Assembly (NCBI GenBank): GCA_002841595.1
Contig: PHAD01000007.1
Span: 1 to 42,052 of the forward strand
Length of the DNA stretch: 42,052 nucleotides
Direction: 5' to 3'
Source: Firmicutes bacterium HGW-Firmicutes-12
GTDB taxonomy: Bacteria; Bacillota; Peptococcia; DRI-13; PHAD01
Shown: piece by piece, positions 1-42,052 of the stretch
Layout of the letters: every line of letters starts with the position of its first letter
How positions within the stretch are numbered: the stretch's first letter is position 1
Translations under genes and position numbers: made by a program
The notes under the pieces: generated by a model
What the model was told of the DNA's origin: nothing
Databases searched by the model: none
The model's input: only the letters and a program-made list of their open reading frames with translations

Positions 1-1
1 T

Positions 2-751
2 ATGGAACAAGAGGAATTTAAGGTCGAGAATTTCAGCCGCGAGGAGTTAGCCAATTTAGCCATGGATATGTTTCACCGAACTATCGTGCACCATGTTTTT
101 TGGTTCAAGGAAGTAGAGCATCAGATGGGGTTTGATAGAGCCTTGGAGATTATGGACTCAGTTTATGAAAAAAACAAAGAAGTACAATTGAAACGTCTGA
201 GTAAATTATTTGGTTTCAAGCTGGTTGATGGAATCCCTGAGTATTTGCTACAAATGCCTAAAGAAAAACTCCTGGAAGTCATTGAAAATGTGGGGTTGAA
301 CTGGCTAGCCTTAGAGGGTATTTGGTTCCAAGAAGTTGAATTTAAGCACGGTATGTTAGATGCAAAACGTTGTGGAGATTCATGCTGGGCATGGTTTTCG
401 CCCTTTGAAGCATGGTCTGTAAGAAAGCTCTTGGAGTTACCGGAGAACCCGGGAATAGAAGGGTTGAAGAAAGCACTGCAGCTACGGCTTTATGCACGGA
501 TCGGAGTACAGACAATAATTGATGAGAGCCCTAATTGCATAGTATTACAAATGAATGATTGCCGGGTACAGTCTACCCGAAAACGAAAGGGCCTAAATGA
601 TTATTCCTGTAAGTCAGCGGGATTGGTGGAACATACAAACTTTGCTAGGTCTATTGACTCCAGGATTAAGACTGAGTGTGTGGCTTGCCCGCCGGATGAG
701 CATCCGGAGGAGTGGTACTGTGCATGGCGGTTTAGTATAGAAAACTTATAA
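2..751 (+). CDS. Cys-rich DUF6125-like protein, first visible gene of B12 mutase operon
   Basis: The product is about 249 aa, soluble, with no signal peptide or membrane segment. I recognise the C-terminal pattern NDCRVQ, then CKS, then ECVACPPDEHPEEWYCAW as that of DUF6125-type proteins, which have no assigned reaction. Cysteines at residues 124, 128, 179, 187, 203, 226, 229 and 240 are numerous for a cytosolic protein; the CX2C at 226-229 with C187, C203 and C240 could bind a metal or an Fe-S cluster, but this is inference. The gene ends 18 bases before the probable start of the mutase large subunit, so the two are almost certainly cotranscribed. The ATG at base 2 lies at the window edge and no ribosome site can be checked, so the true start may be upstream. 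Confidence is high that it is a gene and moderate for the family name. Confidence 0.75.
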   Translation: MEQEEFKVENFSREELANLAMDMFHRTIVHHVFWFKEVEHQMGFDRALEIMDSVYEKNKEVQLKRLSKLFGFKLVDGIPEYLLQMPKEKLLEVIENVGLNWLALEGIWFQEVEFKHGMLDAKRCGDSCWAWFSPFEAWSVRKLLELPENPGIEGLKKALQLRLYARIGVQTIIDESPNCIVLQMNDCRVQSTRKRKGLNDYSCKSAGLVEHTNFARSIDSRIKTECVACPPDEHPEEWYCAWRFSIENL

Positions 752-769
752 TTAAGAGGAGTGATAAAT

Positions 770-2464
770 TTGAAAAAAGATGGAATTGTAGAATTTGACC
801 GTAATTTAGGTCATATGGTCAGGACAGCTACCCAAAGTCATATTGAGGTTAAGCCTTTTTACGAACCCGATGACATTGCTCATTTAGATTATGAAAATGA
901 CCTGGCTGATCCAGGGGCATATCCCTATACCCGTGGGATTTATCCCGATATGTACAGGACTAGTTTGTGGTTGAAGTCATTTATTGTTAGTTACTCTACC
1001 CCTGAAGAAACAAATGAATCATTTAAGCAGTATATTGCCCAAGGTATGACTGATCTGCGTTTACTGGCTGATTTGCCGACTCAGTCAGGTATAGACCCGG
1101 ATCATCCGGCAGCCTGGAACAGCATGATGTGTGGCGGTGTAGCGACCTATGCATTGCCGGTATATGAGAAAATGCTCGAGGGTCTTCCCTTGGAGAATGT
1201 CCATTATGAGTTGGCCCATTGTGGTATTTCTAATTTCATTTATTTCCATGCGCTTTTGATAGCCCATATGGAGAACAATGGTTATGATGCTGCAAAACTT
1301 CGTGGTAATTCCATAAATGATCCGGTACGGGCAAAGCTAGTGTACGCTTCTCCGGATTTTCCCACCCATGTGGCACGTCGAGTTTGCTTAGATCATATTG
1401 AATACTCGGTAAAAAAGACACCAAAATGGAAAGCGATAGCTCCTAATGGTGTTGACCCTTGTCAAGGAGGTATGGATGCTGTTAAGGAACTAGGAGGGGC
1501 ATTGTCTTTAGCTACGGCGGTTATGAAAGACTTAGAGAAACGCGGCACTAGTCTGGACGAATATGGTGCTATGGTATTTGCTCTAGATGCCGAGTCTGAT
1601 TTCTTTGAGACTATTGCCAAATTCCGCGCAGCTAGAAGAATGTGGGCTAGAATTGCCAAAGAAACGTTTGGGGCAAAAACCAAAAGAGCACTACAATTAA
1701 AGATTGGGATACGTACTTCCGGTTTATCCTTACAAAGCCAAAAACCATTAAACAATGCTGCCAGGGTTACTTTGCAGATACTCAGTTGCGTACTAGGGGG
1801 AGTTAACTCGCTAGACGCCTCCAGTATTGATGAAGCTGTTGGTTTGCCAGGTTATGAAGCCAGGATATTCAACCTGGATACCCAACATATCATTACACAC
1901 GAAGCAAATATTCCTTTGGTTGCTGATCCGTTGGGCGGGTCATATTATCTTGAATGGCTCACCGATAAGATGGAAAAAGATGCTAACGAATATATGGCCG
2001 AGATAGAAGAACGCGGTGGTATTTTTGAATGTCTGGATAGCGGATGGTTGAATGGTATTATGGAGCAAAACAGACTGAAACTTCAACGGGAGAAAGCCGA
2101 AGGCAAACGACTCATTATAGGCGTGAATTCTTTCCAGGGTGAAGAGGGTCCGATAAATAAGGCGGTCAGGGGGAGTGCCTACAAGGTCCCCACTGAGCAA
2201 CTGCGTCAGGAACGTGTAGACGAAGTTATTGCATTTAAGAATAGTCGTGACTATGCAAAAGTTAAACAAACCATCAAACAGTTGTATCTTGATACTAAAG
2301 AAAATCGTAATATTAGCCGTGCAGTGGTTGAAGCGGCTAAAGTTGGCGTAACTATAGGTGAATTTGCCGGTGTTGTTCGCCTAGCTTATAATTTGAATTT
2401 CGATCCATTGAACCAGATTGATGCACCTGGGTTTATTATAGATGCTATAGAGGAGTGTAAATAA
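770..2464 (+). CDS. Methylmalonyl-CoA-mutase-family large subunit, active site divergent
   Basis: This 565-aa protein is a separate large (substrate-binding TIM barrel) subunit of an adenosylcobalamin-dependent acyl-CoA mutase, similar in size to isobutyryl-CoA or 2-hydroxyisobutyryl-CoA mutase large subunits. Family landmarks are clear: YPYTRGIYPDMY, ADLPTQSGIDPDHP, FFETIAKFRAARRMWARI, RTSGLSL and ADPLGGSYYLE. Aligned by eye to Propionibacterium mutase, key residues differ: Tyr89 is Ile72, Arg207 is Tyr192, the Tyr243-His244 pair is Val228-Asp229, and the GTIQ thioester loop reads GNSI. The reaction and substrate are therefore open. The longest frame begins with GTG at 761, but AGGAG at 757-761 touches that codon; TTG at 770 has proper spacing and is chosen. 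The B12-binding subunit starts one base after the stop codon. Confidence is high for the family, low for any named mutase activity. Confidence 0.88.
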   Translation: MKKDGIVEFDRNLGHMVRTATQSHIEVKPFYEPDDIAHLDYENDLADPGAYPYTRGIYPDMYRTSLWLKSFIVSYSTPEETNESFKQYIAQGMTDLRLLADLPTQSGIDPDHPAAWNSMMCGGVATYALPVYEKMLEGLPLENVHYELAHCGISNFIYFHALLIAHMENNGYDAAKLRGNSINDPVRAKLVYASPDFPTHVARRVCLDHIEYSVKKTPKWKAIAPNGVDPCQGGMDAVKELGGALSLATAVMKDLEKRGTSLDEYGAMVFALDAESDFFETIAKFRAARRMWARIAKETFGAKTKRALQLKIGIRTSGLSLQSQKPLNNAARVTLQILSCVLGGVNSLDASSIDEAVGLPGYEARIFNLDTQHIITHEANIPLVADPLGGSYYLEWLTDKMEKDANEYMAEIEERGGIFECLDSGWLNGIMEQNRLKLQREKAEGKRLIIGVNSFQGEEGPINKAVRGSAYKVPTEQLRQERVDEVIAFKNSRDYAKVKQTIKQLYLDTKENRNISRAVVEAAKVGVTIGEFAGVVRLAYNLNFDPLNQIDAPGFIIDAIEECK

Positions 2465-2465
2465 T

Positions 2466-2870
2466 ATGAATAATGATAAGAAAATAAGAATTTTATTGGC
2501 CAAATCAGGATGTGATATCCATGAGAGGGGAGCTTTAACTCTCCTTAGTGTTTTTCGTGATGCGGGAATGGAAGTAATATATACAGGTCGGTATCAGTCG
2601 CCAGAAGGGATTGCTAATGCAGCAGTTACTGAAGACGTAGATATCATTGCACTCTCTGACATGACAGGAAGTTTGTTCATCATAGCCAAACAGGTAATTG
2701 CGGCACTTAAAGAGGTAGATGCTGCAGACATTAAGATTATGGCCGGGGGGTTACTGACGGATGAAGATGTCAAGAACCTTGAGGGTATAGGAGTTAAAGG
2801 TAATTTTGGACCGGGGACCTCTACGGATATAATTGTTGAACACGTTAAGCAGATCATGGGCGGTGAATAG
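2466..2870 (+). CDS. Cobalamin-binding small subunit of acyl-CoA mutase
   Basis: The 134-aa protein is a stand-alone B12-binding domain with Rossmann-like fold. The signature D-x-H-x-x-G is present at residues 17-22 (DIHERG); His19 should replace dimethylbenzimidazole as the lower ligand of cobalt. The ALSDMTGS and AGGLLTDED segments match the later SxL and GG parts of the nucleotide-tail pocket, although the usual Ser-Ser/Ala-Leu wording is changed. Its length matches the small subunits of split mutases. It follows the large subunit with no gap and precedes the MeaB GTPase by six bases, so the three form a functional unit. Unlike the large subunit, it keeps its key catalytic-support residue, so cofactor binding is expected to be intact. 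Confidence 0.92.
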   Translation: MNNDKKIRILLAKSGCDIHERGALTLLSVFRDAGMEVIYTGRYQSPEGIANAAVTEDVDIIALSDMTGSLFIIAKQVIAALKEVDAADIKIMAGGLLTDEDVKNLEGIGVKGNFGPGTSTDIIVEHVKQIMGGE

Positions 2871-2876
2871 GGCGGA

Positions 2877-3818
2877 ATGAACAAGACAATCGACACAGGA
2901 GTAGTAATTGAGATGATCGAAAGGGGTAACCGGCGTGGTTTGGCCAGAGCGATTACCTTAGTCGAGAACGGTGGAGAGGAAAAAGAGGTATTATTGGATT
3001 ATGCCTATAAGAAAGTACCCACACCAACCTTGGTGGTTGGAATAACTGGCGCAGGCGGAGCCGGTAAGAGTACTTTGATTGATAAACTGATAGCAGAATA
3101 CCGCGCAAACGGTAATACTGTAGGCGTTATTGCAGTAGACCCTTCATCGCCTTTCACTGGTGGAGCCTTTTTGGGGGATCGGGTTCGAATGAGTAACCAT
3201 AATACTGATATTGGTGTTTTTATCCGGAGTTTTGGCAGTCGAAATTGTCTGGGGGGTATTTCCGAGGCTGCAAAAAGTGCACTTTATTTGTATAAGGCCT
3301 TTGGTTTTGATGTGATTATCGTCGAAAGTATTGGTGTAGGACAAGATGAAACGGAAATTTCGCGATTTGTAGATGTAAACACGCTAGTTCTCGTCCCTGG
3401 GTTGGGTGATGCGATGCAGATGACTAAGGCGGGTGTGCGGGAAACTGCCGAAATGTTTATCATTAATAAGTCAGATAAACCAGAAGCAGAGATATTAAAG
3501 GAACATCTTGAGAGCTCCTTTGGTATACTACCAATCGAATCAAGACCACCTATTGTAAGTACTATAGCTAGCGATGGTATTGGTGTTAAAGAAGCAATTG
3601 CAGAGATAGAAAGGGTTGCAGAAAAACAAAAATACTTCGCGGATACAAAACGACGCGCAAGAATCTGGGCAGAATTAAATTCTTCTATTTGGTATTTACT
3701 CCATCTGAAATTTCAAGATTCAATTAAAGATATGGAGGAACAAGTATATCTGGGTCATTTGACACCTTTTGAAGCTTCAAAGAAATTGGTAGAATACATA
3801 AATTACAAGAAAGATTAA
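2877..3818 (+). CDS. meaB: MeaB/ArgK-type GTPase, mutase cofactor chaperone
   Basis: This 313-aa G3E-family P-loop GTPase protects and reloads adenosylcobalamin mutases. Walker A GAGGAGKST lies near residues 58-66, followed by DPSSPFTGG, LGDRVRM, ESIGVGQDE (G3 region) and NKSD (G4, guanine recognition). The family sequence LVPGxGDELQ reads LVPGLGDAMQ here; this area corresponds to the switch that contacts the mutase, so the change may track the altered mutase partner (inference). The ATG at 2877 is preceded by a weak GGGCGG site and lies six bases after the small subunit, consistent with translational coupling. The gene is the last of the operon; a terminator follows at 3842. Confidence 0.93.
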   Translation: MNKTIDTGVVIEMIERGNRRGLARAITLVENGGEEKEVLLDYAYKKVPTPTLVVGITGAGGAGKSTLIDKLIAEYRANGNTVGVIAVDPSSPFTGGAFLGDRVRMSNHNTDIGVFIRSFGSRNCLGGISEAAKSALYLYKAFGFDVIIVESIGVGQDETEISRFVDVNTLVLVPGLGDAMQMTKAGVRETAEMFIINKSDKPEAEILKEHLESSFGILPIESRPPIVSTIASDGIGVKEAIAEIERVAEKQKYFADTKRRARIWAELNSSIWYLLHLKFQDSIKDMEEQVYLGHLTPFEASKKLVEYINYKKD

Positions 3819-3841
3819 GAAAAGAACTAATTAATATTATT

Positions 3842-3876
3842 AATGTTCTGTCGCGTAAGTGGCAGAACATTTTTTA
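3842..3876 (+). terminator. Intrinsic terminator after meaB
   Basis: An 11-bp stem (AATGTTCTGTC with GGCAGAACATT, one G-U pair) with an 8-base loop is followed directly by a run of T. It closes the mutase operon. Confidence 0.9.
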
Positions 3877-4023
3877 TAAACTATACTCTAAATCTTTGCT
3901 TTTAAAGTATTAAGGAAAATGTAATATATTCCGTAAAGTGAAATATGGTTAATATGGAAATACTACAAGCTGGTGGTGTATACTATGTATGTAATGAGGA
4001 GACAGCACAGAGGGGGTAAATCA

Positions 4024-4572
4024 GTGGAAAAACGCCAGGAAAGAGATAAGCGCTATCAGGAAGCATTTGAGGATATAACGCAAACACTATGGCGCTGTAA
4101 TGAAAAATATAATTTAACAGAGGAAGAGAATCATCCACAGACTTTGCGCTTTAAGCTGCTTATGGAAAGATGCACTACAGAGAGAAGACTCCTGGAAGAA
4201 ATAAGCTTACCCTGTCGTTTCATTCTCGAACATTTTTCAACATTTATGGGTAAACCTGATCAGACATTAGGTTTTTCTTTTGGCACTCTGGAAGTGGGAC
4301 GCGGGATTCTAAATGATTTTTGTATAGATGAATGGGGTAACGTTTTCCTTATTATAGGTAGCATTCGTTTAGGTTGGCGCGATGCAGATTATCAATATCT
4401 TTTTTACCCAGACAAGGTAATTCTACGTTCTTTTGATCGTATTAAACCGGAGATCCATCTGTTTTTCAATTTTGCTTTTAAATATTCCAAGCTAATACCG
4501 GGCTTTAGCGAAGTAGCAACTGATGAGCAGACACTTTATTGGCACCCTGATTTGTTTAATGATGTAGAATAA
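4024..4572 (+). CDS. Unrecognised soluble protein
   Basis: I do not recognise this 182-aa protein. The frame can be extended upstream to GTG at 3973, but an AGGGGG ribosome site at 4011-4016 fits GTG at 4024 best, giving an N terminus rich in charged residues (EKRQERDKRYQEAF). Residues about 1-60 look helical and possibly coiled; the later part (for example FGTLEVGRGILNDFCIDEWGNVFLIIGSIRLGW) alternates hydrophobic and polar residues as in a beta domain. There is no signal peptide or membrane helix. It stands alone between two intrinsic terminators (3842 and 4585), so it is probably a single-gene transcript. Codon use looks like that of its neighbours. It is likely a real gene of unknown function. 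Confidence 0.7.
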   Translation: MEKRQERDKRYQEAFEDITQTLWRCNEKYNLTEEENHPQTLRFKLLMERCTTERRLLEEISLPCRFILEHFSTFMGKPDQTLGFSFGTLEVGRGILNDFCIDEWGNVFLIIGSIRLGWRDADYQYLFYPDKVILRSFDRIKPEIHLFFNFAFKYSKLIPGFSEVATDEQTLYWHPDLFNDVE

Positions 4573-4584
4573 ATTTATTAAAAG

Positions 4585-4610
4585 TCACCAATTATGGTGA
4601 TTTTTTTTTT
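4585..4610 (+). terminator. Intrinsic terminator
   Basis: The stem TCACCA/TGGTGA with loop ATTA is followed by ten T residues (4601-4610). It ends the transcript of the unknown gene at 4024-4572. Confidence 0.88.
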
Positions 4611-4668
4611 GTTAAGGAACCTTTTACATCTAATTTAATAATCTAATTAGGGTAAGGGGGTAGAGTGT

Positions 4669-5655
4669 ATGCTCAAAATACTGGATTGTATTGATGCCGG
4701 CTCAGAATACTGTCCTTGTCACTTGGCTGAAACCGGGGAATGTATTATGTGTTCTCAGCTGCAGGGCAAGACTTTTTGTGATTGTAGAAGCTGGAAGGGA
4801 GTATGTATATATCAGGAGTTTACTAATAACAGATATCAGAAAAGAGAACAAAGACAAAGTAAGCTATGCCACATTTTGCATCGCGAGGAAGTTAGCGAGG
4901 AGCTATTCATATTAAGAATTAAGACGCATAAGGATATGGCTAGAGAGCTAAATGTACCCGGAGCATATGTGTTTTTACGTAGTAGTGAGAATGCGGACTA
5001 TTATGATACCCCGATGTCCGTAATGAAGGTCGATGAACATGAAGGTACAATTACAACAGCCCTACAGATCCGTGGTATCAAGACTAAAGCTCTTAAAAAT
5101 CTTAATGAGCAGATAGAAGTTAGAGGTCCTTACTGGAATGGAATTATGGGTCTTAAATATATTAAAGGGTTAAGAGGCAGTAAAGTACTTCTTGTTGCGC
5201 GAGGTGTGGGCCAGGCTTCGGCGTTGCCAGTAGCAAAAAAACTGGTTATATCAGGGAACAAGGTAACAGTAATTTTAGATAAGGGTAGTAGTGGGATTTT
5301 CACTGAAACGTACTTTAATGAATTAGGGTGCAATATCGTACACAAACCACTCTTAGAAGGAAAAGGTTTCAAGATACCTCAGGAAACCCTCGAATATATG
5401 AAAATGAGGATACAAGAGGATGAAATAAAACTAGTTTTTAGTGGAGGTTCTGAAAGGCTTCATGAAGGTATTGCTGAATTCTTGCTCTCATTGCAGGAAA
5501 AGCCTTACTTTACGTGCTCTAATGACGCTAAATTTTGCTGTGGTGAAGGTATATGTGGTAGCTGCCACATTCGTTTGAAAGACGGCAGTAGGATAAAAAC
5601 ATGTAAGACACAGCTTAACCCTTTTTTGCTATATGAAGGGAGGATAAATTTATGA
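4669..5655 (+). CDS. PyrK-like FAD/NAD and [2Fe-2S] reductase with N-terminal Cys-rich domain
   Basis: The 328-aa product resembles the electron-transfer subunit of dihydroorotate dehydrogenase and related sulfide dehydrogenase-like reductases. It has three parts. Residues 1-51 carry eight cysteines (7, 15, 17, 25, 28, 37, 39, 46) in an unusual array, CPC-x7-C-x2-C-x8-CDC-x6-C. Residues about 60-270 are a ferredoxin-reductase-like FAD and NAD(P) module, with ARGVGQASALPVA as nucleotide-binding loop and VFSGGSERLHEG later. The C terminus has C291-x4-C296-x2-C299-x12-C312, the PyrK-type [2Fe-2S] motif. Start ATG 4669 has AAGGGGG upstream. The stop overlaps the start of the next flavoprotein by four bases (ATGA), implying a coupled two-protein complex. 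Pyrimidine genes are absent nearby, so an orotate role is unlikely; donor and acceptor are unknown. Confidence 0.85.
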   Translation: MLKILDCIDAGSEYCPCHLAETGECIMCSQLQGKTFCDCRSWKGVCIYQEFTNNRYQKREQRQSKLCHILHREEVSEELFILRIKTHKDMARELNVPGAYVFLRSSENADYYDTPMSVMKVDEHEGTITTALQIRGIKTKALKNLNEQIEVRGPYWNGIMGLKYIKGLRGSKVLLVARGVGQASALPVAKKLVISGNKVTVILDKGSSGIFTETYFNELGCNIVHKPLLEGKGFKIPQETLEYMKMRIQEDEIKLVFSGGSERLHEGIAEFLLSLQEKPYFTCSNDAKFCCGEGICGSCHIRLKDGSRIKTCKTQLNPFLLYEGRINL

Positions 5656-6932
5656 GTAAAGTAGTTATTATTGGTGGAGGTTGGGCAGGTTGTGCAGCGG
5701 CTATAACAGCTAAAAAAGCAGGAGCCGATGTAACCGTATTAGAAAAAACAGACTTACTTTTGGGATTGGGTAATGTCGGTGGAATTATGAGAAATAATGG
5801 AAGATACACTGCAGCTGAGGAGATAAGAGCATTAGGAGCACCTGAGTTAATTGATATAACAGACCGTTTAGCACGACATACGAATATTGATTTTCCTGGA
5901 CATAAACATGCTAGTCTTTATGATGTGAATCTAGTTGAGCCTATGGTTCGTCGAGTTCTATCTGCAATGGGTATAGAATTGCTTTTGGAGACCCGAGTAA
6001 TTGATGTAAAAATTAAAAGTAATACAATCGAAAGTGTTTTAACTGCAAGTGAAGAGTGGATACATGGCGATGTTTTTATTGAAACAACTGGTTCAACCGG
6101 TCCTATGGGCAATTGTTTAAAATATGGCAATGGATGCTCCATGTGTATCCTACGATGTCCAACATACGGCCCGCGCGTAAGTATAAGCCAACGTGCCGGG
6201 GTTGAAGATATCTTGGGGCAGCGAACGGATGGAGAATATGGGGCGATGAGTGGATCCTGCAAATTGAGTAAAGGGTCATTGAGTCCTGAACTGGTGATGC
6301 AATTGGAAAAAGAAGGTATGATGGTTTTACCGGTACCTACTGAAGATGTAAACATGGATAAACTCAATATAAAGGTATGTCAGCAATATGCCCTAAAAGA
6401 ATTTGCAGAAAATCTGGTCTTGCTGGATACGGGGTATGTTAAATTAATGACCTCCTATTATCCACTAGATAAACTGAGAAAAATTAAAGGTTTGGAGAAT
6501 GCCAGGTATGATGATCCTTATTCGGGCGGGCGTGGAAATTCAGTACGTTATCTTTCGATGGCACCTCGTAATAACAGTATGAAAGTTGACGGAGTATCAA
6601 ACTTACTATGTGCAGGTGAAAAGTCAGGGCTGTTTGTCGGTCATACCGAGGCGATTGCTACAGGTAGTCTAGCTGGGCATAACAGTGTTCGCTTGTCCTT
6701 GGGGATGCCTTTATTGAAGCTTCCACGAGTTTTGGCTTTGGGTCACTTGATAAGCTATGCCAATGAGATGCTCAAAGAACCAGAAGGTCGCAAAAATCGC
6801 TATACTTTTGCTGGTGGAAAATATTTTGAACAAATGAAAGAAACAGGCTTATATACACTGGATATAGAGTCAATTGAACGTAGAATTAGAGAAATAGGTC
6901 TAAAAGATATTTATACGTATAAGCTGGTTTGA
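5652..6932 (+). CDS. FAD-dependent oxidoreductase with internal Cys cluster (TrmFO/GidA-like)
   Basis: This 426-aa flavoprotein begins with the dinucleotide-binding fingerprint VVIIGGGWAGCAAA (residues 4-17) and ends with a GidA/TrmFO-like FAD segment, LLCAGEKSGLFVGHTEAIATG. Between them residues 155-169 read C-x6-C-x2-C-x3-C-P, which resembles a [4Fe-4S] ligand set and is not part of ordinary TrmFO. It is translationally coupled to the PyrK-like reductase upstream (four-base overlap), so the likely electron path is NAD(P)H to FAD and [2Fe-2S] in the first protein, then to FAD and a possible cluster here. The substrate is unknown. It is shorter than GidA (about 620 aa) and close to TrmFO (about 435 aa), but the coupling and Cys motif argue against a simple tRNA methyltransferase. 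Confidence 0.82.
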   Translation: MSKVVIIGGGWAGCAAAITAKKAGADVTVLEKTDLLLGLGNVGGIMRNNGRYTAAEEIRALGAPELIDITDRLARHTNIDFPGHKHASLYDVNLVEPMVRRVLSAMGIELLLETRVIDVKIKSNTIESVLTASEEWIHGDVFIETTGSTGPMGNCLKYGNGCSMCILRCPTYGPRVSISQRAGVEDILGQRTDGEYGAMSGSCKLSKGSLSPELVMQLEKEGMMVLPVPTEDVNMDKLNIKVCQQYALKEFAENLVLLDTGYVKLMTSYYPLDKLRKIKGLENARYDDPYSGGRGNSVRYLSMAPRNNSMKVDGVSNLLCAGEKSGLFVGHTEAIATGSLAGHNSVRLSLGMPLLKLPRVLALGHLISYANEMLKEPEGRKNRYTFAGGKYFEQMKETGLYTLDIESIERRIREIGLKDIYTYKLV

Positions 6933-6956
6933 TGTATGTTAGTTATTACAAAAGGC

Positions 6957-6989
6957 AAGCTAAATGGATATTTAGTGAATAGCTTTTTT
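6957..6989 (+). terminator. Probable terminator after flavoprotein pair
   Basis: AAGCTA at 6957-6962 pairs with TAGCTT at 6980-6985 and is followed by T-rich sequence; the loop can form a nested CTAAAT/ATTTAG pairing. The placement after the stop codon at 6932 fits a terminator. Confidence 0.6.
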
Positions 6990-7041
6990 ATTAGACACTT
7001 ATGATATAAGCAAAGAAAATAATAAAAAAGGGAAGATGTAT

Positions 7042-7218
7042 ATGTCGCAAAAGAAAAAGGGGAAAACACCTACTCCTCGAGATCTTCTCAAAAACGAGAT
7101 AGCTCAAGAACTAGGTTTATGGGAAAAAATTAGCAAGTACGGATGGGGTGAACTAACTGCTGAGGAATCCGGGCGTATTGGGGGAATTATGACGAGTAGA
7201 ATGAAAAACAAAGATTAG
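7042..7218 (+). CDS. Small acid-soluble spore protein, alpha/beta type
   Basis: The 58-aa protein matches minor alpha/beta-type SASPs, which coat and protect DNA in dormant spores. Seen: a Lys-rich N terminus, then KNEIAQELGLWEKI (contains the Glu-Ile-Ala site cut by the germination protease in this family), GWGELTAEESGRIGG and MTSRMK. The conserved Gly-rich C-terminal half is present. Two ATG codons, 7036 and 7042, are in frame; AGGGAAG ends directly before 7036, so 7042 has better spacing. Expression is expected late in the forespore, but I could not identify a convincing sigma-G promoter. This gene is the best direct sign that the organism forms spores. Confidence 0.85.
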   Translation: MSQKKKGKTPTPRDLLKNEIAQELGLWEKISKYGWGELTAEESGRIGGIMTSRMKNKD

Positions 7219-7223
7219 ATATA

Positions 7224-7253
7224 TTACACCATTTTAAATAATTCTGATAGAAT
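7224..7253 (+). promoter_or_regulatory. Possible dnaE promoter with extended -10
   Basis: TTACAC (7224-7229), an 18-base spacer and TAGAAT (7248-7253) preceded by TGA give an extended -10 type site, 42 bases before the likely dnaE start. Read by eye only. Confidence 0.4.
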
Positions 7254-7294
7254 GTTAATTGAATGCATTTAAGTATTACGGGGGGTTTTTGAAA

Positions 7295-10200
7295 GTGAGC
7301 TTTGTTCATCTACATGTTCATACTTGCTACAGTCTGTTGGACGGAGCTGCCAAAATCCCGGATTTAATTCAGCATACTAAGGAACAGGGCATGCAAGCAC
7401 TTGCTATTACTGATCATGGTTCCATGTATGGTGTTATTGAGTTCTATAAGGAAGCCAAAAAAGCGGGGCTGAAACCAATAATAGGATGCGAGGTATATGT
7501 GGCCCCGCGCAGTTATCGAGATAAAGTAGCGGGGCATGATGACAGCCCCTATCACCTTGTTTTGCTGGCAGAAAACCAGGAAGGCTACCAGAATCTTATA
7601 AAGCTAGTTTCATTATCGTCGTTGGAGGGCTTTTATTATAAGCCTCGTGTAGATAAAGAACTACTACAGAAATACTCCAAAGGCCTGATTGCTCTTTCTG
7701 CCTGCCTAGCCGGTGAAGTAGCGACCTTGCTGCTGGAGGGCAAAGAAGAACAAGCCTGGGAAACCGCATTAGAATATAGAGATATCTTTGGCAAAGACAA
7801 CTTCTTTTTGGAGTTGCAGGACCATGGCCTCGAAGAACAGCGCAGAGTGAATACGGGATTGATAAATATTGCAAAAGAAACCAGAATACCTTTAGTAGCA
7901 ACAAATGATGTGCATTATTTACGGCAGGAGGATTCTTATGTACAAGATATTCTGCTTTGTATACAAACTGGGAAAACATTGCAGGATCAAGAACGTATGC
8001 GCTTCGGAACTAATGAGTTTTATTTAAAAAGCGAACAAGAAATGAGACTTCTTTTTGGTGATTACCCAGAAGCTTTAACTAATACAACAGTGATAGCAGA
8101 AAGATGTCAGGTGGACTTTACCTTCGGTCAGAATCGTTTGCCTAACTATCAGGTGCCCGACGGCTATACTGCAGACACGTATCTTAGTGAACTTTGTCAG
8201 AAAGGCCTTTTAAAAAGATATGGAGTAATAAAAGAGGAACAGCAAACCAGGTTGGATTTTGAGCTTTCTACTATTAAGAATATGGATTATAGCAGTTATT
8301 TTTTGATTGTTTGGGATTTTATACGCTATGCAAAAGAGAAGGGGATATTTGTAGGGCCTGGAAGGGGTTCTGCCGCTGGTAGCATCGTTTCTTACTGTCT
8401 AGAAATTACAGATGTTGACCCGATGAAATATGATTTACTATTTGAAAGATTTCTTAACCCCGAAAGAGTTAGTATGCCGGATATTGATATAGACTTTTGT
8501 TATGAGCGGCGTGGTGAAGTAATAGAATATGTGGTACAAAAATACGGCGTAGACCACGTAGCGCAGATTATTACTTTTGGAACAATGGCTGCTAGGGCTG
8601 CTATTCGTGATACCGGAAGGGCGATGGGAATTCCTCTTGTGTTGGTTGACAGGGTTGCCAAGCTTATTCCGATGGAATTAGGGGTTACTATAGAACGAGC
8701 CTTGGAAGTGTCTACTGAGCTTGTTTCGATGGCCGAGAAAGATAGTGTAGTTCAAGAACTACTCAAGGTGGCTAAGGCATTAGAAGGAGTACCGCGGCAC
8801 GCAGGCACTCACGCAGCGGGTCTGGTTATATCACCGGCACCCCTAGATGAGTTTTTACCTCTGCAGAGAACTTCTGAGGGTTTGGTTTGTACCCAGTTTG
8901 ATAAGGATACTGTTGAAGAGATAGGTTTGTTAAAAATGGATCTTTTGGGATTGCGGACCCTTACTGTGATAAATAATGCGGTGAACATTGTAAAAAGGAG
9001 CCGAGGTTTTGAAATAGAACTATCTACCATTCTGCTTGACGATGAAAAGACATATGACCTTTTATCAGAAGGGGATACCATCGGGGTCTTCCAACTGGAG
9101 AGCTCTGGATTACGGGCTATTCTCAGAGACTTGAAACCCCGAACTTTCGAAGATATCATTGCACTGGTTGCGCTATATCGTCCCGGGCCTTTAGGAAGTG
9201 GTATGATTGATGATTTTGTTAAACGCCGCCACGGCGAAGTAGATGTCAAATATCTTCATTCAACCCTCGAGCCAGTTCTTCAAACAACATATGGAGTTAT
9301 TATCTATCAGGAACAGGTTATGAGAATTGCCAGTGAACTGGCCGGCTTTTCACTTGGAGAAGCTGATCTTTTGCGCAGGGCGATGGGTAAAAAGAAGCCG
9401 GAGATAATCTCCGGGCTGCGCCAGCAATTCGTTTGGGGTGCTGAGAAAAAAGGAATTGGTGATGAAATTGCACGTAAGGTTTTTGATTTGATGGAGTATT
9501 TTGCAGGCTATGGCTTTAACAAGAGTCATTCGGCCGCATATGCACTCTTGGCCTATCAGACTGCGTATCTTAAAGCTCACTATCCAGTAGATTTTATGGC
9601 GGCTTTGCTGACGAGTGTTATGGAAACCAAAGACCGGGTACCTTTTTATATCGAAGAATGTCGCCAGATGAAAATAGAAATACTCCCCCCTGATGTAAAT
9701 GAAAGCACGGAGGACTTTCTGGTCCGCGGCATGAAGATACGTTTCGGTTTGGCTGCTATTAAACAAGTAGGTTATCAGGCTATTGAGACTATTATAAAAG
9801 AAAGAGAAAATGGCTTTTTTGAATCTCTGCAGGATTTCTGTGAAAGAGTTGATCTAAGCCATATTAATAGAAGAGTAATTGAGAACCTTATAAAAGCTGG
9901 GGCGTTTAGTTCCATTCCGGGTTCGCGGGCACAGCTGCTGGAGATTTTGCATATATGTATTGAGCAAGGATTAGCTTGTCAGAGAGAGAAAAATTCTAAC
10001 CAGCTATCACTATTTGACTTTACGAGCCAGAAAACAGCTATTAATCCCCCTATACCTTTACCTACTGCAAGGGATTTTTCGGAAAAGGAAATCCTTGAAA
10101 TGGAAAGGGATGTCTTAGGACTATATCTAAGCGGTCATCCACTAACTGAGTTTAAGGAGATTATCGATAAAACTACTACTCATACGATTGAAGAACTCTC

Positions 10201-10702
10201 TCAAGGGCAAGATGGAAAAATGGTCAATTTAGCTGGCTTGATTGGAGCTGTTCGGCGTACAGTCACGAAACGCGGGGAAACCATGGCTTATTTTATTTTA
10301 GAAGATTTAACCGGTAATGTTGAAGCCTTGCTGTTTCCCAAAAATATGTCCAAGTACAATGATTTGTTAAAGAGTGACCTACCCGTTCTTGTCAAGGCAA
10401 GGTTGAACCTACAGGAGGACAAGCCGAAGATATTCGTGGAAAGCATAAAGGCTTTAGAAGATGAAGAAAAAGAAGAACTATACTTGAAGATTCCTCCGGA
10501 TTATAATGAAGAAAGCTTTGAAGCAGAGCTCTGGCCTATGGTGGAAGGGTATCCAGGAGAAACACCGATTTACCTATATTTTCCTGAGACGCGCAAGCTC
10601 ATTCTCAGTGAAAAAAAGCATTGGATTACTATTTCGACTGATTTAATTAGTAAACTTGAGGAATTGTTGGGTAAGCAGGCTGTTTATATCATGAAGAAAT
10701 AA
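7295..10702 (+). CDS. dnaE: DNA polymerase III alpha subunit
   Basis: This is the DnaE-type replicative polymerase subunit, 1135 aa. Order of domains: N-terminal PHP domain starting HLHVHTCYSLLDG (about residues 5-280, with ACLAG and NDVHYL), palm with GPGRGSAAGS near residue 354 and the catalytic acidic cluster PDIDIDF near 395-401, HAGTHAAGLVIS, the finger and beta-clamp-proximal region with GYGFNKSHSAAYALLAYQTA, and a C-terminal OB fold around VNLAGLIGAVRR. No 3'-5' exonuclease insertion of the PolC type is present. The open frame extends to TTG 7259, but the GGGGGG ribosome site at 7280-7285 and the family N terminus (SFVHLHVHT) favour GTG 7295; TTG 7289 is possible. It appears to be a single transcription unit or to read into tatA. 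Confidence 0.97.
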   Translation: MSFVHLHVHTCYSLLDGAAKIPDLIQHTKEQGMQALAITDHGSMYGVIEFYKEAKKAGLKPIIGCEVYVAPRSYRDKVAGHDDSPYHLVLLAENQEGYQNLIKLVSLSSLEGFYYKPRVDKELLQKYSKGLIALSACLAGEVATLLLEGKEEQAWETALEYRDIFGKDNFFLELQDHGLEEQRRVNTGLINIAKETRIPLVATNDVHYLRQEDSYVQDILLCIQTGKTLQDQERMRFGTNEFYLKSEQEMRLLFGDYPEALTNTTVIAERCQVDFTFGQNRLPNYQVPDGYTADTYLSELCQKGLLKRYGVIKEEQQTRLDFELSTIKNMDYSSYFLIVWDFIRYAKEKGIFVGPGRGSAAGSIVSYCLEITDVDPMKYDLLFERFLNPERVSMPDIDIDFCYERRGEVIEYVVQKYGVDHVAQIITFGTMAARAAIRDTGRAMGIPLVLVDRVAKLIPMELGVTIERALEVSTELVSMAEKDSVVQELLKVAKALEGVPRHAGTHAAGLVISPAPLDEFLPLQRTSEGLVCTQFDKDTVEEIGLLKMDLLGLRTLTVINNAVNIVKRSRGFEIELSTILLDDEKTYDLLSEGDTIGVFQLESSGLRAILRDLKPRTFEDIIALVALYRPGPLGSGMIDDFVKRRHGEVDVKYLHSTLEPVLQTTYGVIIYQEQVMRIASELAGFSLGEADLLRRAMGKKKPEIISGLRQQFVWGAEKKGIGDEIARKVFDLMEYFAGYGFNKSHSAAYALLAYQTAYLKAHYPVDFMAALLTSVMETKDRVPFYIEECRQMKIEILPPDVNESTEDFLVRGMKIRFGLAAIKQVGYQAIETIIKERENGFFESLQDFCERVDLSHINRRVIENLIKAGAFSSIPGSRAQLLEILHICIEQGLACQREKNSNQLSLFDFTSQKTAINPPIPLPTARDFSEKEILEMERDVLGLYLSGHPLTEFKEIIDKTTTHTIEELSQGQDGKMVNLAGLIGAVRRTVTKRGETMAYFILEDLTGNVEALLFPKNMSKYNDLLKSDLPVLVKARLNLQEDKPKIFVESIKALEDEEKEELYLKIPPDYNEESFEAELWPMVEGYPGETPIYLYFPETRKLILSEKKHWITISTDLISKLEELLGKQAVYIMKK

Positions 10703-10741
10703 CGGCATTTATTGCCAACATACACAGCGTTTGTTGTGCTA

Positions 10742-10750
10742 TGGTATAAT
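10742..10750 (+). promoter_or_regulatory. Extended -10 promoter before tatA
   Basis: TGGTATAAT is a perfect extended -10 (TGn plus TATAAT), 60 bases before the tatA start. No good -35 hexamer is seen at 16-18 bases, which is tolerated by extended -10 promoters. Confidence 0.55.
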
Positions 10751-10809
10751 TGATATTAGCGATTGATACATAATTAGATAAGCCACTAAGTTAATGGGGA
10801 GGTAGGAGT

Positions 10810-11007
10810 ATGTTTGGGAATATAGGTCCGTTAGAGCTTTTATTAGTTTTGGTTATTGCCCTTGTTATCTTTGGACCGGGAAAACTACCTGAAGTGGGAA
10901 AAGCATTAGGAAAAAGCATTGGTGAATTTAAAGGCGCATTAAAGAAAGCGGAAGACATAATAAAAGATGATTTACAGGAAAAAGAAGAAACTACAAAGAA
11001 TGAGTAG
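10810..11007 (+). CDS. tatA: Twin-arginine translocase subunit TatA
   Basis: The 65-aa protein forms the pore-lining component of the Tat system, which exports folded proteins with a twin-arginine signal. Seen: short N-terminal membrane helix ([15 protein letters not shown]), the hinge [14 protein letters not shown], then an amphipathic helix and a charged tail ([14 protein letters not shown]). Length and layout are normal for Gram-positive TatA. GGGAGGTAGG lies just upstream of the ATG. tatC follows after 33 bases, making a minimal TatAC system with no tatB, as usual in Firmicutes. Confidence 0.95.
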
Positions 11008-11040
11008 TTAGTAGTTTAGTTTTTGTGGATTGGTGATGAG

Positions 11041-11757
11041 ATGGACGAAAAAAAAACCACGTTATTTGAGCATCTGCAAGAATTACGGCGGGTTATTATT
11101 ATATCTTTATTAACTCTTTTTTTGGGAATGGTAATCAGTTATGCTTTTTTACGTAACCCATTGATGACAATAGTTTTCAATCCTATTAAACAATTTGGGA
11201 AAGAACTTGTTGTTATTGGAGTTACCGAAGGTTTTATGGTCCAATTAAAGATTGCCTTAATAGGGGGGATTGCCATAGCCAGTCCGATTATTACATGGCA
11301 GGTTATGGGTTTTATTCTTCCTGCTTTTTATAGTCATGAGCGAAAAGTATTTTGGATTAGCTTTTGTACATCTTTAATTCTCTTTATTGCAGGGATTATG
11401 TTTGGGTATATGCTTGTACTTGAGCTAGGTTTGCGTATACTTCTATTTGAGTTTACTGAAGGTCTCACGGTGATGATTTCTGCCGGGAGATATTTGTCGT
11501 TTTTTAGTTCTTTACTACTACCCTTTGGGATAATCTTTCAATTGCCTTTAGCGGCTTATTTACTCGGCCGAATAGGTATAGTTTCAGCGAGTAAGCTAAG
11601 GAAAAAGAGAAGTTATGTTATTCTAGCTATTTTTCTATTAGCTGCTGTTCTCTCTCCTGGAGGCGATATTGTGTCCCAGATATTGTTTGCACTTCCCATG
11701 CTTTTGCTTTATGAAGTTAGCATTCTTTTAACGGCTATCTTCGGCAAGAAAACATAA
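11041..11757 (+). CDS. tatC: Twin-arginine translocase subunit TatC
   Basis: TatC is the signal-peptide receptor of the Tat translocase. The 239-aa protein has six predicted membrane helices. Family features are seen: the cytoplasmic start LFEHLQELRRVI, the conserved Glu in FYSHERKVF (equivalent to Glu103 of E. coli TatC), GIMFGYMLVLE, and the final helices with LSPGGDIVSQ. The frame can begin at TTG 11023, but ATG 11041 sits after a GGTGATGAG site and matches the usual N terminus, so it is chosen. Together with tatA it forms a complete minimal system; no obvious Tat substrate is encoded nearby. Confidence 0.95.
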   Translation: MDEKKTTLFEHLQELRRVIIISLLTLFLGMVISYAFLRNPLMTIVFNPIKQFGKELVVIGVTEGFMVQLKIALIGGIAIASPIITWQVMGFILPAFYSHERKVFWISFCTSLILFIAGIMFGYMLVLELGLRILLFEFTEGLTVMISAGRYLSFFSSLLLPFGIIFQLPLAAYLLGRIGIVSASKLRKKRSYVILAIFLLAAVLSPGGDIVSQILFALPMLLLYEVSILLTAIFGKKT

Positions 11758-11873
11758 TTTATTTTATAGAACGGCAGGATAATAATAATTCTTCACGAAA
11801 TTACCAATTAATGAATACGTTTTTATTATGAAATAAAGGCATAATAGGTACTGTTACAACGGAGGTAAGAGCA

Positions 11874-12353
11874 TTGAAAAGAGCAATTTACCCGGGCACA
11901 TTTGATCCAGTAACAAATGGACATATTCATATTGCTGAAAGGGCATGCAAATTGTTCGATGAAGTAATTATTGCTATTTCAGCAGTGAGCTACAAAAACA
12001 CTTTTTTTTCCGTCAGTGAAAGGGTAGAGCTAATGCAAGAAAGCGTTAAGCATCTAAAGAATGCCAAAGTAGAAAGTTTTTCTATATTATCGGTAGAATA
12101 TGCAGAACAAAGACAAGCCCAAGCCCTGATTAGAGGCTTGCGAGCTATTACTGATTTTGAATATGAAATGCAATTAGCAGCTATGAATAAGAGACTAAAC
12201 AGCAATTTAGAAACGCTTTTTCTAATGACATCCGGTGAATATTCCTTTTTAAGCTCAAGCGTTATTAAGCAAGTTTCTATGCTAGGTGGATCTGTCAAGA
12301 ATTTAGTGCCTGACGTTGTAGAAGAAATGCTTAAAAAGAAATATAAAGCATAA
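11874..12353 (+). CDS. coaD: Pantetheine-phosphate adenylyltransferase
   Basis: This enzyme makes dephospho-CoA from 4'-phosphopantetheine and ATP, the penultimate CoA step. The 159 aa match the family length. Motifs seen: YPGTFDPVTNGH (residues 6-17, the nucleotidyltransferase T/HxGH signature is NGHIH), RGLRAITDFEYE (about 88-99) and SSSVIKQ near 129. Start is TTG 11874, with GGAGGT at 11861-11866. It is flanked by tatC and a small DUF2007-type gene in the same direction. In many Firmicutes coaD sits near rsmD and ylbL; that context is not kept here. Confidence 0.96.
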   Translation: MKRAIYPGTFDPVTNGHIHIAERACKLFDEVIIAISAVSYKNTFFSVSERVELMQESVKHLKNAKVESFSILSVEYAEQRQAQALIRGLRAITDFEYEMQLAAMNKRLNSNLETLFLMTSGEYSFLSSSVIKQVSMLGGSVKNLVPDVVEEMLKKKYKA

Positions 12354-12418
12354 ATTATTTAAATGGGAGGCATAAAAAAAGTTAGGGTAAAAAATCTGTT
12401 CGCTTGGAGGGTTAATTA

Positions 12419-12619
12419 GTGTGGACTGTAGTGTATATATCTTCTAACGGAATCCTAGCGGAACAATTGAAATCAGTATTAGTAGAGGAAGGCCTTTTGG
12501 TTATGCTACGTCCTGTTGGCATACCCTTCTTAGGAGAGGCAGGACCTGTCGAACTACTTGTACCGGAATCTGAAGCTGAAGAAGCCCATGAGATAATTAA
12601 TAGCAAAATTCCAATTTAA
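12419..12619 (+). CDS. Small DUF2007-type protein
   Basis: The 66-aa protein resembles the DUF2007 group (putative signal-transducing small proteins): MWTVVYISSNG at the start, then LKSVLVEEGLLVMLRPVG, and ELLVPESEAEEAHEII at the end. The fold would be a small ferredoxin-like alpha-beta domain. No biochemical role is established. Start GTG 12419 is preceded by TTGGAGGG at 12404-12411. A terminator-like hairpin (12644) separates it from pyk. In related genomes such proteins are sometimes mislabelled glutamate decarboxylase; nothing here supports that. Confidence 0.72.
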   Translation: MWTVVYISSNGILAEQLKSVLVEEGLLVMLRPVGIPFLGEAGPVELLVPESEAEEAHEIINSKIPI

Positions 12620-12643
12620 AATTAATAATACAATAATCTTCTA

Positions 12644-12681
12644 ATCCCAGGGGCATAATGTCTCTGGGGATATTTATATTT
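12644..12681 (+). terminator. Terminator-like hairpin between the DUF2007 gene and pyk
   Basis: ATCCCAGGGGCAT (12644-12656) pairs with ATGTCTCTGGGGAT (12658-12671) with one bulge and G-U pairs, followed by ATTTATATTT. It could terminate upstream transcription or attenuate pyk. The first ATG of the pyk frame (12658) lies inside it and is unlikely to be used. Confidence 0.6.
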
Positions 12682-12702
12682 CATAGAATAGGGGTGAGTC
12701 GT

Positions 12703-14469
12703 TTGGAAACACCTATGTATCGTAGAACAAAGATTATTTGTACCATAGGTCCAGCAAGTGAAGATATTGCAGTATTAAGAGAATTACTAAAAGCAGGCAT
12801 GAATGTAGCTCGCTTGAACTTCTCACACGGGACGCACGAAGAACATAAAAAACGCATCGCCAGTATACGGCAGGCTTCGCATGAAACCGGGATACCGGTA
12901 GCTATAATGCTTGATACGAAAGGACCAGAGATTAGGATTGGCCTTTTAGAAAAAGGTAAAGTAGAAATCCTAGAAGGGGAAAAAATCATTCTAACAACCC
13001 AGGAAGTACTTGGAACCAATCAACGCATAATGGTTAATTACGCTGATCTTCCGTTGGATTTAGAGGTGGGTACAAGTATTTTGTTAGATGATGGTTTGCT
13101 AGAATTAAGTGTCATAAAGGTTGAAGACACAGAGATTCATTGTAAGGTAGTAAATGGTGGGGTTCTAACTGACCGGAAAAAAGTTAATGTACCGGGTGTA
13201 AATATTAAACTACCGGGACTAACCAGTAAAGACATTGCAGATATTACATTAGGTGCTAAAGAGGGCGTTGATTATATTGCTGCCTCCTTCATACGTTCTG
13301 CTGCTGATGTTTTGGCTATAAGAAAAGTAATAGAAGAACAGAAAACAGATATAGCCATCATATCTAAAATAGAAAATCGCCAGGGGGTTTTAAACCTTGA
13401 AGAAATAATCAAGGTTTCAGACGGGATTATGGTTGCCCGTGGTGACCTTGGGGTAGAAATACCTGCCGAGGAAGTGCCGATTGTACAAAAAAAGCTGATA
13501 GATAAATGTAATCTAGCAGGTAAACCTGTTATTACGGCTACTCAAATGCTGGATTCGATGATTAGGAATCCACGTCCAACTCGGGCTGAGGCCAGTGATA
13601 TAGCCAATGCTATCTATGATGGAACAGATGCCATCATGCTTTCCGGGGAAACTGCAACCGGCAAGTACCCATTACAGGCAGTTCTGACAATGGCGAGGAT
13701 TGCTAAGCGTATTGAAGAATCTTTGAATTGGGCTGAGATGAGTCAAAAAAGGGCCTCGATCGTTGGTGTTACTATCACAGAAGCGATTAGTAATGCAACC
13801 TGTGATACTGCACACAGTCTTGGTGCGGATGCCATTATAACGGCTACCAAAACCGGCTCCACTGCAAGAATGGTATCAAAATATCGTCCGTTAACGCCAA
13901 TTATTGCAGTTACGCCAAGTCCTCAGGTTTTGCGCCAACTCTTACTTGTCTGGGGAGTATATCCTTTGTTATCGCCCGAAACCGATTCAACTGACTTAAT
14001 GATAGATACAGCGGTAAAAACTACCCTCGAGGCAGAATATATTACCCAAGGGGACTTAGTCGTAATTACGGCAGGAGTTCCGGTAGGTATACCAGGCTCT
14101 ACTAACCTGATTAAAGTACATACTATAGGAGAAATCTTAGCGAGAGGGACCGGAATTGGCAAGCATCCGGTAATCGGTAGGGCTGTTATTGCTAGGTGTG
14201 CTAAAGAAGCAGAAGCTCAACTGAAGAAAGGTGATATCTTAATAACTGTAGCCACCGACCGTGACTTCATACCTGTCTTAGAACAAGCCGGGGCTTTGGT
14301 AACCGAAGAGGGCGGACTTACCTCACATGGAGCAATTGTCGGCTTGAATTTGGGGATACCAGTAATTGTGGGAGTTGAAAATGCCTCAAAAATATTAAGC
14401 CAGGAAACGATAATAACTGTAGATCCTGAACGAGGTTTGATTTACCGAGGAAGCACTAGAGTTTTATAA
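12703..14469 (+). CDS. pyk: Pyruvate kinase with C-terminal PEP-utilising domain
   Basis: Pyruvate kinase makes pyruvate and ATP from phosphoenolpyruvate in the last step of glycolysis. The 588-aa form is the long type with an extra C-terminal domain. Seen: RRTKIICTIGPAS, MNVARLNFSHG, DTKGPEIR, ISKIENRQGVLNLEEI, MVARGDLGVEIP, KPVITATQMLDSM, then the allosteric domain, then a PEP-utilising mobile domain with GGLTSHGAIVGLNLGIP (His542). That His would be phosphorylated in PPDK-type enzymes; its role in pyruvate kinase is unclear. Start TTG 12703 is chosen because AGGGGTGAG (12690-12697) lies just upstream; the longer frame from ATG 12658 starts within a hairpin. The gene is probably monocistronic. 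Confidence 0.95.
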   Translation: METPMYRRTKIICTIGPASEDIAVLRELLKAGMNVARLNFSHGTHEEHKKRIASIRQASHETGIPVAIMLDTKGPEIRIGLLEKGKVEILEGEKIILTTQEVLGTNQRIMVNYADLPLDLEVGTSILLDDGLLELSVIKVEDTEIHCKVVNGGVLTDRKKVNVPGVNIKLPGLTSKDIADITLGAKEGVDYIAASFIRSAADVLAIRKVIEEQKTDIAIISKIENRQGVLNLEEIIKVSDGIMVARGDLGVEIPAEEVPIVQKKLIDKCNLAGKPVITATQMLDSMIRNPRPTRAEASDIANAIYDGTDAIMLSGETATGKYPLQAVLTMARIAKRIEESLNWAEMSQKRASIVGVTITEAISNATCDTAHSLGADAIITATKTGSTARMVSKYRPLTPIIAVTPSPQVLRQLLLVWGVYPLLSPETDSTDLMIDTAVKTTLEAEYITQGDLVVITAGVPVGIPGSTNLIKVHTIGEILARGTGIGKHPVIGRAVIARCAKEAEAQLKKGDILITVATDRDFIPVLEQAGALVTEEGGLTSHGAIVGLNLGIPVIVGVENASKILSQETIITVDPERGLIYRGSTRVL

Positions 14470-14517
14470 CTTCTTTAAAGAGTTCCTTTAATTTGTTAAA
14501 GCATTAGTTTAAAGAAG
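14470..14517 (+). repeat. Nested inverted repeat between pyk and yerC
   Basis: CTTCTTTAAA (14470-14479) is perfectly complementary to TTTAAAGAAG (14508-14517), and an inner pair CTTTAA/TTAAAG (14486-14491 and 14496-14501) sits inside. No T-run follows. It begins one base after the pyk stop codon. It may be an RNA structure at the pyk 3' end or a leader element for yerC. Confidence 0.55.
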
Positions 14518-14580
14518 GATTTGTTAAATAAAGATAGAAGCCTATAGTAACAAAACAGAAAGAGATAAGGGGTGAGCGGC

Positions 14581-14886
14581 ATGACTTATACAAGCCGCCT
14601 TAAGGATGTAATGACAGATAATCTATTTGAGGCCATTTTGCTTTTGCAGAATGAGGAGGAGTGCTATCGGTTTTTTGAAGATATTTGTACCGTAGCAGAA
14701 ATAAAAGCTATAGCACAGCGCTTCGAAGTAGCAAAAATGTTAGATGAGGAACAAATATATACAGATATTGCTGAAAAAACCGGTGCAAGTACAGCTACTA
14801 TTAGTCGTGTCAAACGTAGCTTTCATTTTGGTGCGGATGGTTACAAACTTATCTTAAATAGAATGAAAGAAAAAATTAAAGAATAA
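14581..14886 (+). CDS. yerC: YerC/YecD family TrpR-like regulator
   Basis: The 101-aa DNA-binding protein belongs to the Trp-repressor superfamily. N-terminal helices (LFEAILLLQNEEECYRFFEDI) precede a helix-turn-helix: AEIKAIAQRFEVAKML, then YTDIAEKTGASTATISRVKR and SFHFGADGYKLIL. In Bacillus the yerC gene lies near pcrA-ligA, and TrpR-type regulators of this group have been proposed to control histidine synthesis genes in Firmicutes. Here it lies immediately before the his operon, which supports that idea, and a palindrome occurs at the his promoter. Start ATG 14581 follows AAGGGGTGA; a GTG at 14572 overlaps that site and is rejected. A terminator separates it from hisZ, so it has its own transcript. 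Confidence 0.88.
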   Translation: MTYTSRLKDVMTDNLFEAILLLQNEEECYRFFEDICTVAEIKAIAQRFEVAKMLDEEQIYTDIAEKTGASTATISRVKRSFHFGADGYKLILNRMKEKIKE

Positions 14887-14909
14887 CAATTGGTGATCAC
14901 CGGTTGGGG

Positions 14910-14950
14910 ACTGCTGACAAAGCTATTTGTGGTTAGCAGTTTTTATTTTT
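14910..14950 (+). terminator. Intrinsic terminator after yerC
   Basis: ACTGCTGAC (14910-14918) pairs with GTTAGCAGT (14932-14940), one G-U pair, followed by TTTTATTTTT. Confidence 0.88.
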
Positions 14951-14968
14951 ACGTACAAAAAGTAGGGG

Positions 14969-14997
14969 TTGACTTTTTAGTTATATATTCATACAAT
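14969..14997 (+). promoter_or_regulatory. Promoter of the his operon
   Basis: TTGACT (14969-14974), a 17-base spacer and TACAAT (14992-14997) form a near-consensus sigma-A promoter. Transcription should start near 15004, about 43-55 bases before hisZ. Confidence 0.8.
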
Positions 14998-15004
14998 TAG
15001 TTTA

Positions 15005-15018
15005 ATTAACATGTTAAT
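15005..15018. promoter_or_regulatory. 14-bp perfect palindrome at his operon start site, candidate operator
   Basis: ATTAACATGTTAAT is a perfect palindrome lying seven bases after the -10 box, covering the predicted transcription start. A repressor bound here would block transcription. The adjacent yerC product is the natural candidate; this link is inferred from position. Confidence 0.55.
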
Positions 15019-15046
15019 AATTTAACAAGATAAAGCGTTAAAGGGT

Positions 15047-16261
15047 ATGGTGTTATATATGTGTTTATTAAATGGAAACGGAAATAACTGTAAGATACCT
15101 GCTGGCATGCGCGATTGGTTACCGCCGGAAGCAGGAGAAAAAAGGGCTTTAATAAATTCCCTATTAAAGAACATTGCGCTGTGGGGTTATCAAGAGTTAT
15201 CCACTCCTTTGTTAGAATACTATCAGGTGTTATCAAAAGGGGAGGCAACGTCTGGTCCTGATAATCTCTATAAATTGATTGAACGAGATGGAAGTATTCT
15301 GGCGCTTCGCCCGGAGATGACTATCCCCATTGCTCGCATTATCGGCTGTAAAATGCCAGGGAACCCGCCTTGGCGTTTGATGTATGGTGAAGAGGTATTT
15401 CGCTATGAGCTCGTACAAGCTGGTCGTCAACGCGGGTTCAGCCAAGTTGGTGTAGAGCTGATTGGAGAAAAGGGGCCGGAAGCAGATAGCGAAGTTCTGG
15501 CTATGGCTATTTCTTCCTTGAAATGTATTGGATTAGATAAATTCACTGTTAGTTTGGGTCACATGGGTGTGCTTAATGGTCTCCTTGATAGTTTGTCTTG
15601 GGAGAAACCACTATTAGATGAGTTGCGTAATCTCATTCTGGAGAAGGATTTTGTTGGACTGCATCAACTGTTGGATAGTGCTGGATTGGATGACTACCAA
15701 AAGGTAGGTATGCTCGATCTTCTTACTCAACCCTTATCAGCAACAGATTTGAAGGAGCTAATATCCCGTTTTTCTGGAGAAATTCAAGCCGCGCTTCTAG
15801 AGATTAGTAACGTCATTGAGGTTTTGGATATATATGGATTATCAAAGTATATTCAAGTAGATTTGAGTACGCTACGTAGTCAGGATTATTATACGGGTAT
15901 GGTTTTTGAGATTTATACTGCCGGAATCGGATATCCCATCGGTGGTGGGGGACGGTATGACAATTTACTATGCCAGTTTGGACATGATTACCCAGCTACG
16001 GGTTTTGCACTAGGAATTGAAAGGCTTTTACTCAGTCTACCGCAAAAGAGTGGACAGATGAAGCCGATACTATTGGTGGGGGATATAACGAAGGACATTG
16101 AAAGACCCGAACTGATAAATAAAGCTAATTCGCTACGGACCGAAGGGAAACCCATAATTTTAGAATTGAAGCAACTGACAAAAGAACAAGCTGAAAAGCT
16201 TGCGATTGAAATAGAAGCAGATTTACTTTTCTGGCAGGGGAGGAAAGAAAATGGAGAATAA
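15047..16261 (+). CDS. hisZ: ATP phosphoribosyltransferase regulatory subunit
   Basis: HisZ is a histidyl-tRNA-synthetase-like protein without aminoacylation role that partners short HisG and carries its feedback control. The 404-aa protein has the class II synthetase core: IPAGMRDWLPPEA at the N terminus, LRPEMTIPIARI and GRQRGFSQVGVELIG for motif 2, and GGGRYDNLLCQFG plus GFALGIERLL for motif 3. It lacks the full anticodon-binding domain. The start is uncertain: AAGGG at 15041-15045 is too near ATG 15047, fits GTG 15050 better, and ATG 15059 is also possible. It is the first gene of the his operon and overlaps hisG by 11 bases. Confidence 0.94.
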   Translation: MVLYMCLLNGNGNNCKIPAGMRDWLPPEAGEKRALINSLLKNIALWGYQELSTPLLEYYQVLSKGEATSGPDNLYKLIERDGSILALRPEMTIPIARIIGCKMPGNPPWRLMYGEEVFRYELVQAGRQRGFSQVGVELIGEKGPEADSEVLAMAISSLKCIGLDKFTVSLGHMGVLNGLLDSLSWEKPLLDELRNLILEKDFVGLHQLLDSAGLDDYQKVGMLDLLTQPLSATDLKELISRFSGEIQAALLEISNVIEVLDIYGLSKYIQVDLSTLRSQDYYTGMVFEIYTAGIGYPIGGGGRYDNLLCQFGHDYPATGFALGIERLLLSLPQKSGQMKPILLVGDITKDIERPELINKANSLRTEGKPIILELKQLTKEQAEKLAIEIEADLLFWQGRKENGE

Positions 16262-16913
16262 ACTCACTATTGCTCTTCCGAAAGGCAAATTGTTTCAGCC
16301 GACTGTTGATCTTTTGAGTAATTGTGGTATGAACACTCAGGAGCTTTCAGATAAGGCACGAACACTTGTATTCGAAGATGTCCAAAATAAGGTGCAGTTT
16401 ATCGTCTGTCGTCCGACGGATATACCTATATATGTAGAGCACGGGGCCGCGGATTTGGGTATTGTTGGCAAGGATAGTATCATTGAAGCTGGAAAAAACC
16501 TCTATGAACTGCTTGATCTAAAGTTTGGTCAATGTAGCTTTGTGTTGGCTGCACCAAGAAAACAACTCTCTTCTGAAGGAGAGTATCCTTGGAAACAAGG
16601 ACTACGTATTGCCACTAAATTTCCGACTCTGGCTAAGGACTATCTGCAAAAGAAAGGACTTCAGGCCGAAATAATCAAGCTACATGGTAATGTGGAACTG
16701 GCGCCGCGGGTTGGCTTAGCAGAGCTGATTGTGGATTTGGTATCTACCGGTAAGACATTGCTGGAAAATGATCTTGTTCCTTTAGAAGAAATAGTACATG
16801 CCTCAGCTCGATTAATTGTTAACCGGGCAAGTTACCGGTTGAAGGCTGAGAGGATAAACAAGTTGTTATTTGAAATAAAGGTAAACCTTAAAAATGAACC
16901 TAAACAGGATTGA
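16251..16913 (+). CDS. hisG: ATP phosphoribosyltransferase, short form
   Basis: HisG joins ATP and PRPP in the first committed step of histidine synthesis. At 220 aa it is the short form lacking the C-terminal regulatory domain, which explains the presence of HisZ. Seen: LTIALPKGKLF at the start, ADLGIVGKDSI near residue 65, and the PRPP-binding segment ELIVDLVSTGKTLLENDL near 160. The ATG lies within the end of hisZ behind GGGGAGGAAAG, so translation is coupled, suiting a hetero-octameric HisZ-HisG complex. Confidence 0.96.
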   Translation: MENKLTIALPKGKLFQPTVDLLSNCGMNTQELSDKARTLVFEDVQNKVQFIVCRPTDIPIYVEHGAADLGIVGKDSIIEAGKNLYELLDLKFGQCSFVLAAPRKQLSSEGEYPWKQGLRIATKFPTLAKDYLQKKGLQAEIIKLHGNVELAPRVGLAELIVDLVSTGKTLLENDLVPLEEIVHASARLIVNRASYRLKAERINKLLFEIKVNLKNEPKQD

Positions 16914-16928
16914 AGGAGGTAAGATAAG

Positions 16929-18209
16929 TTGATACCAATTTATAGCTGGCCTTCAGCGGAAGCACAAGCTAGAATAAGCCATCAGGCCTTTAACGATAAG
17001 GAATTATGGAAGCAAGTAGAGAAGATCGTCAGAGCTGTTGAGGATAAAGGTGATCAGGCCCTTCTTGAATATACTGCGGCCTTAGATGGCTGCACATTAG
17101 ATAAAGAAAGCCTGAAAGTGAAGGAAGAAGAGATTAAGCAGGCCTACAACTTGGTTAGCCCAGAATTTCTTGTTGCCCTTCGTCAGGCCAAGAGTAATAT
17201 TCAAAAGTTTCATAAGTTACAAAAGCCTAAAGATTGGTTTGATCAGGACAAGACCGGTTCAATAGTTGGACAGATATACAAGGCTATCAACAGAGTAGGC
17301 CTGTATGTACCAGGAGGTACGGCCAATTATCCATCTTCAGTACTTATGACCTGTCTGCCTGCCGTAGTGGCTGGAGTACCAGAAATCGTGATGGCAACAC
17401 CTCCAGATATAAATGGAACGCTTCCTCCTGCCACTTTGGTAGCTGCAGCAGAGGCAGGTGTCCATGAAATATACAAAATTGGCGGTGCCCAAGCTGTAGC
17501 TGCCTTGGCTTATGGGACAGATACCATTCCAGCCGTTGATAAAATTGTTGGACCGGGCAATATTTATGTTACTTTAGCAAAAAAAATGGTTTTTGGTGTT
17601 GTTGGCATAGATATGTTAGCCGGGCCTAGTGAAATCTTAGTAATCGGTGATGGTAGCATTAGTCCGGTTTTTGCGGCGGCTGATCTTTTATCACAAGCTG
17701 AGCATGACCGTAGAGCCAGAGCCTTTTTAGTAACACCAAATAAAAGCTGGGCAGAGCAAGTAATGACAGCACTGAAAGAACAGCTTAAGGAGTTACCTCG
17801 TTATTCTATAGCAGAGGATTCTTTAACAAATAGCAGTGCGATTATAATAGTAAAAGATATTGAAGAAGCCTTTGATGTGGTAAATCTTGTCGCTCCTGAA
17901 CATTTAAGCCTAATGTTTTCCGAACCTTGGCCTTACCTAGCCAAGATAAAAAATGCGGGCTCCATATTTATGGGACCGTATTCGCCGGAATCCTTAGGTG
18001 ACTATTGGGCCGGTCCTAACCATGTCCTTCCCACAGGAGGGGCGGCGCGCTATGCTTCACCTCTTAGTGTTGATGATTTCTATAAACGATCTAGCATAAT
18101 TAACTACACACAGGATGGACTGGTGTCAGCGAGTGAGAAGATTTGTACGTTGGCAGAAACTGAAAAGCTAATTGGACATGGGTTGGCAGTAAGTAAACGT
18201 TTAACTTAA
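16929..18209 (+). CDS. hisD: Histidinol dehydrogenase
   Basis: HisD oxidises histidinol to histidine in two NAD-dependent steps using Zn. The 426 aa match the family. Seen: NRVGLYVPGGTANYPS, KIVGPGNIYVTLAK, GIDMLAGPSEILVI, the Zn and catalytic region LLSQAEHDRRARA, and GPNHVLPTGGAARYASPLSV near the C terminus. Start TTG 16929 follows GAAGGAGGT (16912-16920). It sits 15 bases after hisG. An 86-base spacer separates it from hisB, the largest gap in the operon, but no terminator is evident there. Confidence 0.97.
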   Translation: MIPIYSWPSAEAQARISHQAFNDKELWKQVEKIVRAVEDKGDQALLEYTAALDGCTLDKESLKVKEEEIKQAYNLVSPEFLVALRQAKSNIQKFHKLQKPKDWFDQDKTGSIVGQIYKAINRVGLYVPGGTANYPSSVLMTCLPAVVAGVPEIVMATPPDINGTLPPATLVAAAEAGVHEIYKIGGAQAVAALAYGTDTIPAVDKIVGPGNIYVTLAKKMVFGVVGIDMLAGPSEILVIGDGSISPVFAAADLLSQAEHDRRARAFLVTPNKSWAEQVMTALKEQLKELPRYSIAEDSLTNSSAIIIVKDIEEAFDVVNLVAPEHLSLMFSEPWPYLAKIKNAGSIFMGPYSPESLGDYWAGPNHVLPTGGAARYASPLSVDDFYKRSSIINYTQDGLVSASEKICTLAETEKLIGHGLAVSKRLT

Positions 18210-18295
18210 ACTAACTTCCTAAGCCAAATAGTTAATGTACTAAGCAGATCTTGCTGTAATTTAGCTTACTAGGTTTAATTTTGGGAGGGTTAAGC

Positions 18296-18874
18296 ATGAG
18301 AAAAGCATATGTAGAGAGAAAAACACTTGAGACAGATATAAAATTGAATATACAGCTCGATGGAGATGGTATAATGCAAGGGAACAGCCAGATTGGTTTT
18401 CTTGATCACATGCTAGTTCTTTTTAGTAAGCACGGAGGACTTAGCTTAAATCTAGAGGCCTATGGGGATACCCAGGTTGATGGCCATCATACTGTTGAGG
18501 ATATCGGACTTTGCTTAGGTGAGGCATATTATGAGGCCTTGGGGGATAAGGTAGGTATTAGTCGTTATGCTTCGTTAGTTTTACCGATGGATGAGGCACT
18601 TGTCTTATGTGCCGTTGATATTAGCGGTAGACCTGGACTTTACTATGAAGTCAATTTTCAAAGTGAAAAAATAGGTGAATTTGATACTGAATTAATACAG
18701 GTATTTTGGCAGGCTTTTGCTAATACAGCCAAGATGACGATACATATACGCCAACTAGCGGGTGAAAATTCCCACCATGTTGCTGAAGCAGTTTTCAAAG
18801 GTATGGGTAGAATACTAAAATCAGCGGTAAGAATTGACAGCGAAGAGCTGCCTTCCTCCAAGGGGGTTTTATAG
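18296..18874 (+). CDS. hisB: Imidazoleglycerol-phosphate dehydratase
   Basis: HisB dehydrates imidazoleglycerol phosphate using a di-Mn centre. This is the 192-aa monofunctional form without the phosphatase domain of enteric bacteria. Metal-binding His/Glu motifs are seen: GFLDHMLVLFSKH, DGHHTVEDIGLCLGEA, LPMDEALV and NSHHVAEAVFKGMGR. ATG 18296 follows GGGAGGG and is preferred to the frame-extending TTG at 18281, which overlaps that site. hisH starts directly after the stop codon. Confidence 0.96.
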   Translation: MRKAYVERKTLETDIKLNIQLDGDGIMQGNSQIGFLDHMLVLFSKHGGLSLNLEAYGDTQVDGHHTVEDIGLCLGEAYYEALGDKVGISRYASLVLPMDEALVLCAVDISGRPGLYYEVNFQSEKIGEFDTELIQVFWQAFANTAKMTIHIRQLAGENSHHVAEAVFKGMGRILKSAVRIDSEELPSSKGVL

Positions 18875-19504
18875 TTGAAAACTGCAGTCCTTGATTATGA
18901 TGTAGGTAATCTTGCTAGTGTAATACAAGGTTTGAAGTACGCTGGACTGCAGCCTGTCCTTACGCGTGACCGAGATGAAATATTATCAGCCAAAGCTGTC
19001 GTGCTTCCTGGAGTAGGAGCTTTTGGTCAGGGAATGGAAAATCTAAGGAAATACAACCTATTATCTATAATAGATGCTGTGACATCTAAAGGTACACCTT
19101 TTCTTGGTATTTGCCTGGGGATGCAGTTACTCTTTCATGAGAGTGACGAGTATGGCAGTCATAGTGGGCTGGGCTTATTGCCAGGTAAGGTTGTTCGATT
19201 TCCTGCAGGCTTAAAAATTCCGCATATGGGCTGGAATACCTTAAATATCCTAAATCAGCATCCTTTCTTGGAAGGGATACAATCGGGCAGTTACGTCTAC
19301 TTTGTTCATTCTTATATTGCAAGTGATTGTGAACCTTCACACATTGTGGCAAATACAGATTATGGTGTGGATTTTCCAGCAATGGTGTGCTTAGATAACA
19401 TAGTGGGAGTGCAGTTTCATCCGGAGAAGAGTAGCCGGATAGGACTAAAACTATTAAGTAACTTTGGGGAGATGGTAAGAAATGGAAGTAATTCCGGCTA
19501 TTGA
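18875..19504 (+). CDS. hisH: Imidazole glycerol phosphate synthase, glutaminase subunit
   Basis: HisH releases ammonia from glutamine and feeds it to HisF. The 209-aa class I glutamine amidotransferase shows the nucleophile elbow GICLGMQLLF (Cys80) and the His182/Glu184 pair in GVQFHPEKSS. The start TTG 18875 immediately follows the hisB stop, with AAGGGGG at 18859-18865. The 3' end overlaps hisA by 23 bases. Confidence 0.96.
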   Translation: MKTAVLDYDVGNLASVIQGLKYAGLQPVLTRDRDEILSAKAVVLPGVGAFGQGMENLRKYNLLSIIDAVTSKGTPFLGICLGMQLLFHESDEYGSHSGLGLLPGKVVRFPAGLKIPHMGWNTLNILNQHPFLEGIQSGSYVYFVHSYIASDCEPSHIVANTDYGVDFPAMVCLDNIVGVQFHPEKSSRIGLKLLSNFGEMVRNGSNSGY

Positions 19505-20207
19505 TTTGCGAGATGGACGTTGCGTGCGCTTAGTACAGGGTGAATTAGGAACAGAGACAATTTACTCAGATGAACCCGTGGAGATGGCAAAACGCTGGGA
19601 GGAGCTTGGGGCACCACGTCTTCATGTAGTCGACTTGGACGGAGCCTTTACCGGGGCGCCAAGAAACCTAGATATAATTATGGAGGTGGTTAATGCTATA
19701 AAAATACCTATTCAAGTAGGCGGCGGGATTAGGTCTTTTGAAATGGTAAAGAAATTATTGAACATTGGTGTGGATAGGGTAATTTTGGGAACAGCGGCCA
19801 TAATGTCCCCCGAATTGGTATTGCAATGCTGCAAAGAATATGGAGATCATATTGTTGTAGGTATTGACGGGAGAGATGGACTGGTGGCGATTGAAGGTTG
19901 GGAAGCCACGGTGGAAACAAAAGTTGAAAAGCTGGCAGAAGAGATTGCTCGTCTTGGGATCAAAAGGGTTATTTTCACCGATACAAGAAGAGACGGAACC
20001 TTGCGCGGTCCTAATATAGAGGCGACGAAAAATCTGGCCATAGCTAGTAAATTGAAAATAATTGCCTCTGGTGGTGTGTCAAGTTTAGATGATTTACGTG
20101 CTTTAAAAGAGCTCAAGCCTTACGGAGTAGAAGGGGTTATTATGGGTAAGGCTCTTTATTCCGAGGCTATCACTTTAAAAGAAGCACTAGCACTCATGGA
20201 GGATTAA
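19482..20207 (+). CDS. hisA: ProFAR isomerase
   Basis: HisA isomerises 5'-ProFAR to PRFAR, an Amadori rearrangement on a beta-alpha barrel. The 241 aa fit the family. Asp8 (IPAIDLRDGRCVRLVQG) and the second catalytic Asp in VVGIDGRDG are present, and the phosphate loops IQVGGGIRS and IIASGGVSS are intact. The ATG lies inside the end of hisH in another frame, behind GGGGAGATGG, so expression is coupled. The second Asp loop separates HisA from the related HisF that follows. Confidence 0.96.
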   Translation: MEVIPAIDLRDGRCVRLVQGELGTETIYSDEPVEMAKRWEELGAPRLHVVDLDGAFTGAPRNLDIIMEVVNAIKIPIQVGGGIRSFEMVKKLLNIGVDRVILGTAAIMSPELVLQCCKEYGDHIVVGIDGRDGLVAIEGWEATVETKVEKLAEEIARLGIKRVIFTDTRRDGTLRGPNIEATKNLAIASKLKIIASGGVSSLDDLRALKELKPYGVEGVIMGKALYSEAITLKEALALMED

Positions 20208-20213
20208 ATATTT

Positions 20214-20972
20214 ATGCTGGCAAAGAGAATTATCCCCTGTCTGGATGTAGCAAAAGGACGAGTAGTTAAAGGTACAAAGTTTCTGAATATAAAGGATGCG
20301 GGAGACCCTGTAGAGCTTGCAGCTTTTTATGATCGAGCAGGTGCCGATGAACTTGTATTTCTAGATATTACGGCATCTTCAGAGCACAGGGATACCATGA
20401 TTGATGTAGTTTGTGGAGTAGCAAAACAAGTATTTATTCCATTTACTGTGGGTGGAGGGATTCGCACTCTTTTGGATATGCGGAAGATTCTCAAAGCTGG
20501 AGCAGATAAGGTATCGGTTAATACAGCAGCTGTGCAAAACCCTAGCTTAATCAAAGAAGGAGCTTTGCATTTTGGAAATCAATGTATTGTGGTGGCAGTC
20601 GATGCCCGCCGGGTCGAAGAAGGTAAATGGGAAGTGTATACCCATGGGGGTCGAAATTCTACGGGTATTGATGTTATAACATGGGTTCAGCAGGTTGAGG
20701 AGCTAGGAGCTGGGGAAATATTGCTTACCAGTATGGATTGCGATGGTACCAAAGAGGGATATGACTTAGAGCTTACTAGATCAGTAAGTCGCGCAGTAAC
20801 TATACCCGTAATAGCATCGGGTGGAGTGGGCAGCAAGGAGCATATTTATGAAGGAGCAGTTTTAGGCGAGGCCGATGGTTTATTGGCAGCCTCGATTTTT
20901 CATTTTGGTGAGGTAGCTATAGCTGATGTGAAAGAATATTTAAAAGAGAAGGGGGTTGTCGTTAGACAATGA
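20214..20972 (+). CDS. hisF: Imidazole glycerol phosphate synthase, cyclase subunit
   Basis: HisF uses ammonia from HisH to convert PRFAR into imidazole glycerol phosphate and AICAR. The 252-aa barrel has Asp11 ([15 protein letters not shown]) and the second catalytic Asp in IVVAVDARR, with phosphate loops FTVGGGIRT and [17 protein letters not shown] at 20198-20203 precedes ATG 20214 with a slightly long spacer. It overlaps hisIE by four bases (ATGA). Confidence 0.97.
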
Positions 20973-21610
20973 AGCTAACCCCAGAGAAATTAGACGATTT
21001 AAAGTATGACAGCCAAGGGTTGATACCGGCCATTGTACAGGATGTAAAAAGTGGGACGGTACTTATGTTGGCCTATATGAACCGCGAGGCATTAGAAAAA
21101 ACAATTATTGAAGGTAGGACCTGGTTTTATAGCAGAAGTCGTCAAGCTTTATGGCCGAAAGGTGATACCTCGGGTAATATCCAGAAGGTAGCTGCGATAT
21201 ATTATGATTGCGACGCTGATACTTTATTGGTTCAGGTTCATCAAACAGGTGTAGCCTGTCATGAAGGCAATTTCTCTTGCTTCAGTAGAGTATTGGCGGA
21301 TAATGGTGAAGAGATATCATCCAACTGGGCAGCGCTATCCTGGTTAGAAGAATTAGTCAGAGAACGTAAGGCAACATTACCCTTAGAATCCTATACTACA
21401 TATCTATTCAGCAAGGGATTGGATAAAATCCTAAAAAAGGTTGGAGAAGAATCCACCGAGGTAGTTATCGCAGCAAAAGGTGGAAAGAAGGAAGAGGTAA
21501 TCTACGAGACCTCAGATCTTATTTATCATTTGCTCGTGTTATTAAGGGAACAGGATATAGAACTAAATGAGATATGGGAAGAATTAATCAATAGGCATAA
21601 ACAGGAATAA
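20969..21610 (+). CDS. hisI: Bifunctional phosphoribosyl-AMP cyclohydrolase / phosphoribosyl-ATP pyrophosphatase
   Basis: The 213-aa fusion carries out the second and third steps of histidine synthesis. The N-terminal HisI part has the metal-binding DCDADT and the Zn ligands in [12 protein letters not shown]. The C-terminal HisE part, from about residue 125, shows [17 protein letters not shown] and [14 protein letters not shown], an all-alpha NTP-pyrophosphatase domain. This is the last gene of the operon and is followed by a strong hairpin. hisC and a histidinol-phosphate phosphatase, needed for the complete route, are not found in this window. Confidence 0.97.
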
Positions 21611-21620
21611 CATAAACATA

Positions 21621-21654
21621 AAAAGGTAATTGGAGATTTCTCCAATTACCTTTT
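21621..21654 (+). terminator. his operon terminator
   Basis: A 16-bp perfect stem (first arm 21621-21636, starting AAAAGGTAATTGG; second arm 21639-21654) ends in TTTT. The A and T ends of the stem mean it could act on either strand. Confidence 0.85.
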
Positions 21655-21660
21655 GCACAA

Positions 21661-21682
21661 CCGGGGACGGTTCTTGACTTGC
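21661..21682. repeat. Left inverted end of RAYT element
   Basis: CCGGGGACGGTTCT followed by TGACTTGC; inverted copy at 22542-22562. This GGGGACGGTTC block is a repeat type I recognise from Clostridia genomes next to RAYT genes. Confidence 0.8.
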
Positions 21683-21720
21683 GTGGTAATATATGTAAGA
21701 ATTACTTCGAGGTGATGAAT

Positions 21721-22542
21721 ATGCCTAGACAGGCAAGAGTAAAAGGTGAATATTGTATCTATCATATTATTCAAAGAGGAAATGAAAGAAAGGATATTTT
21801 CTTTTCAGACAATGATAGGGAAAGATACCTGGAAACAGTACGAAATATGAGAGATAGATACAATTTTGTTATGTATGCCTATTGCTTAATGACTAATCAT
21901 ACGCATCTCCTGATAAATGATAATGGTAATGATATATCTAAAATTATTCAAAGTATCAACATCAGCTATGTACAGTATATTAACCGCTGTTACAGGAGAT
22001 GTGGTCATCTTTTTCAGGATAGGTTCAAGAGTGAGATTGTTGATAATGATAGTTATCTACTGCAAGTAAGCAAGTATATTCACAATAACCCTGTAAAGGC
22101 TGGTCTCGTTAAGGAGCCTGGGCAGTATAAATGGAGCAGTTATACTGCTTATACTGGTAGAAATCAAGCTTCATATAGATTAAGTGAGCCAGGGAGAGTA
22201 CTCCAGCTTGTATCAGATAAACCAAACAAAGCAAAAGAGGGATATATTGAGTATATGGGAGTAGAAGAACAAGGGCTAAATATTATGGACATTGAAGACA
22301 CACTTAAAGTAGATGGGACAAATATCCAGCCCATTACTAATATCATAGATGCTTATAAATGGCTTGAAAAAGTGTCTTATGAAAGAGGTTGTTCTGTGAA
22401 GGAAATGGTTTCTGATAAAAAAATAAGAAACGATGAGATAAAAAGACTTAGAGAGGATTCTTCACTATCACTTAAAGAAATAGGGGAGTTATTTGGAGGA
22501 CTTAGTGAATCTAGGGTATGTAGGGTAATTGCGGAAGAATAG
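21721..22542 (+). CDS. REP-associated tyrosine transposase
   Basis: The 273-aa protein is a Y1 HUH single-strand transposase of the RAYT group. Residues 1-20 (MPRQARVKGEYCIYHIIQRG) are typical. The HUH metal motif is His60-x-His62 in MTNHTHLLI and the catalytic Tyr is Tyr119 in SKYIHNNPVKAG. After the nuclease domain comes an extra C-terminal part ending in a helix-turn-helix, LSLKEIGELFGGLSESRVCR, similar to a DnaA-like DNA-binding domain and seen in the longer clostridial RAYTs. ATG 21721 follows GAGGTGAT; the frame-extending TTG 21679 lies in the left repeat. The stop codon abuts the right inverted end. The gene is intact. Confidence 0.9.
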   Translation: MPRQARVKGEYCIYHIIQRGNERKDIFFSDNDRERYLETVRNMRDRYNFVMYAYCLMTNHTHLLINDNGNDISKIIQSINISYVQYINRCYRRCGHLFQDRFKSEIVDNDSYLLQVSKYIHNNPVKAGLVKEPGQYKWSSYTAYTGRNQASYRLSEPGRVLQLVSDKPNKAKEGYIEYMGVEEQGLNIMDIEDTLKVDGTNIQPITNIIDAYKWLEKVSYERGCSVKEMVSDKKIRNDEIKRLREDSSLSLKEIGELFGGLSESRVCRVIAEE

Positions 22543-22567
22543 CAAGCGAGAACCGTCCCCGGCTTGC
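22542..22567. repeat. Right inverted end of RAYT element, stem-loop
   Basis: GCAAGC and GCTTGC flank GAGAACCGTCCCCG; the inner sequence is the inverted copy of the left end. Confidence 0.8.
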
Positions 22568-22577
22568 ATATAAAAAG

Positions 22578-22603
22578 TGGGCTCGGAAATAAATCCGAGC
22601 CCA
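22578..22603. repeat. Perfect 10-bp hairpin upstream of pcrA
   Basis: TGGGCTCGGA (22578-22587) pairs with TCCGAGCCCA (22594-22603) around a six-base loop. No T-run follows, so it is not a plain terminator. It lies between the RAYT right end and pcrA; the rest of 22604-22759 is AT-rich spacer with a purine-rich stretch and no gene. Confidence 0.6.
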
Positions 22604-22759
22604 TAAAGTGGAGGAGATAAGAGGAGTTGTTCATTAATAATTGTGTCCACCTTCTTTATTTTATATACCTAAAAACAGAGGAATATTTTTCCCTCAGACA
22701 TTTTACGTGTTAAAATATTGTTAATACAGGAAAAAAGAAACCAAAAGGGAGGATAATTT

Positions 22760-25105
22760 GTGGCATACGACCAGCAGTTACAGGAAAGGTTCTATGAACT
22801 TCGTAATACCATTCGCCAGCAGCTTTTTTCCCATCTTAATGTGGAACAGTTCAAAGCTGTCGAAACAGGTGCTGGGCCGGTACTTTGTTTGGCAGGAGCC
22901 GGTTCGGGGAAAACAATGGCAATGGTTAACCGAATTCTACATTTATATATTTTTGGACCTATATATAATGCACGACCAGAGTTGTCGCACGGCCTTAACC
23001 AGGAAGAGATAGAGCTAATGGAGAATTGGCTAAAAAACAGTGAAGAGATGGGAACAAGAACATTATCGCCTCAAGTAATGAGGCTAATAAATATGGAGGG
23101 TATACAACCTCGATCTATCCTCGCCATTACTTTTACAAATAAGGCGGCAGAAGAAATGCAGTCTCGGCTGGAAGCACTTTTAGGAGAGAAAGCAAGAGAA
23201 ATATGGGTTATGACCTTTCATAAGGCCTGTGTTCGTATCTTGCGTCGAGAAATAACTGCTTTGGGTTATTCGTCGGATTTTACAATTTATGATGATTATG
23301 ATCATCTTCAGGTGATAAAAAAGGCGATAGCATCGTTAAACCTTGATGATAAGAAGTTCACTCCTAGGGCGATATCTTCTTTGATAAGTCGTTATAAGTG
23401 TGAACTGAAAGAGCCTGCTGATGTCCTCAAAAAGGCCCTTGATTTCTGGCAAGAAAAGGGAGTACAGGTTTATGAGTTGTACCAAAAGGAGTTAAAAAAG
23501 AATAATGCCTTGGATTTTGATGATCTAATAACTCTCACAGTTAAGCTATTTTCTGAACATCAGGATGTTTTAGAAAAATATCAGAAGCGTTTTTTGTATA
23601 TTATGGTCGATGAATATCAAGATACCAATCATGCCCAATATCGGCTTGTTAATCTATTAGCCGAAAAACATAACAATATTTTCGTTGTAGGTGACGATGA
23701 TCAGTCTATCTATAGTTTTCGTCAGGCGGATATCCGCAATATTTTGGAGTTTGAACGCGACTTTTCCCGAGCAACGCTAATTAAATTGGAATGTAACTAT
23801 CGGTCCACCCAGCGTATTTTGACTGCGGCCAATGAAGTTATCAAGAATAATACCGGGCGCAAGCAAAAAGTGTTATGGACACAAAATCCGGAAGGGGAAT
23901 TACTTATACAATATCGCGCCGCAGATGAAAAGGATGAAGCCCGCTTCATCGGTGAAAAAATATTTGAACTGGGAGACAAAGGAAGTAGTTACCAGGATTG
24001 CGCCGTATTGATCAGAACAAATGCTCAATCCAGAGCATTGGAAGAGCGTTTCATGAAAACGGGGATACCTTATCGTATTTTTGGTGGGCAGAAATTCTAT
24101 GAGCGCATGGAAATAAAGGATATCATGGGCTATTTGAAGCTTTTGGTAAACCCTAGCGATAGTGTAAGCTTACGTCGAATTATTAATGTACCTCGCCGAG
24201 GTATCGGTGAAGCGACCATTCAAAAGATTGAGGGCTTTGCAGTAGAGCAGGGACTTAGTTTATATGAGGCTGTAGATAAATATACAGAAATTGATAAGAG
24301 TTCCAAAGCCTTGAAGGAGGCAGCTGGATTTGTCCGTTTCATGGAGAAGATTAAAGAAGAGGCAAAAGATATTTCTATCACAGCTTTAACAGAAAAGATT
24401 CTTACTGAGACCGGTTATATTGAGGGGTTGACAAAAGATAATACTATCGAATCCCAGAGCCGTTTAGAAAACCTGAAGGAGTTCTTAACGGTTACAAACG
24501 ATTATGATGAGAAAACTTCTGAACCTTCCATGAGTGATTTCTTGAGCCAGATATGTCTGGTTTCAGATTTAGATAGCTACGAGGATGAACAAAATACAGT
24601 TACAATCATGACAATGCATATGGCTAAAGGATTGGAATTTAGTAATATATTCATAGGAGGATTAGAGGAGGGAATCTTTCCTCATTCGCGTTCTTTAATG
24701 GATGATGAGCTCGAGGAGGAACGACGACTTTGTTATGTCGCTTTGACTAGAGCAAAGGAAAGGATTTATCTAATATATGCCAAACAGCGTAACCTTTTTG
24801 GCAGGAGGAGCTATAATTTGCCTTCGCGCTTCTTAGAAGAGATACCGCTGGGATTATGGGAAGAATATAAACGGGTTTCAACCTTCTTTGAGACCTCATA
24901 TGAGGCTAATGCTACTAGTTCTAAAGGTACAGCTTTAATGCTGGACTATGTCTTAGGAGATAAAGTAGAGCACAAAAAGTGGGGACAAGGTGTAATAGTT
25001 GGTACTAGCGGTCAGGGTGAAGAAATAGAATTGCAGGTAGCCTTTCCCGGTATGGGCATAAAGACCGTACTCGCGAGATATGCACCGCTTCAGAAGGTAC
25101 AATAA
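22760..25105 (+). CDS. pcrA: ATP-dependent DNA helicase PcrA (UvrD family)
   Basis: PcrA is a 3'-5' SF1A helicase for repair and for removal of RecA and stalled complexes. The 781-aa protein shows the Q-motif region LNVEQFKAV, Walker A LAGAGSGKT (Lys51), Ia ILAITFTNKAAEEM, Walker B IMVDEYQDTNHAQY, GDDDQSIYSFRQAD, LECNYRSTQRI, MTMHMAKGLEF and motif VI YVALTRAKERIYL. Between Walker A and motif Ia there is about 47 extra residues (roughly 65-115) compared with Bacillus PcrA, a charged helical stretch in domain 1A. GTG 22760 follows AGGGAGGA with good spacing. ligA lies 56 bases downstream; pcrA-ligA is a common pair in Firmicutes. Confidence 0.95.
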   Translation: MAYDQQLQERFYELRNTIRQQLFSHLNVEQFKAVETGAGPVLCLAGAGSGKTMAMVNRILHLYIFGPIYNARPELSHGLNQEEIELMENWLKNSEEMGTRTLSPQVMRLINMEGIQPRSILAITFTNKAAEEMQSRLEALLGEKAREIWVMTFHKACVRILRREITALGYSSDFTIYDDYDHLQVIKKAIASLNLDDKKFTPRAISSLISRYKCELKEPADVLKKALDFWQEKGVQVYELYQKELKKNNALDFDDLITLTVKLFSEHQDVLEKYQKRFLYIMVDEYQDTNHAQYRLVNLLAEKHNNIFVVGDDDQSIYSFRQADIRNILEFERDFSRATLIKLECNYRSTQRILTAANEVIKNNTGRKQKVLWTQNPEGELLIQYRAADEKDEARFIGEKIFELGDKGSSYQDCAVLIRTNAQSRALEERFMKTGIPYRIFGGQKFYERMEIKDIMGYLKLLVNPSDSVSLRRIINVPRRGIGEATIQKIEGFAVEQGLSLYEAVDKYTEIDKSSKALKEAAGFVRFMEKIKEEAKDISITALTEKILTETGYIEGLTKDNTIESQSRLENLKEFLTVTNDYDEKTSEPSMSDFLSQICLVSDLDSYEDEQNTVTIMTMHMAKGLEFSNIFIGGLEEGIFPHSRSLMDDELEEERRLCYVALTRAKERIYLIYAKQRNLFGRRSYNLPSRFLEEIPLGLWEEYKRVSTFFETSYEANATSSKGTALMLDYVLGDKVEHKKWGQGVIVGTSGQGEEIELQVAFPGMGIKTVLARYAPLQKVQ

Positions 25106-25125
25106 CTGGATAATTCATATTATAG

Positions 25126-27177
<2,052 letters not shown>

Positions 27178-27232
27178 GAGTATATTATAATGACATGTTG
27201 CTAACGGCTAGTAACAGTTGATCATAACCGTG

Positions 27233-27261
27233 TTGTATCTTAATGGTAAGATTGATATAAT
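27233..27261 (+). promoter_or_regulatory. Promoter of gatCAB
   Basis: TTGTAT (27233-27238), 17-base spacer, TATAAT (27256-27261). The gatC start is 38 bases downstream. Confidence 0.75.
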
Positions 27262-27298
27262 GCAAGATATGGTAAGCGCTAGGAGGGGTGATTAACAT

Positions 27299-27583
27299 AT
27301 GAAAATTAGCAAACAGGATGTCGAACACGTAGCTGTATTAAGTCGTCTTGAACTTTCGGAAAATGAAAAAGAGAACTATACGGAAACGCTTAATTCAATT
27401 CTTGAATATATGGAACTGTTAAATCGAGTTGATACCAGTGATGTAGAACCGACAGCCCATGTTTTACCGTTGATAAATATATTCCGCGAGGACAAGCCTC
27501 ACGAGCCATTAGACAGGAAAATGGCGTTAGCTAATGCTCCTGATGAAGAAGATGGCTGTTTTAAAGTCCCACGGATTGTTTGA
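27299..27583 (+). CDS. gatC: Asp-tRNA(Asn)/Glu-tRNA(Gln) amidotransferase subunit C
   Basis: GatC is the small linker subunit that wraps GatA and GatB. The 94 aa match the family: [20 protein letters not shown] at the N terminus, [21 protein letters not shown] in the centre, and the conserved end of the type [10 protein letters not shown] followed by [14 protein letters not shown]. The ATG at 27299 has a strong AGGAGGGG site and a sigma-A promoter upstream. gatA follows after 31 bases. Confidence 0.96.
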
Positions 27584-27614
27584 CATTGTACTGGAAATGA
27601 GAGGAGGAGCATCT

Positions 27615-29087
27615 TTGTCACTGACTAGTTTAACGGCTCATGAACTGAGCGAACTATTAGATAAACGTGAGCTCAGCAGCAAGGAGTTAACAGTTGCACA
27701 TCTTGAACGTATTGGGTCTGTGGATGATAAGGTCAAGGCTTTTACAACGCTTACAGCGGAACATGCCTTACTACAGGCAGAAGAAATAGATAAGAAAAGA
27801 GTACACGGTGAAAAGCTTTCCCCCCTTGCGGGTATACCGATGGCACTAAAAGACAATATGTGTACCCGGGGTATAAGGACAACTTGTTCTTCAAAAATAC
27901 TAGAGGATTTTGTACCACCCTATGATGCTACGGTTACAGAAAAGCTTAATTCTGCAGGAACCGTTCTGCTGGGAAAATGCAATATGGATGAGTTTGCGAT
28001 GGGTTCGTCCACAGAGAATTCTGGTTTCTTTGCTACTCGTAATCCTCATGATCTTAATGCTGTTCCTGGCGGGTCAAGCGGGGGATCCGCGGCAGCAGTT
28101 GCGGCCCAAGAAGCAGTCTTTGCGCTGGGTTCTGATACCGGTGGTTCCATCAGATTGCCAGCCTCGTTTTGTGGAGTAGTTGGATTAAAGCCAACTTATG
28201 GATGTGTATCTCGATATGGCTTGATAGCCTATGCCTCATCCTTGGATCAGATAGGTCCTTTGACCCGTGACATGACAGATTGTGCCCTAGTGATGAGTGC
28301 CATAGCCGGACATGACCCTAAGGATTCGACCTCAGCGCCTATGGATATACCGGATTATAGCAAGTATCTAGTGAATAATGTTAAGGGGATGAAGATTGGA
28401 CTACCTAAAGAATACTTTGGGGCAGGGATTGACCCACAAGTCTTAGCATATCTTCAACAGGCCATAGGAAAACTCGAGGAAATGGGAGCTATTTGCGAGG
28501 AGGTTTCTCTACCTCATACCATGTATGCACTGCCAGCCTACTATATTATTGCTCCGGCCGAAGCCAGTTCAAACTTAGCTAGATACGATGGAGTTCAGTA
28601 TGGTCTGAGAGTCGAAGCTGAAGATATTGTTTCTATGTATTGCAAAACACGTAGTCAGGGTTTTGGCGATGAAGTAAAAAGGCGTATTATGTTAGGAACA
28701 TATGCCCTTAGCTCCGGATACTATGATGCATATTACATGAAAGCTTTGAAAGTCCGTACCTTAGTTAAACGTGATTTTGATCATGTCTTTGAGAATTATG
28801 ATTGTCTGCTCACGCCAACCTCGCCAACAGTGGCTTTTAATCATGGTGAAAAGGCGGATGATCCCTTAACCATGTATTTATCAGATATATGTACTATACC
28901 GGTGAATTTAGCAGGAATACCGTCACTTTCCCTTCCTTTTGGGCAAGTTAATGGACGTCCTGTCGGACTGCAATTGATTGGCAAGGCCTTTGATGAAGGA
29001 ACTTTGCTACGGGTAGGATATTCCCTGGAACAGAGCACTAATCTTACTAAGCCGCTACCCGCCTTGAAAGGAGGCAGCCGAGCATGA
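27615..29087 (+). CDS. gatA: Asp-tRNA(Asn)/Glu-tRNA(Gln) amidotransferase subunit A
   Basis: GatA is the glutaminase of the transamidation complex that corrects mischarged tRNA. The 490-aa amidase-signature protein has the Ser-Ser-Lys triad: Lys in [10 protein letters not shown], the first Ser in [15 protein letters not shown] and the nucleophile in [12 protein letters not shown]. The C-terminal domain [13 protein letters not shown] is intact. The frame extends back into gatC to 27534, but GAGGAGGAG at 27601-27609 points to TTG 27615, giving the normal N terminus [14 protein letters not shown]. It overlaps gatB by four bases. Confidence 0.96.
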
Positions 29088-30529
29088 GCCAGAAGTATGA
29101 AACCGTGATAGGTTTAGAAATCCATGTAGAGCTTAAGACTGCTACTAAGATATTTTGTCCCTGTCCGAATGAGTTCGGGGGTGAACCCAATACCCATGTG
29201 TGTCCGGTCTGCTTAGGACTGCCTGGTGTGATGCCAGTGTTTAATAAGCGCGTTTTAGAGTTTGCAGTCAAGGCAGGGCTAGCCTTAAGCTGTGAGATTG
29301 CTTCTTACAGTAAATTCGATCGTAAAAACTATTATTATCCTGATTTACCTAAGAACTATCAGGTTTCTCAATATGATTTACCTATCTGTAAGCTGGGCTC
29401 TGTAGAGATTAATAATAATGGTGAGGTTAAGACAATTGGTATTACACGTATCCATATGGAAGAGGATGCTGGCAAGCTTCTTCATGGGGGCGCTACGATA
29501 ACGTCTTCTAATTATTCAAGGGTTGATTTGAATCGTACAGGAGTACCCCTTATTGAGATCGTTTCTGAGCCTGATCTTCGTTCAGCTGAAGAGGCTAGAG
29601 CTTATATGGAAAAAATGAAGGCTATTTTGGAATATCTTGATGTTTCCGACGTAAAAATGGAGCAGGGTTCTCTGCGTTGTGACGCTAATATTTCCTTGCG
29701 TTTGGTTGGGGCAGAGAAGCTTGGAACAAAAGCGGAGATTAAGAATATGAACTCCTTCCGTTCTTTACAGCGGGCTATCGAATATGAAGTGGAAAGACAA
29801 ACAGAAATTCTTGATGAGGGCGGGCGTATTGTTCAGGAGACGCGTTCTTGGGATGAGGAAAAAGGGATTACCGTCTCGATGCGCAGCAAGGAGGAAGCCC
29901 ATGATTATCGCTATCTTCCCGAGCCTGATCTTGTTCCGATAATAGTAGACCCTAAATGGGTAAACGAGTTAAGGGCTTCACTTCCGGAGCTTCCCGACGC
30001 TAGAAAGAAACGCTTCGTCAAAGAATTGGGGCTTTCGGAGTATGATGCCGGAATCATTACAGGAAGCCGTGCTTTGGCAGATTATTTTGATGAAGTAATG
30101 ATTAAGTATAATGATCCTAAAACTGTTGCTAATTGGGTGATGGGTGAGTTGTTGCGTCTTATCAATGCAGGTGATATGGAAATCACGGAGAATAAGATTA
30201 AACCGGATCAATTTGCAGCACTATTGCAGTTGCAGGCTGACGGTACCATCAGCGGTAAAATGGCGAAAACAGTATTTGAAGAGATGTTTGCTACCGGTAA
30301 GGGCCCTGAGACAATAGTCAAGGAAAAAGGTATGGTTCAGATATCTGATGAGGGAGCTCTTGCTACTTTGATTGAAAAGGTTATTGCAGCTAATCCCCGC
30401 TCAGTTGAGGACTATAAGGCAGGTAAAGAAAAGGCTATTGGCTTTTTGGTTGGTCAGATTATGAAGGAGACCAAAGGGCAAGCAAACCCAGGTGTGGTAA
30501 ATAAGCTGTTAATTGAGAAAATGAAGTAA
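29084..30529 (+). CDS. gatB: Asp-tRNA(Asn)/Glu-tRNA(Gln) amidotransferase subunit B
   Basis: GatB binds the mischarged tRNA and phosphorylates its Glu/Asp before amidation. The 481 aa match the family. Seen: [20 protein letters not shown] with the following [13 protein letters not shown] (Cys-type Zn site), [45 protein letters not shown], and the C-terminal YqeY-like tail domain with [20 protein letters not shown] 29084 overlaps the gatA stop, behind AAAGGAGGCAG. It is the last gene of the operon; no strong terminator follows. Confidence 0.97.
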
Positions 30530-30629
30530 AGAGGCTAAATCATGAAGCGCGACTAATTCAGATGGGGTTTTTAAGAGGGAGTCTTGTGGAAACAGTAGAT
30601 AAAAGCGGTGGGGTTCGAGGAGTCAAGCG

Positions 30630-31382
30630 ATGGAAGAAAAATATACGCAAACGAAAGAGCACATAGAAAGAAAGCCTGGTTGGTCCATACCAGAAGCAAT
30701 CAGTGTTATTTTTCTCGCTTATGGCTTAAGAATAGTAATACCGATAGATAGGATGGCGTGGTTTAAGCAGATCAGTTCGATTATTAGTCCGGGCAATCCT
30801 GTATTTGGAGCGATATTTTGGGATAGCTTGTTTAGAGGACTGTTCATGTTAGCTCTAATGGCTTTTTGGTTAAGAGTCAAGCATCATTTACATTGGAAGG
30901 AACTGGGCTTGCAATCGGGTAATCGCCGGAATTGGTTTTGGGTGGGGCTGCGACAGGGCATACTGCTTTTTATAGCAGTTACAATATTCTCAATGCTGTT
31001 AATTCCTTTATATCCCTTCGAAATAAAGCCACAAGCAGTAACTGAGATATTTAGTAAGGTCAGCACCTGGAAGCAGATGCTATTAATCTTCTCAGTGGTA
31101 TCCGTGCTTGCTCCGATTAGTGAAGAGTTGTACTTTCGTGGTTTTCTCTATCCTGCCTTGCGAAACCGCTTAGGTCGTATGCCTGCTCTAATTCTGGCTA
31201 ACTCTTTTTTTGGGATATTACATTTTGATTTATTACGGTTTATCCCTATAACGCTTGCTGGGATCTGGCTAACGATGCTTTATGAGAAAACAGGAACACT
31301 ATATACCTCGATAATTGCACATGCTGTTTGGAATGCTCTAATGATTAGTCTGGTATTTTTAGCAGCATCCTATCTACCTTAA
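30630..31382 (+). CDS. CPBP-family intramembrane metalloprotease
   Basis: The 250-aa membrane protein belongs to the CPBP (CAAX protease and bacteriocin-processing) family. About six to seven hydrophobic helices are visible. The signature motifs are present in the C-terminal half: SEELYFRGFLYPAL (EExxxR), FGILHFD and HAVWNAL, which supply the Glu and His active-site residues. Substrates of these enzymes in Firmicutes are mostly unknown; some process prenylated or peptide targets or confer bacteriocin immunity. ATG 30630 follows GAGGAG (30618-30623). It lies 100 bases after gatB and is probably on its own or with the next gene. Confidence 0.88.
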   Translation: MEEKYTQTKEHIERKPGWSIPEAISVIFLAYGLRIVIPIDRMAWFKQISSIISPGNPVFGAIFWDSLFRGLFMLALMAFWLRVKHHLHWKELGLQSGNRRNWFWVGLRQGILLFIAVTIFSMLLIPLYPFEIKPQAVTEIFSKVSTWKQMLLIFSVVSVLAPISEELYFRGFLYPALRNRLGRMPALILANSFFGILHFDLLRFIPITLAGIWLTMLYEKTGTLYTSIIAHAVWNALMISLVFLAASYLP

Positions 31383-31422
31383 AGTAAGGGCATAATATAT
31401 TGGCGTAGAAGAAGGTGAGAGC

Positions 31423-32175
31423 TTGCTAAGGCTTAAGCGACTGTTGATAGGAGTGTTCGTCGCCGCATTCGTGGGGCTCTTCAGTTATCTTATTATTCTT
31501 AATATATTTACAGGATTAAAAATAAACGGATATGATTACCTCTTTATAGCCAAGGAGCCCTACGATCTTGTTTTAAAACATGCGATGGTTTTAAACGGGA
31601 CTGGAGAAGAGGAATTATATCGAGCCGATATTGCTATACGAAATGGTTATATAGTAGGAGTTGGTTACATTAATCCTAAAGAATCCCTGGTTTTTGATGC
31701 AGGTGGCTTGACGATTATCCCTTGGCCAATCAGGATTGAAGCGGGGGATAAGGTGGTTGAACATCTACTTAAAAATGTTTATCCACGGTACTCTGCAGAT
31801 GAAGTATTTCTACAAAATGAGCCATATCAAGGCCTGAGTATTACTGAAGCAGCCATCTTTGCAGAGCTTACCCCACTTGAATTGATGAATAGTCTAATTA
31901 AGAGTGACAATACAGTTGCAAAAGTCTTGATCGCACCAATAATTATAAAAAAGGAAGAAGCTAGCGCAAAAGAAATGCTAGCCCGTCTTACTGGTTATAG
32001 AGCAGAATTTCTGGAGATAGAAGACAGAGGTATTATAGACAGTGGTAAAAAGGCGGATTTCTATATTTTTAAAACTAGGGACTATGTTGATGAGAAGCTA
32101 ATAGAGCTTCTTAGGCGAGGTGCAGTTCCGGAGCCGCTATATAAAGTGCAAAACGGGAAATTCATTAATCTATAA
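31423..32175 (+). CDS. Membrane-anchored amidohydrolase-like protein lacking the catalytic barrel
   Basis: The 250-aa protein has one N-terminal membrane helix (about residues 7-29), then a part like the small beta domain of amidohydrolases (DLVLKHAMVLNGTGEEELYR, then ADIAIRNGYIVGVG) and a C-terminal part with their end pattern (RGIIDSGKKADFYIFKTRDY ... VQNGKFI). The middle that should hold the TIM barrel with its HxH, Lys, His and Asp metal ligands is missing; only about 120 residues intervene and they contain no HxH. It is therefore probably not a hydrolase; it may have kept a binding or structural role at the membrane. Start TTG 31423 follows GAAGGTGAG. Its 3' end overlaps the opposite-strand gene by 11 bases. 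Confidence 0.75.
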   Translation: MLRLKRLLIGVFVAAFVGLFSYLIILNIFTGLKINGYDYLFIAKEPYDLVLKHAMVLNGTGEEELYRADIAIRNGYIVGVGYINPKESLVFDAGGLTIIPWPIRIEAGDKVVEHLLKNVYPRYSADEVFLQNEPYQGLSITEAAIFAELTPLELMNSLIKSDNTVAKVLIAPIIIKKEEASAKEMLARLTGYRAEFLEIEDRGIIDSGKKADFYIFKTRDYVDEKLIELLRRGAVPEPLYKVQNGKFINL

Positions 32176-33262
32176 AGACTCCATCACTACAAGTCTTCAG
32201 TGGCGAAGAAACATTACTAGAAGCCGGCGAATTAAGATAATAGCGTGTTGCGTCCAAATGAAAAAAGGAAGATAGCTCGTTAAAATAAGGGATACTGGTA
32301 CTATTAGCCAGTATTTTTATTTGTTCATTATTGATTTTATATAGTATTTGATGGTTAACCATGATATCCGGATTACAGATAGAGAAAAAGAAACCGGTCC
32401 CTTTTTCCAAAAGATAGGAATACAAAACGGGATGTTTTTCTCCACGCGTAAAAATAAGGAGCTTAGCTGACAAGTCTTGGGGACTTTCTTGCATTGAAAA
32501 TAGCCCTAAGGGAACGTTGAGGTTGCGACAGACCGGGACAGGCTTGCCCGTAATGGGATCAGGTGAAAAATGAAAGATAATCTCACCAAGGGATATAAAC
32601 AGAGTGTCTTTATTATCTTGTAAAATTAGATAATAAAAGAAGTCATCACAAGACAACTCTTCTTTTAATAGTACTCTTACCGTTGTATTTCCATTTTTCT
32701 CGGGATAAAGCTGAAGATGTAAAGAAAGACGGGCTTGCTTCAAGATAGATTTTACAGAAAGATTGACGTAATGTGAGAGATAAGAGATACTGCGCATCTT
32801 TATTGGTGAGGGAATTATTGTCTCTAGTAAGGGGTTCCCCGGACTAAGGGTGTTGCGCAACAAGCGGCGGAAAAAAAAGGAAGCGTAGATACCTATAGCC
32901 AAGGGTAATAGCTGTAAGAATAAAAAAGGTCTTAACGGGGGTTGGAAGAAGCTTAGAAGACTACCTGTCCAAAGTAGTATGATAAAAAAGATATTAATAT
33001 CAATATAGCGGAGAATAAGAAAGTGAGGCTTTTGTGGGAAAATGTAATTCATTTGGTATTTCTCGATCAGGTTATACATATGACCTGTAAGATTAATCTC
33101 ACTGCGATAGGATAGATTAATGAACTCTTCAAGGATTTCTTGGAGTCGATCCAGTCGTCTCTGCACAATAATTGAAATGAAGATACCTACAGAACCCAAC
33201 AGTGTTAAAAGGCCGCCGGCAATGGAGAGTATAATATATATATAAAGGTCTGTTATAATCAT
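32165..33262 (-). CDS. Unknown membrane protein
   Basis: I do not recognise this 365-aa protein. An N-terminal helix (IYIILSIAGGLLTLLGSVGIFI) is followed by a short coiled-coil-like stretch (QRRLDRLQEILEEFINL), then two further hydrophobic segments near residues 88-130 (INIFFIILLWTGSLLSFF and LFLQLLPLAIGIYASFFF), and a long soluble C-terminal domain of about 220 residues. No enzyme motif is visible. The start is set at ATG 33262 because GGGTG lies six bases upstream; TTG 33265 directly follows the stop codon of the gene before it. It forms a two-gene minus-strand unit with that gene and converges on the amidohydrolase-like gene. Confidence 0.72.
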   Translation of the reverse strand: MIITDLYIYIILSIAGGLLTLLGSVGIFISIIVQRRLDRLQEILEEFINLSYRSEINLTGHMYNLIEKYQMNYIFPQKPHFLILRYIDINIFFIILLWTGSLLSFFQPPLRPFLFLQLLPLAIGIYASFFFRRLLRNTLSPGNPLLETIIPSPIKMRSISYLSHYVNLSVKSILKQARLSLHLQLYPEKNGNTTVRVLLKEELSCDDFFYYLILQDNKDTLFISLGEIIFHFSPDPITGKPVPVCRNLNVPLGLFSMQESPQDLSAKLLIFTRGEKHPVLYSYLLEKGTGFFFSICNPDIMVNHQILYKINNEQIKILANSTSIPYFNELSSFFHLDATRYYLNSPASSNVSSPLKTCSDGVFID

Positions 33263-33265
33263 CAA

Positions 33266-33886
33266 TTACACCCATACGGTTTCTAAGTTGAAACGCTTAT
33301 TTTTGGCGTCATCTGCTAATTCATAATATCCTTCAGCACGGGCCCATATCTCAATATTGTGTAATAAATGCTGTATTGAACTGGTATGTAGGTTTTTTTG
33401 AGCAGCGTCCTTTGCCATAACGGAAACCTTATACAAAAAAACTTGACAAGCAAATACCAAGCTGTACTCAATTAGGTATTTGCTGATAGTATCAAAACAT
33501 TTGCATAGGTAATCCCAAAAAAAGTTTGTATAAGGATAATTTTCCAGCAGACCGTAGAGACTAAGCTGATATATACATTCTAGATAACAGAGAGTACATG
33601 ATTGTTCATTATCAGTGTTTACCCTTCTAAGATATGATTTCAGTAGCTCATTTACTCCTAGACGGGTAAATTCGAAGGGACCTTCTTGCATTGTTTGCAA
33701 GATGATGGCCAAGACTTGGATTAACGGATCGTTTGGCGGCAGATAGTTTTCGTCTACCGATAAGAGGTCAAATTCTATTCTTTGATTTGTAGCTAGATCT
33801 ACGTAAGTATTATCCTTGCTAAGGCAGAGCGGTTCTACTAAATGTTTTTTCAAGTCTTCTAAAAACTGTTTCGTGGATTGCTGCAT
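33266..33886 (-). CDS. Unknown soluble protein, partner of the membrane protein
   Basis: This 206-aa protein is not recognised. It appears mostly helical, with no membrane segment or signal peptide, and carries several Cys residues in the centre (SCTLCYLECIYQ). ATG 33886 is preceded on the minus strand by AGGTGA with normal spacing. Its stop codon abuts the start of the membrane-protein gene, so the two are translated together and probably act together, for example as a membrane component and a cytosolic partner. The divergent upstream region contains a perfect inverted repeat (33948-33973). Confidence 0.7.
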   Translation of the reverse strand: MQQSTKQFLEDLKKHLVEPLCLSKDNTYVDLATNQRIEFDLLSVDENYLPPNDPLIQVLAIILQTMQEGPFEFTRLGVNELLKSYLRRVNTDNEQSCTLCYLECIYQLSLYGLLENYPYTNFFWDYLCKCFDTISKYLIEYSLVFACQVFLYKVSVMAKDAAQKNLHTSSIQHLLHNIEIWARAEGYYELADDAKNKRFNLETVWV

Positions 33887-33947
33887 ATTTTATCACCTGT
33901 GTAGTAGTATTTTCTTTATCTCTTTGTTTTATGTAAGTGACATAACC

Positions 33948-33973
33948 AAAAATGTTACCCTAGAAACATTTTT
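33948..33973. promoter_or_regulatory. Inverted repeat in divergent intergenic region
   Basis: AAAAATGTT (33948-33956) and AACATTTTT (33965-33973) are perfect inverted repeats. Because genes diverge here, a terminator is unlikely; an operator is the better reading. Confidence 0.5.
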
Positions 33974-34027
33974 ATGCTAAGATAGCCTCATAAGTTGGTA
34001 TATTAAAATTGTATGGGGGGAGCTAAA

Positions 34028-34516
34028 ATGAGTACCTTACTAGTTTATGCTACTAAGTATGGTAGTACAGAAAAATGTTCAAAAATACTTGCAGAGAAGT
34101 TCACAGACGAGGTCAAATTAATCAATCTAAGTACTAAAAATAATAACCAAAAGGTGAGTCTTGCTGATTATGATAGGGTTATTATAGGTGGGTCAATTTA
34201 TATGGGGAAAATCCAAAAAGAAATAAAGGAATATTGTTTAAAAAACTTGATGTTATTAAAAGAAAAAAAGATAGGATTATATATTTGTTGTATGAGTAAA
34301 GGAGATACAGCTGAACAGACACTTAATAAGGTTTTCCCTCCAGAATTACTAACCAGTGCTGTGGCCAAGGACTATTTCGGTGGAGAGTTTAATTTCAAAA
34401 AGATGAATTTCCTAGATAAATTCATAACTAAAAAAGTTACGAAGACGGATACAGATGTATCTAATATTCACGAGGATAAAATTGATCAATTCGCGAAAGC
34501 CATGACTAATGCTTAG
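34028..34516 (+). CDS. Flavodoxin-domain protein
   Basis: The 162-aa protein is flavodoxin-like. The FMN phosphate loop is YATKYGSTEKCSKIL near the N terminus (TxYGST form), followed by VIIGGSIYMGKIQKE, which resembles the flavodoxin-5/HemG group, and GLYICCMSKGDTAEQ. Members of this group work as menaquinone-dependent protoporphyrinogen oxidase or as small electron carriers; heme genes are not present nearby so the role is not fixed. ATG 34028 follows GGGGGGAG; the ATG at 34013 is upstream of that site and is rejected. Confidence 0.85.
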   Translation: MSTLLVYATKYGSTEKCSKILAEKFTDEVKLINLSTKNNNQKVSLADYDRVIIGGSIYMGKIQKEIKEYCLKNLMLLKEKKIGLYICCMSKGDTAEQTLNKVFPPELLTSAVAKDYFGGEFNFKKMNFLDKFITKKVTKTDTDVSNIHEDKIDQFAKAMTNA

Positions 34517-34557
34517 TCTTTAAGATGTGTATAGTCTTTTGAGAGGGTGAATGGTTT

Positions 34558-35899
34558 TTGACATTAGTTAATGGGAAGCAGTACAAAATAGATATAACAG
34601 GCTATACCCATGACGGAGCCGGTGTGGGTCGAATAAATGGACAGGTAGTATTTGTCCCTGGCGCCCTTAGGGGTGAAGAGATATTGGTGGAGATTGTTAG
34701 TGCAAAAAAGGGGATAGTTAGAGGAAAAACAATTGAGGTAATAACTTCTCATCCCGGCAGGGTTGAGCCGGAATGTCCTGTATATTCATCCTGCGGAGGC
34801 TGCAGGCTTCAGCACGTTTCATATACAGAGCAGCTAAAGATTAAGGATAATCTGGTAAGAGATACATTAAAACGCATCGGCGGTTTAGATGACCTTAACA
34901 TACAGCCTGTTTGGGGGATGGAGCATCCGTGGGGTTATCGTAACAAAGGTCATTTCCACGTTGGGATAGTGGATAATAAAATTGTGCTGGGCTTTTATGA
35001 AGAGGAATCTCATGACATAACTCCGCAACCCTGCCGTTTTCTCTTTTCAAAAGAAATAAATAAGCTGCTTTCTTTTCTGGAAGAACTACTTAACAAGTAT
35101 AAACTTAATATAAATGCGCGAGATAGTAGCGGTTTGCGCTGGATCATGCTTCGAGAGAGTCACTCAAGTGGAGAAATAATCGTTACGTTCATATCAAAAG
35201 GGGAATTTAGTTCGGAAAAAGAAGCAATTTCCCAGGAAATATGTCGTAATTTCTCCAGGGTTGTTGGAGTATGTCTTAATTATAATGAAAAGATGTCGGG
35301 TCAGGTATTAGGTGAGAGGACAAAAAAAATTCGTGGAAAAGATCGGATCGAAGATCGGTTGGATCCTTTCATTTATTCCTTATCAATCCATTCCTTTTTC
35401 CAAATAAATAACATACAAGCACAAAAGCTTTATGAAAAGACAGTGAAGCTTGCTGGGTTTACCGGAACTGAGACAGTTATAGATGCCTACTGTGGAACAG
35501 GGAGTATCAGTCTTTTTCTCGCAAAAAAAGCGAAAAAGGTCATAGGTATTGAGGTAGTTAAGGAAGCTGTCGAGGATGCGTGGAGAAATGCGGGGCTTAA
35601 CAACATCCAAAATATCGAGTTTTTAAAAGGTGAAGCAGAAAAGATAATGCCCATCCTCGTAAGGAAGGGCATTCGTCCCAATGTTGTTGTAGTTGACCCG
35701 CCGCGGCGGGGATGTGGCAAGGCGTTACTCGAGAGCATCTTAGAGGTAATGCCGGAACGAGTAGTGTATGTATCGTGCAATCCGGCAACACTGGCAAGGG
35801 ATCTGAAACATCTGGTGGCAGGAGGCTATGAGGTAAGAGAGGTTCAGCCTGTGGATATGTTTCCGCAGACAGCGCACGTTGAGTGCGTAGTATTGATGT
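34558..35899 (+). CDS. rlmD: 23S rRNA (uracil-C5)-methyltransferase, exon 1 (intron-split gene)
   Basis: This is an RlmD/RlmCD/TrmA-family enzyme that uses SAM to methylate a uracil in 23S rRNA. Seen: an N-terminal TRAM domain (ITGYTHDGAGVGRINGQVVF), the Fe-S ligands CPVYSSCGGC plus Cys in PCRFLF, the SAM loop VIDAYCGTGSISLFLA, VVDPPRRG and the catalytic Cys in VYVSCNPATLARD. TTG 34558 follows GAGAGGGTGA. The coding sequence is interrupted after base 35899 by a group II intron; reading on without splicing ends at 35928 with a foreign tail MCASSEAGKC. Splicing to 37802-37818 gives the tail LMSRVEK, typical of the family, and a 452-aa protein. Confidence 0.92.
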
Positions 35900-36406
35900 G
35901 TGCGTCCAGCGAAGCTGGCAAATGCTAACAGGTGAAAGTCCTGTAGTGGTAAAGGTAGGGCAGCCACTTAGTCAGTAACCAGCGTATGGAGTAATTCATG
36001 CGTTGAAGCGTTACGGAATGTTCCTCAGGGAGCAGACAAACTGGCGGGTTGTAACATGAAGTGAATACTGCCGCACCGTTATTTACATTCTCGAAAGGGA
36101 ACAACAGGGAGTCGAGCTGAGACATCAACAGCGAAGACAGCAGACGGTATGAAGAACCCTAAATGCAATACCGAAGAACCCTGCGGTGTAGAGGTAACGA
36201 CACGTTAGGAAAGTATTTGTCGGAACTGGAGAGAGCCTACTTTGCACAGGAAACTGTAAAGAGGACGCATATAAGCGAAAGCGAAATTGCAGTCCTGCAA
36301 AGAGGCAGTCAGAAGTGCTCATAGTACCAACGATTGTACAGACAGCAAAACTGTACATAGGAAAGGGGCACAACTTTATTCAAGTCTGTAGAGGAGGTAG
36401 GTACTG
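35900..36406 (+). ncRNA. Group II intron ribozyme, domains I-III and start of IV
   Basis: This 507-base non-coding stretch holds the 5' end of the intron (GTGCG), short hairpins typical of domain I (for example CCAGCGAAGCTGG at 35906-35918 and CAGGTGAAAGTCCTG at 35929-35943) and the EBS1 loop at 36122-36128. I could not delimit domains II and III by eye. A possible weaker EBS2 is TTACG (36011-36015) with CGTAG in the exon (35886-35890). Confidence 0.75.
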
Positions 36407-37705
36407 GTGATTGCCGATAAAGCTATTAACACCCATGAAAAAGTACGAGACATCCAGAACAGACTATACCTTACAGCCAAAGCTGACCGAAAGAGAAAGT
36501 TCTATGCGATGTATGACAAGATATACCGTAAGGATATTTTGGAGGAAGCATGGAAACGGGTAAAAAGAAATGGTGGGGCAGGCGGTATCGATAAAGTCAG
36601 CATTATTGACGTGAAAGCGTACGGCGAAGAAAAACTGTTGGACGAAATAGCGGAGGAATTGCGAACAGAGAAATATCGGTGCAAGCCTGTCAGACGAACC
36701 TATATTCCAAAGGCAGATGGCAGGAAAAGAGCATTAGGAATACCTACGATTAAGGATAGAATAGTACAGATGGCGGCAAAGATAGTAATAGAGCCGGTAT
36801 TTGAAGCCGATTTCCAGCCTTGTTCGTACGGATTCCGACCAAAACGAAGTGCGCTACAGGCAATGGACAGGATATTCGAAGCGGCTGATAAAGGCGGTGC
36901 TTTGTGGGTAATTGATGCTGACATTAAAGATTATTTCGGCAGTATAAGCCATGATAAACTGCTTTTACTGGTAGAGCAGAGGATAACCGACCGCAGGGTG
37001 CTGAAGCTTATAAAAGGCTGGCTGAAAGCAGGAGTGCTTGAAGCTGGACAATATAGTGAAAGTACACTTGGAGCACCACAGGGTGGAGTTATATCGCCGC
37101 TTTTATCCAACATATATCTGAATTATTTTGATGTATTCTGGAATAAAAGATTTAGGCACGTGGGCGAACTGGTACGATACGCAGATGATTTTGTGATATT
37201 GTGCAAAAGGAAAGCACAGGCAGAAGAAGCCTTGAAAGCGGTAAAATGGATTATGGATAAGCTGGAACTGACATTGCACAGCGAGAAAACGAAGCTTGTT
37301 GATATGTATTTCGGGAAAGACTGCTTTGATTTTCTGGGCTTCAATAATAGATTTCAGCGGTTCAGAAACAAAAGCTGGAAGTGGTATTGGACATTACAGC
37401 AAGTTCCATCCCAAAAGGCTATGAAGAAAATGAGAGCCAATATCAAAGAGGTGTTTGCCAGTGCGAGCAAACTGCTGTTGAGCATGGAAGAAATGGTGAA
37501 GCTGCTCAATCCTAAAATCATTGGCATGAGAAATTATTATGCCAGGCGTTTTACAAGACCATGGCTGTGGAAGATAGAGAAGTACATCAATTACAAATTT
37601 ACTCGGTGGTACAATCGGAAGAAACAACGTAACTACAGGTTGGGAAATGCGGCAAAGGTCAGAGAATTGACATTGCAGGCAGGGCTAGAAAGTATTTGCG
37701 GCTGA
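36407..37705 (+). CDS. ltrA: Group II intron reverse transcriptase/maturase
   Basis: The 432-aa protein reverse-transcribes the intron and helps it fold. RT motifs are clear: GGAGGIDKVSI, RRTYIPKADGRKRALGIPT, YGFRPKRSALQAM, DADIKDYFGSISH, GAPQGGVISPLLSNIYL, and the catalytic YADDFVILC. The maturase domain X follows (GMRNYYARRFTRPWLW, then YINYKFTRWYNRKKQRNYRLG). There is no C-terminal HNH endonuclease, so mobility would have to use an endonuclease-independent route, for instance priming at replication forks. GTG 36407 has a strong GAGGAGGT site (36391-36398). The reading frame is uninterrupted. Confidence 0.95.
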   Translation: MIADKAINTHEKVRDIQNRLYLTAKADRKRKFYAMYDKIYRKDILEEAWKRVKRNGGAGGIDKVSIIDVKAYGEEKLLDEIAEELRTEKYRCKPVRRTYIPKADGRKRALGIPTIKDRIVQMAAKIVIEPVFEADFQPCSYGFRPKRSALQAMDRIFEAADKGGALWVIDADIKDYFGSISHDKLLLLVEQRITDRRVLKLIKGWLKAGVLEAGQYSESTLGAPQGGVISPLLSNIYLNYFDVFWNKRFRHVGELVRYADDFVILCKRKAQAEEALKAVKWIMDKLELTLHSEKTKLVDMYFGKDCFDFLGFNNRFQRFRNKSWKWYWTLQQVPSQKAMKKMRANIKEVFASASKLLLSMEEMVKLLNPKIIGMRNYYARRFTRPWLWKIEKYINYKFTRWYNRKKQRNYRLGNAAKVRELTLQAGLESICG

Positions 37706-37731
37706 ATGCTGAAGGAAGAAGAATATCGGAA

Positions 37732-37763
37732 AGCCGTATGCGGGAAAACCGCACGTACGGTTT
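37732..37763 (+). ncRNA. Group II intron domain V
   Basis: The hairpin AGCCGTATGCGG GAAA CCGCACGTACGGTTT, written here in parts, has the catalytic AGC triad at its foot, the bulge and the GAAA tetraloop, as in group II domain V. Confidence 0.92.
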
Positions 37764-37801
37764 GATGAGGGGGTGGTGGCAATCCCACTGCTCTACTCTA
37801 T

Positions 37802-37818
37802 CTAGGGTTGAAAAATAA
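37802..37818 (+). CDS. rlmD: rlmD exon 2
   Basis: Seventeen bases, CTAGGGTTGAAAAATAA. Joined to exon 1 the frame reads ...TTG ATG TCT AGG GTT GAA AAA TAA, giving LMSRVEK and stop. No other pair of plausible intron ends (GTGTG start at 35898, or other 3' sites) restores an open frame of this kind; a GTGTG start would give an immediate TAG. Confidence 0.85.
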
Positions 37819-37921
37819 TATACGAAGAAACCCTGTAATAAAGGGCTTCCCGGCATTTGCTGCTGAATGCTAAAAAATAGTTTGTGGCAGATTGACTGGA
37901 AAGCGGCTAATTATAAGATAA

Positions 37922-37949
37922 TTGGTTTTTTAGTATTGTTAGGTATAAT
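37922..37949 (+). promoter_or_regulatory. Promoter of second CPBP gene
   Basis: TTGGTT (37922-37927), 16-base spacer and TATAAT (37944-37949), giving a very short leader before the ribosome site at 37961. Confidence 0.7.
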
Positions 37950-37972
37950 AAAAAATGATTGGGGGACCTGTA

Positions 37973-38698
37973 ATGGACAAAGCACTTAAAAGTATTTTAT
38001 GTGTCTTGTTTTTAACCTTGATTCTATTAGGTGTTCCCAGGTTATCTGGCATGATTGCCAGTTTTTTCAATTATCAAGCCATTGATCCTGATGGAGCGTA
38101 CGCTTGGATATCGGTACACCATATCGTCCAGGCGCTCATCTTTATCATTATTATAGTCCTTTTAAACATGTTAAGACCACTTAAATACGGTTTTGGCTGG
38201 GGCAACAAAGAAGTCGGCAAGAAATATGTTTTATCCTTTACGCTCATTTTCGGTGCAGGCTCATTAGCATCACATTTATTAATGATTCTAACTAGCTCAT
38301 TCCAACACTTCGCCTATTCTTTAACTGCTACCAATATCATAGGGCAATTAAGTTTTCAGCTTTTATTATCAGGTCCATCAGAAGAGCTTATCTTTAGAGC
38401 GTTTGCCATCACAATGTTGGCACTTGTTATAAAAAATAGAGTCTTTAACGGAAAAGCAAGTGCGGCTAATATCATTGCTGCAGTTATTTTTGGATTGGCA
38501 CATATGAGTTTCTCATTTGCACCCTTTGCAGTTAGCTATAATCCGTTTCAAGTGGTCTTGTCATTCGTATTAGGGTTCTTTTATGGCGATTGTTATGAAA
38601 AATCCAAGAGTATTTATTACCCGATGATGATGCACAGTATCAGCAATGTTGTGATGGTAGGTTTTACTATTATTGCGACATTTATTATATACCGGTAA
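37973..38698 (+). CDS. CPBP-family intramembrane metalloprotease (second)
   Basis: The 241-aa membrane protein has six or more hydrophobic helices and the CPBP motifs GPSEELIFRAFAITML (EExxxR), FGLAHMSF and MMHSISNVV. It is not closely similar to the CPBP protein at 30630, so this is not a recent duplication. ATG 37973 follows GGGGGACC; ATG 37955 lies upstream of the ribosome site. It has its own promoter. The two-component system starts 142 bases downstream, so this protease and the signalling pair may form one accessory locus, possibly for peptide response or immunity (inference). Confidence 0.85.
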   Translation: MDKALKSILCVLFLTLILLGVPRLSGMIASFFNYQAIDPDGAYAWISVHHIVQALIFIIIIVLLNMLRPLKYGFGWGNKEVGKKYVLSFTLIFGAGSLASHLLMILTSSFQHFAYSLTATNIIGQLSFQLLLSGPSEELIFRAFAITMLALVIKNRVFNGKASAANIIAAVIFGLAHMSFSFAPFAVSYNPFQVVLSFVLGFFYGDCYEKSKSIYYPMMMHSISNVVMVGFTIIATFIIYR

Positions 38699-38732
38699 AG
38701 GATGCCGGATATTTGCAAAGAAGTTTGTTAAG

Positions 38733-38801
38733 ATGAACCCTAAATGGATGCGAGAACATAAAAGAATGCAGATGGAACACAAGAGATTTTCAGGAAAATG
38801 A
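38733..38801 (+). pseudogene. Possible remnant of a gene 3' end, or tiny ORF
   Basis: A short frame reads MNPKWMREHKRMQMEHKRFS and ends at TGA 38801; the same frame is open a little upstream (FAKKFVK). The sequence looks like a charged helical C terminus of a larger protein, and no ribosome site precedes the ATG. It may be what is left of a deleted gene between the CPBP gene and the response regulator. Low confidence. Confidence 0.25.
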
Positions 38802-38840
38802 ATCCTCTTACAGAATTTGATGATCTAAGGGGTGATATTA

Positions 38841-39506
38841 ATGGCAATTAAAATATTGGTAGTTGAAGACGATGAGCTTTTAAACAACAGTATCGTTAAA
38901 ATCTTAAGAAGCAGGCAATATATTGCCTTTAGTGCACTTAATATAAGTGAAGGAAAGATTCTATACGAAAAAGAAAAACCGGATATTGTACTGCTGGATA
39001 TTATGCTTCCTGATGGTAAGGGGTATGAGCTTTTGCCTTTATTGACAGTAAAGGCAAAGGTAATTATTATGACGGCAATTACTGACAGAGACAGCAAATA
39101 TCTGTGTTATGAGCATGGTGCTGAGGATTACCTCATCAAGAACTTCGATATGCAAGAACTGCTGTATAGAATTGAAGTAATAAAAAGAAATATCAACCAG
39201 GATGAATTGAAAATCGGCGATATTTTTATCGACATTAAGAATCAAAGAATGCTTTGTAACGGAAAATCTGTTGATTTGCCGCACAGTCAAATAGAATTAT
39301 TAAAATCATTATATAAAAAACACAAAGAAAACACATACCTCTCAAAAGATGAAGTGCTACCTTTGGGAAAAGGTGAAGTGGACGAAAGTGCAAGGGTTCA
39401 AAATATGATTACCCGGATTCGAAAAAACTTGCGTTATATAAAAAGTGAAAATGTGCTTATTGAAACTATATATAATAAAGGCTATAAATTAGTGGTATTA
39501 AAATGA
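38841..39506 (+). CDS. OmpR-family response regulator
   Basis: The 221-aa transcription regulator has a receiver domain (KILVVEDDELLNNSIV; phosphoacceptor Asp53 in VLLDIMLPDG; MTAIT; Lys in IKNFDMQELL) and a winged-helix DNA-binding domain (ILDI-like strand GDIFIDIKNQRMLCNGKSVD, recognition region ARVQNMITRIRKNLR, and IETIYNKGYKL). The usual Lys-Pro of the receiver is Lys-Asn here. ATG 38841 follows AAGGGGTGA (38828-38836). The kinase gene starts eight bases after its stop codon, so they form a pair. Target genes are unknown; the neighbouring CPBP and lipoprotein genes are natural candidates. Confidence 0.92.
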   Translation: MAIKILVVEDDELLNNSIVKILRSRQYIAFSALNISEGKILYEKEKPDIVLLDIMLPDGKGYELLPLLTVKAKVIIMTAITDRDSKYLCYEHGAEDYLIKNFDMQELLYRIEVIKRNINQDELKIGDIFIDIKNQRMLCNGKSVDLPHSQIELLKSLYKKHKENTYLSKDEVLPLGKGEVDESARVQNMITRIRKNLRYIKSENVLIETIYNKGYKLVVLK

Positions 39507-39514
39507 CGAGGTAA

Positions 39515-41269
39515 ATGACGGGGGTTAGATTTTTGTGTAAAAATGAAACAAAGCGGATTATCCAATATATATTGCTGTCTGTTTTTATAATCATGAGCAT
39601 AAAATTGCTTTTTCATATGGTCAATAACGTCACAACACATCCGATAGAATTGAAAGACGGTATACTTAATGTAAAAGAAATAGATAATAATCTCTATGTT
39701 ATCAATGGATCAAGGCAAAAAAAGGGTACTCAAGAGTTTATCGTTAAGACCAACCAAAATTTAAGTATAGCCATTCACAACCTTGCTTACCCTCATAATT
39801 TATCTGTCAATGGTCAGGTTATGCCATCAAGCAATTATGCCTATAAAATTATACCCATCAGCAAAGGTGAAACGAGCATTAAACTTTCAGGTGCAAATTC
39901 AGAACAAACATCTTTTTTTGTTTCACAAACTGAGGCGATGAAAGATTATCTGGAATTGAGAATTATTGTTAATGCATTTTTACTGTTCATACACTTAATG
40001 GTACTTATCGGTTGTTTATTTAACTTGTATTATGGCAAAAACAAAATAGTGACATTGTTATTCTTTGTGTTTGTACTCTCATCAATTATTAAAGGTATAA
40101 ATCTTGGAGAACTATCCATTATCTCTTCCGCCATTGGGATGAATTCAAACACATACAATGTGATAGACGGAATTTCTACCGCTATCAATAACATACTTCC
40201 CATATATGTATTGATGTTGTTATTTGATATTGAATTGAAAAAAAAATATATGGTTTTGTTGGGCCTTCTGATTATACCATTAGCAGTGTTTTCCCAGGAT
40301 ATCTTTTCACAAATTCAAATCGAGCATACTATTCTCAGTTCAATTGTGCTGTTGATGATAATATTTATAATGGGATACGGATATGTAAAACGAAAAAACG
40401 CGGCCTTGCAGATTATTGTTTTGAGGTCTGTTTTTCTTGTATTAGCGTCAACCTATTTAAATATGGTCAGAAGCGGATTGCCGATTAGCAATATGGCCTT
40501 CTTTTTTAACTATGCCTATCTAGGTGCAACAATCTATTTGATGGGAATTCTAAGCATAGTAATTTCTTTTTATGTTAAACACAACAGGGCATTGGCATAT
40601 AAAGAAAAAGAATACGAAAGGATTATGCTTCTTAAGGGAATTGGGCATGATTTAAAGCATCCCGTGCTTACCGCTAAGCTCAATAACCAGTACCTTTTAG
40701 AATGTGATTTAAAAAAGGACGAAAAGGAAAGCGTAATGATTGCCTTGAAGGCACTTGGAAGACTTGATAAAATGATCGTCAATATCAATGATTATTTCAA
40801 CATTCAAAGCCTTACAGCAGAAAGTGGCAAAATATCGCTAAAGAATTGTTTAAGAAGGATTGAAGAAAGTTATAAAGAACAAAGCGATAATACACTTATT
40901 GTCAAATCCTCTAAAGAGGACTGTATAATAAGTATTAACCCTGAATATTTTTACAGAATAATAGATAACCTTATAGATAATGCCTTTAAATATAATGATG
41001 GGCAAAAGGTGGTAACTATTACATACCAGATATCAGGCAGTCAAGTGCTTATTGATGTTGTGGATAACGGCAGGGGACTGGATGAAGAAGAAATTCATAT
41101 TGTGTTTGATATTTTTTACAGAGGTGAAAAAAACAGAACAACGGATGGTTTTGGTATCGGTCTTAGCGTTGTAAAGCAATTGGTTGAAAGCTCAGGTGGT
41201 GAGATATTAGTTCAAAGTAAAAAAAAATCCGGGACCAAATTTTCTATCAAATTACCGATTGAAAAATGA
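39515..41269 (+). CDS. Membrane sensor histidine kinase
   Basis: The protein is up to 584 aa. One N-terminal helix (IIQYILLSVFIIMSIKLLF) precedes an extracytoplasmic domain of about 110 residues, then about seven membrane helices (from LRIIVNAFLLFIHLMVLI to AYLGATIYLMGILSIVISF), an arrangement like 7TM-DISM sensors. The cytoplasmic part has the H box GIGHDLKHPV (His378), N box DNLIDNAFKYND, G1 DVVDNGRGLD and G2 FGIGLSVVKQ. ATG 39515 has only a short GAGG before it; TTG 39533, behind GGGGG, is an alternative start that removes six residues. It partners the response regulator upstream. The extracellular domain is beta-rich and probably the ligand-binding part; the signal is unknown. Confidence 0.92.
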   Translation: MTGVRFLCKNETKRIIQYILLSVFIIMSIKLLFHMVNNVTTHPIELKDGILNVKEIDNNLYVINGSRQKKGTQEFIVKTNQNLSIAIHNLAYPHNLSVNGQVMPSSNYAYKIIPISKGETSIKLSGANSEQTSFFVSQTEAMKDYLELRIIVNAFLLFIHLMVLIGCLFNLYYGKNKIVTLLFFVFVLSSIIKGINLGELSIISSAIGMNSNTYNVIDGISTAINNILPIYVLMLLFDIELKKKYMVLLGLLIIPLAVFSQDIFSQIQIEHTILSSIVLLMIIFIMGYGYVKRKNAALQIIVLRSVFLVLASTYLNMVRSGLPISNMAFFFNYAYLGATIYLMGILSIVISFYVKHNRALAYKEKEYERIMLLKGIGHDLKHPVLTAKLNNQYLLECDLKKDEKESVMIALKALGRLDKMIVNINDYFNIQSLTAESGKISLKNCLRRIEESYKEQSDNTLIVKSSKEDCIISINPEYFYRIIDNLIDNAFKYNDGQKVVTITYQISGSQVLIDVVDNGRGLDEEEIHIVFDIFYRGEKNRTTDGFGIGLSVVKQLVESSGGEILVQSKKKSGTKFSIKLPIEK

Positions 41270-41311
41270 AAATCAATGCCCATTAAAGGCATTTAAAGCT
41301 GTTTTATGTAG

Positions 41312-41342
41312 AAATCTATCACTTTTGATAGGTTTCGTTTTT
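41312..41342 (+). terminator. Intrinsic terminator after the kinase gene
   Basis: AAATCTATCA (41312-41321) pairs with TGATAGGTTT (41326-41335), one T-G pair, loop CTTT, followed by CGTTTTTATT. Confidence 0.82.
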
Positions 41343-41432
41343 ATTATGTTGTTATATTGTATTCTTATGCTATTAGAAACTATTACTAGAGTAGGTCGAT
41401 AATAAAATTTTATCAAAGAGAGGAATTTTTAT

Positions 41433-42052
41433 ATGAAAAAGTACATTTTGGTTGTGTTTTGGTTGTTTATTTTTTGCGTGATATTGTCCTCCTGCAACAA
41501 GCAAGTCAGCAACACACCAAAAGATAATGCGAAACCTGATTATTCTGACCCCGCTTCATGGATTACTTCTTTTGAAACGACTAAAGAAGTAGATGTATTT
41601 TACGTTTATCCGACTGTAAGCAGTAATGGATCAGGAAATATGGATATTACTAACAAGAATGAGCAAGCTCTGGCAAAAGGTATATTTGATGCGCAAGCAT
41701 CAGTGTTTAAAGGGAATGCCAATGTCTATGCCCCTTATTACAGGCAAATGTCAACAGGAGCCAAAATACCTGATGATCCCAATGCACTTGCCACCGATTT
41801 GGACGAGTTTAAAAAGGCTGCAGGTGATGTACAGGACGCCTTCAACTATTACATTAATAATCTGAACAATGGCAGACCGTTTATAATCGCGGGTCATAGT
41901 CAAGGAACTATGGCGTTGATTGAACTAATAAAAAAAGAATTCGGGAATTCGGAAGATTTAAGAAAGCGTCTTGTTGCAGCATATTTGATCGGGTATACGG
42001 TAACAGATGAGGACTTGGCTTTGTCAGGCTTAACAGCTGCCCAAGGTGAATC
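41433..42052 (+). CDS. DUF3089-like alpha/beta-hydrolase lipoprotein, partial at window end
   Basis: The 206 visible residues begin with a lipoprotein signal: a Lys pair, a hydrophobic stretch and the lipobox LSSC (Cys21). The mature part has DVFYVYPTV, VYAPYYRQ and the nucleophile elbow AGHSQGTMAL (Ser156 as nucleophile), typical of DUF3089 proteins, which have the alpha/beta-hydrolase fold. The frame is open to the end of the window, so the catalytic Asp/His and C terminus are not seen. AGAGAGGAA precedes ATG 41433. It is separated from the kinase by a terminator and likely has its own promoter, though none is convincing. The function is unknown; esterase or lipase activity on the outer face is a guess. 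Confidence 0.82.
   Translation, partial: MKKYILVVFWLFIFCVILSSCNKQVSNTPKDNAKPDYSDPASWITSFETTKEVDVFYVYPTVSSNGSGNMDITNKNEQALAKGIFDAQASVFKGNANVYAPYYRQMSTGAKIPDDPNALATDLDEFKKAAGDVQDAFNYYINNLNNGRPFIIAGHSQGTMALIELIKKEFGNSEDLRKRLVAAYLIGYTVTDEDLALSGLTAAQGE

Follow-up and report, generated by a model that had tools for sequence, protein, structure and literature searches.

Which substrate would be rearranged by a B12-dependent mutase whose residues at many substrate-binding sites of methylmalonyl-CoA mutase (MCM) have been replaced? The question is raised by the first genes of a stretch of 42,052 nucleotides (the window), which is contig C165 of the Firmicutes bacterium HGW-Firmicutes-12 genome (2.78 Mb, 189 contigs). 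To our knowledge, few acyl-CoA mutase reactions of the MCM fold are known. We propose, at a probability of roughly 60%, that the window encodes an adenosylcobalamin (AdoCbl)-dependent acyl-CoA carbon-skeleton mutase from a new, uncharacterised subfamily of the MCM superfamily, which would act on a CoA ester from the anaerobic breakdown of an imported carboxylic acid. What is shown directly is the gene set, the conservation of the protein, its clade, the selection acting on it, its fold and the gene context of its relatives. A new carbon-skeleton rearrangement, already suggested in the original prediction, is also judged plausible here.

Operon organization, cofactor binding and fold

The operon lies on the forward strand. 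The first gene seen (2-751) encodes a 249-aa DUF6125 protein (223 bits to PF19620) with unassigned function, and any genes upstream of it are missing because the contig starts there. It is followed by the genes for the large, substrate-binding mutase subunit (770-2464; 564 aa), the B12-binding small subunit (2466-2870; 134 aa) and the GTPase chaperone MeaB (2877-3818; 313 aa). A terminator-like hairpin with a 13-pair stem and a T-rich tail (3842-3871) closes the operon. The first in-frame ATG, GTG or TTG of the large-subunit ORF is GTG 761. However, a GAGGAG stretch (about 756-761) precedes TTG 770, which makes TTG 770, located 18 bases after the DUF6125 stop codon, the better start and the original residue numbering right. 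Residues are numbered here from TTG 770; numbering from GTG 761 runs 3 higher.

Since the hairpin sits after MeaB, the genes at 3973-6932 are unlikely to be members of the operon. A 199-aa ORF without Pfam or NCBIfam match (3973-4572) is followed there by a PRK05802-type FAD/NAD protein and a GidA-like FAD oxidoreductase. The GC content of the operon (0.41-0.43) is near that of the window (0.40), and a recent foreign origin is not supported by composition. An Rfam scan found no riboswitch; group II intron ends (RF02003, RF00029) are located at 35926-37801, together with a reverse transcriptase ORF (36407-37705). A role of DUF6125 as dedicated mutase partner is also unsupported, as its closest homologues (in genomes G026 and G428) have no nearby mutase on the stretches read, and literature searches returned nothing on this domain. 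In another genome (L152 808-4401, G432:C119), however, about seven DUF6125 copies form a tandem array that faces the genes of another divergent mutase, its neighbouring B12 subunit and an acyl-CoA dehydrogenase.

The large subunit passes the cut-offs of PF01642 (445.5 bits, cut-off 22.1) and TIGR00641 (367.5 bits, cut-off 303.8). Automatic annotation would therefore probably name this protein and its relatives methylmalonyl-CoA mutase, a name contradicted by the residues of the clade described below. The sequence features of AdoCbl mutases are present. The small subunit (TIGR00640 102 bits, PF02310 62 bits) carries the AK-x-G-x-DIHERG motif as AKSGCDIHERG, together with the GG motif, and Glu355 of the large subunit corresponds to the adenosyl-binding Glu370 of MCM. 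A motif alignment shows that the small subunits keep the Lys, Asp and His of K-x-G-x-DxHxxG and the GG motif. MeaB scores 256.6 bits to TIGR00750 (cut-off 240.75) and 233 bits to PF03308, and MeaB-like genes, named by eye, also follow the mutase pair in L173 and L174. A CobO-like ATP:corrinoid adenosyltransferase gene (named by eye) adjoins the other mutase of the host genome, in which PF01923 found no match. With the B12 motifs kept, MeaB above its cut-off and a CobO-like gene in the host, AdoCbl chemistry is very likely retained, and the earlier view that B12 subunit and chaperone are intact holds.

An AlphaFold2 model of the large subunit, built on an 11-sequence alignment, reached a mean pLDDT of 76.7 and a pTM of 0.82. 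It is weakest at the first strand (pLDDT below 50 at residues 65-71 and 73-77). Its closest matches among solved structures are human MCM (TM-score by query 0.82-0.84) and HcmA, the large subunit of 2-hydroxyisobutyryl-CoA mutase (HCM; PDB 4r3u; TM 0.84-0.86, rmsd 2.6-2.8). The fused IcmF-type architecture, with mutase, GTPase and B12 domain in one chain, is absent: three separate ORFs are found, and NF045497 scores 124.9 bits against a cut-off of 1500. No glutamate mutase family appeared among the models reported.

Substitutions in the substrate pocket

Residues were mapped by pairwise alignment to solved mutases and by a multiple alignment with more than 50 other mutases, using the numbering of Propionibacterium MCM. 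The substitutions originally listed, and the lack of gaps at their sites, were reproduced. Tyr89 is Ile72, found together with Ser70 in place of Arg87 (977-985); Thr195-Ile196-Gln197 are Asn180-Ser181-Ile182, so that the GTIQ loop reads GNSI (1304-1315); Arg207 is Tyr192 (1343-1345); and Tyr243-His244 are Val228-Asp229 (1451-1456). A two-residue insertion falls between strands 3 and 4; at Arg283 one residue is absent. Beyond R87S, the changes added to that list are T85L, S114R, S164E, the missing R283, S285V, F287A, H328G, Q330R, Q361N and N366S. Three of them introduce Arg97 on strand 2 (MCM Ser114; 1058-1060), Glu147 on strand 3 (Ser164; 1208-1210) and Arg315 on strand 7 (Gln330; 1712-1714); these residues and Asn180 all lie on predicted barrel strands in the model. 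R82S belongs to the window protein alone. Y75, M78, K234 and E370 are kept.

With conservation defined in 33 non-redundant other mutases, seven of nine conserved positions known as substrate contacts are changed, compared with 86 of the 257 that are not contacts (odds ratio about 7, p about 0.01). Significance is lost at the two strictest thresholds of conservation, which leave only one to four contact positions and so deprive the test of power. We take R87, T85, S114, Q197, R283 and S285 to be CoA contacts of MCM.

The authors of PMC2847961 ascribe the close likeness of the known CoA mutases at their binding site to the binding of CoA by all of them, which makes the divergence of the window clade notable. 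This divergence, the dismantled set of CoA contacts and the exchange of Ser114 and Ser164 for Arg and Glu throughout the clade would fit a substrate that is no CoA ester at all, but a free polar acid, rearranged possibly before ligation as in glutamate mutase, with Arg114, Glu164 and Arg330 as charged anchors in a closed barrel. We consider this unlikely, though worth weighing. Arg82 is retained in nine of the ten clade members, and in sequence and fold the CoA mutases (TM 0.84) are far nearer to the protein than is glutamate mutase (TM 0.43-0.45, 12-13% identity).

Phylogeny and conservation of the subfamily

Two maximum-likelihood trees were constructed from 57 and 58 proteins. The window protein falls within a ten-member clade (support 100/100), whose sister is the pair L050a/L055a (100/99), and the clade lies inside a 26-row branch (100/99) that holds no characterised enzyme among those placed. 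MCM (Propionibacterium, human, ScpA) and HcmA fall on the other side, joined in the first tree by the IcmF-like L133 on a long branch. The proposal that the protein stands apart from characterised mutases thus holds for MCM and HCM in both trees and for IcmF in the first only. The two outcomes that the original prediction named as refuting it, a place inside a characterised clade and the usual residues at other sites, were checked in part, and neither turned up. Xaut_5043 (L065) was not used as an HcmA reference, as it and 4r3u fall apart in the tree. In L149 (506-9405), a mutase related to Xaut_5043 is encoded among apparent succinyl-CoA-ligase-like subunits and a citrate/malyl-CoA-lyase-like protein, all named by eye.

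Residues and tree together rule out membership in MCM or HCM. At the MCM positions Tyr89, Arg207, His244 and Gln197 the window protein has Ile, Tyr, Asp and Ile. The resemblance of Ile89 to HcmA, noticed earlier with the remark that the other sites do not match, is borne out in both respects, as HcmA has Ile89 but keeps His244, Gln197 and the CoA contacts. The shared Ile89, the rank of 4r3u as the closest solved structure by sequence (E 1.4e-78) and the composition of the tree, with EcmA, IcmA, IaaGH and pivalyl-CoA mutase left out, would fit a drifted version of a known activity, namely 2-hydroxyisobutyryl-CoA, isobutyryl/pivalyl-CoA, ethylmalonyl-CoA or benzylmalonyl-CoA mutase. We hold this to be improbable, since the tree separates the window protein from HCM and MCM with strong support, HcmA keeps R87, S114, S164, Q197, Tyr243-His244 and Q330, and the changes of the clade are uniform across its ten proteins.

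Relatives were collected by a scan of 84,980 species genomes, followed by targeted searches in the classes of genomes G429 and G430. The scan yielded L047 (81% identity), L048 (64%), L046 (60%) and L049 (50%), and also the more distant pair L050/L055 (34-36%). The targeted searches added G477 (72%), G463 (70%), G893 (65%), G819 (64%) and G449 (47%). The nine relatives at 47-81% identity come from metagenome-assembled genomes (MAGs) of Desulfobacterota and Dehalococcoidia. No close relative was found among 398 sampled genomes of the window's own phylum, where ordinary mutases reach only 34-37%, and paper searches gave nothing recognisable on this subfamily.

All ten proteins have Ile89, Ser or Ala at 87, Arg114, Glu164, Ile or Val at 197, Tyr or Phe at 207, Asp or Asn at 244, Val285, Gly or Ala at 328, Arg330 and Glu370, and all lack Arg283; Arg330 is otherwise found only in L050a/L055a. 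The recurrence in relatives, which the original prediction had proposed to look for, is therefore clade-wide, and since nine relatives share the pattern the substitutions are not due to chance. Because the same rebuilt pocket is present in the window protein and its nine relatives, the substrate of the window enzyme is probably one that no B12 mutase has so far been known to use.

Comparison of the window gene with L047 gave pN 0.14 and pS 0.88, synonymous sites being saturated wherever the window gene was compared, and L050a and L055a differ by dN 0.15 and dS 0.97. These values indicate strong purifying selection on the large subunit, which rules out decay. A decaying gene or a sequence error might be suspected from a one-base frameshift in L047, where the lost base may be an assembly error; such an origin is scarcely credible for the window protein, given its intact ORF, the low pN against pS and the same changes in nine independent relatives, and the earlier judgement that the gene is not decayed stands. 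The protein could instead be a catalytically inactive or regulatory homologue, like the inactive MCM beta subunit, as the MCM catalytic residues Y89, H244 and R207 are gone. This appears very improbable: unlike the beta subunit it is encoded with a His-ligand B12 subunit and MeaB, it keeps Glu370, and its pattern is conserved under strong purifying selection.

Two of the genomes with relatives carry many further PF01642 proteins. G428 (source of L046 and L048) and G429 (source of L047) have matches at 20 and 11 places, some of them partial, and many of these proteins have altered active-site residues and form several uncharacterised branches; the MAGs may be impure. In two Dehalococcoidia, L050 (1726-5918) and L055 (6792-10991) hold a conserved tandem arrangement of two different large-subunit genes, both accompanied by a separate B12-subunit gene.

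Gene context, candidate substrate and known systems

Two relatives lie in apparent operons of CoA-dependent catabolism. In L171 (70% identical to the window protein), a single strand encodes the mutase, a B12 subunit, an HMG-CoA-synthase-like protein with a ChsH2-type OB domain, an SCP2-type thiolase, a LivG-like ATPase, an AMP-forming CoA ligase and more Liv-type genes. In L172 (47%), mutase and B12 subunit are found among an acyl-CoA dehydrogenase, an enoyl-CoA hydratase, a class III CoA-transferase, two thiolases, a ChsH2-like zinc-ribbon/OB protein, a CoA ligase and Liv-type genes. A gene for the D-component of 2-hydroxyglutaryl-CoA dehydratase is near the mutase of L049. On contig C169 the host itself carries, together, homologues of the L171 thiolase (51.5%) and of the HMG-CoA-synthase-OB fusion (41%). 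They are part of a run (L182 8910-14119, G000:C169) that also encodes a VOC protein, a CaiB-like CoA-transferase and an SDR, and that represents a possible partner pathway; apparent TRAP transporter genes come after it.

The contexts of L171, L172, L049 and C169 agree with a CoA ester as substrate in a pathway that degrades an imported carboxylic acid. Against it stand the loss of the CoA contacts listed above, the lack of an adjoining CoA gene on the window contig, which begins at DUF6125, and the fact that a clear CoA cluster surrounds only two of ten relatives. Arg and Glu in place of two barrel-core serines could also constrict the channel in which the pantetheine arm usually lies. However, in L056, another PF01642 protein, none of the seven conserved CoA contacts tested is left, and its gene still comes after those of a thiolase and a 3-hydroxyacyl-CoA dehydrogenase. 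Many uncharacterised relatives in which the CoA-binding arginines are kept have Asp, Asn, Tyr or Phe at position 244, and one with Asp244, on a Paraburkholderia plasmid, adjoins acyl-CoA dehydrogenases and an enoyl-CoA hydratase. With L056 and the Paraburkholderia relative in such contexts, residues alone should not be read as an absence of CoA. We accordingly do not accept that losing His244 proves unusual chemistry and give this loss less weight than the original prediction did. The suggestion made there that no CoA thioester might be used is not supported, given L056 and the two CoA-catabolic clusters. A substrate other than a CoA ester keeps a minor chance for the window mutase. Unlikely, too, is the bolder idea that the clade is the first branch of the MCM fold to give up CoA, its barrel being closed by Arg114, Glu164 and Arg330 and a free carboxylic acid being rearranged before activation; if true, it would represent a new class of carbon-skeleton rearrangement.

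For the preferred reading, an acyl-CoA mutase, we infer the catalysis, the CoA ester and the substrate class as follows. The large subunit would form the TIM barrel, the small subunit would carry B12 with its His ligand, and MeaB would load and repair the cofactor. By analogy with the superfamily, closing of the two domains would break the Co-C bond, the 5'-deoxyadenosyl radical would abstract a substrate hydrogen, a group that is most likely the carbonyl of the acyl-CoA would migrate to the neighbouring carbon, and the hydrogen would be returned. The substrate would most likely be a CoA ester formed in a beta-oxidation-like, thiolytic anaerobic breakdown of an imported carboxylic acid, and the new set of Arg114, Glu164 and Arg330 with Asp244 would have to bind it differently. 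Human MCM Arg228, the equivalent of R207, pairs with the substrate carboxylate (PMC10356863). As this residue is Tyr or Phe in every member, methylmalonyl-CoA or a similar malonyl or succinyl ester held in the usual way is ruled against, and a carboxylate of this type bound as in MCM appears unlikely. The only other PF01642 protein of the host (L001/L185 7272-9047, G000:C176) is also non-canonical (Leu89, Asn207, Asn244), with B12-subunit, MeaB-like and CobO-like genes adjoining, and the host genome seems to have no ordinary methylmalonyl-CoA mutase.

The clade shows a CoA-mutase binding site that was rebuilt and then kept across unrelated anaerobes. It is one of several uncharacterised branches, and one sediment MAG with family matches at 20 places and another at 11 point to an extensive, still unexplored radiation of these mutases among sediment bacteria and to more kinds of B12 rearrangement in anaerobic carbon turnover. 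The L171 and L172 operons offer testable guides to a substrate.

Among known systems, HcmAB of Aquincola tertiaricarbonis is similar in its separate large and small subunits, its fold, Ile89 and its rank as best PDB sequence match. HcmA differs in keeping R87, T85, S114, S164, Thr195/Gln197, Tyr243-His244, R283, H328 and Q330, and it shares about 32% identity from a separate branch of the tree. MCM of Propionibacterium, human and E. coli (ScpA) has the TIM barrel and B12 domain chemistry, E370, K-x-G-x-DxHxxG and a MeaB partner in common with the window system, whereas its Tyr89, Arg207, His244, Gln197, Arg87, Arg283 and serine lining are replaced here, and it forms a separate branch. IcmF, the fused isobutyryl-CoA mutase, resembles the window proteins in fold (TM 0.71-0.75 by query) and in a MeaB-like chaperone, but is one chain of about 1,070-1,110 aa in place of three genes, with 22-23% identity in the fold search. 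The operon logic of IaaGH, the benzylmalonyl-CoA mutase of anaerobic indoleacetate degradation (PMC8360864), with CoA ligase, CoA-transferase, mutase, acyl-CoA dehydrogenase and uptake protein, resembles the L172 cluster; by its description, on which the comparison is based, it differs in using a malonyl-type ester that needs a carboxylate site (PMC8360864). Glutamate mutase is likewise an AdoCbl carbon-skeleton mutase, one that uses a free acid, but it is remote from the window protein in both fold and sequence (TM 0.43-0.45, 12-13% identity).
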